From an uncultured Pseudomonas sp. (GTDB lineage: Bacteria; Pseudomonadota; Gammaproteobacteria; Pseudomonadales; Pseudomonadaceae), in assembly GCF_913777995.1 (NCBI RefSeq), contig NZ_CAJYVE010000013.1, positions 1 through 64,000 of the forward strand: a stretch of 64,000 nucleotides of DNA. The letters are read 5' to 3'. The notes beneath the pieces are model-generated. The model searched no databases. It was given only the letters and a program-made list of their open reading frames with translations, and was not told where the DNA came from. Position numbers and translations under genes: made by a program. Shown here in pieces: positions 1 through 64,000 of the stretch. The stretch's first letter is position 1, and each line of letters opens with the position of its first letter.

Positions 1-85
1 TTCCTCGAATAGGCCTGATACATAGATGCAACCGGGCAGCAGTGTTTAAAGCAAAGCGTGTTGACAGTGTGGGGCGAGTCCATAC

Positions 86-176
86 ATAGGAGCGGCTTCA
101 GCCGCGAAGCGACCGCCTGTTCACAACGGATGAAGTGAATTTCCTGGCGCTTTCGCGGCGAAAGCCGCTCCTACCG
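86..176. repeat. REP doublet (BIME) of the P. putida type
   Basis: Two inverted copies of a REP-like unit face each other: taggagcggcttcagccgcg at about 87-106 and, inverted, cgcggcgaaagccgctccta at about 154-173, with a 40-50 base spacer. A near-identical doublet is at 43985-44076. This is the extragenic palindrome family common in P. putida genomes. It lies downstream of the pycA-oadA operon. Confidence 0.85.
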
Positions 177-192
177 AGCCATTTAGGCAGGT

Positions 193-217
193 AAAAAAAG
201 GGGAGCCCAGGCTCCCC
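193..217 (-). terminator. rho-independent terminator of the pycA-oadA operon
   Basis: On the minus strand an 8-bp stem (GGGGAGCC / GGCTCCCC) with a 2-base loop is followed by a run of seven T (A at 193-199 on the plus strand). It starts about 30 bases after the oadA stop. Confidence 0.85.
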
Positions 218-250
218 AATGAGGTTAATCGTTGAATCGGTGCGTCAGGC

Positions 251-2059
251 TCAGCCTTCGATCTCCACCAGGATCTCGCCCGGGTTGACGCGGTCGCCCT
301 TGGCCACGTGGATGGCCACGACCTTGCCAGCGATGGCCGCCTGCACTTCGGTCTCCATCTTCATCGCCTCGGTGATCAGCACCGCCTGGCCGGCCTTGAC
401 CGTGTCGCCTTGCTTGACCAGCACATCGACGATGTTGCCTGGCATGGTGGTGCTCACATGGCCCGGCGCGCTGGCCTGGTTGCGCTTGCTGGCCCCACCC
501 CCGACGAACTCGTTGAGCGGTTCGAACACCACTTCTTCCGGCATGCCATCGATGGACAGGTAGAAGTGACGCTTGCCCTCGGCCTTGACCCCGACGCCGG
601 TGATGTCCACACGGTAGGTCTCGCCGTGCACGTCGATGACGAACTCGGTTGGTACGCCCTCCCCCCCGGCCCTGGCCACACCCCCGGCTTCCGGAATAGG
701 CAGCAGCACTTCCGGGGTCAGGGTGCCGGCGGCGCGTTCTTCGAGGAACTTGCGCCCGATGTCCGGGAACATCGCGTAGGTCAGTACGTCTTCCTCGGAT
801 TGCGCCAGGGCCCCGATGTCGGCGCGCAGCTTGGCCATTTCCGGTTTAAGCAGGTCGGCCGGGCGCACGTCGATCAACTCTTCGTTGCCGATGGCCTGGC
901 GGCGCAGTTGCTCGTCCACCTGGCCCGGTGCCTTGCCGTAGCCGCCCTGCAGGTACAGCTTCACTTCGTTGGTGATGGTCTTGTAGCGCTCACCGGCCAG
1001 CACGTTGAAGAACGCCTGGGTACCGACGATCTGCGAGGTCGGGGTGACCAGCGGCGGGTAACCCAGGTCCTTGCGCACCCGTGGGATCTCGGCCAGCACT
1101 TCGCTCATGCGGTTCAGCGCACCCTGCTCCTTGAGCTGGTTGGCCAGGTTGGAAATCATCCCGCCTGGCACCTGGTTGACCTGCACGCGGGTGTCCACGG
1201 TGGTGAATTCGCTCTCGAACTGGTGGTACTTCTTGCGCACCGCGTAGAAGTACAGGCCGATCTCCTGCAGCAGCTCCAGGTCCAGGCCGGTGTCGAACTC
1301 GGTGCCCTTCAACGCCGCGACCATGGATTCGGTGCCGGGGTGGCTGGTGCCCCAGGCGAAGCTGGAAATCGCCGTGTCGATGTGGTCGGCGCCGCTTTCC
1401 ACGGCCTTGAGCTGGCACATGGCGGCCAGGCCGGCGGTGTCGTGGGAATGGATGAACACCGGCAGCGACTGCTCGGCCTTCAGGGCCTTGACCAGCTCGC
1501 CGGTGGCGAAGGGGGTCAGCAGGCCGGCCATGTCCTTGATCGCCACCGAGTCGCAGCCCATGGCTTCCATCTGCCGGGCCTGGGCCACGAAGGCATCGAT
1601 GGTATGCACCGGGCTGGTGGTATAGGCAATGGTGCCCTGGGCGTGCTTGCCGGCGGCCTTCACCGCCTCGATGGCCACGCGCAGGTTACGCACGTCGTTC
1701 ATGGCGTCGAAGATGCGGAATACATCGATGCCGTTGACCGCCGCCTTGGCGACGAAGGCCTTGACCACGTCGTCGCTGTAATGCCGGTAGCCCAGCAGGT
1801 TCTGGCCGCGCAGGAGCATCTGCAGGCGGGTGTTGGGCAGCGCGGCGCGCAGCTGGCGCAGGCGCTCCCATGGGTCTTCCTTGAGGAAGCGCACACAGGC
1901 GTCGAAAGTCGCGCCGCCCCAGACTTCCAGCGACCAGTAGCCGACCTTGTCGAGCTTGTCGCAGATCGGCAGCATGTCTTCGGTGCGCATGCGGGTAGCC
2001 AACAGCGACTGGTGGGCGTCACGCAGGATGGTGTCGGTAACAAAGATTTTCTTGGACAT
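251..2059 (-). CDS. oadA: pyruvate carboxylase subunit B / oxaloacetate decarboxylase alpha-like carboxyltransferase (also called pycB)
   Basis: This 602-residue cytoplasmic protein has an N-terminal carboxyltransferase TIM barrel (RDAHQS at 13-18, AIKDMAG with Lys175, metal ligands His204 and His206 in HSHD), a conserved central domain and a C-terminal biotinyl domain with AMKM, biotin attachment Lys567. With the neighbouring biotin carboxylase it should form the two-subunit pyruvate carboxylase that makes oxaloacetate from pyruvate, an anaplerotic role known for Pseudomonas PycAB. The name oadA reflects similarity to the sodium-pump subunit, but no membrane beta/gamma subunit is nearby, so decarboxylation is unlikely. 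It lies 98 bases downstream of pycA in the same direction. An ATG preceded by GAGGAGAG fixes the start. Confidence 0.95.
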   Translation of the reverse strand: MSKKIFVTDTILRDAHQSLLATRMRTEDMLPICDKLDKVGYWSLEVWGGATFDACVRFLKEDPWERLRQLRAALPNTRLQMLLRGQNLLGYRHYSDDVVKAFVAKAAVNGIDVFRIFDAMNDVRNLRVAIEAVKAAGKHAQGTIAYTTSPVHTIDAFVAQARQMEAMGCDSVAIKDMAGLLTPFATGELVKALKAEQSLPVFIHSHDTAGLAAMCQLKAVESGADHIDTAISSFAWGTSHPGTESMVAALKGTEFDTGLDLELLQEIGLYFYAVRKKYHQFESEFTTVDTRVQVNQVPGGMISNLANQLKEQGALNRMSEVLAEIPRVRKDLGYPPLVTPTSQIVGTQAFFNVLAGERYKTITNEVKLYLQGGYGKAPGQVDEQLRRQAIGNEELIDVRPADLLKPEMAKLRADIGALAQSEEDVLTYAMFPDIGRKFLEERAAGTLTPEVLLPIPEAGGVARAGGEGVPTEFVIDVHGETYRVDITGVGVKAEGKRHFYLSIDGMPEEVVFEPLNEFVGGGASKRNQASAPGHVSTTMPGNIVDVLVKQGDTVKAGQAVLITEAMKMETEVQAAIAGKVVAIHVAKGDRVNPGEILVEIEG

Positions 2060-2073
2060 TATTCTCTCCTCGT

Positions 2074-2139
2074 AGCGGCAAGCCTCAAGCCAGAAGCCGC
2101 AAGAAAAAGCCGATCTGCTTCACCTTGCAGCTTGCCGCT
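2074..2139. repeat. imperfect REP-like inverted repeat between pycA and oadA
   Basis: AGCGGCAAGC at 2074-2083 and its exact complement GCTTGCCGCT at 2130-2139 flank a spacer rich in related AAGC/GCTT words. This looks like a second type of Pseudomonas intergenic palindrome. It could form an mRNA hairpin between the two cotranscribed subunits. Confidence 0.5.
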
Positions 2140-2157
2140 CAACGCTTGCAGCTGCGT

Positions 2158-3573
2158 TCATAAGCCTGCGTGGGCGGCGATGGCGGCGGCGATGGCCAGA
2201 GCCAGCTCTTCGGGTTTGCGCTTGATCGAGTAGTTGGTCAGTTCCGGGTGTGCTTCGACGAAGCTGGTGTTGAACTGGCCCGTGCGGAACTCGGGGTTGC
2301 GCAGGATTTCCTGGTAATAGGCGGCGGTGGTCTTCACCCCCTGCACGCGCATGTCGTCCAGCGCCCGCAGGCCGCGGTCCATGGCTTCTTCCCAGCTCAA
2401 GGCCCAGACGATCAGCTTCAGGCACATCGAGTCGTAGTACGGCGGGATGGTGTAGCCGGTGTAGATCGCCGTGTCGGTACGCACGCCGGGGCCGCCGGGG
2501 GCGTAGTAACGGGTGATCTTGCCGAAGCTGGGCAGGAAGTTGTTTTTCGGGTCTTCGGCGTTGATACGGAACTGCAGGGCGAAGCCGCGATGGATGATGT
2601 CTTCCTGCTTGATCGACAGCGGCAGGCCCGAGGCGATGCGGATCTGCTCACGCACGATGTCGATGCCGGTGATCTCTTCGGTGATGGTGTGCTCCACCTG
2701 CACGCGGGTGTTCATTTCCATGAAGTACACCTCGCCCTCGGCGAGCAGGAACTCCACGGTGCCGGCGTTCTCGTAACCCACCGCCTTGGCGGCGCGCACC
2801 GCCAGGTCGCCGACATAGGCGCGCTGCTCGGGGGTCAGCTGCGGGCTGGGGGCGATCTCGATGAGCTTCTGGTTGCGACGCTGGATCGAGCAGTCACGCT
2901 CGAACAGGTGCACGACGTTGCCGAAGCTGTCGCCGAGGATCTGCGCCTCGATGTGCTTAGGATTGACGATGCACTTTTCCAGGAACACTTCCGCCGAGCC
3001 GAAGGCCTTGGTGGCTTCGGAAATCACCCGTGGGAACGCCTGTTCCAGCTCCTCGCGGCTGTTGCAGCGGCGAATGCCGCGACCGCCGCCGCCGGAGGTG
3101 GCCTTGAGCATCACCGGGTAGCCGATGCGGTCACCTTCGGCCAGGGCCTCTTCGATGTCCGCCACGTTGCCTTCGGTGCCTGGGGTCACCGGCACACCGG
3201 CCTTGATCATGCTGCGCCGGGCTTCGGTCTTGTCGCCCATGCGACGGATCACGTCCGGCGCCGGACCGATGAACTTGATCCCGCGTTCGACGCAGATTTC
3301 TGCCAGTTCGGCGTTTTCCGAGAGGAAGCCATAACCCGGATGCAGGGCATCGCAACCGGTTTCCACAGCCAGGTTCACCAGCTTGCGCGGGTTCAGATAA
3401 CCGGCGAGCGGCTCGGCGCCAATGCTGTAGGCCTCGTCGGCGCGTTTGACATGCAGGGCATGCCGGTCAGCGTCCGAATAGATCGCCACCGAGCGAATGC
3501 CCATTTCGGCGCAGGCGCGCACGATACGGACGGCAATCTCTCCACGGTTGGCGATCAGGATTTTCTTGATCAC
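2158..3573 (-). CDS. pycA: pyruvate carboxylase subunit A (biotin carboxylase)
   Basis: This 471-residue ATP-grasp biotin carboxylase carries the N-terminal IANRGEIA motif (8-15), the glycine-rich ATP loop near 160-165 with Lys157, ERDCSIQRR (225-233) and EMNTRVQVEH (286-295), the catalytic and biotin-binding segments of the AccC family. It carboxylates the biotin carried by the downstream OadA/PycB subunit. The open frame extends to 3675, but the family begins at the residues encoded from a GTG at 3573, which has GAGGA nine bases upstream; the 471-residue length matches known Pseudomonas PycA. The divergent LysR gene to the right is the likely regulator. Confidence 0.93.
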   Translation of the reverse strand: MIKKILIANRGEIAVRIVRACAEMGIRSVAIYSDADRHALHVKRADEAYSIGAEPLAGYLNPRKLVNLAVETGCDALHPGYGFLSENAELAEICVERGIKFIGPAPDVIRRMGDKTEARRSMIKAGVPVTPGTEGNVADIEEALAEGDRIGYPVMLKATSGGGGRGIRRCNSREELEQAFPRVISEATKAFGSAEVFLEKCIVNPKHIEAQILGDSFGNVVHLFERDCSIQRRNQKLIEIAPSPQLTPEQRAYVGDLAVRAAKAVGYENAGTVEFLLAEGEVYFMEMNTRVQVEHTITEEITGIDIVREQIRIASGLPLSIKQEDIIHRGFALQFRINAEDPKNNFLPSFGKITRYYAPGGPGVRTDTAIYTGYTIPPYYDSMCLKLIVWALSWEEAMDRGLRALDDMRVQGVKTTAAYYQEILRNPEFRTGQFNTSFVEAHPELTNYSIKRKPEELALAIAAAIAAHAGL

Positions 3574-3749
3574 TGGCTTTTCCTCGACCATTGATTCAGA
3601 CCTGCCGGGCTGGCCGGCGGTACTGGACTGCGCGGCCTTGGCCGGACAGTCGTCGCTTTGTTGTTGTAACAGCACAGCTGATGCGTCGACGCAGGGACAC
3701 CCTATTCCGGATCAGTGATTAACAAAAATCAGTAAAAATTGGGTGAAGC

Positions 3750-3765
3750 ATAAGCAAAAGCTTAT
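3750..3765. promoter_or_regulatory. palindromic LysR-type operator candidate between pycA and pycR
   Basis: ATAAGC-AAAA-GCTTAT is a perfect 6-bp inverted repeat in the divergent intergenic region, 38 bases upstream of the LysR start. LysR-type proteins usually bind such interrupted palindromes next to their own gene. Binding is inferred. Confidence 0.55.
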
Positions 3766-3802
3766 AGTCGACTTTCAGGTCTTGGGGAGGGAGCGGTGGT
3801 AA

Positions 3803-4753
3803 ATGCGTAAGTCATTGATGCGTATGACATTGCGTCAATTGAGGATCTTCAACGAGGTGTGCGATCTGCGGTCCTACAGTCGCGCCGCCGAGGAAATGTC
3901 CCTGACCCAGCCGGCGGTCAGCCTGCAGATTCGCCAGCTGGAAGAACTGCTCGGCCAGCCGCTGTTCGAGTACGTCGGCAAGAAGCTCTACCTCACCGAG
4001 ACCGCCGAAGCGCTGCGCCACGCCAGCCGCGACATCTTCGGCCGCCTGGAGAGCCTGGACATGCAGCTTTCCGACCTGCAGGGCTCGTTGCAGGGGCAGC
4101 TGAAGCTGGCCATCGAGTCGAGCTGCAAGTATTTCATCCCGCACCTGTTCGCCGCCTTCAAGCGCCAGTACCCGGAGGTCAGCCTGGCTCTGGCGGTGGT
4201 CAACCGCGCCCAGGTGATCCGGCGCCTGTCTGACAACCGCGACGATCTGGTGGTGATGTCCATGGTCCCCCAGGACATGGGCCTGGAGTTCATGCCGTTT
4301 CTCAACAACCCCATCGTTGCCGTGGCGCCTGCCGAACACCCGTTGTGCGCGCAGCCAGCGCTGACCCTCAAGGACCTGGAGCCCTGGCCGCTGCTGATTC
4401 GCGAGAACGGTTCCGGAACACGCCGGGCCTGCGAGGAGTATTTCAAGGAGAAGCGCGTGCATTTCGGCCAGACGCTGGAGGTGTCATCCAGCGAGGCGCA
4501 GCGCGAATGCGTGGTGGCCGGCCTGGGTCTGGCGATGCTGACCCGGCACGCGGTGAGCGCCGAATTGGCCGCCGGCACCCTGAAGGAACTGCCGGTGGCC
4601 GAATTACCGCTGTATCGCAGCTGGTGTGTGGTTCAGGGGCGGGACAAGCGGTTGTCGCCGGTGGCCCACGCTTTCCTGGGCTTCATCCGCACCGAGCGGG
4701 CGCAGATCAGCCGGCTGGCCGAGCGCTTCGACGGTCGGCCGAGAAGCGGCTGA
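3803..4753 (+). CDS. LysR-family regulator, PycR-like, divergent from pycA
   Basis: This 316-residue protein has an N-terminal winged helix-turn-helix (TLRQLRIF, then SRAAEEMSLTQPAVSLQIRQ at roughly 23-42) and a periplasmic-binding-protein-like effector domain. It is transcribed away from pycA-oadA, the arrangement of PycR (PA5437) in P. aeruginosa as I recall it, so control of pyruvate carboxylase is the likely job. The start at 3803 has a strong GGGAGGGAG about ten bases upstream; ATGs at codons 6 and 8 are in-frame alternatives. Its 3' end overlaps the convergent small gene by 47 bases. Confidence 0.88.
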   Translation: MRKSLMRMTLRQLRIFNEVCDLRSYSRAAEEMSLTQPAVSLQIRQLEELLGQPLFEYVGKKLYLTETAEALRHASRDIFGRLESLDMQLSDLQGSLQGQLKLAIESSCKYFIPHLFAAFKRQYPEVSLALAVVNRAQVIRRLSDNRDDLVVMSMVPQDMGLEFMPFLNNPIVAVAPAEHPLCAQPALTLKDLEPWPLLIRENGSGTRRACEEYFKEKRVHFGQTLEVSSSEAQRECVVAGLGLAMLTRHAVSAELAAGTLKELPVAELPLYRSWCVVQGRDKRLSPVAHAFLGFIRTERAQISRLAERFDGRPRSG

Positions 4754-4925
4754 CCTGCCAGACCTCATCGGGAATGTCGTCGATGTAGTCGGACAGTTCC
4801 TGGTTCAGGCGGCGCTCTTCCGTGTAACTCTCGATGGCGCGCCGAAACGCCATGCGCCGCTGGTCTTCCTGCTGACGGCGAGTCTTCGCCGCGCTGTTGT
4901 GCAGATCATCGTAGTGCCGAGCCAT
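4707..4925 (-). CDS. small conserved hydrophilic protein, PA3496-like
   Basis: This 72-residue, highly charged protein (MARHYDDLHNSAAKTRRQQE at the N-terminus, then an Arg/Glu-rich helix) has no signal peptide or membrane segment. It resembles the short Pseudomonas family sometimes labelled PA3496 family putative envelope integrity protein; this is from memory. It lies downstream of, and in the same direction as, the RpiR gene (117-base gap), and its last 47 bases overlap the end of the convergent LysR gene. Function unknown. Confidence 0.65.
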   Translation of the reverse strand: MARHYDDLHNSAAKTRRQQEDQRRMAFRRAIESYTEERRLNQELSDYIDDIPDEVWQVSRFSADRRSARPAG

Positions 4926-5042
4926 TACCTGTCTCCCAGTACGTTGTGCGGGAGCTTCAGCATGGGCGGCGGCCGTGACACAACGACGGCAGGAAAATGA
5001 CCAAACGATGAAATTTCCTCGGGAGTCGCCGAGGATCGCCGC

Positions 5043-5909
5043 TCAATCGTCGTGAGGCTTGATCGACTTGGGCGACAGGCGAAGACTGCGCAGGCTGCGC
5101 TTGACGCTCTTGAGGTGGTTGACCAGGCTCGGCCCGCGCGCCATGGCCACGCCCATGGCCAGCACATCGATGACCACCAGGTGGGCGATACGCGAAGTCA
5201 GCGGCGTGTAGATTTCGGTGTCTTCATGCACGTCGATGGCCAGGTTGATGGTCGACAGCTCGGCCAGCGGTGTCTGGCTTGGGCAGAGGGTGATCAGCGT
5301 GGCGCCGCTTTCGCGGACCATGTTGGCGCTGATCAGCAGGTCCTTGGAACGTCCGGACTGGGAAATGCACACCGCCACGTCACCCGGCTTGAGGGTGACC
5401 GCCGACATGGCCTGCATGTGTGGGTCGGAATAGGCAGCCGCGTTGAGCAGCAGGCGGAAGAACTTGTGCTGGGCATCGGCCGCCACTGCACCGGAAGCCC
5501 CGAAGCCGTAGAACTCCACGCGGTTGGCACCGGCCAGCGCCGTGACCGCCAGTTGCAGGGCGTGCGGGTCGAGGTGCTCGCGCACTTCCATCAGGGTGTG
5601 CAGGGTGGTGTCGAAGATCTTCAGGCTGTAGTCGGCCACCGAATCGTCTTCATGGATGGCGAACTGGCCGAAGCTGGCACCGGCGGCCAGGCTCTGTGCC
5701 AGCTTGAGCTTGAGGTCCTGGAACCCCGAGCAACCGATGGCCCGGCAGAACCGCACGATGGTCGGCTCGCTGATGCCGACGCTGTGCGCCAGATCGGCCA
5801 TGGAGCTGTGCATCACAGCCGCCGGGTCGAGCAGCACGTGGTCGGCGACCTTGAGCTCCGACTTGCGCAGCAGGTTACGGGACTGGGCGATGTGTTGCAG
5901 CAGATTCAC
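5043..5909 (-). CDS. RpiR/HexR-family transcriptional regulator
   Basis: This 288-residue protein has an N-terminal HTH_6 domain (VGISEPTIVRFCRAIGCSG, about residues 45-65) and a C-terminal SIS sugar-phosphate-binding domain (about 120-250). HexR-type proteins sense KDPG or related sugar phosphates and repress glucose catabolism. It resembles HexR but is probably the paralogue equivalent to PA5438. The frame runs up to a TTG at 5951, but the family start matches the GTG at 5909, although its ribosome site is weak. A perfect HexR-like palindrome lies 45 bases upstream, suggesting autoregulation. The zwf-like gene I recall beside the P. aeruginosa orthologue is absent here. Confidence 0.85.
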   Translation of the reverse strand: MNLLQHIAQSRNLLRKSELKVADHVLLDPAAVMHSSMADLAHSVGISEPTIVRFCRAIGCSGFQDLKLKLAQSLAAGASFGQFAIHEDDSVADYSLKIFDTTLHTLMEVREHLDPHALQLAVTALAGANRVEFYGFGASGAVAADAQHKFFRLLLNAAAYSDPHMQAMSAVTLKPGDVAVCISQSGRSKDLLISANMVRESGATLITLCPSQTPLAELSTINLAIDVHEDTEIYTPLTSRIAHLVVIDVLAMGVAMARGPSLVNHLKSVKRSLRSLRLSPKSIKPHDD

Positions 5910-5954
5910 AGGCTGGACTCGGTCAGGAAAGCGGTGGCAAGTGTGTAGCAAGCT

Positions 5955-5969
5955 TGTAGTTATACTACA
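5955..5969. promoter_or_regulatory. HexR/RpiR-type operator palindrome
   Basis: TGTAGT-TAT-ACTACA is a perfect 6-bp inverted repeat just upstream of the RpiR start. It matches the TGTARTNNNNAYTACA-like style known for HexR-family operators. It fits autorepression of the adjacent gene. Confidence 0.7.
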
Positions 5970-6024
5970 TGACCTGCGGCCCGCCCAGCGAAACGCGCCA
6001 GGCAGGCCAATACGCCGCTCGGGT

Positions 6025-8517
6025 TCAGCCCTGCAAGCCTATGGTGTGGGTAATGGCCTGGGCTTCGACCGGCCGGCTGATCAGATAGCCCTGTACTTCG
6101 TCGCAGCCTTGCAGCTTGAGAAACTCCAGCTGGGTCTGTTGTTCCACGCCTTCGGCCACCACTTTCAGGCCCAGGCTGTGGGCCATGGCGATGATCGCCT
6201 GAATGATCGCCGCATCGCCCGAGCCTTCGTCCAGGCCCCGAATGAAGGTCTGGTCGATCTTCACGTAATCCACTGGAAAGCGCTTGAGGTAGCTCAGCGA
6301 TGAATAGCCGGTGCCGAAGTCATCGATCGCCAGTTTCACGCCCAAGTCACGCAGCTGCTGGAAGGTGGCGATGATGTATTCGACGCTGTCGAGCAGCTGA
6401 CTTTCGGTCAGCTCCAGCTCCAGGCGATGCGGGTCCAGCCCGCTCTCTTCCAGCACCTGGCGCACCAGGGTGACCAGCTTGCCCTGGCGCAACTGGTAGA
6501 CCGACAGGTTGACCGACACGCGGATCGGCTTGAGGCCCTGCTGGCTCCACTCACAGGCCTGCCGACAAGCCTCGCGCAACACGAACTCACCGATGGCGCC
6601 GATCAGCCCGGTTTCCTCGGCCAGGCCGATGAAATCGCCGGGCGGTACCATGCCACGCTCCGGATGATGCCAGCGCACCAGCGCTTCGACGGCTTCCATG
6701 CTGCCGGTTTCAAGGCTCAGCCGCGGTTGGTAGAACACCCGCAATTGCCGGTCTTCGATGGCCTTGCGCAGCTGGATCTCCAGCTGCAGGCGCTCCAGGT
6801 TGCTGGCCTGCAGACTCTCGGTGAAGAACTGGAAGTTATTGCCACCCAGATGCTTGGCATGTTTCATCGCCATGTTCGCCTGGCTGGCCAGGGTGGTGAC
6901 GTCACGCGCCGAATCCGGCATCAGGCTGATGCCCACCGAGGCGCTGATCACCAGTTCATGCCCGGCCACCTGCACCGGCACGTGCAGCTTGTTCAGCATG
7001 CGGCTGGCCACCCGTGCCAGGCTGGAGAGGTTGGCATAGGTGTCGAACAGCACGGCGAATTCATCACCCGACAACCGGGCGATGGTGTCGGCTTCGGGCA
7101 ACGCACTGCGCAGGCGGCGCGCCACCTGCTGCAACAGTTGGTCGGCCACTTCATGGCCCAGGCTGTCGTTGAGCAGCTTGAAGCGGTCCAGGTCGATGTG
7201 CAGCAGCGCCAGGCTGCGGTTGCCCTGCCGGCTGCGCTGGCTGGCCTGGTTGAGCCGCTCACGGAACAGCGAGCGGTTGGCCAGCCCGGTCAGCTCGTCG
7301 AAGTGCACCAGGTAGCGCAGGCGCTCTTCCGATTCGCGCTTGTCCGACAGATCGGTGAAGAAACCCACGATATGGCTGGGGTTCCCTTCACTGTCGTGCA
7401 CCAGGTTCAACTGCAGCCACTGCGGGTACAGCTCTCCGCTCTTGCGTGCCTCGACCAGCTCGCCTTGCCAGTGCCCGGTTTCCTCCAGGGCCTGGCGAAT
7501 GGCCGCGAAGTTTCGCCGTGCATCGCGGCTGCTGGCGATGTCGATCACCTGGCGCCCCACCAGCTCTTCCTGGCTGTAGCCGGAAACCCGGCTGAAGGCC
7601 TGGTTGACCGTGAGGATCCGGTACTGCGGGTCGAAAATCACGATCCCTTCGTTGGCGGCGGCGAACACCGCGGCCGCCAGGGGCGGCGGGCTCTTGTTCA
7701 AGTCCTGGCGCGCCTGCTCCAGCTCGCGGGTGCGCTGTTCCACACGATCCTCCAGGCCCGCCTGGGCCTTGCGCAGGCGCCGCTCGGCCTGGCGGCGCTG
7801 TTCGATTTCCCTGGCCAGCTCTTCATTGAGCAGCTCGCTACGCTGCTGGGCATGCTGCAGGTGCTCGATCAGCGCCTGGTTCTGGAAGCGCTGCACCAGG
7901 CTGCGCCGGATCAGGCGGTTGACCTGCAGGGCGACGATCATCAGCGCTGGCAGCAGGATCAGCCCCATCCAGCCCCAGCCGCGTACCGGAATGTCATGGC
8001 CGAAGAACAGATAGAGGATCGGCGGCAGCAGCGAAGACAGGCTGAACGTCAGGAACGCCATCAGGCTGACGGCATAGGCCACGCTGGCCGACAGGGTCGC
8101 CACGCCGATCATGCCGAACACCCAGGCCTGCTGTTCGAAATTGGCCACCGGCACCAGCAGCATCGCCGCACAGGCCAGCGTCAGGCCGCTGACCAGCGCG
8201 CCGGCCAAGAAGCGATAACGCCATATCGGCAGGGCCTGACGTTCAGGCGCTGCAGCGTTGAACGCGCTGACCTGCACCAGGCGCAGGGCGACCAGCGCCG
8301 TCAGCCAGACCAGCCACACGCCCACCTGCCAGCCACGCTCCGGGCTCCAGAGCAGCCAGGCGCAGATCAGGCCATTGATGAACATGCACAGGGTGGGCAA
8401 CAGCGAGCCCTGGTAGAGCAAGCGTGTGCGCTCTACCTCGAGTTGCGGGGCGTAATGTCGGCGAATGTCCCGGCGGCGCATGCCGGATGCATCACGCGGG
8501 TCGAAGCGATGGGTCAT
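6025..8517 (-). CDS. membrane-bound PAS-GGDEF-EAL c-di-GMP enzyme
   Basis: Taken from the ATG at 8517 this is an 830-residue inner-membrane protein: five or six hydrophobic segments (about 34-200), a charged coiled coil (205-275), a PAS domain (276-395), GGDEF (signature SGDEF at 483-487) and EAL (EAL at 611-613). The EAL catalytic set looks complete: NLS near 670, TES near 704, DDFGTG at 732-737, KID near 753 and EGVE at 789-792, so phosphodiesterase activity is likely. SGDEF still has the catalytic GDEF core, so cyclase or GTP-binding activity is possible. It seems to be the orthologue of PA5442 by synteny. The frame extends to 8595, but the upstream part is not family-like. Confidence 0.9.
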   Translation of the reverse strand: MTHRFDPRDASGMRRRDIRRHYAPQLEVERTRLLYQGSLLPTLCMFINGLICAWLLWSPERGWQVGVWLVWLTALVALRLVQVSAFNAAAPERQALPIWRYRFLAGALVSGLTLACAAMLLVPVANFEQQAWVFGMIGVATLSASVAYAVSLMAFLTFSLSSLLPPILYLFFGHDIPVRGWGWMGLILLPALMIVALQVNRLIRRSLVQRFQNQALIEHLQHAQQRSELLNEELAREIEQRRQAERRLRKAQAGLEDRVEQRTRELEQARQDLNKSPPPLAAAVFAAANEGIVIFDPQYRILTVNQAFSRVSGYSQEELVGRQVIDIASSRDARRNFAAIRQALEETGHWQGELVEARKSGELYPQWLQLNLVHDSEGNPSHIVGFFTDLSDKRESEERLRYLVHFDELTGLANRSLFRERLNQASQRSRQGNRSLALLHIDLDRFKLLNDSLGHEVADQLLQQVARRLRSALPEADTIARLSGDEFAVLFDTYANLSSLARVASRMLNKLHVPVQVAGHELVISASVGISLMPDSARDVTTLASQANMAMKHAKHLGGNNFQFFTESLQASNLERLQLEIQLRKAIEDRQLRVFYQPRLSLETGSMEAVEALVRWHHPERGMVPPGDFIGLAEETGLIGAIGEFVLREACRQACEWSQQGLKPIRVSVNLSVYQLRQGKLVTLVRQVLEESGLDPHRLELELTESQLLDSVEYIIATFQQLRDLGVKLAIDDFGTGYSSLSYLKRFPVDYVKIDQTFIRGLDEGSGDAAIIQAIIAMAHSLGLKVVAEGVEQQTQLEFLKLQGCDEVQGYLISRPVEAQAITHTIGLQG

Positions 8518-8767
8518 GGCGTCGTTCTTGTTGATATTAAAGAGCCTTGAGCGTGTGCGGAGCATACACAAGCGCCGGGCCATACCAAACAGCACCGCGC
8601 AGAAATATTCTGCCCCGTGATCGGCTGACAGGCCTGCCCCAGACAGTTCGCCGCGTTAACGTTCGAGGCTGGCCGCCAGGCAATCGTTTGCCAGCCAGAC
8701 GCTTTTTACCGCACCCAGGGTGCGGCCAGTTTGCCCGGCATCAACGAGGGGCCTAGAATGCTGCCCC

Positions 8768-10951
8768 ATGCATGATGACCTCTCCCTTTTGCTCAATTCC
8801 CTCAACGACGCCCAGCGCCAGGCCGTAGCCGCGCCCGTGGGTCGTCAGTTGGTCCTGGCCGGCGCCGGCTCCGGCAAGACCCGCGTGCTGGTGCACCGCA
8901 TCGCCTGGCTGATGCAGGTCGAACAGGCCTCGCCGCATTCGATCCTGTCGGTGACCTTCACCAACAAGGCCGCCGCCGAGATGCGCCACCGCATCGAGCA
9001 GCTGATCGGTATCAGCCCGGCCGGCATGTGGGTCGGCACCTTCCACGGCCTGGCCCATCGGCTGCTGCGCGCGCACTGGCAGGAAGCGGGGCTGGTGCAG
9101 ACCTTCCAGATCCTCGACAGCGACGACCAGCAGCGCCTGGTCAAGCGGGTGATCCGCGAGCTGGGCCTGGACGAGCAGAAGTGGCCGGCCCGCCAGGCCC
9201 AGTGGTTCATCAACGGCCAGAAAGACGAAGGCCTGCGCCCGCAACACATCCAGGCCAGCGGCGACCTGTTCCTGATGACCATGCGCAGCATCTACGAGGC
9301 CTACGAGGTCGCCTGCCAGCGCGCCGGGGTCATCGACTTCTCCGAGCTGCTGTTGCGCGCCCTGGACCTGTGGCGCGACCATCCCAGCCTGCTGGCGCAC
9401 TACCAGCGGCGCTTCCGCCATGTGCTGGTCGACGAGTTCCAGGACACCAACGCCGTGCAGTACGCCTGGCTGCGCCTGCTGGCGCGCGGCGGCGACAGCC
9501 TGATGGTGGTGGGCGACGACGACCAGTCCATCTACGGCTGGCGCGGCGCACGCATCGAGAACATCCAGCAGTATTCCAGCGACTTCCCCGACACCGAGGT
9601 CATTCGCCTGGAACAGAACTACCGTTCCACGGCCAGCATCCTCAAGGCGGCCAACGGCCTGATCGTCAACAACAGCGGGCGCCTGGGCAAAGAGCTGTGG
9701 ACCGACGGCGGCGACGGCGAGCCGATCAGCCTGTATGCCGCGTTCAATGAGCACGACGAAGCCCGCTACGTGGTCGAGACCATCGAGAGCGCGCTGAAGA
9801 CCGGCCTGTCGCGTAGCGAAATCGCCATCCTCTATCGTTCCAACGCCCAGTCGCGGGTGCTCGAAGAGGCCCTGCTGCGCGAGCGCATTCCTTACCGCAT
9901 CTATGGTGGCCAGCGCTTCTTCGAACGCGCCGAGATCAAGAACGCCATGGCCTACCTGCGCCTGCTCGAAGGCCGTGGCAACGACGCCGCCCTGGAACGG
10001 GTGATCAACGTGCCGACCCGCGGCATCGGCGAGAAGACCGTCGAGGCGATCCGCGAACACGCTCGCCACAGCGGCCTGTCGATGTGGGAAGCCATGGGCC
10101 TGCTGGTGACCAACAAGGGCGTGACCGGCCGCGCCGCCAGCGCCCTGAACGGCTTCATCGAGCTGATCGAGAACCTGGCTGCCAAGGTCATGGACATGCC
10201 GCTGCACCTGATGACCCAGACCGTCATCGAGCAGACCGGCCTGATCGACTATCACCAGCAGGAAAAAGGCGAGAAAGGCCAGGCCCGGGTGGAAAACCTC
10301 GAGGAACTGGTCAGCGCCGCGCGCAACTTCGAAAACAGCGAAGACGAAGAAGACCTGTCGCCTCTGGCGGCGTTCCTCAGCCACGCCTCGCTGGAGGCCG
10401 GCGACGCCCAGGCTGACGAGCACGAAGACAGCATCCAGCTGATGACCCTGCACAGCGCCAAGGGCCTGGAATTCCCGCAGGTGTTCATGGTGGGTATGGA
10501 AGAAGGCCTGTTCCCGCACAAGATGAGCCTGGAAGAACCTGGCCGCCTGGAAGAGGAACGGCGCCTGGCGTATGTCGGCATCACCCGCGCCATGCAGCGC
10601 CTGGTGCTGACCTACGCCGAAACCCGTCGGCTGTATGGCAGCGAGACTTACAACAAGGTGTCGCGTTTCGTGCGCGAAATTCCGCCGGGGCTGGTGCAGG
10701 AAGTGCGCCTGTCCAACAGCGTCAGCCGGCCTTTCGGCGGCGCGTCGAAACCTCACGACAGCCGCCTGTTCGACGGCACCGGCATCCCGGAAACCAGCTT
10801 CAGCCTGGGCCAGCGGGTCATGCATGCCGTGTTCGGCGAAGGCACCATCCTCAACTTCGAGGGCGCCGGTGCCCAGGCCCGGGTACAGGTCAACTTCGCC
10901 GAAGGCAGCAAGTGGCTGATGATGGGCTACGCCAAGCTCGAACCCCTCTGA
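8768..10951 (+). CDS. uvrD: DNA helicase II, UvrD
   Basis: This 727-residue superfamily 1A helicase unwinds DNA 3'-5' in nucleotide excision repair and methyl-directed mismatch repair. Walker A AGAGSGKT is at 31-38, TFTNKAAAEMR follows as motif Ia, VDEFQDTN is the Walker B/motif II, QSIYGWRGA is motif III, and LEQNYRS, LMTLHSAKGLEF and VGITRA are the later motifs. The family start MHDDLSLLL corresponds to the ATG at 8768, not the earlier in-frame ATG at 8720. The upstream ribosome site is poor. It is divergent from the GGDEF-EAL gene, with 250 bases between the starts. Confidence 0.96.
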   Translation: MHDDLSLLLNSLNDAQRQAVAAPVGRQLVLAGAGSGKTRVLVHRIAWLMQVEQASPHSILSVTFTNKAAAEMRHRIEQLIGISPAGMWVGTFHGLAHRLLRAHWQEAGLVQTFQILDSDDQQRLVKRVIRELGLDEQKWPARQAQWFINGQKDEGLRPQHIQASGDLFLMTMRSIYEAYEVACQRAGVIDFSELLLRALDLWRDHPSLLAHYQRRFRHVLVDEFQDTNAVQYAWLRLLARGGDSLMVVGDDDQSIYGWRGARIENIQQYSSDFPDTEVIRLEQNYRSTASILKAANGLIVNNSGRLGKELWTDGGDGEPISLYAAFNEHDEARYVVETIESALKTGLSRSEIAILYRSNAQSRVLEEALLRERIPYRIYGGQRFFERAEIKNAMAYLRLLEGRGNDAALERVINVPTRGIGEKTVEAIREHARHSGLSMWEAMGLLVTNKGVTGRAASALNGFIELIENLAAKVMDMPLHLMTQTVIEQTGLIDYHQQEKGEKGQARVENLEELVSAARNFENSEDEEDLSPLAAFLSHASLEAGDAQADEHEDSIQLMTLHSAKGLEFPQVFMVGMEEGLFPHKMSLEEPGRLEEERRLAYVGITRAMQRLVLTYAETRRLYGSETYNKVSRFVREIPPGLVQEVRLSNSVSRPFGGASKPHDSRLFDGTGIPETSFSLGQRVMHAVFGEGTILNFEGAGAQARVQVNFAEGSKWLMMGYAKLEPL

Positions 10952-10956
10952 TACAT

Positions 10957-10996
10957 GGCTGGCGCAGGCGCGACAGCCTGCGCGCCTGCGCCAGCC
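10957..10996 (+). terminator. long hairpin after uvrD, terminator-like
   Basis: A perfect 14-bp stem (GGCTGGCGCAGGCG at 10957-10970 with its complement at 10983-10996) starts six bases after the uvrD stop. The T tract after it is weak, so it may act as an mRNA 3'-end stabiliser rather than a strong terminator. Confidence 0.6.
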
Positions 10997-11091
10997 TTCA
11001 TGCAAAAGCTCGAAACATACCTGCGCTAGCCATTCGCCTGCACCCTGTGCAACATGACGCGCGTGCAATCCACAATAACGGGAATCCCCTT

Positions 11092-11940
11092 ATGCAACGT
11101 TTTCTGAGCATCGCCATGGCTCTGTGCCTCAGCCTGACGCTGAGCCTGGACGCCAACGCCGCGCGTTTCGGCGGTGGCAAGAGCAGCGGTTCGGCGCCAG
11201 TCCACCAGACCCGCCAGGCCGCACCGTCCACTCCGGCAGCAGCCGCCAACGCGGCCGCTCGTCCGACCCCTGCCGCCAGCGGCGCTTCGCGCTGGCTCGG
11301 CCCGCTCGCCGGTATCGCGGCCGGTGGCCTGCTGGCTGCCATGTTCATGGGTGACGGCTTCGACGGCATGCAGCTGTTCGACTTCCTGATCATCGGCCTG
11401 ATCGCCTTCCTGATCTTCCGTTTCATCGCGCGTCGTCGCATGCAGCAGCAACAGCCGAACATGGCCGGTGCCGGTGCGCCTTACCAGCGTGAAAACGCCC
11501 AGCCTGCCAGCAACCCGATCTTCGGCTCGGCCGCTCCTGCCGCCGCTGCCGCGCCGGTCATCAACGCCCCAGCCTGGTTCAACGAGCAGCGCTTCCTGGA
11601 AGCCGCCCGTGAGCATTTCCAGGCGCTGCAACAGCACTGGGACGCCAATGAGATGGACAAGATCGGCGAATTCGTCACCCCGAACATGCTGCAGTTCCTG
11701 AAGAAGGAACGCGCTGAACAGGGTGATGGCTTCCAGTCCACCTACATCGATGAGCTGCAGGTGCAACTCGACGGCGTGGAAGATCGTGCAGACCGCACCA
11801 TCGCCACCCTGACCTTCACCGGCGTGGCCAAGACCTCGCGCTTCGACAAGGGTGAAGCCTTCAGCGAAAGCTGGAACATGGAACGCGCCCCAGGCGACAA
11901 CCAACCCTGGCTGGTAGCGGGTATTCGCCAGAACGGCTGA
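11092..11940 (+). CDS. Tim44-domain membrane/periplasmic protein
   Basis: From the ATG at 11092 this is a 282-residue protein with a signal-like N-terminus (MQRFLSIAMALCLSLTL, Ala-rich end near residue 23), a Gly/Ala/Pro-rich linker, one or two hydrophobic segments (about 65-117) ending in FRFIARRR, and a C-terminal Tim44-like domain (about 165-280; FNEQRFLEAAREHFQALQ). Bacterial members of this family are uncharacterised or linked to membrane protein handling. The open frame starts earlier (10912), but only the downstream ATG gives the signal sequence. A strong terminator follows. Confidence 0.85.
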   Translation: MQRFLSIAMALCLSLTLSLDANAARFGGGKSSGSAPVHQTRQAAPSTPAAAANAAARPTPAASGASRWLGPLAGIAAGGLLAAMFMGDGFDGMQLFDFLIIGLIAFLIFRFIARRRMQQQQPNMAGAGAPYQRENAQPASNPIFGSAAPAAAAAPVINAPAWFNEQRFLEAAREHFQALQQHWDANEMDKIGEFVTPNMLQFLKKERAEQGDGFQSTYIDELQVQLDGVEDRADRTIATLTFTGVAKTSRFDKGEAFSESWNMERAPGDNQPWLVAGIRQNG

Positions 11941-11964
11941 ACTCCTGCGACATCGGCATGATCG

Positions 11965-11991
11965 AAACCCCGGACTCGTTCCGGGGTTTTT
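11965..11991 (+). terminator. rho-independent terminator of the Tim44-domain gene
   Basis: Stem ACCCCGGA / TCCGGGGT with a short loop, followed by TTTTT, starts 25 bases after the stop. Confidence 0.85.
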
Positions 11992-12014
11992 CGTTACCCG
12001 TTCGGACAGTTATT

Positions 12015-12043
12015 TTGAAAGCGGCTTTCGGCTACTGTATAAC
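12015..12043 (+). promoter_or_regulatory. sigma-70-like promoter of the SUKH gene
   Basis: TTGAAA (12015-12020), a 17-base spacer and TATAAC (12038-12043) lie 30 bases before the GTG start of the next gene. Spacing and boxes are close to consensus. Confidence 0.7.
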
Positions 12044-12072
12044 CCGCGTCGTTTAGCTCAGAGGATCCCGCC

Positions 12073-12480
12073 GTGGAAGAAGTCATCGAAGAATTGCGTG
12101 AAAAGAATGAACCAGTACCGGTGGCGCTCGAACTGCCCGACGAAGACCTGCTGGTCGAGATCGAAGAGGAGCTGCTGATCAACATGCCGGTCGGCCTGCG
12201 CGAGTTCCTGCTGCTGGTCAGCGACGTGGTCTACGGCAGCCTCGAACCGGTCACCGTGACCGACCCGCAGTCACACACCTACCTGCCCGAAGTGGCGGCC
12301 AATGCCTGGGACGCCGGTGTGCCGCGCGACCTGGTGCCGCTGTGCCAGGACGGTGACGACTACTATTGCGTCGAAGAAGACGGCACCGTGGTGCTGTGGT
12401 CTGGCGAAGAGGAACTGGTCATCGACGAAAGCTGGGAATCGGTCTGGCACTGGGCCCGCGACGTCTGGCTGGAAAGCTGA
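12073..12480 (+). CDS. SMI1/KNR4 (SUKH) family protein
   Basis: This acidic 135-residue cytoplasmic protein has the SUKH pattern: an N-terminal helix, MPVGLREFLLLVSDVVYGSL, a central strand region and the C-terminal DDYYCVEEDGTVVLWSG and WESVWHWARDVWLES segments. Many SUKH proteins are immunity proteins against contact-dependent nucleases, but stand-alone chromosomal copies like this are common in Pseudomonas and may have a housekeeping role. The start is a GTG at 12073 with GAGGAT seven bases upstream. A clear promoter precedes it. No toxin gene is adjacent. Confidence 0.85.
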   Translation: MEEVIEELREKNEPVPVALELPDEDLLVEIEEELLINMPVGLREFLLLVSDVVYGSLEPVTVTDPQSHTYLPEVAANAWDAGVPRDLVPLCQDGDDYYCVEEDGTVVLWSGEEELVIDESWESVWHWARDVWLES

Positions 12481-12507
12481 GTTCCTGGCCAGCGTCGCCC
12501 GGTAAAG

Positions 12508-14271
12508 TCAGTGCCCTGGCGAATCCTGGTTGTTGCCCAGGGTTTCCAGCAGGGCGATCTGCATCCGTGAATGCACGCGGATGAACCAGCGCCACAGCAG
12601 CGCAGCCACCACGGCCGCGACCAGCAGGATCACCACCAGCAACTCCAGCGTCGGCAGGATGCTGGCCGACAGGGCGGCCAGCAGGATGAAGATGGCCACC
12701 AGTGACACCAGCGGGATCACTTCAGCCACCACCTTGCGCACCCTGGCGGTGTGGCGCCCTGCCATTTCAGGCTTGACGCCCATCTCGGCCAGCAGCATCG
12801 ACAGGGCCTTGAGCTTGCGATAGGCCGCGATCAGAAACGGCAGCGACAGCAACAGCGCCGCCCCACAGATCCAGGCCTTCTGATGGCCGACATCGGCGAC
12901 CCATTCGCTCATGTACACGCCGATGCGCGCGGCGAAATAACCACCGCAGAAAAAGATCGCAATGACCAGCGCCAGGTTGACGCCCACCTGCAGCAGAATC
13001 CGCCGGATCATGGAGGCCAGCATGGCGCCCTGGCCCTGGGGCTGGATGCTGCGCAGCCACTCGCCATACATGGAGAACACCCGCCCGACCCGTCGCGGTA
13101 CCACACTGGCAAGGCGTATCGACAGCGGGTCGGCGGCGCGGATCAGGTACGGGGTGAGCAAGGTGGTGATGGCCGATACCGCGACCGCCACCGGATAGAG
13201 GAAATCGCTGGTGACCTGCAGGGTCATGCCCAGGCCGGCGATGATGAAGGAGAACTCGCCAATCTGCGAAAGCCCCATGCCCACCCGCAGCGAGGTACGC
13301 CCGTCGTTACCGGCCAGAAAAGCCCCCAGCCCGCAGGAAATCATCTTGCCCAGCACCACCGCGACGGTAATCACCGCAATCGGCCAGGCGTATTCGAGGA
13401 GGATCTGCGGGTCGATCATCAGGCCGATGGCGACGAAGAAGATGGCACTGAACATGTCGCGAATCGGTTCGATCAGCCGCTCGATCTTCAGCAGCTGGCG
13501 CGACTCGGCCATGATCGCGCCAATCAGGAAGGCGCCCAGCACCATGCTGTACTCCAGGCGCACCACCAGCAGGCAGAAGCCGAAGCACAGGCCCAGCACC
13601 GTGACCAGCAGCATCTCGTCGCTCTCGAAGCGGGCCACGTAGGCCAGCAGGCGCGGTACCAGCAGAATACCGATGACCAGGGCGACGATCATGAACAGCG
13701 ACAGCTTGCCCACCGTGGAAAACACTTCGCCGGAGCTGACCGCACCGCTGACGGCGATGCCGGATAACAAGGCAATGATGCCAATGCCGAGGATGTCCTC
13801 GACGATCAGTACGCCGAAGATCAGCTGGGCGAAGTGCTGGTTCTTCATCTTCAGGTCGTTGAGCGCCTTGACGATGATGGTCGTCGAGGAAATCGCCAGG
13901 ATCGCGCCGAGGAACAGCGAATCCATGGTGCCCCAGCCGAAATACTGGCCGATCTCGTAGCCGAGCCAGATCATCAGCAGGATTTCCAGGAACGCCGCGA
14001 TGAACGCCGTGGCGCCGACCTTGAACAGTTTGCGCAGGCTGAACTCCAGGCCCAGACAGAACATCAGGAAGATCACCCCCAGCTCAGCGAGGATCTTGAT
14101 GGTGTGCTCGTCGTGGATCAGCCCCACCGGCGGGGTGTGCGGGCCGATCAGGAAGCCGGCGACGATGTAGCCCAGTACCACCGGTTGCTTGAGGCGATGA
14201 AACACGATGGTCACCACCCCGGCCACCAGCATGATCACGGCCAGGTCCTGGATGAAGTCAACGGCATGCAT
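12508..14271 (-). CDS. CPA2-family monovalent cation:proton antiporter
   Basis: This 587-residue inner-membrane protein has about 12-13 hydrophobic segments typical of the Kef/Na+-H+ exchanger domain: VVLGYIVAGFLIGPHTPP near residue 31, FLMFCLGLEFSLRKLF, AISSTTIIVKAL near 130, LIVEDILGIGIIAL, and GLSQIGEFSFIIAGLG in the second half. It should exchange K+ or Na+ for protons. Unlike KefB/KefC there is no C-terminal TrkA-N nucleotide-binding domain; instead extra membrane helices and a short tail follow. It is convergent with the SUKH gene and divergent from the thioesterase. Confidence 0.9.
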   Translation of the reverse strand: MHAVDFIQDLAVIMLVAGVVTIVFHRLKQPVVLGYIVAGFLIGPHTPPVGLIHDEHTIKILAELGVIFLMFCLGLEFSLRKLFKVGATAFIAAFLEILLMIWLGYEIGQYFGWGTMDSLFLGAILAISSTTIIVKALNDLKMKNQHFAQLIFGVLIVEDILGIGIIALLSGIAVSGAVSSGEVFSTVGKLSLFMIVALVIGILLVPRLLAYVARFESDEMLLVTVLGLCFGFCLLVVRLEYSMVLGAFLIGAIMAESRQLLKIERLIEPIRDMFSAIFFVAIGLMIDPQILLEYAWPIAVITVAVVLGKMISCGLGAFLAGNDGRTSLRVGMGLSQIGEFSFIIAGLGMTLQVTSDFLYPVAVAVSAITTLLTPYLIRAADPLSIRLASVVPRRVGRVFSMYGEWLRSIQPQGQGAMLASMIRRILLQVGVNLALVIAIFFCGGYFAARIGVYMSEWVADVGHQKAWICGAALLLSLPFLIAAYRKLKALSMLLAEMGVKPEMAGRHTARVRKVVAEVIPLVSLVAIFILLAALSASILPTLELLVVILLVAAVVAALLWRWFIRVHSRMQIALLETLGNNQDSPGH

Positions 14272-14579
14272 GGGGGATGGTGCTCCTTGTGGCCATGGCG
14301 ACGCTGCCTCACGACAGGCTGCACAGCGTGTCGATCAATCCGTGGCAACGCCTGAGATCGCGCTGAATGCGCAGGCAATACCCGCACGAAGATGTTTTGC
14401 AGGGTAACACTGCACTCTTCGCCATAAAGCCAGTGCAATATATGGAAACAGATAGATGACCGTGCGTGACGGAACCCCCTCCCCCGACGTCGTGATATCT
14501 GCTGTCGGCCCCGTTATCGGAGGCCGGCCAGAGCGCCAGCCGAGGCGCCTTTCTATCCTCCTTGACCGTGAGATGCGCA
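14272..14579. other. 308-base divergent intergenic region
   Basis: It separates the antiporter and thioesterase genes and must hold both promoters. I see no convincing small gene, RNA or strong palindrome in it; short reading frames across it are shadows. Confidence 0.5.
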
Positions 14580-15065
14580 ATGGAACCCGGAAACGCCCAA
14601 CTGACGATGACCGTACTCATGACCCCGGACATGGCCAACTTCTCGGGCAATGTACATGGCGGCACCCTGCTCAAGTACCTGGACGAAGTGGCCTATGCCT
14701 GCGCCGCCCGCTACGCCGGCAGCTATGTAGTGACCCTCTCGGTGGACCAGGTGATCTTCCGCGAGCCGGTCCACGTCGGAGAGCTGGTGACCTTCCTGGC
14801 TTCGGTGAACTACACCGGCAACACCTCGATGGAAGTCGGCATCAAAGTGGTCACCGAGAACATCCGTGAGCGCTCGGTGCGGCACAGCAACAGTTGCTTC
14901 TTCACCATGGTGGCGGTGGACGACAACCGCAAACCGGTGCGTGTGCCACCGCTGGAGCCACAGACCCCCGATGCCAAGCGGCGTTTCATCCAGGCCCAAC
15001 AGCGTCGACAGTTGCGTCAGGAGCTGGAAAAGCGCTACCAGGAAATCAAGGAAGAGTCGCTGTAA
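14580..15065 (+). CDS. acyl-CoA thioesterase, hotdog fold
   Basis: This 161-residue cytoplasmic YciA/BFIT-like thioesterase has GNVHGGTLLKYLDEVAYACA near residues 22-41, the conserved hotdog active-site region (Asn-x-x-His-Gly-Gly and an Asp), and the usual VGELVTFLASVNYTGNTSME second half. It hydrolyses acyl-CoA to free acid and CoA. The C-terminus is a charged helix. The frame begins at a TTG (14562), but the ATG at 14580 matches the family and has GAG at a suitable distance. It is monocistronic. Confidence 0.9.
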   Translation: MEPGNAQLTMTVLMTPDMANFSGNVHGGTLLKYLDEVAYACAARYAGSYVVTLSVDQVIFREPVHVGELVTFLASVNYTGNTSMEVGIKVVTENIRERSVRHSNSCFFTMVAVDDNRKPVRVPPLEPQTPDAKRRFIQAQQRRQLRQELEKRYQEIKEESL

Positions 15066-15209
15066 TACCTGGTCAGCAGGACAGGATGCGTTTCATCCGC
15101 GATCCTTAACGCTATACAAGTGCAGTCATGCAAATTTTGCAGCATGCGCACTGGCTGACACTCGCTGGACGCAGTTAAGCTTTAGGCTCACCGGCTGGAG
15201 CGTTCCGTC

Positions 15210-15602
15210 ATGCTGACCCTGGGTAATATTTCTGTCCTGATGCTGCTGGCCACCGCTGCAGCATGGCTCTGGCATGCCCACGGCCTGCGGGAAAAGGCGC
15301 TGGCGCGGGTCAAGCAGCACTGTGCACGGCTCGAGCTGGAACTGCTCGACGACAACGTCGCGTTCAAGCGCCTGGCCTGGGTGGCGGATGCCCAAGGGCA
15401 CAAACGCCTGGCGCGGGTCTACGGGTTCGAGTTCACCGTGACCGGCGAGCAGCGCCACCCCGGCACCATCACCCAGTTCGGTGCGCACAGCGCGCAAATC
15501 GAACTGGCGCCCTACCCCTTCGAGATCAAGCCACCCCAGCCCACCGCCGAGGTCATCCGCCTCGACGAATGGCGCCAGTCACACCAGAAATGGAAACAGT
15601 GA
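15210..15602 (+). CDS. DUF3301 family membrane-anchored protein
   Basis: This 130-residue protein has one N-terminal hydrophobic segment (about 4-24, LGNISVLMLLATAAAWLW) followed by a soluble domain containing HCARLELELLDDNVAFKRL, RVYGFEFTVTG and a C-terminal EVIRLDEWRQ. This matches DUF3301, a gammaproteobacterial family of unknown function. It ends four bases before the convergent COG0523 gene. Confidence 0.85.
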   Translation: MLTLGNISVLMLLATAAAWLWHAHGLREKALARVKQHCARLELELLDDNVAFKRLAWVADAQGHKRLARVYGFEFTVTGEQRHPGTITQFGAHSAQIELAPYPFEIKPPQPTAEVIRLDEWRQSHQKWKQ

Positions 15603-15606
15603 CCCC

Positions 15607-16578
15607 TCAGCCCAGGCGACAGCCGGCCAGCCCTCGCTGTAGCGCGGCGGCATCCTGAGCCTCGGTGAAAATCAGCTCCAGCCGCGAATCCTGCCGCCAT
15701 TCACTGGCCTGCCAGGCCAGTGCTCCACCCTCGAGCGCATTGGCCGCCTGCCAACCCTCTTCAGCGTGAATCACCAGCTTGGCACGCCGCCAGCTCAGCG
15801 CACCCAGCCAGTGCTCCACGCGCTGGCGGTCGAAGCGTTGCGAAGGGTGCCAACGCCAGCCGATGCTCCAACCGTCGGCGCTGGCCTGGCTGAGCACCAC
15901 CGGCTGCTCTTCCCGCGACCACTGGGCAGCCGCTGCCTGCAGGCTGGGTGGCAGTGCCAGGGGCGCGGCGGAAGGGGCTTCCAGCGCCGAGACGTGCAGG
16001 CCCGGAAGCTGTTGCAGCGGCAAGCGCCCCTGGCTGCACCAGACCATCGGGCGCTCAGGCAGGGCGGCCAGCACCGCCTGGCGCGCCGCTGCATCGAGCC
16101 CTTCCGACTTGTTGAGAACCAGCAGACCGGCGTGCTCCAGCGCCTGGCGCTGGGTATCGGGCAGCGGCTGGCCGGCGGCCAGGACCTGGGCATCGAGCAC
16201 CAGCAGCGCCGGCATGACACGCAGCACCTCCTGCCAAGGAGCCTGGCGCAGCTGCTCCAGCAACTGCGCGGGGTGGCCCAGTCCCGAGGGTTCGATCAGC
16301 AGCCGGTCGGGCCGCGCTTTGCGCAGCAGGCGACCGAGGCCAATCTGGAAAGGCACACCATTGACGCAGCACAGGCAGCCACCTGCCACTTCGCCCAGTG
16401 CGATACCATCGGCGCCGGTGGTCAACAAGGCCGCGTCCAGGCCGATCTGGCCAAACTCGTTGATCAGCACGGCCCAGCGCTCGTCAGCGGGCTTGTTGGC
16501 CAACAGGTGGCGGATCAGGCTGGTCTTGCCGGCGCCCAAGGGGCCGGCAATCACATGGGTAGGAATGTTCTGCAGCAT
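15607..16578 (-). CDS. COG0523 (CobW-like) GTP-binding metallochaperone
   Basis: This 323-residue P-loop GTPase has Walker A GPLGAGKTS near residue 13, the COG0523 metal motif as GGCLCC (CxCC) near residue 67, and IEPSGLGHP and NKSEGLD as Walker B- and NKxD-like elements. The C-terminal CobW_C domain contains WRWHPSQRFDRQRVEHWL. COG0523 proteins deliver or allocate metals, often zinc under limitation. The open frame is longer, but MLQNIPTHVIAG at 16578 is the family start. Only 24 bases separate it from the divergent TTG start of the secreted protein. A second COG0523 gene under a Zur box is 1.2 kb away. Confidence 0.88.
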   Translation of the reverse strand: MLQNIPTHVIAGPLGAGKTSLIRHLLANKPADERWAVLINEFGQIGLDAALLTTGADGIALGEVAGGCLCCVNGVPFQIGLGRLLRKARPDRLLIEPSGLGHPAQLLEQLRQAPWQEVLRVMPALLVLDAQVLAAGQPLPDTQRQALEHAGLLVLNKSEGLDAAARQAVLAALPERPMVWCSQGRLPLQQLPGLHVSALEAPSAAPLALPPSLQAAAAQWSREEQPVVLSQASADGWSIGWRWHPSQRFDRQRVEHWLGALSWRRAKLVIHAEEGWQAANALEGGALAWQASEWRQDSRLELIFTEAQDAAALQRGLAGCRLG

Positions 16579-16602
16579 GCGTTCGCTTCGAGGGGGTAAG
16601 GT

Positions 16603-16971
16603 TTGCAATTCAGAGGCACAGCCGTCCTGATGATGGCGCTGGCGATGATCGCCTCGCAACAGGTGCAGGCAGCCGCCTGTATCGTCCATAGCCAGGCCGA
16701 ACGCCTGGACGTGAAGGTCTGCCAGGAGAATGTCTCCATCCCGGCCGAGTTGTTCAACGAAGGCTTCTGCAAGCCGCAACTGGCCGGACAGCAGGTCGAC
16801 GTCAGCTTCGCCGAACACTGCCCTGCGGGGGCCTTCGGGGTGTGCCGCAACGCGCAAGTCGCCAATATGCCTTATCGCGAGCATATCCACTATTACGGGG
16901 TGGCCAGCGATGCGCTGTACCTCAAGCCCTACTGCGAACAGCAGAGCCAGGGGCAGTGGCAGACGCCCTAG
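16603..16971 (+). CDS. small secreted Cys-containing protein of unknown function
   Basis: This 122-residue protein has a clear signal peptide (about 1-23, MQFRGTAVLMMALAMIASQQ, then VQA) and a mature domain with six Cys plus several His and Tyr. I do not recognise it. The start is a TTG at 16603 with AGGGGG six bases upstream; the next in-frame ATG would remove the basic part of the signal peptide. It is flanked by Zn-related COG0523 and DUF1826 genes, so an envelope role in metal homeostasis is possible but unproven. Confidence 0.7.
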   Translation: MQFRGTAVLMMALAMIASQQVQAAACIVHSQAERLDVKVCQENVSIPAELFNEGFCKPQLAGQQVDVSFAEHCPAGAFGVCRNAQVANMPYREHIHYYGVASDALYLKPYCEQQSQGQWQTP

Positions 16972-16985
16972 CCGCTTCTACAGCC

Positions 16986-17123
16986 AATACTGGTCAGTTA
17001 GGCCGTGGGAGCGAGCTTGCTCGCGAAGGCGGCGTCACGTTCACAGCAAGCTCAGCGACTTTGCCAGCTTTTCGCGAGCAAGCTCGCCAACAAAAGCCGA
17101 ATAGCGTCTAACTGACCAGTATT
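16986..17123. repeat. REP doublet enclosed by a perfect 16-bp inverted repeat
   Basis: AATACTGGTCAGTTAG at 16986-17001 is exactly complementary to 17108-17123. Between them lie two inverted REP-like units, gagcttgctcgcgaa (about 17012-17026) and ttcgcgagcaagctcg (about 17071-17086). A 14/16 copy of the outer arm also precedes the BIME at 43985. Confidence 0.8.
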
Positions 17124-17127
17124 GCTC

Positions 17128-17763
17128 CTACAGCCAGTCCAGGGTGAGGATCAGACGCCGCTGGTTGCGCTCCAGTGGTGGCGAACGATGTACCAGCCCG
17201 TAACCTTCGTTGCCCGTCCAGCGCTCGCCCTTGAGCAACGCCACTTCGCCGCAATGGATCTGTTGGATGGCAGCGCCTGCCTGCGGCTCGCCCAGGCGTG
17301 TGCGGTCCACGTCCGCTTCACGCAACCACTGGCTGCCGACGCCAGCGTAGGTGGTGATCAGCCGCATGGGCACGTGGTCGACGTGAAAGCGTGGGCACAT
17401 GGCCCTGTCCATGGCGCGCAGGCGCAGCCCGACCTGCTCGGCGCCGAGCAGGCAGGCATAGGCACTGACCAGCCAGCTCACGTCGGCGATGAACCCGGCG
17501 TACCCCTGGATGTCGGCGTAGCCGCAAGCCAGGCCGCTGAGGTCCGGCTCGCGCTCTCCTGCGGCAGTGTGCAGGGTAATGGATTCGGAGAGCGGCTCGG
17601 CAAGGTTCAGCAACGCGTCGGCGAAGGTCTGGATATGCACCGGCAGCTGGCGTTGCCAGACCGCCAGGTTGACCCCGTCCTGCAGCGCTTCACCGAGAAC
17701 CTCCGGCGTATCCCCACACACCTGGCGCACGGTGGCGCTAACCGGCAGCACCTTGGCCAGCAT
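17128..17763 (-). CDS. DUF1826 family protein
   Basis: This 211-residue cytoplasmic protein contains CPRFHVDHVPMRLITTYAGV and CGEVALLKGERW segments, conserved in DUF1826. The family is often found beside COG0523 genes in Zur regulons, but its activity is unknown; the His-Asp-His stretch resembles a metal site of cupin or 2-oxoglutarate oxygenase type, which is inference. Its ATG overlaps the stop of the upstream GTPase as TGATG, so the two are translationally coupled and share the Zur-controlled promoter. Confidence 0.85.
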   Translation of the reverse strand: MLAKVLPVSATVRQVCGDTPEVLGEALQDGVNLAVWQRQLPVHIQTFADALLNLAEPLSESITLHTAAGEREPDLSGLACGYADIQGYAGFIADVSWLVSAYACLLGAEQVGLRLRAMDRAMCPRFHVDHVPMRLITTYAGVGSQWLREADVDRTRLGEPQAGAAIQQIHCGEVALLKGERWTGNEGYGLVHRSPPLERNQRRLILTLDWL

Positions 17764-18974
17764 CAGGCTGCCTCCTCGGCGGTCTGCCAGACCCCGAACG
17801 GATCGGGCAACTGCTGCCAGACCTCGGCCCCAAGCGCCATTTCCTCGTCGTTGAGCAGGCAGGCATCCAGCTCGGCGTTCATGTGTGCGAAATCGATGTT
17901 CTGGCCGATGAACACCAGTTCCTGGCGGCAGTCGCCGCTCGCCGGGTCCCATTCCTTCATGATCGCGCCAAGGCTTTCCTGATCCTGCGGCCAGTGAGCC
18001 TGGGGCACGAAACGCCACCAGCGGCCGGCCATGCCGTGGCGCATCAGGCCGCCCGCCTGCGACCAGCTGCCCGCTTCCTGATACTTGCTGGCCAGCCAGA
18101 AGAACCCCTTGGAGCGCAGCAGCTTGCCGTTGCTCCAGGGCCGCGAGAGGAAGTTGAAAAAGCGCTCGGGATGAAAGGGCCGCCGCGCCCGATAGACCGT
18201 TGAAGCGATGCCGTACTCGTCGGTTTCCGGCACATGCTCGCCGCGCAACTCCTGAAGCCAGCCCGGCGCCTGGGCGGCGCGTTCGAAGTTGAACAGCCCG
18301 GTGTCGAGGATGGTCGCCAGCGGCACCTGGCCCATGACCATGGGCACGATCTGCGCCTGGCTGTTGAGCCGCGCCAGGATGGCCATGAGTTCTTCGCGTT
18401 CGCTGGAGCTGATCAGGTCGATCTTGCTGAGCAGGATCACGTCGGCGAACTCGATCTGCTCGATCAGCAGGTCAGTGATCGAGCGCTCGTCGTCCTCACC
18501 CAGGGTTTCGCCACGGCTCTCCAAGCTTTCGGCCGCCTGGTAATCGAGCAGGAAATTCACCCCGTCGACCACGGTGACCATGGTGTCCAGGCGCGCGATA
18601 TCCGAAAGGCTCTGCCCGGTCTCGTCGCGGAAGGTGAAGGTTTCGGCCACCGGCAGCGGCTCGGAGATGCCCGTGGACTCGATCAGCAGGTAGTCGAAGC
18701 GCCCTTCGCGGGCCAGGCGGCTGACCTCTTCGAGCAGGTCTTCGCGCAGCGTGCAGCAGATGCAGCCGTTGCTCATTTCCACCAGTTTCTCGTCGGCGCG
18801 GTTGAGGGTGACATCGCGCTGCACTTCGCTGCCGTCGATGTTGATCTCACTCATGTCATTGACGATTACCGCTACGCGCAGGTCTTCGCGGTTGCGCAGC
18901 ACATGGTTGAGCAGGGTGCTCTTACCGGCACCGAGGAAGCCGGAAAGGACGGTAACGGGTAAACGGTTCGACAT
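17763..18974 (-). CDS. Zur-regulated COG0523 GTPase, ZigA-like zinc chaperone
   Basis: This 403-residue COG0523 protein has Walker [11 protein letters not shown] near 10-19, the metal-binding CICC within [11 protein letters not shown] (about 66-76), [10 protein letters not shown] as switch region, a conserved Lys-Asp-type motif (LSKIDL) and a C-terminal CobW_C domain with [12 protein letters not shown]. It probably moves zinc to client proteins under zinc starvation, as described for ZigA. The start at 18974 gives [15 protein letters not shown]; upstream in-frame codons are not family-like. A near-perfect Zur box lies about 100 bases upstream and DUF1826 is coupled downstream. Confidence 0.9.
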
Positions 18975-19066
18975 CGGGCTCACCATCAGGGTAGTCAGGC
19001 TTGGGGCATATTCGGTTAGGCTGCGTCGAGCTCTGCTGGCTCGGTGACAGAGCATGGAACACTGAC

Positions 19067-19085
19067 AATGTTATATTATAACCAA
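19067..19085. promoter_or_regulatory. Zur box between divergent genes
   Basis: AATGTTATATTATAACCA contains the perfect palindrome GTTATA-T-TATAAC (19070-19082) and closely matches the gammaproteobacterial Zur consensus core TGTTATANTATAACA. It should repress the COG0523-DUF1826 operon, and possibly the small secreted protein gene on the other side, when zinc is sufficient. Confidence 0.85.
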
Positions 19086-19120
19086 ACAGAATTGCCAACC
19101 TGCCGACGAGGGGCTCACGC

Positions 19121-19504
19121 ATGCGCTGGACGTTTTTGCTGACTTTGATGCTGCTGTGCAGCGGCGGGGTGCAGGCGATGGGAATGGCTCGGCCGAGCGA
19201 CCAGGCCATCTGCACGCGCAGCTTGAACCTGCTGGCCTGCAGCGATGAGTTGGGTAACTTCTATTCGGTCGCGACGCAGGGCCGCGCCAGTTACCTGCGC
19301 GGCTATGAGGCGGCGGATGAAAGACGCTGGGCACAGACCAACAGCCGCTACGGGCAGCTGACTTTCTTTACCGGGCTGGCCTCAGACGGCGAGATCTGGA
19401 TCGGTACTATCCAGCGCGTGGGTTGGACTACCGTGACCCGGGTGTCCAGCTCCAAGGGCACCCGCAGCAGCATCAGCTGCGGGCGTCTGACCGGGTGTCA
19501 CTAG
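19121..19504 (+). CDS. small secreted protein divergent from zigA-like gene
   Basis: This 127-residue protein has a signal peptide (about 1-19, MRWTFLLTLMLLCSGGVQA) and a mature part with four Cys (ICTRS, LACSD, SISCG, LTGCH) that could form two disulfides. I do not recognise a family. The ATG at 19121 has GAGGGG upstream. It starts 36 bases from the Zur box and is divergent from the zinc GTPase operon, so control by zinc is likely. Confidence 0.7.
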   Translation: MRWTFLLTLMLLCSGGVQAMGMARPSDQAICTRSLNLLACSDELGNFYSVATQGRASYLRGYEAADERRWAQTNSRYGQLTFFTGLASDGEIWIGTIQRVGWTTVTRVSSSKGTRSSISCGRLTGCH

Positions 19505-19529
19505 CAAAGACGTTGATAAGCCTGGAAAA

Positions 19530-19545
19530 TGTTCCACGTGGAACA
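19530..19545. other. chromosomal parS centromere site
   Basis: TGTTCCACGTGGAACA is a perfect 16-bp palindrome identical in core to the Pseudomonas parS consensus bound by ParB. It lies in the 49-base gap between two convergent genes, about 42 kb from parB in this window. Confidence 0.88.
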
Positions 19546-19553
19546 TCGACACT

Positions 19554-20075
19554 TCAGGTGCGCGGCGCGACGGTTCCACATTGCGCGCCCAACCACACGG
19601 CACGGGTATCGAGGCTGCCGGTTTGCTGTTTCCCCGAGGCATTGAAAGTGCCGTTCACATGGGTGGTGAATTCGCGATCACTGACGAACTGCGCCTGCCC
19701 GGTGCCCTGCGCACGCGGGCAACTGAACTGGAAGTTCCAGGTCTGACCATTGCGTGCAGTGACCTTCTGGTTGCAGCTAGACTTGGGATCGGTCAACGGG
19801 ATGTCGTCAGCCTTCACCTGCTGCTCGGTCAGGCAAAAGCGCACGCCTTGGCCACCGAGGGTAATACCCTGCTTCTGCATGGCCTGCTCCATCATCGCCC
19901 GTTGCTCTGGCGGCAGGTTCTTCAGCTGCCCCAGCATGAACTGCATGTCTGGCAACGCCTGCCCATCGACCTGCATGTTGCTGGAGGTCAGCTCCCATAA
20001 ACCCGGTTGCAGCATCTGGGCCTGTGCCATTGGTGCGGCCAGGCAGAACATCCAAGCCAACATGCGTTTGTTCAT
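19554..20075 (-). CDS. DUF3617 periplasmic protein
   Basis: This 173-residue protein has a signal peptide (about 1-19, ending in AQA) and a mature domain beginning QPGLWELTSSNMQVDGQALP, typical of DUF3617, a family of exported proteins of unknown function. Four Cys are probably paired. It is convergent with the small secreted gene; parS lies between them. Confidence 0.85.
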   Translation of the reverse strand: MNKRMLAWMFCLAAPMAQAQMLQPGLWELTSSNMQVDGQALPDMQFMLGQLKNLPPEQRAMMEQAMQKQGITLGGQGVRFCLTEQQVKADDIPLTDPKSSCNQKVTARNGQTWNFQFSCPRAQGTGQAQFVSDREFTTHVNGTFNASGKQQTGSLDTRAVWLGAQCGTVAPRT

Positions 20076-20225
20076 CTAGGGATTCCTCGTGGGGCCAATC
20101 GGATAACGGCGTACAGCACGCTGTGGCTTAGACGACACAGACCCGCCGCCGTTGCATGACGAATTGAATAGCGACAAATAAGGCCTGCTATGGTCTGTTA
20201 GGCATGACGATATGCAGGAGCCTCC

Positions 20226-21665
20226 ATGGATTACCACAGCCCGTATTTTTTCGGTTATGTGCTGGGTTTCATTCATCTGCTGGGCAGCGCCGCTGCCATC
20301 CACGCGCTGCTGACCGTACGCACCGCGCAGGGCGCCATTGCCTGGGCGATGTCGCTGGTGTTCATTCCCTACATCACACTGATTCCGTACCTGGTGTTTG
20401 GCCGCAGTTCCTTCGATGCCTACATCAAGGCGCGGCGCCTGGCCAACAAAGAGATGAAGCACGCCATCAGCAACCTGAACTGGCGGCCCTGGATCGACGA
20501 AGCGGTAGCCGCTCGGCGTTCCGAAGCCTATGCGGCGTTGCGCGCCATGCCGCGCCTGGGGCACATGCCGGCACTGGCCAACAATGAGGTGCGCCTGCTG
20601 ATCAACGGCCAGGCCAGCTTCGCCGCCATCTTCGAAGCGATTCGCCAGGCCCGGCAAACGGTGCTGGTGCAGTTCTTCATCATCCACGACGACGACCTGG
20701 GCCGGCGCCTGCAGGACCTGCTGTTGCAGAAGGCGGCCGAGGGTGTGGCGATCTACGTGCTCTACGACCGCATCGGCAGCCATGCCCTGCCCGCCAGCTA
20801 CGTGGAAAAACTGCGCGCTGGCGGCGTGAGGATCAAGGCCTTCGCCACCCACGGTGGCTGGCTTAACCGTTTCCAGATCAACTTCCGTAACCACCGCAAG
20901 ATTGTGGTGGTCGATGGCCTGAAAGGCTATCTGGGCGGGCACAACGTTGGCGATGAATACCTGGGCCTCAAGCCACCGCTGTCACCCTGGCGCGACACCC
21001 ACGTAGAAGTCATCGGCCCGGTGGTGGCTTGCCTGCAGGAGAGCTTCGCCGAGGACTGGTTCTGGGCTACCCGCCAACTGCCGCCGCTGAGCCTGCCCGA
21101 CAGCTTTCCCGAAGACGGGGTACTGTGCCAGCTGCTGGCCAGCGGTCCGGCGGATGCCCAAGAGACCTGCTCGCTGTTCTTCGTCGAAGCGATTCACTCG
21201 GCCCAGCGCCGCTTGTGGATCACCAGCCCGTATTTCGTGCCCGATGAGGCCGTGTCGGCCGCCCTGCACCTGGCAGTGCTGCGCGGTGTCGATGTGCGCA
21301 TCCTGCTGCCGTCGCGCCCGGACCATTACGTGGTGTATGCCGCATCCAGCCTCTACGCCTTCGCGGCGGTGCGCAGCGGCGTGCGGGTGTTTCGCTACCA
21401 GCCGGGCTTCCTGCACCAGAAGGTGGTCCTGGTGGATGACGAAGTCACCGCCATCGGCAGCGCCAACCTGGACAACCGCTCGTTCCGCCTCAACTTCGAA
21501 CTCATGCTGCTCACCGTCGACCCGGTCTTCGCCAGCCAGGTCGAGGCCATGCTGGTCGCCGACTTCGAGCTGGCTCGGGAGATCACCGTGCAGGACAGCC
21601 GCGAAACCCGGCGCCTGCACCAATTGGGCATGCGCGTGGCACGGCTGATCTCGCCCATCCTGTGA
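20226..21665 (+). CDS. cls: cardiolipin synthase
   Basis: This 479-residue phospholipase D superfamily enzyme makes cardiolipin from phosphatidylglycerol at the inner membrane. Two N-terminal hydrophobic segments (about 6-58) are followed by two HKD motifs: HRKIVVVD (His223, Lys225, Asp230) and HQKVVLVD (His397, Lys399, Asp404), each with a downstream GxxN-type element ([13 protein letters not shown]). The domain order fits ClsA. AGGAG is found upstream of the start. It is next to cfa and close to the ynb-like lipid operon. Confidence 0.94.
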
Positions 21666-21675
21666 GGCGCCTGGC

Positions 21676-22860
21676 TCAGCGATAGAGGTCTTCGCGGGTC
21701 AGCGGCAGGTCGTGGCTGCCGTCGGCCAGGGGTTTGACGGTGAGAATCTGATGCAGGTTGATCCAGCCCTTGGCGAAGGCATAGGCACAGCCGGCCAGGT
21801 ACAGGCGCCAGATGCGCAGGCTCTGCTCCGAAACCAGAGCCTGGGCCTCGGCCAGATGCGCTTCGAGCCGCGCACTCCAGTGGTTGAGGGTCTTGGCGTA
21901 ATGCAGGCGCAGACTTTCCACGTCGACGATCTCCAGGCCGGCCTCGCTCAGGTGCCCGCCGATCATCACCAGGTGCGGCAGCTCACCATTGGGAAACACA
22001 TAGCGGTCGATGAACTCACCAGCACCGCGCCCCACCGGCCGACCATCGACGTGCCGGGCGGTGATGCCGTGGTTCATCACCAGGCCGCCCTCCTTCACCG
22101 CGCCGAACAGGCAGCGGGCATACAGCGGCAGGTTGGCATGCCCGACATGCTCGAACATGCCGACGCTGACCACCTTGTCGAAGCGGCCATCCTGCGGCAG
22201 GTCGCGGTAGTCGAGCAGCCGCAGCTCGACACGATCCTGCAAGCCTTCGGCCTCGACACGCTGTTGCGCCAGGGCCAGTTGCTGATGGCTCAGGGTGATG
22301 CCGAATACTCGCGCGCCGTATTCGCGTGCCGCGAAACGCGCCAGCCCTCCCCACCCACAGCCGACGTCCAGCAAGTAATCGCCGGGCTGCAGGCGCAGCT
22401 TGCGGCACAGGTGGTGGAATTTGTCCTGCTGGGCCTGCTCCAGGCTTTGCTCGCCGGTCTTGAAGTAGGCGCAGGAGTAGACCATGTCGCGGTCCAGCCA
22501 CAACTGGTAGAAGGCATTGGACAAGTCGTAGTGGTAGGCAATGGACGCCGCGTCGAGGTCCTTGTCATGGGCCCGGCGCGCCACACCCTCCTCGGCCTCC
22601 GGGCCGCCCAGGGCGCTGGTCAGTTCGTCGCAGACTCGCACCACTTCGCTGATCGGCCCTTCGACGTCCAGGCGTCCTTCGACGAAGGCGCTGCCCAGCA
22701 GGTCGAGGCTCGGGTGGCTGAAGTCGGACACCAGCAGCGGGTCCTTGACCAGAATGGTGATACCGGGGTCTGGCCCCAGGTCGATCTGCTGACCGTCCCA
22801 GAGCTTTAGCCGCAGTGGCAGACGAAGCGCTTGCAAGGCCGTCGGAAGTTGCGCGTGCAT
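21676..22860 (-). CDS. cfa: cyclopropane-fatty-acyl-phospholipid synthase
   Basis: This 394-residue SAM-dependent enzyme adds a methylene group to unsaturated acyl chains of membrane phospholipids. The SAM-binding VGCGWGG lies at about 166-172, preceded by AYHYDLSNAFYQLWLD and MVYSCAYF, both hallmarks of the CFA family, and followed by FIDRYVFPNGELP near the substrate pocket. I use the ATG at 22860; a GTG codon directly before it is equally possible, and both sit behind AAGGAGG. P. putida strains usually carry a second cfa elsewhere. It is convergent with cls. Confidence 0.93.
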   Translation of the reverse strand: MHAQLPTALQALRLPLRLKLWDGQQIDLGPDPGITILVKDPLLVSDFSHPSLDLLGSAFVEGRLDVEGPISEVVRVCDELTSALGGPEAEEGVARRAHDKDLDAASIAYHYDLSNAFYQLWLDRDMVYSCAYFKTGEQSLEQAQQDKFHHLCRKLRLQPGDYLLDVGCGWGGLARFAAREYGARVFGITLSHQQLALAQQRVEAEGLQDRVELRLLDYRDLPQDGRFDKVVSVGMFEHVGHANLPLYARCLFGAVKEGGLVMNHGITARHVDGRPVGRGAGEFIDRYVFPNGELPHLVMIGGHLSEAGLEIVDVESLRLHYAKTLNHWSARLEAHLAEAQALVSEQSLRIWRLYLAGCAYAFAKGWINLHQILTVKPLADGSHDLPLTREDLYR

Positions 22861-22949
22861 CACAGTAAACCTCCTTACCCAGTCACATCGGAAAAAGGTA
22901 GTTCAGATATGCGAGCGGCTTACGACCGCTAGCCTACTGGTCAACAAGA

Positions 22950-22975
22950 CCTTTCCTGCACCAATACAGGAAAGG
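22950..22975. promoter_or_regulatory. 9-bp inverted repeat upstream of the ynb-like operon
   Basis: CCTTTCCTG and CAGGAAAGG are perfectly complementary with an 8-base loop, between cfa and the first gene of the lipid operon, 85 bases before its start. It could be an operator or a leader hairpin. No T run follows. Confidence 0.4.
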
Positions 22976-23060
22976 GATCACGTTTTACTTCAACTGCTCC
23001 TGTACGAAACGGCGCCATCCGCCGATGATGCGCCCAGCTACCCTGCAAGGACGAACTGCT

Positions 23061-23678
23061 TTGATTTCTATCTACCAGCTCAAACCACGCTTTCAGAATC
23101 TGCTGCGCCCGTTGGTGCAACGCCTCCATGACCAGGGCTTCACCGCCAACCAGGTCACCTTGGGCGCGTGCCTGGTGTCACTGCTGGTCGGCGCCCTGGT
23201 CGCCGCCGGCATCCCGCACCAATGGATTTTCGTGCTCATTCCGGCGTGGATGATCCTGCGCATGGCGCTCAATGCCATCGACGGCATGCTGGCCCGGGAG
23301 TTCGGCCAGAAGTCGCGCCTGGGCGCCTACCTCAACGAACTGACCGACGTCATCGCCGACAGCGCGCTGTTCCTGCCCTTCGCCCTCTTGCCTGGCGTCA
23401 GCGCGGCACTGGTGGTGCTGGTCACCCTGCTGGCCATCGTCAGCGAATACGCCGGTGTGCTCGGCCCGATGATCGGCGCGTCACGCCGCTACGACGGGCC
23501 GATGGGCAAAAGCGACCGCGCCTTCGTCTTCGGCGTCCTGGGCGCAGGCGTGGCCTGCGGAATATTGGCGCCGTTGTGGATAAATATCCTCCTCGCCGTG
23601 GTCACAGGCCTGCTGATCTACACCGTGGTCAACCGGGTGCGCCAGGGACTAGCGGAAGACAGCGGATCCGCCCAGTAA
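23061..23678 (+). CDS. CDP-alcohol phosphatidyltransferase family protein, YnbA-like
   Basis: This 205-residue integral membrane protein has about six hydrophobic segments. It belongs to the family that swaps the CMP of CDP-diacylglycerol for an alcohol. Its signature reads NAIDGMLAR...GAYLNELTD: the canonical DxxDGxxARx8GxxxDxxxD has Asn71 and Asn92 in place of two Asp, keeping Asp74, Gly75, Ala78, Arg79, Gly88 and Asp96. I recall the same substitutions in E. coli YnbA. The start is a TTG at 23061 with AAGGA nine bases upstream; an ATG at 23025 is in frame but less likely. It is the first gene of a six-gene operon. Confidence 0.85.
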   Translation: MISIYQLKPRFQNLLRPLVQRLHDQGFTANQVTLGACLVSLLVGALVAAGIPHQWIFVLIPAWMILRMALNAIDGMLAREFGQKSRLGAYLNELTDVIADSALFLPFALLPGVSAALVVLVTLLAIVSEYAGVLGPMIGASRRYDGPMGKSDRAFVFGVLGAGVACGILAPLWINILLAVVTGLLIYTVVNRVRQGLAEDSGSAQ

Positions 23679-23722
23679 ATTCTCCCCGGTTCGATGAAAT
23701 CTTGTTGGCATAAGGAGTTCGC

Positions 23723-25480
23723 ATGCGCGACGTGATTGCTCTGCATTTCGCCACCCACGACGGTGTCGAGCTGTTCTATCGGCACTGGCCCGCCATGGGT
23801 CAGGCGCCGGGCAAGACGCGCCAGGCCATCGTGCTGCTGCACCGCGGCCACGAGCACTCCGGACGTATCGCCCACCTGGTCGAAGAACTCGACCTGCCGG
23901 GCTTCGATTTCTTCGCCTGGGACGCGCGGGGCCACGGCCAGTCGCCAGGCGCCCGCGGCGACAGCCCGAGCTTTGCGACCACGGTGCGCGACCTGCAGAC
24001 CTTCATCGAGCACATCGGTGCCAGCCATGGCGTCGAGGCCGGCAACATCGCGGTGGTGGCGCAGAGCGTTGGCGCGGTGGTCGCCGCCACCTGGGCCCAT
24101 GACTATGCGCCCAGAATACGCGCCATGGTGCTCGCCTCCCCGGCGTTCAAGGTCAAGCTCTACGTGCCCTTCGCTCGCCAGGGCCTGGCGCTGCTGCGTC
24201 GTCTGAAGGGCAATTTCTTCGTCAACAGCTATGTGAAATCGCGCCTGCTGACCCACGACCGGCATCGCCAGGTGAGCTACGACAGCGACCCGCTGATCGC
24301 CAAGGCGATTTCGGTCAACGTGCTGCTGGGCCTGTACGAAGCCGCCGAACGGGTGGTGGCCGATGCCCAGGCCATCCAGGTGCCGACCCAGTTGCTGATT
24401 TCCGGCGCGGACTTCGTGGTCCACCGTAAGCCGCAGGAGCAGTTCTTCGAACGCCTGGGCAGCCTGCACAAAGAGCAGCACATCTTGCCGGGCTTCTTCC
24501 ACGACACCTTGGGCGAGCGCGACCGTGAGCAGGCTCTGAGCCGTATCCGTCGTTTCGTCCTGCACGCCTTCGAGCAACCCGTACAGCGCCCTGCCCTGCT
24601 GGACGCCGACCGGGTCGGTGCGATCTGCGCCGAGGCCGAAGCCCTCGCCGCACCCTTGCCGCGCAACTCGGCGCGTGACCTGTACTGGCGCCTGACCCGA
24701 GCCAGCATGCGCCTGGGCAGTTCATTGTCTGCAGGGGTGAAGCTGGGCTTCGATACCGGCTTCGACTCCGGCAGCACCCTGGACTACGTGTACCGCAACC
24801 AGCCCACCGGACGCGGCGGCCTGGGCCGACTGATCGACCGCAATTACCTGGAGTCGATCGGCTGGCGCGGCATTCGCCAGCGCAAGGTGAACATCGAAGA
24901 GCTGCTGCGCCTGGCCATGCAGCGCCTGCGCGACGCCCAGCGCCCAGTGCGCATCGTCGACATCGCCGCCGGCCACGGGCGCTACATCCTCGAATCGCTC
25001 AAGGGCGTCGAACCGCTGCCCGAGTCGATCCTGCTGCGCGACTACAGCGACCTCAACGTTCAGCAGGGCAGCGCGTTGATCGAACAGCTGGACCTCGACG
25101 AGATTGCCCGCTTCATCAAGGCCGACGCCTTCGACCGTGACAACCTCGCCGCCCTCGACCCCAAGCCGACCCTGGCCGTGGTTTCCGGCCTCTACGAACT
25201 GTTCGCCAGCAACCGCATGGTCGGCGACTCGCTGGCGGGCCTGGCCGCCGCCGTGGAACCGGGTGGCTACCTGGTCTACACCGGGCAGCCTTGGCACCCG
25301 CAACTGGAGCTGATCGCCCGTGCCCTGACCAGCCATCGCGGCGGCCAGGCCTGGGTGATGCGCCGTCGCAGCCAGGCCGAGATGGACCAACTGGTGGAAG
25401 CGGCAGGCTTTCGCAAGATCACCCAGCGCATCGACGAATGGGGGATCTTCAGCGTGTCGCTCGCGCAGCGTCTGCCGTGA
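23723..25480 (+). CDS. fused alpha/beta hydrolase and SAM methyltransferase, YnbC-like
   Basis: This 585-residue soluble protein has two domains. Residues 1-285 are a lysophospholipase-like alpha/beta hydrolase with HRGHEHSGR (oxyanion region), nucleophile Ser115 in AQSVG (first Gly of GxSxG is Ala), Asp230 and His260. Residues about 370-585 form a class I methyltransferase with the glycine-rich VDIAAGHGRY (412-421). The same fusion is known in E. coli YnbC. It follows YnbA by 44 bases with TAAGGAG before the ATG and overlaps the next gene by GTGA. Likely role: deacylation and methylation of a lipid or lipid head group made by the operon. Confidence 0.85.
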   Translation: MRDVIALHFATHDGVELFYRHWPAMGQAPGKTRQAIVLLHRGHEHSGRIAHLVEELDLPGFDFFAWDARGHGQSPGARGDSPSFATTVRDLQTFIEHIGASHGVEAGNIAVVAQSVGAVVAATWAHDYAPRIRAMVLASPAFKVKLYVPFARQGLALLRRLKGNFFVNSYVKSRLLTHDRHRQVSYDSDPLIAKAISVNVLLGLYEAAERVVADAQAIQVPTQLLISGADFVVHRKPQEQFFERLGSLHKEQHILPGFFHDTLGERDREQALSRIRRFVLHAFEQPVQRPALLDADRVGAICAEAEALAAPLPRNSARDLYWRLTRASMRLGSSLSAGVKLGFDTGFDSGSTLDYVYRNQPTGRGGLGRLIDRNYLESIGWRGIRQRKVNIEELLRLAMQRLRDAQRPVRIVDIAAGHGRYILESLKGVEPLPESILLRDYSDLNVQQGSALIEQLDLDEIARFIKADAFDRDNLAALDPKPTLAVVSGLYELFASNRMVGDSLAGLAAAVEPGGYLVYTGQPWHPQLELIARALTSHRGGQAWVMRRRSQAEMDQLVEAAGFRKITQRIDEWGIFSVSLAQRLP

Positions 25481-26823
25481 GCCCGGCCCGCGAACCCGGC
25501 CTATGGAAAAGGGCCGTCGTCTGGCTGCTGTTGCTGGCGCCGTTCTTCTTTGGCAGCTATGGCTTCGCCACCTGGTACACGGCGCAGCGCAGCGACGTCG
25601 GCAGCCTGGTATTCGCCTGGGAAAGCCATATGCCGTTCTGGGCCTGGACCATCGTGCCGTACTGGTCCATCGACCTGCTCTACGGTTTTTCGCTGCTCGC
25701 CTGTCTGACCCGCCGCCAACTGGATACCCACGCCCTGCGCCTGTTCAGCGCGCAACTGCTGGCGGTCTCGTGCTTCCTGCTCTGGCCGTTGCGCTTCACC
25801 TTCCAGCGCCCGGACATGGACGGCCTGTTCGGCTGGCTGTTCGACGTGCTGGCCGGCTTCGACAAGCCGTTCAATCAGGCACCCTCATTGCACATCGCCC
25901 TGCTGGTGATTCTCTGGGTGTGCTACGAGCGCTACCTGCGAGTTTTCCATAGGGCCTGGCGCTGGCTGCTGCATGGCTGGTTCGCGTTGATCGGCCTGTC
26001 GGTGCTGACCACCTGGCAACACCATTTCATCGACGTGCCCACCGGTGCGTTGGCCGGCTGGTTCTGCGTGTGGCTGTGGCCCGACCAGGGCCGCAGCCCC
26101 CTGCTGAGCATGTGCCTGGCCCGCGATGCGGCACGCTGGCGACTCGCCGGCACCTACCTGCTGGGCGCCAGCGGACTCGGCGCCACGGGCCTGGCGCTGG
26201 GCGGTGCCGGCCTGTGGCTGCTGTGGCCGGCCTTGTCGTTGTCGATGGTGGGGCTCAACTACCTGCTGTTCGGTGCCCAGGGCTTCCAGAAGCGCGAGGA
26301 CGGCCAGTTATCCCCCGCGGTTCGCTGGCTGCTGGCGCCTTACCTGCTCTGTGCCTGGATCAATTCACGGCTGTGGACAAGAAAACGGCCGGCCCCCGAC
26401 CGGGTTGTGGACAACCTCTGGTTGGGTCGCCTGCCCGCTGCGCGAGAGCTGCAACCCTTCGCCGCCATTGTGGATATCTGTGCCGAATTGCCCGTGAGGC
26501 CGGGGCCACGCGTTTATCACCGCCTGGCTCAGCTCGATCTGCTGGCCCCAGACGCCGGGCAATGCCTGGCGGCCGCTCAGGCCATCGAAGCCGCCCGCCA
26601 TGCCGGCGCGACTCTGGTGTGCTGCGCGCTGGGCTATTCACGCAGCGCCACCGCCGTCGCGGCCTGGCTGCTGTATACCCGGCGCGCCGACACTGTGGAT
26701 AACGCCGTGGCGCAGGTTCGCCAGGCGCGTCCGGGCGTGGTCCTCAAGGCCCCGCACCTGCGCGCCCTGCACGCCATGCTGGGCGCGTGCAGCCAGGCAG
26801 CGGAGGTTTCCCATGCACCCTGA
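25477..26823 (+). CDS. fused PAP2-like and dual-specificity phosphatase membrane protein, YnbD-like
   Basis: This 448-residue protein starts at a GTG overlapping the upstream stop as GTGA. Residues 1-275 hold about eight hydrophobic segments with PAP2/inositol-phosphotransferase-like motifs RPDMDG, PSLH (136-139) and HHFIDV (His183, Asp186). The soluble C-terminus (about 310-448) is a dual-specificity phosphatase with the CX5R loop CALGYSRS (Cys383, Arg389). This pairing is the hallmark of YnbD. PTPMT1, a related phosphatase, removes phosphate from phosphatidylglycerophosphate, so dephosphorylation of the YnbA product is a reasonable inference. Confidence 0.85.
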   Translation: MSPAREPGLWKRAVVWLLLLAPFFFGSYGFATWYTAQRSDVGSLVFAWESHMPFWAWTIVPYWSIDLLYGFSLLACLTRRQLDTHALRLFSAQLLAVSCFLLWPLRFTFQRPDMDGLFGWLFDVLAGFDKPFNQAPSLHIALLVILWVCYERYLRVFHRAWRWLLHGWFALIGLSVLTTWQHHFIDVPTGALAGWFCVWLWPDQGRSPLLSMCLARDAARWRLAGTYLLGASGLGATGLALGGAGLWLLWPALSLSMVGLNYLLFGAQGFQKREDGQLSPAVRWLLAPYLLCAWINSRLWTRKRPAPDRVVDNLWLGRLPAARELQPFAAIVDICAELPVRPGPRVYHRLAQLDLLAPDAGQCLAAAQAIEAARHAGATLVCCALGYSRSATAVAAWLLYTRRADTVDNAVAQVRQARPGVVLKAPHLRALHAMLGACSQAAEVSHAP

Positions 26824-27709
26824 CATGCACCTGCACATCATTGCCGGCCTGCTGCGTCGCGGCCATGCCCTCGATCAGTTGTCCACAGGGCTGACCCTGC
26901 TCAGCGTGGTGCTGGGTCTTGTCCCCCTGTGGATAAACACACCCGCCCTGCCCGTTGCAATGCTGGCGGCCTGCCTGATGCTGCTCGGACTTGTGGAAAA
27001 GTACTACGCACTGCGCGTGGCGTTTGACGCCGAGCTGTTCCAGACCCTGGCCAGCGACACCACGCACCTGACGGCAAACACCCGGGCACTGGACCAGGCG
27101 CTGACCGGCCTGGGCCTGCAACCGGCGGGCAAGGCCGGCCGCCCCTGGGCCGAACGCAGTCAGGGCGCGTTGAAGCTGTTGCGCCAACAGGTGCTGTTCG
27201 TGGCCCTGCAGTGTGTGCTGCTGTTGGGCACCTTGCTGATTTACCCATGGCTCGCCATGTTCCATTGAAGGAAATCCCATGCTCGAATCCCTGGTCGCCT
27301 CATTGATCACCGCCGGCGCACGCAGCGTGACCGGCGCCCGCAGCCTGTGGCTGGGCTGTACCCCCCAGGCCACGCAGCGCATCTACTTCGCCAACCACAC
27401 CAGCCACGGTGACTTCGTGCTGCTCTGGGCCTCGCTGCCGCGTGAGCTGCGCCGTTTCACCCGTCCGGTGGCGGGTGCCGACTACTGGCTGCACGGCAGG
27501 CTGCGCCCTTACATCATCAACCGGGTGTTCCATGGCGTACTGGTCGACCGTACCCGCAAGGACGAACAGGCCAACCCGCTGCAACCGATGCTCGATGCCC
27601 TGGGGCTGGGTTATTCACTGATCATCTTCCCGGAAGGCACACGCAACCCCGACGAAGGCCTGCTGCCGTTCAAGAGCGGCATCTACCACCTGGCGAAAAG
27701 TTATCCACA
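26372..27709. other. cluster of DnaA-box-like 9-mers inside coding DNA
   Basis: Within 1.34 kb there are three exact TTATCCACA boxes (26694-26702 and 26928-26936 on the minus strand, 27701-27709 on the plus strand) and three TTGTCCACA near-matches (26372-26380, 26406-26414, 26879-26887). A further exact box is at 23575-23583. All lie in the ynb-like operon. Binding is inferred from the motif only. Confidence 0.5.
26813..27268 (+). CDS. small membrane protein of the ynb-like operon, unknown function
   Basis: This 151-residue protein has three hydrophobic segments (about 22-37, 41-60 and 122-148), with a hydrophilic loop between the second and third. I recognise no family. The ATG at 26813 has CGGAGG eight bases upstream and overlaps the end of the YnbD-like gene by 11 bases, so it is part of the operon. 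By position it could be a partner subunit of one of the membrane enzymes. Confidence 0.75.
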   Translation: MHPDMHLHIIAGLLRRGHALDQLSTGLTLLSVVLGLVPLWINTPALPVAMLAACLMLLGLVEKYYALRVAFDAELFQTLASDTTHLTANTRALDQALTGLGLQPAGKAGRPWAERSQGALKLLRQQVLFVALQCVLLLGTLLIYPWLAMFH

Positions 27710-27896
27710 AGCCGAGCTGGTGCCGGTGTGGATTTCCAACCTCAACCGGGTCATGCCCAAGGGCCGCATGCTGCCCCTGCCCCTGCTGTGCACCACCAGC
27801 TTCGGCGCGCCGCTGCAACTGGGTGAAGACGAAAGCAAAGAGCAATTCCTCGCCCGCAGCCGTGACGCGCTGCTGGCCCTGGCGGCGGAGCAGTAA
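27279..27896 (+). CDS. PlsC-like 1-acylglycerol-3-phosphate acyltransferase
   Basis: This 205-residue protein has the acyltransferase motif I NHTSHGD (His40, Asp45 of HX4D), motif III FPEGTRN (117-123), LPFKSGIYHLA and VPVWISNLNR as motif IV. It is predicted to esterify lysophosphatidic acid or a related lysolipid at the inner membrane. It is shorter than the housekeeping PlsC and lacks an obvious long membrane anchor. It sits ten bases after the 151-residue membrane protein and two bases before the CdsA-like gene. It would supply the phosphatidate for that enzyme. Confidence 0.87.
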   Translation: MLESLVASLITAGARSVTGARSLWLGCTPQATQRIYFANHTSHGDFVLLWASLPRELRRFTRPVAGADYWLHGRLRPYIINRVFHGVLVDRTRKDEQANPLQPMLDALGLGYSLIIFPEGTRNPDEGLLPFKSGIYHLAKSYPQAELVPVWISNLNRVMPKGRMLPLPLLCTTSFGAPLQLGEDESKEQFLARSRDALLALAAEQ

Positions 27897-27898
27897 CG

Positions 27899-28828
27899 AT
27901 GGAAAACCAGACTCAACTGTTGTTCATGGGCATCGGCGTCATCCTGCTGCTGGCCTCGGTGATCGGCCATGTGCTCAAGCTCAAGGCACGCGGCCCGCAC
28001 GCGGTGATCGACAACCTCAACGCGCGCATCCACGCCTGGTGGGTGATGGTCATCGTCATCGGCATCGCCTTCTGGCTGGGCTATGGCGCCGTGATCCTGC
28101 TGTTCTACGCGGTGTCGTTCTATGCCCTGCGCGAATTTCTCACCCTGACCCCCACGCGGCGCAGCGACTACCCGGCGCTGGTGGCCGCGTTCTACCTGGC
28201 CCTGCCCCTGCAGTACGTGCTGATCGCCATCGACTGGTACGGCCTGTACTCGATCTTCATCCCGGTCTATGTGTTCCTGCTGCTGCCGATCCTCGCCTCG
28301 CTGGGCGGCGACAGCCAACACTTCCTGGAGCGTGCCTCCAAGGTGCAGTGGGGACTGATGATCGCGGTGTTCTGTGTGTCGTACGTACCCGCCTTGCTGA
28401 CCCTGGACATCGTCGGCTATGAAGGCCGCAACCTGCTGCTGATCGCCTTCCTGGTCATCGTGGTGCAGCTGTCGGACGTGCTGCAGTACGTGTGCGGCAA
28501 GCTGTTCGGCAAACGCAAGATCGCCCCTAACCTCTCCCCCTCCAAGACCGTTGAGGGCTTCGTTGGCGGCATCCTGCTGGCTTCGATGATCGGTGCCGGG
28601 CTGTGGTGGATCACCCCGTTCTCGCCGGTGCAGGCGTTCTTCATCGCCCTGCTGATCAACCTGCTGGGCTTTGCCGGCGGCATCGTGATGTCGGCGATCA
28701 AGCGCGACCGGGGCGTGAAGGACTGGGGCCACATGATCGAAGGCCACGGCGGCATGCTCGACCGCATCGACTCGGTGTGTTTCGCGGCGCCGATCTTCTT
28801 CCACCTGGTGCGTTACTGGTGGACCTGA
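27899..28828 (+). CDS. phosphatidate cytidylyltransferase family protein, CdsA/YnbB-like
   Basis: This 309-residue membrane protein has about eight hydrophobic segments and a full CDS signature near its C-terminus: SAIKRDRGVKDWG, then HGGMLDRIDS (Lys-Arg-x4-Lys-Asp ... His-Gly-Gly-x-x-Asp-Arg-x-Asp), preceded by LSPSKTVEGFVGG. It should convert phosphatidate plus CTP to CDP-diacylglycerol, the substrate of the YnbA-like enzyme. As a second CdsA-type gene it is dedicated to this operon, equivalent to YnbB in E. coli. A terminator follows. Confidence 0.9.
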   Translation: MENQTQLLFMGIGVILLLASVIGHVLKLKARGPHAVIDNLNARIHAWWVMVIVIGIAFWLGYGAVILLFYAVSFYALREFLTLTPTRRSDYPALVAAFYLALPLQYVLIAIDWYGLYSIFIPVYVFLLLPILASLGGDSQHFLERASKVQWGLMIAVFCVSYVPALLTLDIVGYEGRNLLLIAFLVIVVQLSDVLQYVCGKLFGKRKIAPNLSPSKTVEGFVGGILLASMIGAGLWWITPFSPVQAFFIALLINLLGFAGGIVMSAIKRDRGVKDWGHMIEGHGGMLDRIDSVCFAAPIFFHLVRYWWT

Positions 28829-29149
28829 ACGCAGGCAGTTGATATCAAAATGATTTCAAACTGTTGCAAGGTTTTATCGCGTCAAGGCGGGTCCTGGCAC
28901 CCGCCGTCTTTTCAACTCAGTCGAAAAAAGCCTGAGAGGCCTGATCCAGAGCGGTTACATCGAAAAACCTACGACCGCACACAGCGCCGGCAGCGGCCCT
29001 GCCCGACTCAGAAAGATGCATTTCCCAAGGTTTTTTTCGAACCGCATCTCGTCTTTGGCATCTGTTGTGGGTAGTTTGCGTTCGGCAAGGAGACGTTGGC
29101 GCGATTTTTTTGTGCAGGACGCACGGAATTACTCAGAGGCTTCACCTTT
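28829..29149. other. 321-base intergenic region between the lipid operon and opgD
   Basis: It contains the operon terminator (28886-28913) and presumably the opgD promoter. No gene-like reading frame or RNA gene was seen; short frames across it lack ribosome sites. Confidence 0.5.
28886..28913 (+). terminator. terminator of the ynb-like operon
   Basis: GGCGGGT (28886-28892) pairs with ACCCGCC (28899-28905) around a 6-base loop and is followed by GTCTTTTC. Confidence 0.75.
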
Positions 29150-30769
29150 ATGAACCGCAGGAATCTCCTCAAAGCATCGATGGCGCTGGCGGCTTATAGC
29201 ACCCTGCCAGCCTCGGGACTTTTTGCTGCGCGCGCCCTCGCCGCTGCAGCGGACGGCAAAAGCGAACCGTTCGACTTCGACTGGTTGAAGAAGCACGCCA
29301 AGGATCTGGCCGGCAAGACTTACGTGAGCACCAAGCAGGTGCTGCCACCGGTGCTGGCCGACATGACGCCGCAGCAGTTCAACGCCATCCGCTACGACCC
29401 TGAGCATTCCCTGTGGCGCGAGCTCAAGGGCCAGCTCGACGTGCAGTTCTTCCACGTCGGCATGGGCTTCAAGACACCGGTGCGCATGTACAGCGTCGAC
29501 ACCAAGGCCAAGACCGCGCGGGAAGTGCACTTCCGTCACGAGCTGTTCAACTACGAAAGCAGCGGCATCGACAAGAACAAGGTCACCGGCGACCTCGGCT
29601 TCGCCGGCTTCAAACTGTTCAAGGCGCCGGAAATCGCCGTCCACGACATCGTCTCGTTCCTCGGCGCCAGCTATTTCCGTGCGGTGGACTCCACCAAGCA
29701 GTACGGCCTTTCGGCCCGTGGCCTGGCCATCGACAGCTACGCCAAGCGCCAGGAAGAATTCCCCGACTTCACCAAGTTCTGGTTCGAAGCGCCGGCCAAG
29801 AACGCCACGCGCTTCGTGGTCTACGCGCTGCTGGACTCGCCGAGCGCCACCGGCGCCTACCGCTTCGACATCGACTGCCAGGCCAACCAGGTGGTGATGG
29901 ATATCCAGGCGGACATCAACGCGCGGACCGACATCGAGCAGCTGGGCGTGACACCGATGACCAGCATGTTCAGCTGCGGCACTCACGAGCGCCGCATGTG
30001 CGACAGCATCCACCCGCAACTGCACGACTCCGACCGCCTGTCGATGTGGCGTGGCAACGGCGAGTGGATCTGCCGACCGCTGAACAACCCTGCCAAGCTG
30101 CAGTTCAACGCCTTCGCCGACAAGGACCCCAAGGGCTTCGGCCTGGTGCAGTACGACCATGACTTCGCCAGCTACCAGGACACCGTGGTGTGGTACAGCC
30201 GCCGCCCGAGCCTGTGGGTCGAGCCGACCACCGCCTGGGGCGAAGGCGAGGTCAGCCTGCTGGAAATCCCCACCACCGGCGAGACCATGGACAACATCGT
30301 GGTGTTCTGGACGCCGAAGAACAAGGTCAAGGCCGGTGACTCGCTCAACTATGGCTACAAGCTGTACTGGAGCGCCCTGCCACCGGTGAGCACGCCGCTG
30401 GCGCAGATCCACGCCACCCGCTCGGGCATGGGCGGCTTCCTGGAAGGCTGGGCACCGGGCGAGCACTACCCGAAAACCTGGGCGCGGCGCTTCGCAGTGG
30501 ACTTCCACGGCGGCGGCATCGACCGCCTGCCCGAGGGCGTAGGCATCGAGCCGGTGCTCACCGTGTCCCACGGCAAGACCCAGGACTTCAACATCCAGTA
30601 CCTGCCGGACATCAAGGGCTACCGGGTGATCTTCGACTGGGTGCCAGACAGCGATTCGGTGGAGCCGGTGAACATGCGCATGTTCATCCGTTCCCGCGAC
30701 CGCACCCTCAGCGAGACCTGGTTGTACCAGTACTTCCCGCCAGCACCAGACAAGCGCAAGTACCCGTAA
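29150..30769 (+). CDS. opgD: periplasmic glucan biosynthesis protein OpgD/MdoD
   Basis: This 539-residue periplasmic protein of the OpgG/OpgD family starts with a twin-arginine type signal ([17 protein letters not shown], Arg3-Arg4, hydrophobic stretch, Ala-rich end near 35). The mature part begins [18 protein letters not shown] and contains [20 protein letters not shown] and PAPDKRKYP at the end, typical of the family. It shapes the backbone of osmoregulated periplasmic glucans. The ATG at 29150 is chosen because it gives the Tat signal; GAGG lies 12 bases upstream. The next operon has polysaccharide genes in the same direction. Confidence 0.93.
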
Positions 30770-30775
30770 GCCTGA

Positions 30776-30838
30776 ACCAGGCACCCCGTGCGCGCGGTGT
30801 AAGCCGCAACCACGGCGGGGCCTGGCTGTTCTTTTCGT
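30776..30838 (+). terminator. hairpin after opgD, terminator-like
   Basis: CCAGGC-CCCCG (from 30777) is matched by CGGGG-CCTGG (to about 30824) with a large structured loop, followed by TTCTTTTC. Confidence 0.5.
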
Positions 30839-30848
30839 CCCGGCGGAT

Positions 30849-30880
30849 TTGACAGGTCGCCCATCAGCGACTGTTATACA
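30849..30880 (+). promoter_or_regulatory. possible sigma-70 promoter of the polysaccharide trio
   Basis: TTGACA at 30849-30854 and a TTATAC/TATACA segment at 30874-30880 are 18-20 bases apart, slightly longer than ideal. They lie about 145 bases before the first gene. Confidence 0.4.
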
Positions 30881-31023
30881 GGCCTGTCACGCCGTTGGAG
30901 CCTTCGCTCCCGACACCCCCGCTCATACCTGATTCCCTTCCTGCATCGTCCGCACCGGCGGCCGGTGGGCGGTAGCGTTGCCGTCCCTGCCAGCCCGTGT
31001 TCATCTGCCCGAAAGGCCAACAC

Positions 31024-32334
31024 ATGACCTTATCCCCTGCCCGTGGCGCCGATGGCCGCCGCCGGTCGATCCTGGCGTTCGACCTTTCCACGTTGGTCAC
31101 CTGGGTCGCCATCAGCCTATTGGTGGTCGAGACCTTCTCCGGAGCCCTGCGCTACTACCTCGACCTTGCCGGCCTGGGCCCGCTGCTGTACCTGCCCAAG
31201 GCGGCCTGCGTGCTGATGTTCGGCCTGGCGCTGCTGCGTCTGCGCGCCGGGCCGCTGTTCTGGTTGTGCCTGCTGGGCTGGCTGCTCTCGGCCCTGCTGG
31301 GCATGCTGCATGGCGCCAGCCTGCAGAACCTCGCCTTCAGCCTGTTCGCCATCAGCCCGCTGCTGTTCGGCCTGGTGCACAGCCCGATGCTGCTGGCGCG
31401 GCGCCGGTTGCTGGGCTGGAGCATTGCCCTGTGCCTGCTGGCCAGCCTGGCCGGGCTGCTGCTGGACAAGTACGGCCAAGTGCCGTGGAAGGGCTACAGC
31501 TACAACCTCGGCAGCACCGAACTCAGCGGCAACACCGCCTGGAGCGCCGACGACCAGGACCGCGTCGCCGGCTTCGCCCGGGTGTCGAACATCCTCTCCA
31601 ACCTGATCGCCTTCTACAGCCTGTTCCTGCTGCTGTTCATCCGCTCCCTGCTGCTGCGTCTGCTGCTCTGTGCAGCGGCCCTGGTGGCCATCGTGCTGAC
31701 CACCAGCAAGGCACCGGCCGGCGCCTTCGCCCTGACCCTGGGCCTGCTGCTGATCCTGCGCCTGGCCTGGACCTGCCGCGCGCTGTTCGTGCTGGCCGTG
31801 GGCATGGGCCTGCTGCTGCCGGCACTGGGGCTGCTGCAAGACTTCGACGCGCACACCGTGAGCCAGGGCGGCAGCTCGCTGGCCTCGCTCTACGACCGCC
31901 TGAACAACACCTGGCCCAACCTGTTCAACGCCATGAGCCGCGAAGGCTGGGGCTACACCGGTGCCGGCTTCGGCATGGTCGGCAGCACCATGGCGCTGTT
32001 CCCGGTGCCCGGTGCGGGTGTGCTGCTGGGCATGGACAACAGCGCCCTGTACCTGTGGGCCATGTTCGGCGCAGCGGGCCTGCTGCTCTACAGCCTGCAA
32101 GTGCCGATGTTCTGCAGCCTGCTCGACGACCGCAGCCGGGTCGGCCACATGTTGCTGTCCATCGGCTTCTGCTGGTGCCTGATCGGCTGGACCACCGACA
32201 TGTTCGAGATCGCCGGCGCCAACCTGTTCATCGGGCTGGTGATCGGCTACGCCGTCAGCGACCGACTCCTCGAACAGACTGCGCCGAGTTCCGCGGCGGC
32301 CCCCCACCCCCTGCCCTACGAGGCCTTGCGCTGA
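31024..32334 (+). CDS. O-antigen polymerase/ligase-like membrane protein
   Basis: This 436-residue inner-membrane protein has about ten hydrophobic segments and a large polar loop in the second half (roughly 270-330, containing YDRLNNTWPNLF and GWGYTGAGFGMVGSTM), the topology of Wzy polymerases and WaaL ligases. Such proteins join lipid-linked saccharides. The ATG at 31024 has AAGG nearby. Its stop overlaps the next start as TGATG. No glycosyltransferase or flippase is next to it, so its substrate must be made elsewhere. Confidence 0.78.
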   Translation: MTLSPARGADGRRRSILAFDLSTLVTWVAISLLVVETFSGALRYYLDLAGLGPLLYLPKAACVLMFGLALLRLRAGPLFWLCLLGWLLSALLGMLHGASLQNLAFSLFAISPLLFGLVHSPMLLARRRLLGWSIALCLLASLAGLLLDKYGQVPWKGYSYNLGSTELSGNTAWSADDQDRVAGFARVSNILSNLIAFYSLFLLLFIRSLLLRLLLCAAALVAIVLTTSKAPAGAFALTLGLLLILRLAWTCRALFVLAVGMGLLLPALGLLQDFDAHTVSQGGSSLASLYDRLNNTWPNLFNAMSREGWGYTGAGFGMVGSTMALFPVPGAGVLLGMDNSALYLWAMFGAAGLLLYSLQVPMFCSLLDDRSRVGHMLLSIGFCWCLIGWTTDMFEIAGANLFIGLVIGYAVSDRLLEQTAPSSAAAPHPLPYEALR

Positions 32335-33626
32335 TGACCTTCCCGCTCTCCCGAGCCGGCCTGGCACTGCTGGTCGGCTTGTCCCTGCAAACTGCCCAGG
32401 CTGAACCGCCGCCCTTCATCCTCGGCATCTCGACCCACCTGATGAACATCGAGCGACCGTTGGCCCAGCCCTTGGGCCTGGCCGCCGAAGCCGGCTTCAC
32501 CGCCGTCAAGGACGACGTGTTCTGGTCCACCGCCGAGCCAACGCGCAACCACCTGCGCATCATCCCGCAGTGGCGCCGCTACCTCAGCCAGGCGCAGAGC
32601 CTGCAACTGGAGCGTCTGGCCATCCTCGGCTACAGCACCCAGTTCCACGACAACGCCAAGCCGCGCACGCCGGAGGTCACCGGGCCGTTCCTCAACTACG
32701 TGGACTACGTCAGCCGGCAACTGGGCAACCGCGTGAGCTACTACGAAATCTGGAACGAATGGGACCTGCAGGCGCCCCGTGACCGCCAGTTGGCCCTGGA
32801 CTACGCCGCACTGGTGAACAAGGCCGCGCCGGTGATCCGCGCCAACACCCGCGGCGCACCTGGCCCCGAGGCGCGCATTCTGGCGGGTGCGGTGACTCCC
32901 GAAGGCATGGACAACGGCTTCGCCGACCAACTGATCGTCAGCGGCGCGCTGGAGCAGGTCGACGGCCTGTCCATTCACCCCTACGTGCACTGCTCGGCCA
33001 ACGACGGCAATACCCCGGAAGCCTGGCAGTCCTGGGTCAGCGCCTTCGAAGAGAACCTGCGCAACAAGGCTGGGCGCAACGTGCCGATCTACCTCACCGA
33101 GGTGGGCTGGCCCAGCCATCAGGGCCCCTGCGGCAAGAGCGAGATGACCCAAGCGCTGTACATGGCGCGCATCTGGTTTCTGGCGCGGACCATCCCCAAC
33201 GTCAAGGGCATGTGGTGGTACGACCTGTACAACGACGGGCCGGACCGCCACGACCAGGAGCACAACTTCGGCATCCTCGCCGAAGACCTGTCGCCCAAGC
33301 CGGCCTGGACCATGATGAAAGCCATCGCCCCGGTGGTGCGCGACTTCGCCTTCGACGCCCAGGCCAGCGAGCTGTCCGAACGCCTTTACCAGCTGTACTT
33401 CCAGCGCGGCGACCAACGCCTGCTGGTGGCCTGGGCCATCGGCAAGCCGCAGCAACGCGAGGTGCTCAGCCACGGCCCGGTGCAAGGCCCGGTGCGCATG
33501 CTCGACACCCTGCAGGCCGAGCGCGGAGAGATCGCTACCGAACAGAACTGGCAATGCGCCTCCGGGCGTTGCTACGCCTCGGTGCTGCTGACCCGTTACC
33601 CGAAGATCATCCGCCTCACCCCTTGA
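32334..33626 (+). CDS. PslG-like secreted glycoside hydrolase (GH39/GH-A clan)
   Basis: This 430-residue protein has a signal peptide (about 1-23, ending in AQA) and a TIM-barrel glycosidase domain: FTAVKDDVFWSTAEP near 55-69, acid/base Glu142 in WNEWD, SIHPYVHC near 213-220 and nucleophile Glu256 in LTEVGWPS. This pattern is that of PslG, the glycosidase of Psl exopolysaccharide synthesis in P. aeruginosa, and of related GH39-like enzymes. It probably cuts the polymer made by the upstream protein in the periplasm. Coupled start (TGATG overlap). Confidence 0.82.
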   Translation: MTFPLSRAGLALLVGLSLQTAQAEPPPFILGISTHLMNIERPLAQPLGLAAEAGFTAVKDDVFWSTAEPTRNHLRIIPQWRRYLSQAQSLQLERLAILGYSTQFHDNAKPRTPEVTGPFLNYVDYVSRQLGNRVSYYEIWNEWDLQAPRDRQLALDYAALVNKAAPVIRANTRGAPGPEARILAGAVTPEGMDNGFADQLIVSGALEQVDGLSIHPYVHCSANDGNTPEAWQSWVSAFEENLRNKAGRNVPIYLTEVGWPSHQGPCGKSEMTQALYMARIWFLARTIPNVKGMWWYDLYNDGPDRHDQEHNFGILAEDLSPKPAWTMMKAIAPVVRDFAFDAQASELSERLYQLYFQRGDQRLLVAWAIGKPQQREVLSHGPVQGPVRMLDTLQAERGEIATEQNWQCASGRCYASVLLTRYPKIIRLTP

Positions 33627-33653
33627 CCCCTCCCAACCTGCCGGCACCTGCCC

Positions 33654-35540
33654 ATGGACTTCAGAAAAGATATCAACGGCCTGCGCGCCCTGGCGGTGCT
33701 CGCCGTGCTGCTGTACCACTTCCGTCCCGCCTGGCTGCCCGGTGGCTTCGCCGGAGTGGACGTGTTCTTCGTGATCTCCGGCTACCTGATTACCGGGATC
33801 ATCCTGCGCGGCCTGAACACCGGACGCTTCAGCCTGGTGGCCTTCTATCGCTCGCGGGTGCGACGTATCGTGCCGGCGCTGGCGGTGCTGTGCATGGCCC
33901 TGCTGGTCGGCGGCTGGTTCTACCTGCTGCCGCTGGACTACGCCGCGCTGGGCAAGCACGTGGCGAGCAGCCTGGGCTTCGTGTCCAACATCGTCTACTG
34001 GCGGGAGGCCGGCTACTTCACCGCCAACGCCCACGAGAAATGGCTGCTGCACACCTGGTCGCTGTCGGTGGAGTGGCAGTTCTACCTGTTGTATCCGCTG
34101 GCGCTGTTGCTGCTCAAACGCCTGGTTGGCCTGCGGGCGCTGCGTGGCTGGGTCCTCGCCGGCTGCCTGGCCAGCCTGGCGCTGTGCCTGTTCGCCGCGC
34201 CGCGCTGGCCGGAAGCGGCCTTCTACCTGCTGCCGACCCGTGCCTGGGAGCTGCTGCTCGGCGCGGTGGCCTGCCTGTTCCCCCTGCGCCTGCCGACCCG
34301 CGGGCAGCGCTGGCTGGAGCGCGCCGGACTGGCGATGATCCTGGCGGGCTTCGGCCTGATGCAGGCCAGCCAGGGCTGGTCCGCCTACCTGGTACTGCTG
34401 CCGGTGCTGGGCACCTGGGCAGTGATCGCCGCCGCTCGGCAAGGCTCCTGGCTGACCGCCAATCCGGCGGCGCAGTGGCTGGGCCGGCTGTCCTATTCGC
34501 TGTACCTGTGGCACTGGCCGGTGGTGGTGGCGATGAACTACGCCGGCTGGCTGGACAACCCCCTCAGCGTGCTGGCCGGCATGGGCCTGGCCCTGCTGCT
34601 GGGCCAGGCTTCGTACCGGCTGGTGGAAACCGGTGGTCGCGGTGCAGGCCCGCGTCTGCAGCCCGTGCCGCTGGCGACCCTGACCCTGCTGGCCTTCATC
34701 GGCGCCAGCGGCATTTTCGCTTCCGCCGGCGCGGTGACCGCGCTGCGCAGCATCAGCACCTCCGACCGCGCACGCTTCATTCAGGATTACGCCGACCGCC
34801 AGAACCAGCTGTACGAGCCGTACTGGCTCAAGTGCGACGCCTTTTCGGCATTCACCCAGCGCGGCCAGTCCGGCATCGACGAGTCCTGCGTCCGTCGACG
34901 AGGCGCCGGCGGCGTGTTCCTGTGGGGCGACTCCCACGCCCAGGCTTTGTCGCTGGGACTGCGCACGCAACTGCAAGCGGGCACGCCGTTCTACCAGGTG
35001 ACCTCGGCCAGCTGCCCGCCCGGCCTCACCGCGCCCCTGCAACAGGGCGCCGTGGGCCAGGCCTGCGTGTATGCCACCGAGCTGGCCTGGCGCAGCATCG
35101 AACGGCTGCGCCCGAGCATCGTGGTCATGGCGCAGAAGGACGGCCACGACCGCACCCCATGGAACGACATCGCCGCTCGCCTGCAAGGCTACGGCGTACG
35201 CCAGGTGGTGCTGGTCGGGCCGGTACCGCAATGGAGCCCATCGCTGCCCAGCGTCATTGCCAACCGCCATTGGGGGCTGGACGCCTCGCACATTCAGGAT
35301 CGCGCGCTGGATCGGCACCTGCTCGACGTGGACCGGGCCCTCCGCCGCCAGATCGACCCCGCGCGGGTGCAGTTCGTCTCGCTGCTCGACAAGCTGTGCG
35401 ACGCCAGCGGCTGCCTGGTGCGCCTGGGCGGCAACGACCAGTTGCTGCAGATCGACGATGGCCACTTGAGCGCCGAGGGCTCGATGTATGTGGTGCGCCA
35501 GTGGCTGTTGCCCCAGCTGCAACCGGCGCAGGGGGGCTGA
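33654..35540 (+). CDS. OafA/YrhL-type O-acyltransferase with C-terminal SGNH domain
   Basis: This 628-residue protein combines an N-terminal Acyltransferase-3 membrane domain (INGLRALAVLAVLLYHF with His22, GGFAGVDVFFVISGYLI, RRIVPAL; about ten helices to residue 370) and a C-terminal periplasmic SGNH domain with GDSHA near 426 and DGHLSAEG near 602. OafA-type enzymes move acetyl groups across the membrane onto sugars. It ends the three-gene polysaccharide operon; spacing to the glycosidase is 27 bases. Likely job: acetylation of the polymer. Confidence 0.9.
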   Translation: MDFRKDINGLRALAVLAVLLYHFRPAWLPGGFAGVDVFFVISGYLITGIILRGLNTGRFSLVAFYRSRVRRIVPALAVLCMALLVGGWFYLLPLDYAALGKHVASSLGFVSNIVYWREAGYFTANAHEKWLLHTWSLSVEWQFYLLYPLALLLLKRLVGLRALRGWVLAGCLASLALCLFAAPRWPEAAFYLLPTRAWELLLGAVACLFPLRLPTRGQRWLERAGLAMILAGFGLMQASQGWSAYLVLLPVLGTWAVIAAARQGSWLTANPAAQWLGRLSYSLYLWHWPVVVAMNYAGWLDNPLSVLAGMGLALLLGQASYRLVETGGRGAGPRLQPVPLATLTLLAFIGASGIFASAGAVTALRSISTSDRARFIQDYADRQNQLYEPYWLKCDAFSAFTQRGQSGIDESCVRRRGAGGVFLWGDSHAQALSLGLRTQLQAGTPFYQVTSASCPPGLTAPLQQGAVGQACVYATELAWRSIERLRPSIVVMAQKDGHDRTPWNDIAARLQGYGVRQVVLVGPVPQWSPSLPSVIANRHWGLDASHIQDRALDRHLLDVDRALRRQIDPARVQFVSLLDKLCDASGCLVRLGGNDQLLQIDDGHLSAEGSMYVVRQWLLPQLQPAQGG

Positions 35541-35660
35541 AGCACCGGCCGTCGGCTGCTCGAACACGGCATCGACATACAGGGTTTCCAGGCCTTTCAC
35601 ATCTCTGCCATGCTGGCCCGTCAGGATGATCCGCCTCGCACACCAGGAAGGTAATAGGCC

Positions 35661-36443
35661 ATGGGATTTCGCACTCTGATCGCTGCATGCACACTGGCTT
35701 GCCTGCCGGGTTTCGCCACGGCCCAGGCCTGGCTGGCGGGCGGGTCCGAGTGGCATCCATTCAGCTACAGCGACGCGCAGCAGCAGATGCAGGGCATTGC
35801 CGTGGACATCGTCCGTGAAGTGCTGGCCCAGGCGGGTATCCAGGCGCGCTTCGTGTCTTACCCGGCCAACCGCATGCAGGTCATGCTCGAACGCGGCCAG
35901 CTGGACCTCAGCTACGCCGAATCACGTGCCTGGCAAAACTATGAGGTCGCCGACCAGTACGTGTTTTCCGAGCCCTACATGAAGGTGCGCGAGTACCTGT
36001 TCTTCGCCCGCAACAACCCGGCCGCCGATAAATCCATCGATGCCCTGCAGAACCTGACCATTGGCATGGTGCGCGGCTATACCTACAAACGCCTGGATGC
36101 CGCGTTCGCCTCCCAGCGCCTGATGAAGCTGGAAACCTCGCAGGACATCGCCCTGTTCGATCTGCTCGACACCGGCCGGGTGGACGCCGTGGCGATGGTC
36201 GACGATCTCTACACCTACCTGACCGCGACCCACCACATCGACCCGAGCCGCTTCCGCCGTGGCGCGCAGCTCAGCGAAGCGCCGCTGTCGATCATGCTGC
36301 AGCGCAAGCACGCCGAACGCTTGCCCGCCATCGACCAGGCGATCCGGCACATGCAGGACAGCGGCGAGATCGCCCGCATCCTCGACGCCCACATGCCGGC
36401 GCGCACGGCCGTGGCCTGTAACACCCAGGACCCGGCCTGCTGA
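35661..36443 (+). CDS. periplasmic amino-acid-type solute-binding protein
   Basis: This 260-residue protein has a signal peptide (about 1-23, ending in ATAQA) and an SBP_bac_3 domain: WHPFSYSDAQQQMQGIAVDI near the start of the mature part, YPANRMQVMLERGQLDLSYA and NLTIGMVRGYTYKRLD. It lacks neighbouring ABC permease or ATPase genes, so it is an orphan binding protein, or a sensor or scavenger. AGGAAGG precedes the start at 35661. It is convergent with the sugar-acid dehydratase. Confidence 0.85.
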   Translation: MGFRTLIAACTLACLPGFATAQAWLAGGSEWHPFSYSDAQQQMQGIAVDIVREVLAQAGIQARFVSYPANRMQVMLERGQLDLSYAESRAWQNYEVADQYVFSEPYMKVREYLFFARNNPAADKSIDALQNLTIGMVRGYTYKRLDAAFASQRLMKLETSQDIALFDLLDTGRVDAVAMVDDLYTYLTATHHIDPSRFRRGAQLSEAPLSIMLQRKHAERLPAIDQAIRHMQDSGEIARILDAHMPARTAVACNTQDPAC

Positions 36444-36454
36444 CCCTGTGCAGC

Positions 36455-37729
36455 TCAGAACCGCGGCTTGAGCGCGGTCCAGTCGGGCCGGTATTTCTGC
36501 ATCTGGGTCACATCGTTGCGCGAACGGATACCGCAGCTGTGGTACTGGTCATTGAGCTTGCCCAACTGGTCGTAGTCCAGCTCAACGCCCAGCCCCGGCG
36601 CATCGCGCAGGGCCACACAGCCATCGACAATGGGTAATTTGCCGCCCTTGATGACTTCTTCGTCCGGTTCCTGCCAGGGGTAATGGGTGTCGCAGGCATA
36701 GGCCAGGTTCGGCACGGCTGCGGCAACGTGGGTCATGGCCATCAGGCTGATGCCCAAGTGCGAATTGGAATGCATCGACACGCCCAGGCCGAAGGTGTCG
36801 CACAGGCGTGCCAGGACCTGCGTATCACGCAGGCCGCCCCAGTAATGGTGGTCGGCCAGGACGATCTGCACGCTGTTCAGCGCCACACTGCGGCGGAACT
36901 CGTCGAAATCGGTGACCACCATGTTGGTCGCCAGTGGCACCCCCGTGCGCCGATGCACCTCGGCCATGCCCTCCAGGCCCGGGCATGGATCTTCGTAGTA
37001 TTCCAGGGCATCGCCCAGCGCCTCGGCCATGCGCAGCGAGGTGTCCACCGACCAGTTGCCGTTCGGGTCGATGCGCATCGGCGCCTGAGGAAAGGCTTCG
37101 CGCAGCGCCTTGATGCACGCCACCTCATGTTCCGGGCCAAGCAGCGTGCCGGCCTTGAGCTTGATGCTCTTGAAGCCGTTCTCTTCGATCATGGTGCGCG
37201 CCTGAGCGACGATCTGCTGCGGGCTGATGGCTTCGCCCCAGCGGTCAGGCTTGTAGGGCGAGCCGATGTGCTCGGCGTACTTGAAGAACAGGTAGGCGCT
37301 GAACGGTACTTCGCGGCGCACCGCCCCACCGAGCAGGTTGACCAGCGGCATGTCCAGCGAGCGCGCCTGCAGGTCGAGAAACGCCACCTCGAAGGCCGAG
37401 TAGGCATTGGCCACCTGCTTGCTCGGGTGCGAGCCTGGCGCCAGCTCGGCTCCGGCACTGGCCGGCTGCAGGCCGGCGACGGTCTTCACCACCCGCGCAC
37501 GCAGGCCGTTGAGGTCGAAGGGGTCCAGCCCCACCAGGCTGCCCTGCATGGCCTGCAGCACCGCCAGCACCGGTGCATCGCCATAGCTCTCGCCCAGGCC
37601 GATGAGGCCGCTGTCACTCTCGACCTCGATGATCGAGCGCAGCGCATAGGGCTCGTGGATGCCACTGGCATTGAGCAGGGGGGCGTCGCGAAAGGCGATA
37701 GGCGTGACACGGACCTGTTTGATCTTCAT
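36455..37729 (-). CDS. glucarate dehydratase-like enolase-superfamily enzyme
   Basis: This 424-residue cytoplasmic enzyme has the GlucD-subgroup catalytic set: Lys190 and Lys192 in SIKLKAG, Asp221 in RIDPNGNW, Glu246 in YYEDPCPG, Asn269 in LATNMV and His320 in VSMHSNSHLG. Family members remove water from D-glucarate or L-idarate to give 5-keto-4-deoxyglucarate. It is about 20 residues shorter than E. coli GudD, so the substrate may differ. The start at 37729 (MKIKQVRVTPIAF) fits the family. It follows the MFS carrier by 73 bases in the same operon. Confidence 0.85.
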   Translation of the reverse strand: MKIKQVRVTPIAFRDAPLLNASGIHEPYALRSIIEVESDSGLIGLGESYGDAPVLAVLQAMQGSLVGLDPFDLNGLRARVVKTVAGLQPASAGAELAPGSHPSKQVANAYSAFEVAFLDLQARSLDMPLVNLLGGAVRREVPFSAYLFFKYAEHIGSPYKPDRWGEAISPQQIVAQARTMIEENGFKSIKLKAGTLLGPEHEVACIKALREAFPQAPMRIDPNGNWSVDTSLRMAEALGDALEYYEDPCPGLEGMAEVHRRTGVPLATNMVVTDFDEFRRSVALNSVQIVLADHHYWGGLRDTQVLARLCDTFGLGVSMHSNSHLGISLMAMTHVAAAVPNLAYACDTHYPWQEPDEEVIKGGKLPIVDGCVALRDAPGLGVELDYDQLGKLNDQYHSCGIRSRNDVTQMQKYRPDWTALKPRF

Positions 37730-37802
37730 GAATAGGCGGCTCCGGTAAGCAGGAAAAAGGCCGACCGGGCAGCGCGCCACCCGGCGGAACAAGCGAGAGG
37801 GA

Positions 37803-39146
37803 TCAGGCCGGGGTGGCGCGTGGCGCCGGGGTGGCCCCCTTGCCCTGGCCCTTGCGGGTACGGGTCATGAACACCAGGATGCCGGCCAGCAGCGACACCA
37901 CGGCCAGGCCGATCAGGCCACCCTGGATCGAGCCGGTGCTCTGTTCCAGATAGCCGAACGTCGCGGGCGCCACGAACCCTCCAAGGCTGCCCACCGAGTT
38001 GATCAGCGCGATGACCCCGGCGGCGATGCGCGCATCCAGGTAGGCCTGGGGAATCGGCCAGAACAGCGACGAAGCCGCCTTGAAACCGATGGCCGCGAAG
38101 CAGATCGCCACGAAGGAAAACACCGGCCCGCCCAGGGTGGACATGAACAGCCCGATGGCGGCAATGACGAAGGCCGCCGAGGCCCAGGCCTGCTGCCACT
38201 TGAAGCGCGCCGCCAGGCTGGCGAAGGCGTACATCGCCAGCACCGAGATGATCCACGGGATGGAGTTGAACAGCCCGACCTGGAAATCGCCCAGCCCGCC
38301 CATCGAGCGGATGATGCTCGGCAACCAGAAGGTGCAGCCGTAGATGGTCAGCGAGATGGCGAAGTACAGGAAGCAGAACAGCAGGATCTGCGGGTCGCGC
38401 AGCAGATGCAGGGCCGAGTGCCGCACCTCGCCGCCGCCGACGGCCTGCTCACGCTGGCGCTGCTCTTCGGCGATGCACTCGGTCAGCGCCTGGCTTTCTG
38501 CCTGGCTGAGCCATTTCGCATCCTTGGGCAGCGAATCGAGCCAGAACCACACGAAGCCACACAGCAGCACCGAGAACATGCCCTCGATGAAGAACATCCA
38601 CTGCCAGCCATGCATGCCCAGCCCCTGGATGTTCAACAGCGCGCCAGACAGCGGGCCGGAAATGATTGAGGCAATCGCCGAACCACTGAGAAAGATCGCC
38701 ATGGCCTTGCCGCGTTCGCCGGCCGGCAGCCACTGGGTGAAGTAATACACCACGCCGGGAAAGAACCCGGCCTCGGCCACGCCGAGCAGGAAGCGCAGGA
38801 TGTAGAACCAGGTCTCGTTGGGCACGAAGGCCATCGCCGTGGCCACTACGCCCCAGGTGAACATGATGCGGGTCAGCCAGACCTTGGCGCCGAAGCGCTG
38901 CAGGAGGATGTTGGACGGCACTTCGAACAGTGCATAGCCAATGAAGAACAGGCCGGCGCCCAGGCCGTAGGCCGCAGCACCGATACCCAGATCGCTCTCC
39001 AGGTGGCTGCGCACGAAGCCGATATTCACTCGGTCGATGTAGTTGACGATGAACATCACCACGAACAGCGGCAGCACGTGGCGTTTGACCTTGGCCACCG
39101 CACGGGCGACCAGCTCGGGGTCTGCTGGGGAAAGGACGGTATTCAA
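37803..39146 (-). CDS. MFS transporter of the anion:cation symporter family, probable sugar-acid uptake
   Basis: This 447-residue protein has 12 predicted membrane segments and the ACS-family pattern (NYIDRVNIGFVRSHLESDLG near 31-50, GVAEAGFFPGVVYYFTQWLP). Such carriers import hexuronates, galactonate, glucarate or phthalate. The frame continues far upstream, but the likely start is a TTG at 39146 with GGAG nine bases upstream; an ATG nearby is in another frame. Operon with the dehydratase and divergent from a LysR gene, so glucarate-type uptake is inferred. Confidence 0.87.
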   Translation of the reverse strand: MNTVLSPADPELVARAVAKVKRHVLPLFVVMFIVNYIDRVNIGFVRSHLESDLGIGAAAYGLGAGLFFIGYALFEVPSNILLQRFGAKVWLTRIMFTWGVVATAMAFVPNETWFYILRFLLGVAEAGFFPGVVYYFTQWLPAGERGKAMAIFLSGSAIASIISGPLSGALLNIQGLGMHGWQWMFFIEGMFSVLLCGFVWFWLDSLPKDAKWLSQAESQALTECIAEEQRQREQAVGGGEVRHSALHLLRDPQILLFCFLYFAISLTIYGCTFWLPSIIRSMGGLGDFQVGLFNSIPWIISVLAMYAFASLAARFKWQQAWASAAFVIAAIGLFMSTLGGPVFSFVAICFAAIGFKAASSLFWPIPQAYLDARIAAGVIALINSVGSLGGFVAPATFGYLEQSTGSIQGGLIGLAVVSLLAGILVFMTRTRKGQGKGATPAPRATPA

Positions 39147-39231
39147 GGGACGACTCCATGTGATTGTTGTTGTGGAGATGCGTCGATCATGTACCCGGCT
39201 ATTGTTTCCGTCTAATCTAGTCTGGCTCTTG

Positions 39232-39254
39232 ATTGATACCCGGAAAATATCAAT
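39232..39254. promoter_or_regulatory. inverted repeat over the start of the LysR gene
   Basis: ATTGATA (39232-39238) and TATCAAT (39248-39254) form a perfect 7-bp repeat with 9-base spacing that covers the ATG at 39253. Candidate autoregulatory operator of the LysR protein; it lies in the divergent promoter region of the sugar-acid operon. Confidence 0.45.
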
Positions 39255-40146
39255 GTTTGAACTCGCCCAGCTGCGCTGCTTTGCTACGGTGGCCACCGAG
39301 CTGAACTTCCGCCGTGCCGCCGAACGCCTGAACATGACCCAGCCACCGTTGAGCCGGCAGATCCAGTTGCTGGAGCACAACCTGGGTATCGAGCTGTTCA
39401 CCCGCAGCACCCGCAGCGTGGCCCTGACCGCCGCCGGCCGGGCCTTTTTCATCGAAGCCCAGCACCTGCTGGAACGCGCCGAGCAGGCGGCGCTGGCAGC
39501 CAAGCGCTTCGCCAGCGGCGACATCGGTTCGGTGAGCATCAGCTTCGTTGGCAGCGCCGTGTATGAATTCCTGCCCAGGGTCATCGCCGAAGCCCGGCTC
39601 AACCAGCCGCAGGTGAAGATCGCCCTCAGCGAAATGAACACCGCGCAGCAGCACGAGGCGCTGCGTGCCCGGCGCATCGACCTGGGCATCGTCCGTGCGC
39701 CCTTGCTGCAACCGGGCTACGAGAGCGAATGCCTGGTACGCGAGCCGTTCGTGCTCGCCGTGCCTGCCAGCCACCCGCTGGCCAGCGCGCCACAGGTGAC
39801 GGTTCGCGACCTGGCCGGTGTGCCCTTCCTGATGTATTCCCACTCGGCCTACCCGCCATTCAACGAACTGCTCACCGGCATGTTCCGCTCCGCCGGCGTT
39901 GCCCCGGAATACGTGCAGTGGCTGGGCTCTTCGCTGACCATCCTGGCGCTGGTCAACGCCGCCATGGGCCTGGCCCTGGTGCCGCGCTGCGCCACCAACG
40001 TGGTGTTCCGTGACGTAGTGTTCCGCGACATCGACCTGGACGAAGGCATCCAGAGCGAACTGCATCTGGTGTGGCGCAGCGACAACGACAACCCGGCGTG
40101 CCGGATGCTGCTGGAAGCCATTCGCGCGGCGGTGCATAACGGCTGA
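39253..40146 (+). CDS. LysR-family regulator of the sugar-acid locus
   Basis: This 297-residue LysR protein has an N-terminal winged HTH (LAQLRCFATVATELNFRRAA, then RLNMTQPPLSRQIQLLE at about 26-42) and a C-terminal substrate-binding fold of CatR/BenM style (FVGSAVYEFLPRVI). It is divergent from the MFS-dehydratase operon, its likely target. The ATG at 39253 gives the canonical start; the frame extends to 39043 without homology. Confidence 0.88.
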   Translation: MFELAQLRCFATVATELNFRRAAERLNMTQPPLSRQIQLLEHNLGIELFTRSTRSVALTAAGRAFFIEAQHLLERAEQAALAAKRFASGDIGSVSISFVGSAVYEFLPRVIAEARLNQPQVKIALSEMNTAQQHEALRARRIDLGIVRAPLLQPGYESECLVREPFVLAVPASHPLASAPQVTVRDLAGVPFLMYSHSAYPPFNELLTGMFRSAGVAPEYVQWLGSSLTILALVNAAMGLALVPRCATNVVFRDVVFRDIDLDEGIQSELHLVWRSDNDNPACRMLLEAIRAAVHNG

Positions 40147-40264
40147 CGAGTGGTTGCCGGTCATCAATTGAGTCTAGCGCTGGGGCGTAGCCTGGCATTT
40201 CTGCCAGTCGCCAGACTCACGCCCTGGGTTGATCGTTCGAATTTCTCATCCGAGTGACCTGGCC

Positions 40265-41320
40265 ATGAGCACCACTTCCCCCGCCACCCAGCACTATCAC
40301 TATGATGCACTCGACCGCCTGGCCAGCCGTTCTAACGCTGAACGGCCTGTCGCACCCGGCTTCTTCTACTGCGGAACGCGCCTGGCCACCGAAATCGAAG
40401 GGCACGCTCGGACGATCCTGTTTCACGCCAGAAACAGGCTGCTGGCACAGCGGCGCGATAACGTCTTGCAAATCGGCACGACCTTGCTGGGCAGTGATCA
40501 ACCAGGCTCTGTGACCCACAGCCTGAGCGCAACGCAACAACGAGTCTTCGCTTATATGCCCTATGGCGCCCGGCATCCTCTATGGGTGCCCGAAGGTCTG
40601 TCCGGCTTCAAGGGGGAACGGTTGGAACCGATGACGGCACATTACTTGTCGGGTAACGGCTACCGGGCGTTCAACCCTGTATTGATGAGATTCCACAGCC
40701 CGGACAGCCTGAGTCCATTCGGGGAGGGCGGATTGAACGAATATGCGTACTGTGCAGGGGATCCGATCAATCGGGCCGATCCTGAGGGGCACATGTTCCA
40801 AGCGGTGATGACCGCTCTCAGCGACTTTTTTCCCAGCCAATCAAGACAGAAATTCAAAGTCATTGCGCCGGGCATCATCGGTTTCGAAAAACCTTACGGG
40901 AAGCGCAAGACGTTCAGCATCGTCAGCCATGGCGTGGCGGAACCATTGGATGGTTACCATCCGCTGATCACAAGTGATGAACGGCTGGTCAGCCCGATGA
41001 TATTGCGCGACAGGCTGGCGAGTTCCGGAATCGATCTCAGCCAGTACGAGCGAATACGCCTGATGTCCTGCTACTCGGCAAACGGCGCGAATCCCTTTGC
41101 CGCACAACTGTCGAAACTGACCCAAAAGCCGGTGAAGGGCTACAGGGGCGTAGTGTCCGTCGCTGGCAGTCACCACATCGAAAACAACAGGCGTGTTCGC
41201 CAACTTTCTCAACATGAATACGAATACAGTGGCCAGATCAGGGCCATCAAGATAAGTCTGCCCGGCGCATTGAACGAAAGACTGCCCTTCACCTACAAAC
41301 CCGTCATTTTCAATCCCTGA
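40265..41320 (+). CDS. short orphan RHS-core protein with putative His/Cys protease-like C-terminus
   Basis: This 351-residue protein starts with YD-repeat remnants (HYHYDALDRLASR, 10-22), has an RHS-associated core (FKGERLEPMTAHYLSGNGYR at 115-134, then FHSPDSLSPFGEGGLNEYAY and DPINRADPEGH to 176), and a variable C-terminus from 177. That tail contains FSIVSHG (His222-Gly223) and RIRLMSCYSANG (Cys269) followed by FAAQLSKLTQKPVKGYRG, a His...Cys layout like caspase-fold proteases (C80, CHAT types). This is a motif-level guess. No signal peptide. The DNA looks less GC-rich than its neighbours, suggesting transfer. Three immunity-like genes lie 1.1 kb downstream. Confidence 0.8.
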   Translation: MSTTSPATQHYHYDALDRLASRSNAERPVAPGFFYCGTRLATEIEGHARTILFHARNRLLAQRRDNVLQIGTTLLGSDQPGSVTHSLSATQQRVFAYMPYGARHPLWVPEGLSGFKGERLEPMTAHYLSGNGYRAFNPVLMRFHSPDSLSPFGEGGLNEYAYCAGDPINRADPEGHMFQAVMTALSDFFPSQSRQKFKVIAPGIIGFEKPYGKRKTFSIVSHGVAEPLDGYHPLITSDERLVSPMILRDRLASSGIDLSQYERIRLMSCYSANGANPFAAQLSKLTQKPVKGYRGVVSVAGSHHIENNRRVRQLSQHEYEYSGQIRAIKISLPGALNERLPFTYKPVIFNP

Positions 41321-41468
41321 GCCTCATTCCAGCGGCAGCCCGTCGTCCGTCCCCAGGCAACCGAAACAGCACACCCATGCAAGCCATACGCCCAGCCATG
41401 AACCATAGTGAATTCCCGCAGCGCGCCTGCGGTCACTCCTTCTCACCCGCCTATCAGTGGAGCCTGTC

Positions 41469-42287
41469 ATGAGCACATTCGTCACCCGCGATGGAACCGA
41501 GATCTATTACAAGGACTGGGGGTCGGGCAAACCCGTGCTGTTCAGCCATGGTTGGCCGCTGGACGCCGACATGTGGGAATACCAGATGCACTACCTGAGC
41601 AGCCGCGGGTATCGCACCATCGCCTTCGACCGTCGCGGTTTCGGGCGCTCCGGCCAGCCGTGGGAAGGCTATGACTACGACACCTTCGCCGACGACATCG
41701 CCGACCTGATCGAACACCTGGACCTCAAGGAAGTCAGCCTGGTGGGCTTCTCCATGGGTGGCGGCGATGTGTCGCGCTACATCGGCAAGTACGGCACCTC
41801 GCGCGTAGCCAAGTTGGCGCTGCTGGGCGCCGTTACGCCGATCTTCGGCAAGACCGCCGACCACCCCGAGGGCGTCGAGCAGGCCGTGTTCGACGGCATT
41901 CGTGACGGCCTGCTCAAGGATCGCGCGCAGTTCATCGCCGACTTCAGCACCCCCTTCTACGGCCTGGATAACGGCCAGAAGGTCTCTGACGGCGTACTGA
42001 CCCAGACCCTCAACATCGCCCTGCTGGCCTCGCTCAAGGGCACTGTCGATTGCGTGACCGCCTTCGCCGGGACCGACTTCCGCCCTGACATGGCCAAGGT
42101 CGACGTGCCGACCCTGGTGATCCATGGCGACGCCGACAAGATCGTGCCGCTGGAAGCCACCGGCAAGCTCGCCGCGCAGATGATTCCCGGCGCCGAACTC
42201 AAGGTCTACGCCGGTGCACCGCACGGCTTCGCGGTGACCCACGCGCAGCAGCTGAACGAAGACCTGCTGGCCTTCGTCGGCGGCTGA
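41469..42287 (+). CDS. alpha/beta hydrolase, non-heme chloroperoxidase-like
   Basis: This 272-residue cytoplasmic protein has HGWPLDADMWEYQ (oxyanion region), nucleophile Ser in GFSMGGGD near 97, Asp in HGDADKIVP and His in APHGFAVTH. It belongs to the cofactor-free haloperoxidase/arylesterase group; natural substrates are usually esters. The ATG at 41469 has GGAG upstream. It stands between the RHS gene and the immunity-like genes and has its own short leader. Confidence 0.9.
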   Translation: MSTFVTRDGTEIYYKDWGSGKPVLFSHGWPLDADMWEYQMHYLSSRGYRTIAFDRRGFGRSGQPWEGYDYDTFADDIADLIEHLDLKEVSLVGFSMGGGDVSRYIGKYGTSRVAKLALLGAVTPIFGKTADHPEGVEQAVFDGIRDGLLKDRAQFIADFSTPFYGLDNGQKVSDGVLTQTLNIALLASLKGTVDCVTAFAGTDFRPDMAKVDVPTLVIHGDADKIVPLEATGKLAAQMIPGAELKVYAGAPHGFAVTHAQQLNEDLLAFVGG

Positions 42288-42389
42288 TACCGCCAGGCAG
42301 GGAACCTGGCCCCTGATCGTCACTCCAAGCAGCACGAACACGGATGACGAACGGATGGTCATGTCCCCTGCCCCTTCATGGAGGCCCGC

Positions 42390-42884
42390 ATGCCGGGCCC
42401 GCTAGACCGCCTGCGGGACTGGCTGACGCGCACCCCGCCGCAGCCGCCCCAGCCCTGCGTCACGCCGGCTCAGACCCCGCCTCCTGGCGTGGCTGATATC
42501 GAGGGGCTGCTGGCCTTCCTGCCCCGCCTGTACCCCGGCGGCGTCGCCATCGACCCTTTCCAGAATGCACCCGCTGAGCAATGGCCGGTGTACGTCCAAG
42601 ACGTCGATGCCTTTTTCCAGGCTGCTGGCCAGGAATGCTGGATCGACTACCGCTACGGGGATGCCAATCCAGGCGACATGCTCGAGCACCCCGAGCAGAT
42701 TGCCCAGGCCTCTCTCGAACAGATCAAGAGCCTGCTGACCTGGTGCGTCCGTGGCGAACGTTTCTGCTACGGCCATCATGGCGCGGTCATCCAGAACGGC
42801 GCCGTTCTGGCCATCCTGCAACGCCTGCAAGTCATACGGAATAGCTTGGATCACCAGGCCCCTCACCCCAGGAACCGACCATGA
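42390..42884 (+). CDS. DUF6508-like protein
   Basis: This 164-residue soluble protein has a Pro-rich N-terminal stretch, then IEGLLAFLPRLYPGG, CWIDYRYGDANPGDMLEHPE and LEQIKSLLTWCVRGERFCYG, HHGAVIQNGAVLAILQRL. I match this pattern to DUF6508, a family that often sits with toxin-immunity genes; the assignment is from memory. The ATG at 42390 has GGAGG at the right distance, better than the ATG at 42378. It overlaps the next gene as ATGA. Confidence 0.75.
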   Translation: MPGPLDRLRDWLTRTPPQPPQPCVTPAQTPPPGVADIEGLLAFLPRLYPGGVAIDPFQNAPAEQWPVYVQDVDAFFQAAGQECWIDYRYGDANPGDMLEHPEQIAQASLEQIKSLLTWCVRGERFCYGHHGAVIQNGAVLAILQRLQVIRNSLDHQAPHPRNRP

Positions 42885-43327
42885 AATACGACGATGCCTC
42901 TTGGCATTACGAAGGCGACTTTCCCGAAGAACTGCCACCCGAAGCCGGCGCCACCCATATCGGGCTGTTCCTCGCCTGGCTGCTGAACCACGACCACGCC
43001 AGCGAAGAACTGCTCGAAGACGCCAGCGATCAGGTGCAGGCGCTCCAAGCCCGGCAGATCACTGGCGCACAGCTGTTGATGAGTACGCTGGACGGCAAGT
43101 TTCTCGCCCAGGACCTGGACGATACCGGCAACGCCTTCGCCCTGGCCTACTACCAGGGCCAAGATGATGACAGCCGGTATTTCGACGATTACCTGCTGGT
43201 ATTCGATGACCAGGAAACCATCTATCACGTGGAAGACAGCTGGGAAAGTTACGAACGGCTGGCCAGCGTGATCGATGAACGCTTCGCCGCCTGGAACGCC
43301 CAGGGCCGGCCGCAGTACCTGCCTTGA
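42881..43327 (+). CDS. DUF7832-like small acidic protein
   Basis: This acidic 148-residue protein begins MKYDDASWHYEGDFPEELPP, contains GATHIGLFLAWLLNHDHASE and YFDDYLLVFDDQETIYHVED, and ends with WNAQGRPQYLP. The pattern resembles a family of putative immunity proteins (DUF7832, from memory). The ATG overlaps the previous stop (ATGA), so the two are coupled. Function not established. Confidence 0.72.
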   Translation: MKYDDASWHYEGDFPEELPPEAGATHIGLFLAWLLNHDHASEELLEDASDQVQALQARQITGAQLLMSTLDGKFLAQDLDDTGNAFALAYYQGQDDDSRYFDDYLLVFDDQETIYHVEDSWESYERLASVIDERFAAWNAQGRPQYLP

Positions 43328-43347
43328 CCCTCACAGAAGGCCCCAGC

Positions 43348-43935
43348 ATGTCCATCGTCGACACCTACCTCAACGGCCTGTACCAGGCCCTGCCTGCCGA
43401 AGAACTGCAACAGCTGCAGCTCAGCCACGGCGCCTCCCCCACCGACCTGCAAGCGCTACAGGCGGCTTATCCACAGGTGCCGGCCAGCCTGCTGGAGCTG
43501 CTCGGGCGTATCGACGGTACTCACTACCGCGAGTATCCAGGCGGTGAGATCTGCGTGCTGATCCTCGGCTCGGATGTCTTCGAGTACCCCTACTACCTCA
43601 GCTCCGTGGCGCAGATCCTCGAAGAAGCCGGAAAGTACAGGGACAGCATCGCCGAGATCTACGAGGCGTACCTCGACGAAGACCCTGAACTGCTCGGCGC
43701 AGGCATCGACCCGCAGGTGCCAATGAACCGCCGCCTGTGTTTTTCCCACTGCATGAACAACGGCGGCACCTCACGCCTGTACCTGGACTTCGACCCGGCG
43801 CCAGGCGGCAGCGTCGGCCAGGTCGTGCGCTTTTTGCACGACCCGGACAGCTACGTGGTGATCGCCAGCAGCTTCGATGAGTACCTGCAGGGGCTGATTG
43901 ACCAGAATTACGAGTTCATTTTTGAGGATGAGTAG
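43348..43935 (+). CDS. SMI1/KNR4 (SUKH) family putative immunity protein
   Basis: This 195-residue acidic protein has the SUKH pattern: LQALQAAYPQVPASLLELLG, RIDGTHYREYPGGEICVLIL, GSDVFEYPYYLSSVAQILEE, and the C-terminal SYVVIASSFDEYLQGLI. SUKH proteins are common immunity factors for polymorphic toxins. The start at 43348 with AAGG upstream is preferred to the frame start at 43324. It is 20 bases after the DUF7832-like gene, completing a three-gene stack. Confidence 0.85.
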   Translation: MSIVDTYLNGLYQALPAEELQQLQLSHGASPTDLQALQAAYPQVPASLLELLGRIDGTHYREYPGGEICVLILGSDVFEYPYYLSSVAQILEEAGKYRDSIAEIYEAYLDEDPELLGAGIDPQVPMNRRLCFSHCMNNGGTSRLYLDFDPAPGGSVGQVVRFLHDPDSYVVIASSFDEYLQGLIDQNYEFIFEDE

Positions 43936-43964
43936 ACCGCCTGAACCGCTTATCCACCAAGCCC

Positions 43965-44076
43965 AATATTGATCAGTTAGACCGGGTAGGAGCGGCTTCA
44001 GCCGCGAAGCGAGCGCATGTTCACCACAGATGCAGTGAATTTTCTGGCGCTTTCGCGGCTAAAGCCGCTCCCACCG
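43965..44076. repeat. REP doublet with a 16-base flank shared with 16986
   Basis: AATATTGATCAGTTAG (43965-43980) is a 14/16 copy of the outer arm at 16986-17001. It is followed by two inverted REP units, gtaggagcggcttcagccgc (from 43986) and gctttcgcggctaaagccgc (to about 44067). No second outer arm is present. Confidence 0.82.
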
Positions 44077-44191
44077 GAGCACATGCCGCTTAATCGAACC
44101 TTGTTGCCATTAGGCCAACAGCTACCCTTTACAGAATCGTGACCGATCAGTGCAATAGCCGAATTTTCACGGACGATACAAGGATTTTTTC

Positions 44192-44620
44192 ATGGCCGAA
44201 AAGCTGCGCTCGCCCCGCGGCGACCTGCTCCGCGCAATGGTTTTTGCCCCATTGGGTTTTTGTCTGCTGTTTCTCACGTTCGTACTTGTCCACAACCAGC
44301 TGGACTTTCTAGCCCACGCGCAACGTGCCGAAGGGCAGGTCAGCGCCCTGAATGCGGGCGGCAGCCACCCGCAAATCGACTTCACCGACGCCCACGGCAA
44401 GGCATTCAGTTACCCGCAAAACGGCTTTATCTGGGGTTATGAAGTCGGCGACCGGGTGACGGTTTTGTATCGGCCTGAAAACCCTGACGTCTCGGCGATC
44501 ATCGAGGCCAACGGCGTGTTATGGGCTTGGAGCCTGGTGGCGGGCTTGCTGGGTATCCTGTTTGCCGCTGGAGGCATCTATCACCTGATGGCATGGATTC
44601 GCCATCGCCGCCAGGCTTAG
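44192..44620 (+). CDS. DUF3592 membrane protein
   Basis: This 142-residue protein has an N-terminal hydrophobic segment (about 16-36), an external domain with HAQRAEGQVSALNAGGSHPQ, FTDAHGKAFSYPQNG and VGDRVTVLYRPENPDVSAI, and a second hydrophobic segment (about 110-133). This is the DUF3592 layout, a widespread family of unknown function. Its stop overlaps that of the convergent methyltransferase. Confidence 0.85.
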   Translation: MAEKLRSPRGDLLRAMVFAPLGFCLLFLTFVLVHNQLDFLAHAQRAEGQVSALNAGGSHPQIDFTDAHGKAFSYPQNGFIWGYEVGDRVTVLYRPENPDVSAIIEANGVLWAWSLVAGLLGILFAAGGIYHLMAWIRHRRQA

Positions 44621-45366
44621 TCAGGGGTCTTCACACAGACAAAAATGGCATTGCCGCCAGCCCCCTGCCAAGGGGTGATCCTTTCGTAGTCGTGCTCGAA
44701 CACATGAACATCGAACCGCGGCTGCAACAGCGCCTGCAACTCCACGAAGCTGGCAGCCACCATCGGATGTTCATCCTCCCAGGTCTGGGTCGTGCCCTCG
44801 TGTGTCTTGTCGATCCGCAAGCGCAGCGACTGCCTTTCGCCTTCGCCCGGATAGTGCCAGGCGGAGCCGAAGGCAAACTGGCTACCTTCGTGATTGACCT
44901 TATGCCCCACGAACGAACGGTTATCGATCTTGTACTTATCCACAGCGTTGAAGCAGAACACGCCCCCCTCGCCTAGCGCCTCATGCACCCGGCCAATGCA
45001 AGCGTCGAGGCGTTCGATACCGGCGTTGTAGTGGATGGAATACAAGAAGCAAGTGACCAGATCCAGCGGCTCGTCCACGGTGAAGTCACCCATGTCCAGA
45101 CAGGCGAAGCGGGCTTCCGGGCAACGCTGCGCGGCGATATCGAGCATCGGTTGGTTGATGTCCAGGCCGGCACTGCGGTAGCCGAAATCGAGAAAGTGAC
45201 GAATATGCGGCCCGGTGCCACAGGCCAGGTCCAGATGCCTGGCGCCTTGATTGCCGAACAACTGATGAAGCCTGCGAATACCCTGGCTCTGCGCCCGATA
45301 GTCGATGTCGGCACACATCAGGTCGTAGTAGCCAGACAGGTCGGTATACAGCGCATTGGTCGTCAT
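44617..45366 (-). CDS. class I SAM-dependent methyltransferase
   Basis: This 249-residue soluble protein has SAM motif I LDLACGTGPHIRHF near 45-58, the acidic GLDINQPML (motif II) and LVTCFLYSIHYN (motif IV region). The substrate is not evident; similar proteins methylate small molecules. The ATG at 45366 begins MTTNALYTDLSGYYDLM. Monocistronic, convergent with the DUF3592 gene. Confidence 0.82.
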   Translation of the reverse strand: MTTNALYTDLSGYYDLMCADIDYRAQSQGIRRLHQLFGNQGARHLDLACGTGPHIRHFLDFGYRSAGLDINQPMLDIAAQRCPEARFACLDMGDFTVDEPLDLVTCFLYSIHYNAGIERLDACIGRVHEALGEGGVFCFNAVDKYKIDNRSFVGHKVNHEGSQFAFGSAWHYPGEGERQSLRLRIDKTHEGTTQTWEDEHPMVAASFVELQALLQPRFDVHVFEHDYERITPWQGAGGNAIFVCVKTPD

Positions 45367-45453
45367 GGAGAGCCAGTAGGTTGGGTAAGGGTGAGGGGCG
45401 CGGGATCATACCTCAAGGGCTGTGGACAGTTGACGAATGAAACCCGATAAAAA

Positions 45454-45489
45454 TGCCCGCATGGTTAAGATCGGTCTGCGGGCGTTTTT
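45454..45489 (+). terminator. bidirectional terminator-like hairpin with no obvious upstream gene
   Basis: TGCCCGCA (45454-45461) pairs with TGCGGGCG (45477-45484), followed by TTTTTA; the other strand also ends in a T run. No plus-strand gene ends nearby. Confidence 0.65.
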
Positions 45490-45722
45490 ATGTCTGGTGG
45501 GATCGATTTCTTACGCGATGCCGTGGCGAATTGTGGATAACTTATTCCACCGTCTTCGGCTTGTGCAGGATGCGCGGCAGTCTGGGACCGTTGAAGCGTG
45601 CTCGCGATAGCTGCTTCACCTTCACTCTAAATGCGGTGAGTTACCGACCTTTTCGCACGCCAGCTTGTTCAACAAAGTCTGAGGGCGCCCAACTGATCCG
45701 TATTGAGGCCGAGAGGGATGGT

Positions 45723-45745
45723 GAACATTCCTTTGCGGAATGTTC
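45723..45745. promoter_or_regulatory. operator-like inverted repeat upstream of the MFS gene
   Basis: GAACATTCC-TTTGC-GGAATGTTC is a perfect 9-bp inverted repeat about 85 bases before the MFS start. Its core CATTCCTTTGCGGAATGT matches 15 of 18 positions of the sequence at 48139-48156 before the LysR gene. Confidence 0.65.
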
Positions 45746-45828
45746 CAGCTTTCTTATTTATCGCTTTTTCTACCACGACAGAATGTCGACCATGGGACAC
45801 CAACAACCATAAGAAAAAGGAGTGGCCC

Positions 45829-47181
45829 ATGACTGCATTAGCCTCTACGGAGGTCGCTGCCAAAGTGGCCAGGACCCGCTATCGCTGGGTAATCCTGGCA
45901 GTCATCGTGATCGTGTACATGCTGGCGGCGGCTGATCGCGCGAACATCGGCATCGCGCTGCCCTACATCCAGAAGGAGTTCGGCGCGAGCAATGCCCAGG
46001 CCGGGCTGCTGGTCAGTGCGTTCTTCCTGTTCTACTCGCTGGGGCAGATCCCGGCAGGACTGCTGCTCAGCAAAATGAGTGTGAGGGTCGTGGCCCCGGT
46101 GTCCATCGCGCTGACCTCGGCGGTGACCCTGCTCATCGGCACGGCCCACAATATCGGCATGCTGAAGATCTACCGGTCGGCGCTTGGCGTTGCAGAAGCC
46201 GCGTTGCCTTTGTCGATGCTCAGCACCATCAACCGCTGGTTTCCCCCTGGAGAGAAAGGCCTGGCCACCGGTGCCTTTCTGTCGGCTGCCAAGATGGGCG
46301 CTGTGATCGCCCCGCCGATAGGCGCCGCACTGATTCTCTGGGACGGCTGGCGGACCATGTTCTTTGCCTTCGCCGTGCCCGGCATTCTGCTGGCACTGCT
46401 GTGGTGGTGGCTGGTCCCCAACTCACCACGCTCAAGCCAACGAGTGAATGAGGCCGAAGCCAGCTACATCGAGCAGTCGGACCCTGTGGATAAAGCCAAA
46501 GCCGCCAGCCAGGCTCAGAAAAGCCTGGGGGTACTGGATAAAGTGCTGCGCTACCAGCCGGTGAAGCCATTGGCGAATTCCCGCTCGGTGTTTGCTTCGT
46601 GGAACGTCTGGGGCTGCGGGTTGGGCTACCTGCTGATGACCGGTGTGGTCAACGTGCTGCTGGCCTGGTTGCCCAAGTATCTGGGTGAAGTGAAGCATTT
46701 CGAACTGATGCAGATCGGCTTCGTCGCGTCGCTGCCCTTTGTCGGCGGCGTACTGGGCAACATTGTTGGTGGTTGGCTGTCGGACAAGGTTCTGCAGCGT
46801 CGCCGCAAGCCGACCATGATGATCAGTGCGGTCGCCACCTGCCTGATGATGGTAGCGCTGGTCTATGCACCCAACGACCTGCTGTCGGTCAGTCTGCTGC
46901 TGTTCGGCACCGGCTTCCTGTTGAACATCGGCTATTCATCGTTCTCGGTCTATTCCATGGGCCTGACCACCCGCACGACTTATCCAGTGGCCGCCTCGCT
47001 GGTCAACAGCGCGGGCCAGGCAGGCGGTGCCATGGCACCGCTGATCACCGGCCTGTTGCTGGATGCCTATAGCTGGACCGCCGTGTTTCTGTTCCTGGGT
47101 GTGTGTTCGTTGGGCGCCTTGATTTTCGTACTGATGATCGCCGAGCCTGCCGATTCTGCACAAACAGCCGAAGCCAACTGA
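45829..47181 (+). CDS. MFS transporter of an unassigned carboxylate catabolic locus
   Basis: This 450-residue, 12-helix MFS protein of the ACS type (ADRANIGIALPYIQKEFG near 36-53, RSALGVAEAALPLSM, GGWLSDKVLQRRRKP) probably imports an organic acid. The ATG at 45829 has AAAAAGGAG upstream; the frame extends further without homology. It is convergent with the LysR gene and grouped with RraA-like and dehydrogenase genes. Confidence 0.88.
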   Translation: MTALASTEVAAKVARTRYRWVILAVIVIVYMLAAADRANIGIALPYIQKEFGASNAQAGLLVSAFFLFYSLGQIPAGLLLSKMSVRVVAPVSIALTSAVTLLIGTAHNIGMLKIYRSALGVAEAALPLSMLSTINRWFPPGEKGLATGAFLSAAKMGAVIAPPIGAALILWDGWRTMFFAFAVPGILLALLWWWLVPNSPRSSQRVNEAEASYIEQSDPVDKAKAASQAQKSLGVLDKVLRYQPVKPLANSRSVFASWNVWGCGLGYLLMTGVVNVLLAWLPKYLGEVKHFELMQIGFVASLPFVGGVLGNIVGGWLSDKVLQRRRKPTMMISAVATCLMMVALVYAPNDLLSVSLLLFGTGFLLNIGYSSFSVYSMGLTTRTTYPVAASLVNSAGQAGGAMAPLITGLLLDAYSWTAVFLFLGVCSLGALIFVLMIAEPADSAQTAEAN

Positions 47182-47208
47182 CTGCACAGCGGTGCATGCC
47201 TCTGACCG

Positions 47209-47236
47209 GGGGCCTGTCGACACTGACAGGCCCCTT
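47209..47236 (+). terminator. hairpin between convergent MFS and LysR genes
   Basis: GGGGCCTGTC (47209-47218) pairs with GACAGGCCCC (47225-47234) around a 6-base loop, followed by TT. The T run is weak. Confidence 0.6.
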
Positions 47237-48135
47237 CAGCTTTGTAGCTGATGGGAAAAGTCGCACAGCTCGACCGCGCAGGCCGCGACTTCCTCGACGA
47301 GCGCAGAGGGTCGATCGTTACGATACATCGCCATGTAAGGCACCCGAGGCAGTTCGGGGTCTGTTTCTATCACCACCAACTTGCCTTCATCCACCAGCGG
47401 CCTGAAGCACTCCAACGGCAGGTAGGTGACGCCCAGGCCGGCGGCGGTCAGGCCCAGCATCGCCGTCAGGCTATCCGACGACAGTGTTCGCGGCATCTCG
47501 ATGCCATGCGCGCCCAGCCACTTGTTGACGAACAGGCCGGACCCCGACTTCTTGCCCTGCACCAGCACCGGATACCTGGCCAGTTCCCTGAGGCTGACCA
47601 TGCCCGGTTGGGGAATGAGACCCGGCGCGGCCATCCAGGCGTTCTTTACCGTAGCCAGGGGGACTGACGTCACCTCGGGGGCGGTGAAGGTATCAGGGAT
47701 GATGATCAGATCCACCAGGTCGTCCATGAGCTTTTCATGCAGGGTGCGGCTCATGTCGACTTCCGGCTCCACGGTCAGCCCTGGAAAGTCATGAACGAGC
47801 CGGGTAATCAGGCGCGGCAGCCAGGTCAATGCCGTGAGTTCGGTCACGCCCAACCGCAAGCGCCGGGAGGTCACGTGCTGGCCGTCTTTCAGCGAGTTGA
47901 TGCGCTCGGCCAGCACCAGCATTTCCCGCGCCAGTACCAGAAGATCTTCGCCAGCCGCCGTGAGCCGAGCGCCGCGTTGTGATCGGTCGAACAGTTGCAG
48001 GCCAGTCGACTGTTCGAGTTCCAGCACGCGTTTGGAAATCGCCGATTGAGTGGTGTGCAGATGCTGGGCAGCGCGTTCGAACGTGCCAAGGCGCTCGATC
48101 CAGTGCAGCGCTTCAAGCTGGCGGAGTGTCAGCAC
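47236..48135 (-). CDS. LysR-family regulator of the RraA/dehydrogenase locus
   Basis: This 299-residue LysR protein has the HTH LTLRQLEALHWIERLGTFER, then QHLHTTQSAISKRVLELEQ (about 25-43), and a substrate-binding domain. The start is uncertain: an ATG at 48141 has AAGGA directly abutting it, while the GTG at 48135 has the same AAGGA six bases upstream and is preferred. The operator-like motif at 48139-48156 overlaps this ribosome site, suggesting autoregulation. It is divergent from the RraA-like gene. Confidence 0.85.
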   Translation of the reverse strand: MLTLRQLEALHWIERLGTFERAAQHLHTTQSAISKRVLELEQSTGLQLFDRSQRGARLTAAGEDLLVLAREMLVLAERINSLKDGQHVTSRRLRLGVTELTALTWLPRLITRLVHDFPGLTVEPEVDMSRTLHEKLMDDLVDLIIIPDTFTAPEVTSVPLATVKNAWMAAPGLIPQPGMVSLRELARYPVLVQGKKSGSGLFVNKWLGAHGIEMPRTLSSDSLTAMLGLTAAGLGVTYLPLECFRPLVDEGKLVVIETDPELPRVPYMAMYRNDRPSALVEEVAACAVELCDFSHQLQS

Positions 48136-48138
48136 TTT

Positions 48139-48156
48139 CATTCCTTTTAAGAATGT
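48139..48156. promoter_or_regulatory. operator-like motif at the LysR/RraA divergent promoter
   Basis: CATTCCTTTTAAGAATGT is a near copy (15/18) of the motif at 45726-45743 upstream of the MFS gene. It overlaps the LysR ribosome site. Confidence 0.6.
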
Positions 48157-48233
48157 ATTTGTATCCAATAATATCGCTTTTTCTATTTAATATTGCGCTT
48201 ATCCTCGAAAGCACTCGCCACTGAGGAATAACA

Positions 48234-48860
48234 ATGAACGCACAAGCCTCCAGCCCGGACATCAGTGCACTGGTGCACGCCTATACCCAGACTTCCACCT
48301 CGATCATCAGTGATTGCCTGGATCGCTTGCCCGGCGCACGCCTGCAACCCTTTCACCGTATCGAAGGCACCATGGCCGGTACGGCACTCACGGTAAAAGT
48401 GCCCTGTGGTGATAACCGTGCCATTCACCAGGCACTGGAAATACTCGGCCCCGGCCAAGTGCTCGTCGTGGACGGCGGCGGCGATCTAAGCCGTGCCCTG
48501 ATGGGCGACATCATGGCCGCTATCGCACAGAAGCGCGGGGCGGCTGGCGTCGTGGTGGATGGTGCGATCCGTGACCTGGCGACCATCGGCAAGGGGGCGT
48601 TTCCCATGTTCGCGCGTGCCGGTTTTCACCGCGGCCCTTATAAAAACGGCCCTGGCGAGATAAACGTGCCGGTGAGTATTGGGGGCATGCTGGTTTCGCC
48701 CGGAGACATCGTCGTGGGTGATCACGACGGCATCGTGGCCTTCCCGGTGGCCCAAGCGGCAGAGCTGCTGCAGCGCTGCCATGCCACGGAGCAAAAGGAA
48801 GCAGAGATGCTGGCGCAGATTGCAGCCGGCACCTACAAAGGCGCCTACGCGGCCCACTAA
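48234..48860 (+). CDS. RraA-family aldolase/decarboxylase (HMG/CHA aldolase-like)
   Basis: This 208-residue protein has ALMGDIMAAIAQKRGAAGVV and DGAIRDLATIG with the catalytic Arg-Asp of the class II HMG/CHA aldolase and RraA family, and GDIVVGDHDGIVAFP near 158-172. Catabolic members cleave 4-carboxy-4-hydroxy-2-oxoadipate or decarboxylate oxaloacetate. Because it sits with a transporter, LysR and a dehydrogenase, an enzymatic role is more likely than RNase E inhibition. The dehydrogenase starts 15 bases downstream. Confidence 0.83.
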   Translation: MNAQASSPDISALVHAYTQTSTSIISDCLDRLPGARLQPFHRIEGTMAGTALTVKVPCGDNRAIHQALEILGPGQVLVVDGGGDLSRALMGDIMAAIAQKRGAAGVVVDGAIRDLATIGKGAFPMFARAGFHRGPYKNGPGEINVPVSIGGMLVSPGDIVVGDHDGIVAFPVAQAAELLQRCHATEQKEAEMLAQIAAGTYKGAYAAH

Positions 48861-48875
48861 GGCGGAAGAACAGAG

Positions 48876-49745
48876 ATGAAAATTGCAATTATCGGTGCCG
48901 GTGAGGTGGGGTTGACCTACGCCCGACCATGGTCAGCGGCAGGCCACTCGATCGTGCTGTGCGACCTGAAGCCTTCAGCGACAGCGAAGGCGTTCGCCGC
49001 CGAGCATCAGGCCGAGATTCACACCTCGATACCGCAAGCTCTGCCCGGCTGTGATGTCGTCGTATCCTGCGTATTCGGCACGGCGTCCCTGCAGGTTGCC
49101 CAGCAAGCACTGGGCGTCATGGCCAAAGGCGCGCTGTTCATCGACATGACCACCGCCGATCCCAACCAGATCCGCACCGCCGCCTCGCACGCCGCCGAAC
49201 TGGGCATCGAATACGTGGACGTCGCGATTCTCGGCGCCATTGCCCTCACCCACGCGAAGACCAACCTGCTGGGAGCGGGTGCGGGAATCGATCAGGCCAT
49301 TGCCTTGTTTGCCTCTGCTGGGGCACCGCTGAAGGCCGTAGAAGGTGGCGCGGCAGGAGACGCCGCTGCACTGAAGATCCTGCGCAGCGTATTCACCAAG
49401 GGCCTGGAGGCGCTGACCATCGAATGCTTCATGGCCGCCGAAAAGCAGGGGGTGACAAACAAGCTGCATGACGCGCTGAGCGACATCGACCAGGCGAGCC
49501 TGCGGGATTTCCTCGGGGCATTGATCCGCACCCACGTGGTCCATGCCCCGCGCCGTCTGAAAGAAGTCGAAGAGGCCGAGCGCCAGCTCAAGATGGCCGG
49601 CATGCCGGTGGCCGTGTTGCCGGGGGTCAAGGACCTGTTCCAGCGCACGGCCACGCAGATCGGTACACAGCCGGCGGCTTCGACCAGCCCTACGCTGGAA
49701 CAGGCCTTTGACTGGCTGTTCGAAGCCAATGGTGTGAAGAAGTAA
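48876..49745 (+). CDS. NAD(P)-dependent beta-hydroxyacid dehydrogenase-like protein with DUF1932-type C-terminus
   Basis: This 289-residue protein has an N-terminal Rossmann fold with GAGEVG (7-12), IDMTTADPNQIRTAASHAAE and YVDVAILGA, and a C-terminal helical domain containing AALKILRSVFTKGLEALTIE that resembles DUF1932 of 6-phosphogluconate-dehydrogenase-like proteins. Lys in AALK takes the catalytic place. Substrate unknown. It follows the RraA-like gene by 15 bases with a weak GGAAGA site. A stem (GGGGGCC/GGCCCCC at 49755-49774) after the stop may end the operon. Confidence 0.82.
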   Translation: MKIAIIGAGEVGLTYARPWSAAGHSIVLCDLKPSATAKAFAAEHQAEIHTSIPQALPGCDVVVSCVFGTASLQVAQQALGVMAKGALFIDMTTADPNQIRTAASHAAELGIEYVDVAILGAIALTHAKTNLLGAGAGIDQAIALFASAGAPLKAVEGGAAGDAAALKILRSVFTKGLEALTIECFMAAEKQGVTNKLHDALSDIDQASLRDFLGALIRTHVVHAPRRLKEVEEAERQLKMAGMPVAVLPGVKDLFQRTATQIGTQPAASTSPTLEQAFDWLFEANGVKK

Positions 49746-49754
49746 AAACATGAA

Positions 49755-49774
49755 GGGGGCCGCTGATGGCCCCC
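49755..49774 (+). terminator. GC-rich hairpin after the dehydrogenase gene
   Basis: GGGGGCC-gctgat-GGCCCCC starts nine bases after the stop. No T run follows, so termination is uncertain. Confidence 0.5.
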
Positions 49775-49825
49775 TCATGCGGGATCGACTTCTTCTGTCG
49801 TCATCCCATCAACGCTGTGGATAAA

Positions 49826-51661
<1,836 letters not shown>

Positions 51662-51670
51662 GCTGTTCTC

Positions 51671-52438
51671 CTAGCTGACAGCGGCACAAATGACAGTGAC
51701 GCCACGTGCCTGTATCTGTTCGCGTGCCTCGGCGGGCAGGCGTTCATCAGTGATTAGGGTATGGATACCGCTCCAGGGCAGTTCCAGGTTGGGGATCTTG
51801 CGGCCGACCTTATCGGCCTCGGCCATCACCACCACTTCACGAGCCACGTCGGCCATCACCCGGCTCAGCCCGAGCAATTCATTGAAGGTGGTGGTGCCGC
51901 GCTGCAGGTCGATGCCATCGGCACCGATGAACAGCTGGTCGAAATCGTAGGAGCGCAGCACCTGCTCGGCCACCTGGCCTTGGAACGACTCCGAATGCGG
52001 GTCCCAGGTGCCACCGGTCATCAGCACCACCGGTTCCTGCTCCAGCTCGGTGAGGGCGCGGGCGACGTTCAGCGAGTTGGTCATCACCACCAGCCCGGCC
52101 CGCGCCCCCAGTTCGGGAATCAACGCTGCGGTGGTACTGCCACTGTCGACGATGATTCGCGCATGCTCACGGATGCGCAGCGCCGCCGCCCGGGCGATGG
52201 CCTGTTTATAACTCGACACCACCTGGGCGGGCTCGGCGATCAGTTCCTGTGGCAGGGTGACGGCGCCGCCATAACGGCGCAGCAGCAAGCCATTGCTTTC
52301 GAGGGCAGCCAGATCCTTTCGAATCGTAACTTCAGAAGTTTCGAAACGGCGAGCCAGATCGTCCACCGACACTTCCCCCTGCTCATTGAGCAAGGCGAGT
52401 ATCTGATGACGACGTTGGGGAGTGTTACGTTTCGACAT
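51671..52438 (-). CDS. glmR: DeoR-family regulator of glmS, GlmR-like
   Basis: This 255-residue protein has a DeoR-type HTH at the N-terminus (QILALLNEQGEVSVDDLARR, then FETSEVTIRKDLAALE) and a C-terminal DeoRC sugar-phosphate sensor domain (VDSGSTTAALIPEL, FIGADGIDLQRGTTTF). It is cotranscribed with glmS and is the orthologue by position of P. aeruginosa PA5550. It probably senses an amino-sugar phosphate. The ATG at 52438 gives the family start. Confidence 0.9.
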   Translation of the reverse strand: MSKRNTPQRRHQILALLNEQGEVSVDDLARRFETSEVTIRKDLAALESNGLLLRRYGGAVTLPQELIAEPAQVVSSYKQAIARAAALRIREHARIIVDSGSTTAALIPELGARAGLVVMTNSLNVARALTELEQEPVVLMTGGTWDPHSESFQGQVAEQVLRSYDFDQLFIGADGIDLQRGTTTFNELLGLSRVMADVAREVVVMAEADKVGRKIPNLELPWSGIHTLITDERLPAEAREQIQARGVTVICAAVS

Positions 52439-52536
52439 GAGCTGAAAAAGTTTCGATTCGAAATTTAAGTGGCGCAATCAAAACCTATTGTCGGATCAGC
52501 GTCAAGCGAGTGAAGGAGATTTCATGTAGTCAGAAG

Positions 52537-52597
52537 GCTGTGCATAACTCGGCATCACGAACCGAACCGGTTATGCACAGCGGCCCATTGTGGACAA
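52537..52597. other. inverted pair of DnaA-box-like sites between glmU and glmR
   Basis: GCTGTGCATAAC (52537-52548) and GTTATGCACAGC (52570-52581) are perfect 12-bp inverted repeats, 21 bases apart, each containing TTATGCACA, which fits the DnaA consensus TTATNCACA. TTGTCCACA (52589-52597, minus strand) is a third partial match. No T run, so not a normal terminator. Confidence 0.55.
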
Positions 52598-52598
52598 C

Positions 52599-53966
52599 TC
52601 AAGCCTTGGGCTTCTTCACCGGGCGTGCCCAGCCTTCAACGTTGCGCTGGCGGGCTCGGGCCACGGCCAGTTGGCCTTCCGGCACGTTCTGGGTGAGGGT
52701 CGAGCCTGCCGCCGTGGTGGCCCCGGCGCCGATATCCACAGGCGCGACCAGAGAGTTGTTGGAGCCGATGAAGACGTCTTCACCCAGCACCGTCTTGTGC
52801 TTGTTGGCACCGTCGTAGTTGCAGGTGATGGTGCCGGCGCCGATATTGGTACGCGCACCGATTTCCGCATCGCCCAGGTAGGTCAGGTGGCCGGCCTTGG
52901 CGCCCTCGCCCATCCGCGCGTTCTTCAGTTCCACAAAGTTACCCACATGGGCCTTGGCTTCCAGCACCGAGCCGGGACGCAAGCGAGCGAACGGGCCGGC
53001 ATCGCTGCCCTCGCCCAGCACCGCGCCGTCGATATGACTGTTGGCCTTGACCACCACGCCTTTGCGCAGGGTGCTGTCCTTGATCACGCAGTTGGGCCCG
53101 ATGACTACGTCGTCTTCGATGACCACCTGGCCTTCGAGGATCACGTTGATGTCGATGAGCACGTCGCGACCGACGCTTACTTCACCACGCACATCGAAGC
53201 GAGCCGGGTCACGTAGGGTCACACCGGCGGCCATCAGGCGGCGAGCGGCGCGCAGCTGGTAATGGCGCTCCAGCTCGGCCAGTTGCCGGCGGTCATTGGC
53301 GCCCTGCACTTCCATCGGGTCATGGGGCTGTTCGGTGGCCACCACCAGGCCGTCGGCCACTGCCATGGCAATCACGTCGGTCAGGTAGTACTCGCCCTGG
53401 ACGTTGTCGTTGGACAGGCGCCCCAGCCAGTCCGCAAGGCGCTGGCCAGGTACGGCCAGAATACCGGTGTTGCCTTCCTTGATCGCACGCTGCGCCTCGC
53501 TGGCGTCCTTGTGCTCGACGATTGCCCGAACCTGGCCCTGCTCGTCACGCACGATGCGCCCATAGCCGGTGGGGTCTTCGAGGTTGACGGTGAGCAGACC
53601 CAGTTGGTTGTGGGTTACACGTTTCAATAGGCGCTGCAGGGTCTCGACTTCAATCAGGGGTACATCGCCGTAGAGGATCAGTACGGTCTCGGCACTCAAT
53701 ACCGGCAGAGCCTGAGCCACGGCATGCCCGGTACCGAGCTGCTTGTCCTGCTGCACGAAGTTCAGGTCGTCGGCGGCCAGGTGTTCACGTACCGCGTCGG
53801 CACCGTGGCCGATCACGACATGAATGCCCTTTGGGGATAACTGACGTGCGCTGTGGATAACGTGGCCAAGCATCGAGTTGCCGGCGACGGGATGAAGGAC
53901 CTTGGGCAGGGCCGAACGCATCCGGGTTCCCTGGCCAGCGGCGAGAATGACGATATCGAGAGACAT
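52599..53966 (-). CDS. glmU: bifunctional GlcNAc-1-phosphate uridyltransferase / glucosamine-1-phosphate acetyltransferase
   Basis: This 455-residue enzyme catalyses the last two steps to UDP-GlcNAc. The N-terminal uridyltransferase has [15 protein letters not shown] (about 7-21), and the C-terminal left-handed beta helix has hexapeptide repeats with [25 protein letters not shown], and [25 protein letters not shown]. It lies downstream of the ATP synthase operon with its own terminator in between. Confidence 0.97.
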
Positions 53967-54002
53967 GAAGGACTACCCACTGGGCGGCTCGGCGGCCGCT
54001 GG

Positions 54003-54035
54003 AAAAAGAAAAAGGGTAGCCGAGGCTACCCTTTT
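54003..54035 (-). terminator. terminator of the atp operon
   Basis: On the minus strand AAGGGTAGCC pairs with GGCTACCCTT across a 2-base loop (54012-54033), followed by TTTTTC and more T. It also has TTTTC on the other side, so it may work both ways. Confidence 0.85.
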
Positions 54036-54064
54036 CATTCAATCGCACATTCAGCGCAGCGGTA

Positions 54065-54490
54065 TCAGCCGCCGAACTTCTTGCGGATCTGCTGGACGGT
54101 ACGCAGCTGGGCTGCGGCCTCGGCCAGGCGTGCGGCGGCGGCACTGTAGTCGAAGTCCGCGCCTTTTTCGTTCAGGGCCTTCTCGGCAGCCTTGACGGCA
54201 TCCTGAGCAGAAGCCTCGTCCAGGTCAGCAGCGCGTTGCACGGTATCGGCAAGCACCTTGACCATGTTCGGCTGCACTTCGAGGAAACCACCGGAGATGT
54301 AGAACACCTCGCGGTCGCCGCCCTGCTTGGTCAGCGTGATCGGACCTGGCTTCAGATTGGTAATCAGCGGGGCGTGGCCTGGAGCGATACCAAGATCACC
54401 CAGGTTGCCGTGCGCAATTACCATCTCGACCAGACCGGAGAAAATTTCTCCTTCCGCGCTGACGATATCGCAATGGACTGTCATAGCCAT
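54065..54490 (-). CDS. atpC: ATP synthase F1 subunit epsilon
   Basis: This 141-residue subunit begins [20 protein letters not shown] and contains [17 protein letters not shown] and [14 protein letters not shown], the beta-barrel domain of epsilon, then a helical hairpin ending [12 protein letters not shown]. It links the rotor to F1 and can inhibit hydrolysis. Last gene of the operon. Confidence 0.97.
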
Positions 54491-54534
54491 GTGCTTGCCT
54501 CAACCTGATTAGCGCCCCTTGCGGGGCGCCGGGA

Positions 54535-55938
<1,404 letters not shown>

Positions 55939-56799
55939 TTAAACCGCGGCAGCGCCGCCGACGATTTCCGAGATCTCCTGGGTGATCGCAGCCTGACGCG
56001 CCTTGTTGTAGATCAGCTGGAGGTCGCTGATCAGGTCACCGGCGTTGTCTGTGGCGTTCTTCATGGCGATCATCCGGGCAGCCTGTTCAGCCGCATTGTT
56101 CTCGACCACCGCCTGGTAGACCTGCGACTCCACGTAACGCACCATCAGGCCGTCCAGCAGCTCCTTGGCGTCGGGTTCGTAGAGGTAGTCCCAGTGGTGC
56201 TTGAGTTCTTGATCCGGGGTTGCCACCAACGGTACCAGTTGCTCGACCGTCGGCTGTTGCGTCATGGTGTTGATGAACTTGTTCGATACCACGGACAGGC
56301 GATCGATACGGCCGTCCAGGTAGGCATCCAGCATGACCTTGACGCTGCCGATCAGATCGTTGATCGATGGCTCTTCGCCCAGGTGGCTGACCGCTGCCAC
56401 GACGTTGCCGCCGAAGCTGCGGAAGAAGGCCGCACCTTTGCTACCGATCACGCACAGGTCGATTTCGACGCCCTGTCCGCGGTTGGCGTTCATGTCCTTG
56501 ACCAGAGCCTTGAACAGGTTGGTGTTCAAGCCACCGCACAGACCACGGTCACTGCTCACAACGACATAGCCGACACGCTTGACTGGGCGCTCGACCATGA
56601 ACGGGTGGCGGTATTCCGGGTTGGCGTTGGCCAGATGACCAATCACCTGGCGGATACGCTCCGCATAGGGACGGCTAGCAGCCATGCGCAGTTGAGCCTT
56701 GCGCATCTTGCTGACCGCCACTTTTTCCATGGCGCTGGTAATTTTTTGCGTGCTTTTAATGCTCGCAATCTTACTGCGAATCTCTTTTGCGCCTGCCAT
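55939..56799 (-). CDS. atpG: ATP synthase F1 subunit gamma
   Basis: This 286-residue central-stalk subunit starts [20 protein letters not shown] and has the family's [16 protein letters not shown] near 87-102 and a C-terminal helix with [20 protein letters not shown]. It rotates inside the alpha-beta ring. Confidence 0.97.
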
Positions 56800-56848
56800 G
56801 TATCACCTATCAGGTTAGCAAGCGGGGGCTCGAAGCCCCCGCTGCGGC

Positions 56849-58393
<1,545 letters not shown>

Positions 58394-58414
58394 TGCTCTG
58401 CTGCCCCTTCAAAC

Positions 58415-58951
58415 TCAAGATTTCAATGCTTCGGCCAGTTTCGCGATCTTGCCGCGAACCGAGCCATCGATTACCAGGTCGCCGGCGCGGATCACGACGC
58501 CACCAATCAGGCTGGCGTCCTCCGCAGCGTGCATTCGCACTTCCCGGCCGAGCCGAGCACTGAGAACCGTGGCGAGTTTGTCTTGCTGTTCTTGGTTCAA
58601 TGCAAAGGCACTGGTCACTTCGACGTCTACCGATTTTTCCTGCTCGGCCTTGTACAGCTCGAACAGGGCGGCAATCTCCGGCAGAAGCTGGAGACGGCCG
58701 TTCTCGGCGATGACGTTGATGAAGTTCTGTGCCTTCTCATCAACCTTGTCGCCGCACACTTCGATGAAAGTGGCGGCCTTTTGTGCGCTCGTCAGTCGCG
58801 GGGCCTTGAGCAGGCGCTGCATGGTGTCATCTTGTGACACCGCAGCAGCCAGGCCGAGCATGGCTGACCAATTGGCCAGTTGCTGGTGGGCCTGAGCGTG
58901 CTCGAAGGCCGCCTTTGCGTAAGGTCGGGCCAACGTGGTCAGTTCTGCCAT
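58415..58951 (-). CDS. atpH: ATP synthase F1 subunit delta
   Basis: This 178-residue peripheral-stalk subunit begins [20 protein letters not shown] and ends with the family signature [20 protein letters not shown]. It connects subunit b to the top of F1. It lies between atpF and atpA. Confidence 0.96.
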
Positions 58952-58963
58952 GATCGCCCTCGC

Positions 58964-59434
58964 TTAAATTTCAGCAGCCAGTTTATTGACCAGCTCTGCG
59001 TGCGCGTTTTGATCGATTGTGGAGCCCAGGATCTTCTCGGCGCCATTGACCGCCAGGCTGCCCACTTGGGCGCGCAGGGCGTCTTTGACACTGTTCAGTT
59101 CTTGCTCGATCTCGGCCTGAGCCTGAGCCTTCACGCGGTCAGCTTCGACGCGAGCCTGTTCACGGGCTTCGTCGACGATCTGATTGCCGCGCTTCTTGGC
59201 CTGCTCAATGATTTCAGCTGCCTGAGCCTTGGCTTCGCGCAGTTGATGACCCGCTTTTTCTTGGGCCAGCTCCAGGTCGCGAGCAGCTCGAGAGGCAGCA
59301 TCCAATCCATCCGCGATCTTCTTCTGACGCTCGTGCAGAGCAGTGATGACCGGAGGCCATACATACTTCATGCAGAACAGTACGAAGATCGCGAACGCAA
59401 TGCTCTGGCCAATCAAGGTTGCATTAATGTTCAC
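58964..59434 (-). CDS. atpF: ATP synthase F0 subunit b
   Basis: This 156-residue protein has one N-terminal membrane segment (about 7-27, [20 protein letters not shown]) followed by a long charged helix (to about 120) that dimerises as the peripheral stalk. It begins MNINATLIG, as in other Pseudomonas. Confidence 0.96.
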
Positions 59435-59491
59435 GCCAACACCTCGCTGTTACGTTGTCCATCCCACCCATCAACTCGAAAAGTCGAGTGA

Positions 59492-59764
<273 letters not shown>

Positions 59765-59886
59765 TTACGTCGTATTGGTTAGTTTTTAGATTGAAGCGTT
59801 GAAACGGAATCGTTTGTTACATCAGCCCTTGCGGGCACCCTCGCGCACGATGGCACGAGGGTCATCAGACGCGCCGCAAGGCGATC

Positions 59887-61180
<1,294 letters not shown>

Positions 61181-61253
61181 CGCAACAGCTCCTCGGTCGG
61201 CGGTCGCCATCATCGTTAACTTGGCATAATTTGTGCCGACAAAATGCGCGCAG

Positions 61254-61282
61254 AGTATAGGGGCGCTTCAGCCCCTGTTCAA
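61254..61282 (-). promoter_or_regulatory. sigma-70-like promoter of the atp operon
   Basis: On the minus strand TTGAAC (61277-61282) and TATACT (61254-61259) are separated by exactly 17 bases, 74 bases upstream of atpI. The spacer itself contains a GGGGC/GCCCC inverted repeat. Confidence 0.75.
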
Positions 61283-61326
61283 CTCCGAGGAAGTGATTTC
61301 CGACTACACGCTAGCGGCCAATTGTT

Positions 61327-62208
61327 TCAACGAATGTGGGCAAGGACCCCTTGCAACTCGTCCAGCGAGTTGTAGCGGATCACCAGTTGACCCTTGCCTT
61401 TCTGGCCGTGACGGATCTGCACCGACGAGCCCAGACGCTCTGCGAGACGCTGTTCCAGTCGGCTGATATCGGGATCGACGCGCGGCGTTTCGGCCGCTGC
61501 CGGTTTGTCGGTCAGCCACTGGCGTACCAGGGCTTCGGTCTGGCGTACGGTGAGGCCTCGTGCGACAACGTGTCGCGCCCCTTCGACCTGACGATCTTCG
61601 GGCAGGCCGAGCAGCGCACGGGCATGACCCATTTCCAGATCGCCATGCGAAAGCATGGTCTTGATGGCTTCCGGCAGAGTGATCAGGCGCAGCAGGTTGG
61701 CCACGCTGACCCGCGACTTGCCGACCGCATCGGCGACCTCCTGCTGGGTGAGCTGGAATTCCTGCTGCAGGCGCTGCAGAGCCATCGCCTCTTCGACCGG
61801 ATTGAGGTTCTCGCGCTGGATGTTCTCGATCAGCGCCATGGCGATGGCCGCTTCGTCAGGAACGTCGCGCACCATTGCCGGAATGGTTTCCACACCAGCC
61901 TGCTGGCTGGCTCGCCAACGCCGCTCACCGGCGATGATTTCGTAGCGACCATTGTCGATCGGACGGATCACGATCGGCTGCATGACGCCCTGCTTACGAA
62001 TCGACAGCGCCAGCTCTTCCAGCGCCTGCGGATCCATGTCGCGCCGCGGCTGGTACTTGCCGCGCTGGATCTTGTCCAGCGGCACATGCTGCAGCTCGCG
62101 CTGGTCCAGCGTGCTGGCCTGCTCTTCCAGGGATGTGACGGTTGGCACGCTCGAACTGCTCAGCAGTGCGTCCAACCCGCGTCCGAGACCTCTTTTCTTG
62201 ACGGCCAT
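61327..62208 (-). CDS. parB: chromosome-partitioning protein ParB
   Basis: This 293-residue CTPase/DNA-binding protein has KKRGLGRGLDALL at the N-terminus (ParA-interaction), the ParB/Srx domain with QPIVIRP, YEIIAGERRWRAS (GERRxRA motif), the HTH LTQQEVADAVGKSRVSVANL, and a C-terminal dimerisation region. It loads on parS, one copy of which is at 19530. The start at 62208 has GAGGAAA upstream; parA lies seven bases upstream. Confidence 0.96.
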   Translation of the reverse strand: MAVKKRGLGRGLDALLSSSSVPTVTSLEEQASTLDQRELQHVPLDKIQRGKYQPRRDMDPQALEELALSIRKQGVMQPIVIRPIDNGRYEIIAGERRWRASQQAGVETIPAMVRDVPDEAAIAMALIENIQRENLNPVEEAMALQRLQQEFQLTQQEVADAVGKSRVSVANLLRLITLPEAIKTMLSHGDLEMGHARALLGLPEDRQVEGARHVVARGLTVRQTEALVRQWLTDKPAAAETPRVDPDISRLEQRLAERLGSSVQIRHGQKGKGQLVIRYNSLDELQGVLAHIR

Positions 62209-62215
62209 GGTTTCC

Positions 62216-63007
62216 TCAGGCTGGTTTGGCAGCTTGTGCACTGCGACGTTGACGACGGACCAGTTCACTGGCCAGGGCCAGGTAGGCCATCGCACCGCGT
62301 GAAGACTTGTCGTAGGTGAGCACCGGCATGCCGAAACTCGGCGCTTCGGCCAGGCGGATGTTGCGCGGAATCACCGTGTCGTAAAGCTGCTCGCCAAAAT
62401 GTTCCTTGAGCTGCGCCGAGACGTCGTTGCTCAGGCTCAGCCGTGGGTCGTACATGGTGCGCAGCAGCCCCTCGATCTTCAACTGAGGGTTGAGCAGCTC
62501 ACCGATGCGCTTGATGTTATCCACAAGGTCGCTCAGCCCTTCCAGAGCAAAGTATTCACACTGCATCGGAATGATCACCCCGTCGGCGGCGACCAGGGCA
62601 TTGAGCGTGAGCATCGACAGCGACGGCGGGCAGTCGATGAGGATGAAGTCGTAGTTTTCACGGATCGGCGCCAAGGCGTTACGCAGACGGCTCTCTTTCA
62701 TCTGCATTTCCAGCAGCACCACTTCCCCCGCCGTGAGGTCACGGTTGGCTGGCAGTAGCTGGTAGCCGCCGTGTTCGGAGAACTGCATGGCCTGTGGAAG
62801 ATCACACTCGCCGATCAACAGGTCGTAGACCGAGTTGTCCAGGTTGTGTTTATCCACACCGCTACCCATGGTGGCGTTGCCCTGTGGATCGAGGTCGATC
62901 AGCAGCACGCGTCGCTTGGTGGCGACCAGCGATGCCGCGAGGTTGATGCAGGTGGTGGTCTTGCCCACACCGCCTTTCTGGTTCGCTATCGCGAATACCT
63001 TAGCCAT
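62216..63007 (-). CDS. parA: chromosome-partitioning ATPase ParA/Soj
   Basis: This 263-residue deviant Walker A ATPase has KGGVGKTT at 11-18, LIDLDPQGNAT as the A' motif and LIDCPPSLSMLTLNAL as Walker B. It moves ParB-parS complexes. It contains two TTATCCACA boxes (62517 and 62850). It is 18 bases after rsmG. Confidence 0.97.
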   Translation of the reverse strand: MAKVFAIANQKGGVGKTTTCINLAASLVATKRRVLLIDLDPQGNATMGSGVDKHNLDNSVYDLLIGECDLPQAMQFSEHGGYQLLPANRDLTAGEVVLLEMQMKESRLRNALAPIRENYDFILIDCPPSLSMLTLNALVAADGVIIPMQCEYFALEGLSDLVDNIKRIGELLNPQLKIEGLLRTMYDPRLSLSNDVSAQLKEHFGEQLYDTVIPRNIRLAEAPSFGMPVLTYDKSSRGAMAYLALASELVRRQRRSAQAAKPA

Positions 63008-63025
63008 TCTTGCTCGTGTTCCCAG

Positions 63026-63670
63026 TCATGCCGTGCGGCGCAGTATCAGCAGATGGCGTTGGCCTTGGCAACCCGGAACGGCCAGGGCCTGTGCGCTATC
63101 GAGACGAAAATCCGCTGGCAATGCTACCAGCTCATCGGCGGGATGCAGCCCTTTCATTGCCAGCCAGCGTGTATCGGTGTCACCCATGTGACGGGTCCAG
63201 CCGGTGAAGTCTTCCAGGCTGCTGAACGCACGGGAAATGATCCCGGTAAAGGGTTCGGCAGGTCGGTAGCTTTCCGCCCGGCTGTGGATAACTTCGAGGT
63301 TATCCAGCTTCAGTTCCAGTTTTACCTGGGTCTGGAAACGGCTCTTCTTACCGTTGCTGTCCAGCAGGGCCACGCGGGCCTGTGGAAACATGATCGCCAA
63401 CGGGATACCGGGCATGCCGCCCCCGCTGCCGACATCCAGCCAGCGTGGACCGTCGATGAAGGGCACCACGCTGAGGCTGTCGAGCAGGTGGCGTGAAACC
63501 ATCTCGTCCGGATTGCGCACCGCCGTCAGGTTGTATGCCTTGTTCCACTTGATCAACAGGCCCAGGTAATCAAGCAACTGGCGATGTTGTGTATCGCTCA
63601 GCGTGATCCCGAGTTCCCGGGCACCTGTGGACAATTCCTCGGCGTGTTGCGGTGTCACCATGGCACTCAA
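63026..63670 (-). CDS. rsmG: 16S rRNA 7-methylguanosine-527 methyltransferase
   Basis: This 214-residue SAM enzyme has [20 protein letters not shown] near 78-97 and the N-terminal [20 protein letters not shown]. It methylates G527 of 16S rRNA. The start is a TTG at 63670 that overlaps the mnmG stop as TTGA and has GGAG eight bases upstream; the ATG at 63661 is the alternative. Confidence 0.95.
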
Positions 63671-64000
63671 GCGCTTTGCTCCAACTCACGGCCTGCGCCG
63701 CGTTTTTTCAGGTGAATCATCAACAGGGAAATCGCCGCTGGCGTGACGCCGGGGATCCGCGACGCCTGGCCCAGAGTCTCGGGACGAGTTATCCCCAGCT
63801 TGGACTGGATTTCCTTGGAAAGCCCGGAAATCGTCGAGTAATCGATATCCGCCGGCAGCTGGGTGTCTTCACTGGCGCGCAGGCGGGCGATTTCATCCTG
63901 CTGACGCTCGATGTAGCCAGCGTACTTGGTCCTGATCTCGACCTGTTCGGCGGCCTGCGGATCGCTGCAGCCTTCGCCGGTCAGCTCGACCAGGCTGGCG
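63667..64000 (-). CDS. mnmG: tRNA uridine-5-carboxymethylaminomethyl synthesis enzyme MnmG (GidA), C-terminal part
   Basis: The last 111 codons are in the window. They read ...[20 protein letters not shown], then [16 protein letters not shown] and [20 protein letters not shown], ending RELEQSA, the MnmG C-terminal domain that binds MnmE and tRNA. The protein modifies U34 of some tRNAs. The gene is cut by the right edge, not broken. It is first in the mnmG-rsmG-parA-parB series. Confidence 0.95.

What the first reader, a model, noticed from the sequence alone, without database searches (positions are those of the whole stretch)
23061..28828. Six-gene operon encoding an orphan phospholipid pathway (ynb-like)
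Seen: six tightly spaced or overlapping plus-strand genes encode a PlsC-like acyltransferase (HX4D, FPEGTR), a CdsA-like enzyme with a full signature, a CDP-alcohol phosphatidyltransferase, a PAP2/dual-specificity phosphatase fusion, an alpha/beta hydrolase/methyltransferase fusion, and a 151-residue membrane protein. Known: four of these match E. coli ynbABCD, whose product is not established as far as I know. Inference: they form a self-contained route from lysophosphatidate through phosphatidate and CDP-diacylglycerol to a phosphatidyl-alcohol phosphate, which is dephosphorylated and then methylated or deacylated.
Basis: partly seen in the sequence, partly recalled or inferred. Interest (0 to 1): 0.82.

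Follow-up and report, generated by a model that had tools for sequence, protein, structure and literature searches.

The report
Arc1 lipid-defence operon with rewired enzyme
This six-gene Pseudomonas operon looks like a gene cluster already known to help bacteria survive membrane-cutting toxins from rivals, and the enzyme at its heart has a consistently altered active site, which gives a handle on the still unknown lipid it makes.

Summary
The six genes are real and in the stated order. Their make-up matches the Gac/Rsm-controlled arc1A-F cluster of P. aeruginosa (PA2541-36), needed under T6SS attack (PMC8926400), with arc1A adding resistance to lipase effectors (PMC12663445). So the kind of operon is known; its lipid product is not. 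Four genes are homologous to E. coli ynbABCD.

New here: (1) The CDP-alcohol phosphotransferase lacks two of four metal aspartates called absolutely conserved: D1 and D3 are Asn, with Arg four residues before D1 and Glu just after D3, in 81 of 81 and 51 of 51 relatives. Of 70 sampled PF01066 proteins 4 show this; all 4 lie beside Arc1-type partners, none of the 36 others with neighbourhood checked does. (2) The operon is two modules: a core trio, found without the cassette in 16 of 17 cassette-less genomes examined, and a cassette whose presence changed at least 3 times.

Best reading: an inducible side line of phospholipid synthesis that helps cells under lipase attack. No chemistry was tested.

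The parts
23046..23053 (+). CAAGGACG: RsmA/CsrA-like site (CANGGAYG, consensus recalled) overlapping the ribosome-binding site of the first gene
   Evidence: ACANGGA in 51 of 79 relatives' leaders of this gene against 3/79, 0/80, 1/79, 5/78 and 0/78 for the other five genes
23061..23678 (+). CDP-alcohol phosphotransferase (Arc1A/YnbA type), TTG start; signature R67-x3-N71-x2-D74-G ... G88-x3-N92-E93-x2-D96
   Evidence: PF01066; alignment A1; AF2 model pLDDT 83.7, best PDB match PIP synthase 5d91, TM 0.80; signature counts
23723..25480 (+). monoacylglycerol-lipase-like hydrolase fused to a class I methyltransferase (Arc1B/YnbC type)
   Evidence: PF12146 and PF12147; PDB profile best hit monoacylglycerol lipase 6qe2, E 1.2e-19; 56% identical to YnbC
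25477..26823 (+). PAP2-like membrane domain fused to a dual-specificity phosphatase (Arc1C/YnbD type); CX5R intact
   Evidence: PF00782, PAP2 sub-threshold; DSP profile against PDB; LVCCALGYSRS in 79 of 80 and APSLHI in 80 of 80 relatives
26813..27268 (+). 151-residue helical membrane protein (Arc1D type), no known family
   Evidence: no Pfam hit for the window protein; AF2 pLDDT 81.1 with long helices; no PDB fold match at E<=0.001; found in 23 of 119 Pseudomonadaceae genomes, all with the hydrolase/methyltransferase
27279..27896 (+). PlsC-like acyltransferase (Arc1E type), HX4D and FPEGTR
   Evidence: PF01553; motifs
27899..28828 (+). CdsA-like CDP-diacylglycerol synthase (Arc1F/YnbB type)
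   Evidence: PF01148; signature with P to E change

Best explanation
The window carries an Arc1-type antagonism-resistance operon of a Pseudomonas near P. viridiflava. It probably works as an inducible side line of phospholipid synthesis at the inner membrane. Gac/Rsm signalling lifts RsmA control at the first gene (reported for P. aeruginosa; a matching site is seen here, binding not tested). Arc1E makes phosphatidate from lysophosphatidate and Arc1F makes CDP-diacylglycerol (inferred from family and motifs). Arc1A passes the phosphatidyl group to an unknown, probably phosphorylated, alcohol (inferred from fold and from two invariant arginines at or near those that bind inositol phosphate in PIP synthase). 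The cassette Arc1B-C-D then edits the product or clears by-products by hydrolysis, methylation and dephosphorylation (inferred). The result is greater tolerance of phospholipase effectors (reported for arc1A of P. aeruginosa). Arc1A does this with a rebuilt metal site: the two Asp that bridge both metals in a related structure are Asn, with an added Arg and Glu, so a one-metal or Arg-assisted mechanism is likely (inference).
For: Make-up matches the paper's description of PA2536-41: five of six genes of phospholipid metabolism, four like phosphatidylglycerol-synthesis enzymes. Loss of arc1A (in a tssM1 background, lysis assay) raises sensitivity to lipase-armed V. cholerae and A. baylyi; a second deletion in the operon is not additive, so one pathway. 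PA2541 is listed with one RsmA site around the SD; the window has CAAGGACG there. Six-gene order 77/80. Core kept together: CDS on the same strand within 8 kb of 44 of 51 NN-type genes, 7 of the 51 fetched around the cassette. R/N/N/E signature 81/81 and 51/51, and in 4 of 70 sampled, those 4 all beside Arc1-type partners. PIPS-like fold. In CHPT1 D1 and D3 each bridge both Mg.
Against: No sequence of PAO1 PA2541-36 was compared; the match rests on make-up and on the same cluster in another genus of the family. No lipid was measured. In MjPSS any change of the four motif Asp lowers or abolishes activity and D3-to-Asn is not rescued by Mg, though D1-to-Ser partly is, so Arc1A could be catalytically dead. 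arc1A has only an auxiliary role beside arc3A against V. cholerae, and no single B. thailandensis effector mutation relieved the Arc1 defect. PIP-synthase pocket residues K135 and R137 are not kept (my reading). 22 of 79 leaders have no GGA near the start.
Confidence: 0.6

Rival explanations
1. Arc1A is a pseudoenzyme: with both bridging Asp lost it no longer transfers phosphatidyl groups but binds CDP-DAG or scaffolds Arc1E/Arc1F, and the cluster simply boosts CDP-DAG for the housekeeping PgsA and PssA.
For: D1 and D3 both Asn in all 81 and 51 relatives counted; in print, mutation of any motif Asp strongly lowers activity.
Against: D2, D4, K150, R153, R192 and the added R67/E93 are invariant in the 22 sequences of A1, which is unlike a decaying active site; arc1A loss has a phenotype.
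Confidence: 0.2
2. The cluster is an extra phosphatidylglycerol route: G3P is the acceptor and the DSP/PAP2 protein replaces Pgp phosphatases, refilling anionic lipid after attack.
For: The Arc1 authors note four enzymes like those of phosphatidylglycerol synthesis; a DSP that removes the phosphate of PGP is known (PTPMT1, function recalled; profile match 3rgo, E 2.3e-7).
Against: The model resembles PIP synthase (TM 0.80) more than PGP synthase 7drj/7drk (TM 0.37-0.50); NCBIfam pgsA score 24.1 against cut-off 109.1; trio found without the phosphatase.
Confidence: 0.25
3. The CDP-DAG synthase serves glycolipid (MPIase) synthesis, as reported for E. coli YnbB, and defence is indirect.
For: YnbB overproduction raises MPIase; ynbB cannot replace cdsA.
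Against: ynbB deletion does not significantly change MPIase, effect called marginal or auxiliary; does not explain the pairing with the NN-type transferase and PlsC.
Confidence: 0.1
4. The cassette is the defence part and recycles toxic lysolipids (lipase-like domain), while the core is ordinary housekeeping.
For: Hydrolase domain is closest to monoacylglycerol lipases; cassette can sit apart from the core (G151).
Against: arc1A, a core gene, is the one with the published lipase phenotype.
Confidence: 0.15

Closest known systems
arc1A-F (PA2541-36), antagonism resistance cluster 1 of P. aeruginosa (PMC8926400, PMC12663445)
   Same: six genes, five lipid-related and one unknown by the authors' account; Gac/Rsm-linked first gene; the window's six-gene make-up and order recur in another genus of its family
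   Different: different species; cfa and cls upstream and opgD downstream here; no phenotype known for this species; DUF2339 (Arc3A) not found in this 92%-complete genome
E. coli K-12 ynbABCD
   Same: homologues of four genes at 39-57% identity, same R/N/N/E signature in YnbA
   Different: gene order A, CDS, hydrolase/methyltransferase, PAP2/DSP; no PlsC and no 151-aa homologue in that 20-kb stretch
PIP synthase / archaetidylinositol-phosphate synthase (CDP-alcohol phosphotransferases)
   Same: fold (TM 0.80 to 5d91) and best NCBIfam scores
   Different: scores far below cut-offs (45.8 of 170; 69.6 of 180); D1 and D3 are Asn; no Lys/Arg after D4; K135/R137 not kept (my reading)
Housekeeping PgsA/PssA/CdsA/PlsC
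   Same: same enzyme families
   Different: the window copies form a cluster of their own; this genome has two further PF01066 proteins with Asp at D1; CdsA and PlsC paralogues in this genome were not searched for

Membership tests
Arc1 (antagonism resistance cluster 1) | six-gene operon with five lipid-metabolism genes and one unknown | tested here: met
   definition
Arc1 (antagonism resistance cluster 1) | sequence orthology to PA2541-36 | tested here: inconclusive
   PAO1 sequence not held by name; same six-gene cluster in another genus of the family, g151
Arc1 (antagonism resistance cluster 1) | RsmA control at the first gene | tested here: inconclusive
   CANGGAYG at SD in window; ACANGGA in 51/79 leaders against 0-5 of 78-80 for the other genes, but no GGA in 22/79; binding not tested
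Arc1 (antagonism resistance cluster 1) | defence against T6SS or lipase effectors | not testable with these tools
   published for P. aeruginosa only
ynbABCD | homologous CDP-alcohol transferase, CDS, hydrolase/methyltransferase and PAP2/DSP genes | tested here: met
CDP-alcohol phosphotransferase (PF01066) | Pfam match and fold | tested here: met
   29.5 bits, cut-off 22; Foldseek
CDP-alcohol phosphotransferase (PF01066) | signature D1xxD2G..AR..G..D3xxxD4 with eight conserved residues | tested here: not met
   D1 and D3 are Asn; signature as stated. So it is a relative of the family, not a canonical member
PIP synthase | NCBIfam PIPSynth cut-off | tested here: not met
   45.8 against 170 bits
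PGP synthase PgsA | NCBIfam pgsA cut-off | tested here: not met
   24.1 against 109.1 bits
CDP-DAG synthase | Pfam PF01148 | tested here: met
   242 bits
CDP-DAG synthase | full CDS signature (recalled form) | tested here: inconclusive
   one position differs, P to E
MPIase synthesis (YnbB-like) | raises MPIase when overproduced | not testable with these tools
   published for E. coli YnbB

The most novel reading that the evidence does not exclude
Arc1A/YnbA proteins are a separate enzyme class within the CDP-alcohol phosphotransferases that replaced the two-metal site with a one-metal plus arginine site (R67/N71/N92/E93) and make a phospholipid not yet described, which makes membranes resist phospholipase toxins; E. 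coli ynbABCD would then be an unrecognised Arc1 defence cluster.
Probability: 0.25. Interest if true: 0.85.

Novelty: new variant of a known kind. Interest (0 to 1): 0.55.

Why it matters
Arc1 is a published defence cluster whose chemistry I could not find in print, and ynbABCD is a group of poorly understood E. coli genes. Showing that both share an enzyme with the same four-residue departure from a signature called absolutely conserved points to one defined step to test: what Arc1A/YnbA does with CDP-diacylglycerol. The core/cassette split shows which three genes to express first. If the altered site is active, it would change the accepted picture of catalysis in a very large enzyme family; if dead, it would make Arc1 a CDP-DAG supply or binding system.

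Tried and rejected
Inositol-phosphate acceptor as in PIP synthase: fold agrees, but scores are far below cut-off and K135/R137 are not kept (my reading), so not claimed. The pairing of R153 with PIP-synthase R155 is one residue off in the alignment; R192 pairs with R195. Aur1-like transferase reading of the PAP2 domain: PSLH and HHxxD motifs suggested it (recalled), but profile A6 found only two weak phospholipid-phosphatase hits (E 0.27 and 0.32); with E up to 1, PAP2 matched 12 of 12 and PAP2_3 7 of 12 members; left open. 151-aa protein: no family for the window protein, PDB profile best E 0.81, no fold match at E<=0.001. PADLOC: only weak methyltransferase matches of the hydrolase/methyltransferase (E 2.4e-5 and 0.0062), not taken as membership. 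Literature: searches (no paper) listed no paper that I recognised as being on the NN signature or on an Arc1 product; most subscription papers are not held and I read passages, not whole texts. ynbB was reported not necessary for phosphoglyceride-linked ECA (PMC8609368, passages). Single origin of the two NN groups: compatible, but the joining branch has support 33. Own-genome search for DUF2339 found nothing. In one search two motif read-outs (L144, L159) were mis-registered by over-long frames; searches show the N..N motif in both.
Full report
WHAT IS THERE. The window lies in contig 13 of a 4.76-Mb, 54-contig assembly, 92% complete. The closest named relative found by the hydrolase/methyltransferase is a P. 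viridiflava isolate at 87% (records of the window's own genome may have been left out). Six plus-strand genes run from 23061 to 28828 with gaps of +44, -4, -11, +10 and +2. Pfam gives CDP-OH_P_transf; Hydrolase_4 plus Methyltransf_20; DSPc with a sub-threshold PAP2; nothing; Acyltransferase; CTP_transf_1. Upstream lie a divergent CFA-synthase-like gene and a PLD-family (cardiolipin-synthase-like) gene, and downstream an MdoG/OpgD-like gene; these flanks are found beside the operon in only some relatives and I do not count them as parts.

CONSERVATION. All six genes stand in the same order in 77 of 80; the remaining three (L036, L038, L063) are cut by contig ends. E. coli K-12 ynbA, ynbB, ynbC and ynbD match at 45, 39, 57 and 39% in best segments; no PlsC or 151-aa homologue was found in that 20-kb stretch.

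WHAT IS ALREADY KNOWN. The eLife 2022 paper PMC8926400 (abstract, sections 5, 6 and 7 and passages read) names PA2541-36 of P. aeruginosa arc1A-F. It is a Gac/Rsm-controlled operon found by Tn-seq as needed to survive T6SS attack by B. thailandensis; five of six genes are predicted to act in phospholipid metabolism, four resembling enzymes of phosphatidylglycerol synthesis. No single B. thailandensis effector mutation relieved the Arc1 defect. PMC12663445 (2025, passages) reports that loss of arc1A raises sensitivity to lipase-armed V. cholerae (TseL) and A. baylyi (Tle1), with an auxiliary role beside arc3A. PMC4066749 (one passage) lists PA2541 with a single RsmA site around the SD. For E. 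coli, PMC6362211 (passages) reports that YnbB overproduction raises the glycolipid MPIase, that ynbB cannot replace cdsA, and that its deletion does not significantly change MPIase. PMC12871917 (passages) cites activation of ynbA by BglJ-RcsB. I therefore file the window operon as an Arc1-type cluster. I did not have PAO1 sequence by name; the match is by gene make-up plus the same cluster in another genus of the family (g151, unnamed). That PAO1's gene order is the same is recalled, not tested.

REGULATORY SITE. CAAGGACG at 23046-23053 overlaps the SD of the first gene and fits the RsmA/CsrA consensus CANGGAYG (recalled). Within about 27 nt upstream of the start, ACANGGA occurs in 51 of 79 relatives' leaders for this gene, against 3/79, 0/80, 1/79, 5/78 and 0/78 for the other five genes in order (window and E. 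coli not counted). The stricter CANGGAYG occurs in only 10 of 81 leaders, window included. Also against: 22 of 79 leaders have no GGA there, the motif overlaps an SD, and relatedness inflates the count. In five loci of genus g151 (L170-L174) the site reads GAGAAGGA, in two of them (L170, L173) as a possible GAGA/UCUC stem with AGGA in the loop (my reading).

TWO MODULES. In 119 Pseudomonadaceae genomes the CDP-alcohol transferase occurs in 43, the hydrolase/methyltransferase in 24, all among those 43, and the 151-aa protein in 23, all among those 24; the PAP2/DSP protein was not searched on its own. Nineteen genomes have the transferase without the hydrolase/methyltransferase. I fetched loci of 17 of these 19 (not G219 and G235), plus G151 and G252: 20 loci. 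In 18 of the 20 PlsC and CDS homologues lie within 8 kb of the transferase on the same strand; the exceptions are L219 (G144) and a second, shorter copy in G159 (L222). So 16 of 17 cassette-less genomes examined carry the bare trio. In G151 the trio is on contig 24 and the cassette (hydrolase/methyltransferase, PAP2/DSP, 151-aa) on contig 44. In G252 trio and hydrolase/methyltransferase are also on different contigs. On a tree of CDS plus PlsC (38 rows that I chose: 18 full, 18 core-only, 2 outgroup rows, one of them on a very long branch), cassette presence needs 4 changes, at least 3 forced by well-supported branches; this count does not depend on the root. For example P. chengduensis (full) sits with two core-only genomes (95/99). 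Outside the family, a class-wide sample gave a match to the transferase profile in 39 of 369 genomes, 19 of them above 120 bits with this genome counted, while the methyltransferase family matched in 3 of 143, two of these weakly. There the modules mix: trio alone, trio plus cassette in other orders, or no plsC as in E. coli. A pathway in which the phosphatase and methyltransferase are required steps does not fit these genomes, unless enzymes elsewhere stand in.

A REWIRED ACTIVE SITE. The family signature is D1xxD2G..AR..G..D3xxxD4, described as eight absolutely conserved residues (PMC4634129, passages; also PMC6506517, passages). In the window D1 is N71 and D3 is N92. The same holds in 81 of 81 proteins (window, 79 Pseudomonas loci, YnbA; L038 lacks the gene at a contig end). 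All 81 also carry Arg four residues before N71 and Glu directly after N92. Some of these genomes may be the same species as named ones. The 51 include a second group (L161-L165, L167, L181) only distantly like the first, yet next to PlsC and CDS homologues in 5 of 7 cases; L162 shows none and L181 is cut by a contig end.

CONTROL. A search for PF01066 proteins in 50 genomes across the phylum gave 144 matches by my count. I examined 70: the 30 best scoring, the 19 weakest apart from the window's own, one more of this genome, and 20 that I picked from the rest. 66 have Asp at D1: 57 are D-D-D-D and 9 have other letters at the D3/D4 positions in the fixed spacing I used; 4 are N-D-N-D; none has Asn at only one of D1 and D3. 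A separate count found 58 loci with a strict four-Asp motif; none has Arg at D1-4 or Glu at D3+1. Neighbourhoods were fetched for 40 of the 70: all 4 NN-type genes lie next to Arc1-type partners (L279 and L284 PlsC and CDS; L282 hydrolase/methyltransferase, PAP2/DSP, 151-aa and PlsC; L281 hydrolase/methyltransferase and PAP2/DSP, with no PlsC or CDS in the stretch) and 0 of 36 others do (Fisher p 1.1e-5, although L281 and L284 are from one genome). Across the 51 NN loci, CDS lies on the same strand within 8 kb in 44, on the other strand in 1 (L154), and was not found in 6 (L148, L149, L162, L181, L219, L222); 7 of the 51 had been fetched around the cassette. The double Asn with Arg and Glu is therefore a marker of this kind of cluster. 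That no mixed N/D form turned up suggests the changes go together.

WHAT IT MAY MEAN. In a cholinephosphotransferase structure the D1 and D3 carboxylates each bridge both Mg ions, and changing any of the four Asp to Ala leaves under 20% activity (PMC10182977, passages). In MjPSS any change of these residues reduces or abolishes activity; D3-to-Asn is not rescued by Mg, while D1-to-Ser and D4-to-Asn partly are (PMC8633023, passages). So the residues expected to hold a two-metal site are replaced here. Yet D2, D4, K150, R153 and R192 are invariant among 22 aligned sequences, and arc1A has a phenotype in P. aeruginosa. I take this as a rebuilt rather than a dead site, with R67 perhaps standing in for one metal; this is inference. 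The AF2 model (pLDDT 83.7) matches PIP synthase best (TM 0.80 to 5d91) and PGP synthase weakly (0.37-0.50). R192 and, one position off, R153 align with the inositol-phosphate-binding R195 and R155 of M. tuberculosis PIP synthase (my reading; roles). The acceptor is therefore probably a phosphorylated alcohol, identity unknown.

CASSETTE ENZYMES. The hydrolase domain is closest to monoacylglycerol lipases among solved structures (E 1.2e-19); S115, D230 and H260 are invariant and are my assignment of the triad. The methyltransferase motif IVDIAAGHGR is kept in 76 of 80 loci, with 3 more near-identical. The phosphatase has the CX5R loop in 79 of 80 and matches other protein-tyrosine phosphatases best (5z5b, 1.2e-13), PTPMT1 at 2.3e-7. 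The 151-aa protein is helical with no relative found.

VERDICT. The operon is real and conserved, and belongs with a published defence cluster whose product I could not find in print. What I add is the marker signature, the module structure with repeated switching, and the link between Arc1-type clusters and ynbABCD through the same signature. These make the open question, what Arc1A makes, directly testable.

Noticed in passing
window 22863-23061: The divergent CFA-synthase-like start lies 198 bases from the arc1A-like start here and 225 in L004, but 2.2-7.4 kb away in the 13 other loci that I compared, so a segment was lost or gained.
   Followed up: partly
whole genome G000: No DUF2339 (Arc3A-type) protein was found in this genome (92% complete), so Arc1 may be present without Arc3.
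   Followed up: no
L176 (G171 contig 1, 958000-974000): A second, 35% identical hydrolase/methyltransferase fusion sits in a different neighbourhood in which none of the other five profiles hit.
   Followed up: no
L118, L119, L126, L191 and matches in G154 and G183: These NN-type CDP-alcohol transferase matches are listed with one stop codon in the matched frame; not examined whether these are broken genes or end effects.
   Followed up: no
window 27899-28828: The CdsA-like signature has Glu instead of Pro before GHGG in 78 of 78 Pseudomonas relatives, while E. coli YnbB and 13 of 21 loci of other genera keep Pro.
   Followed up: partly
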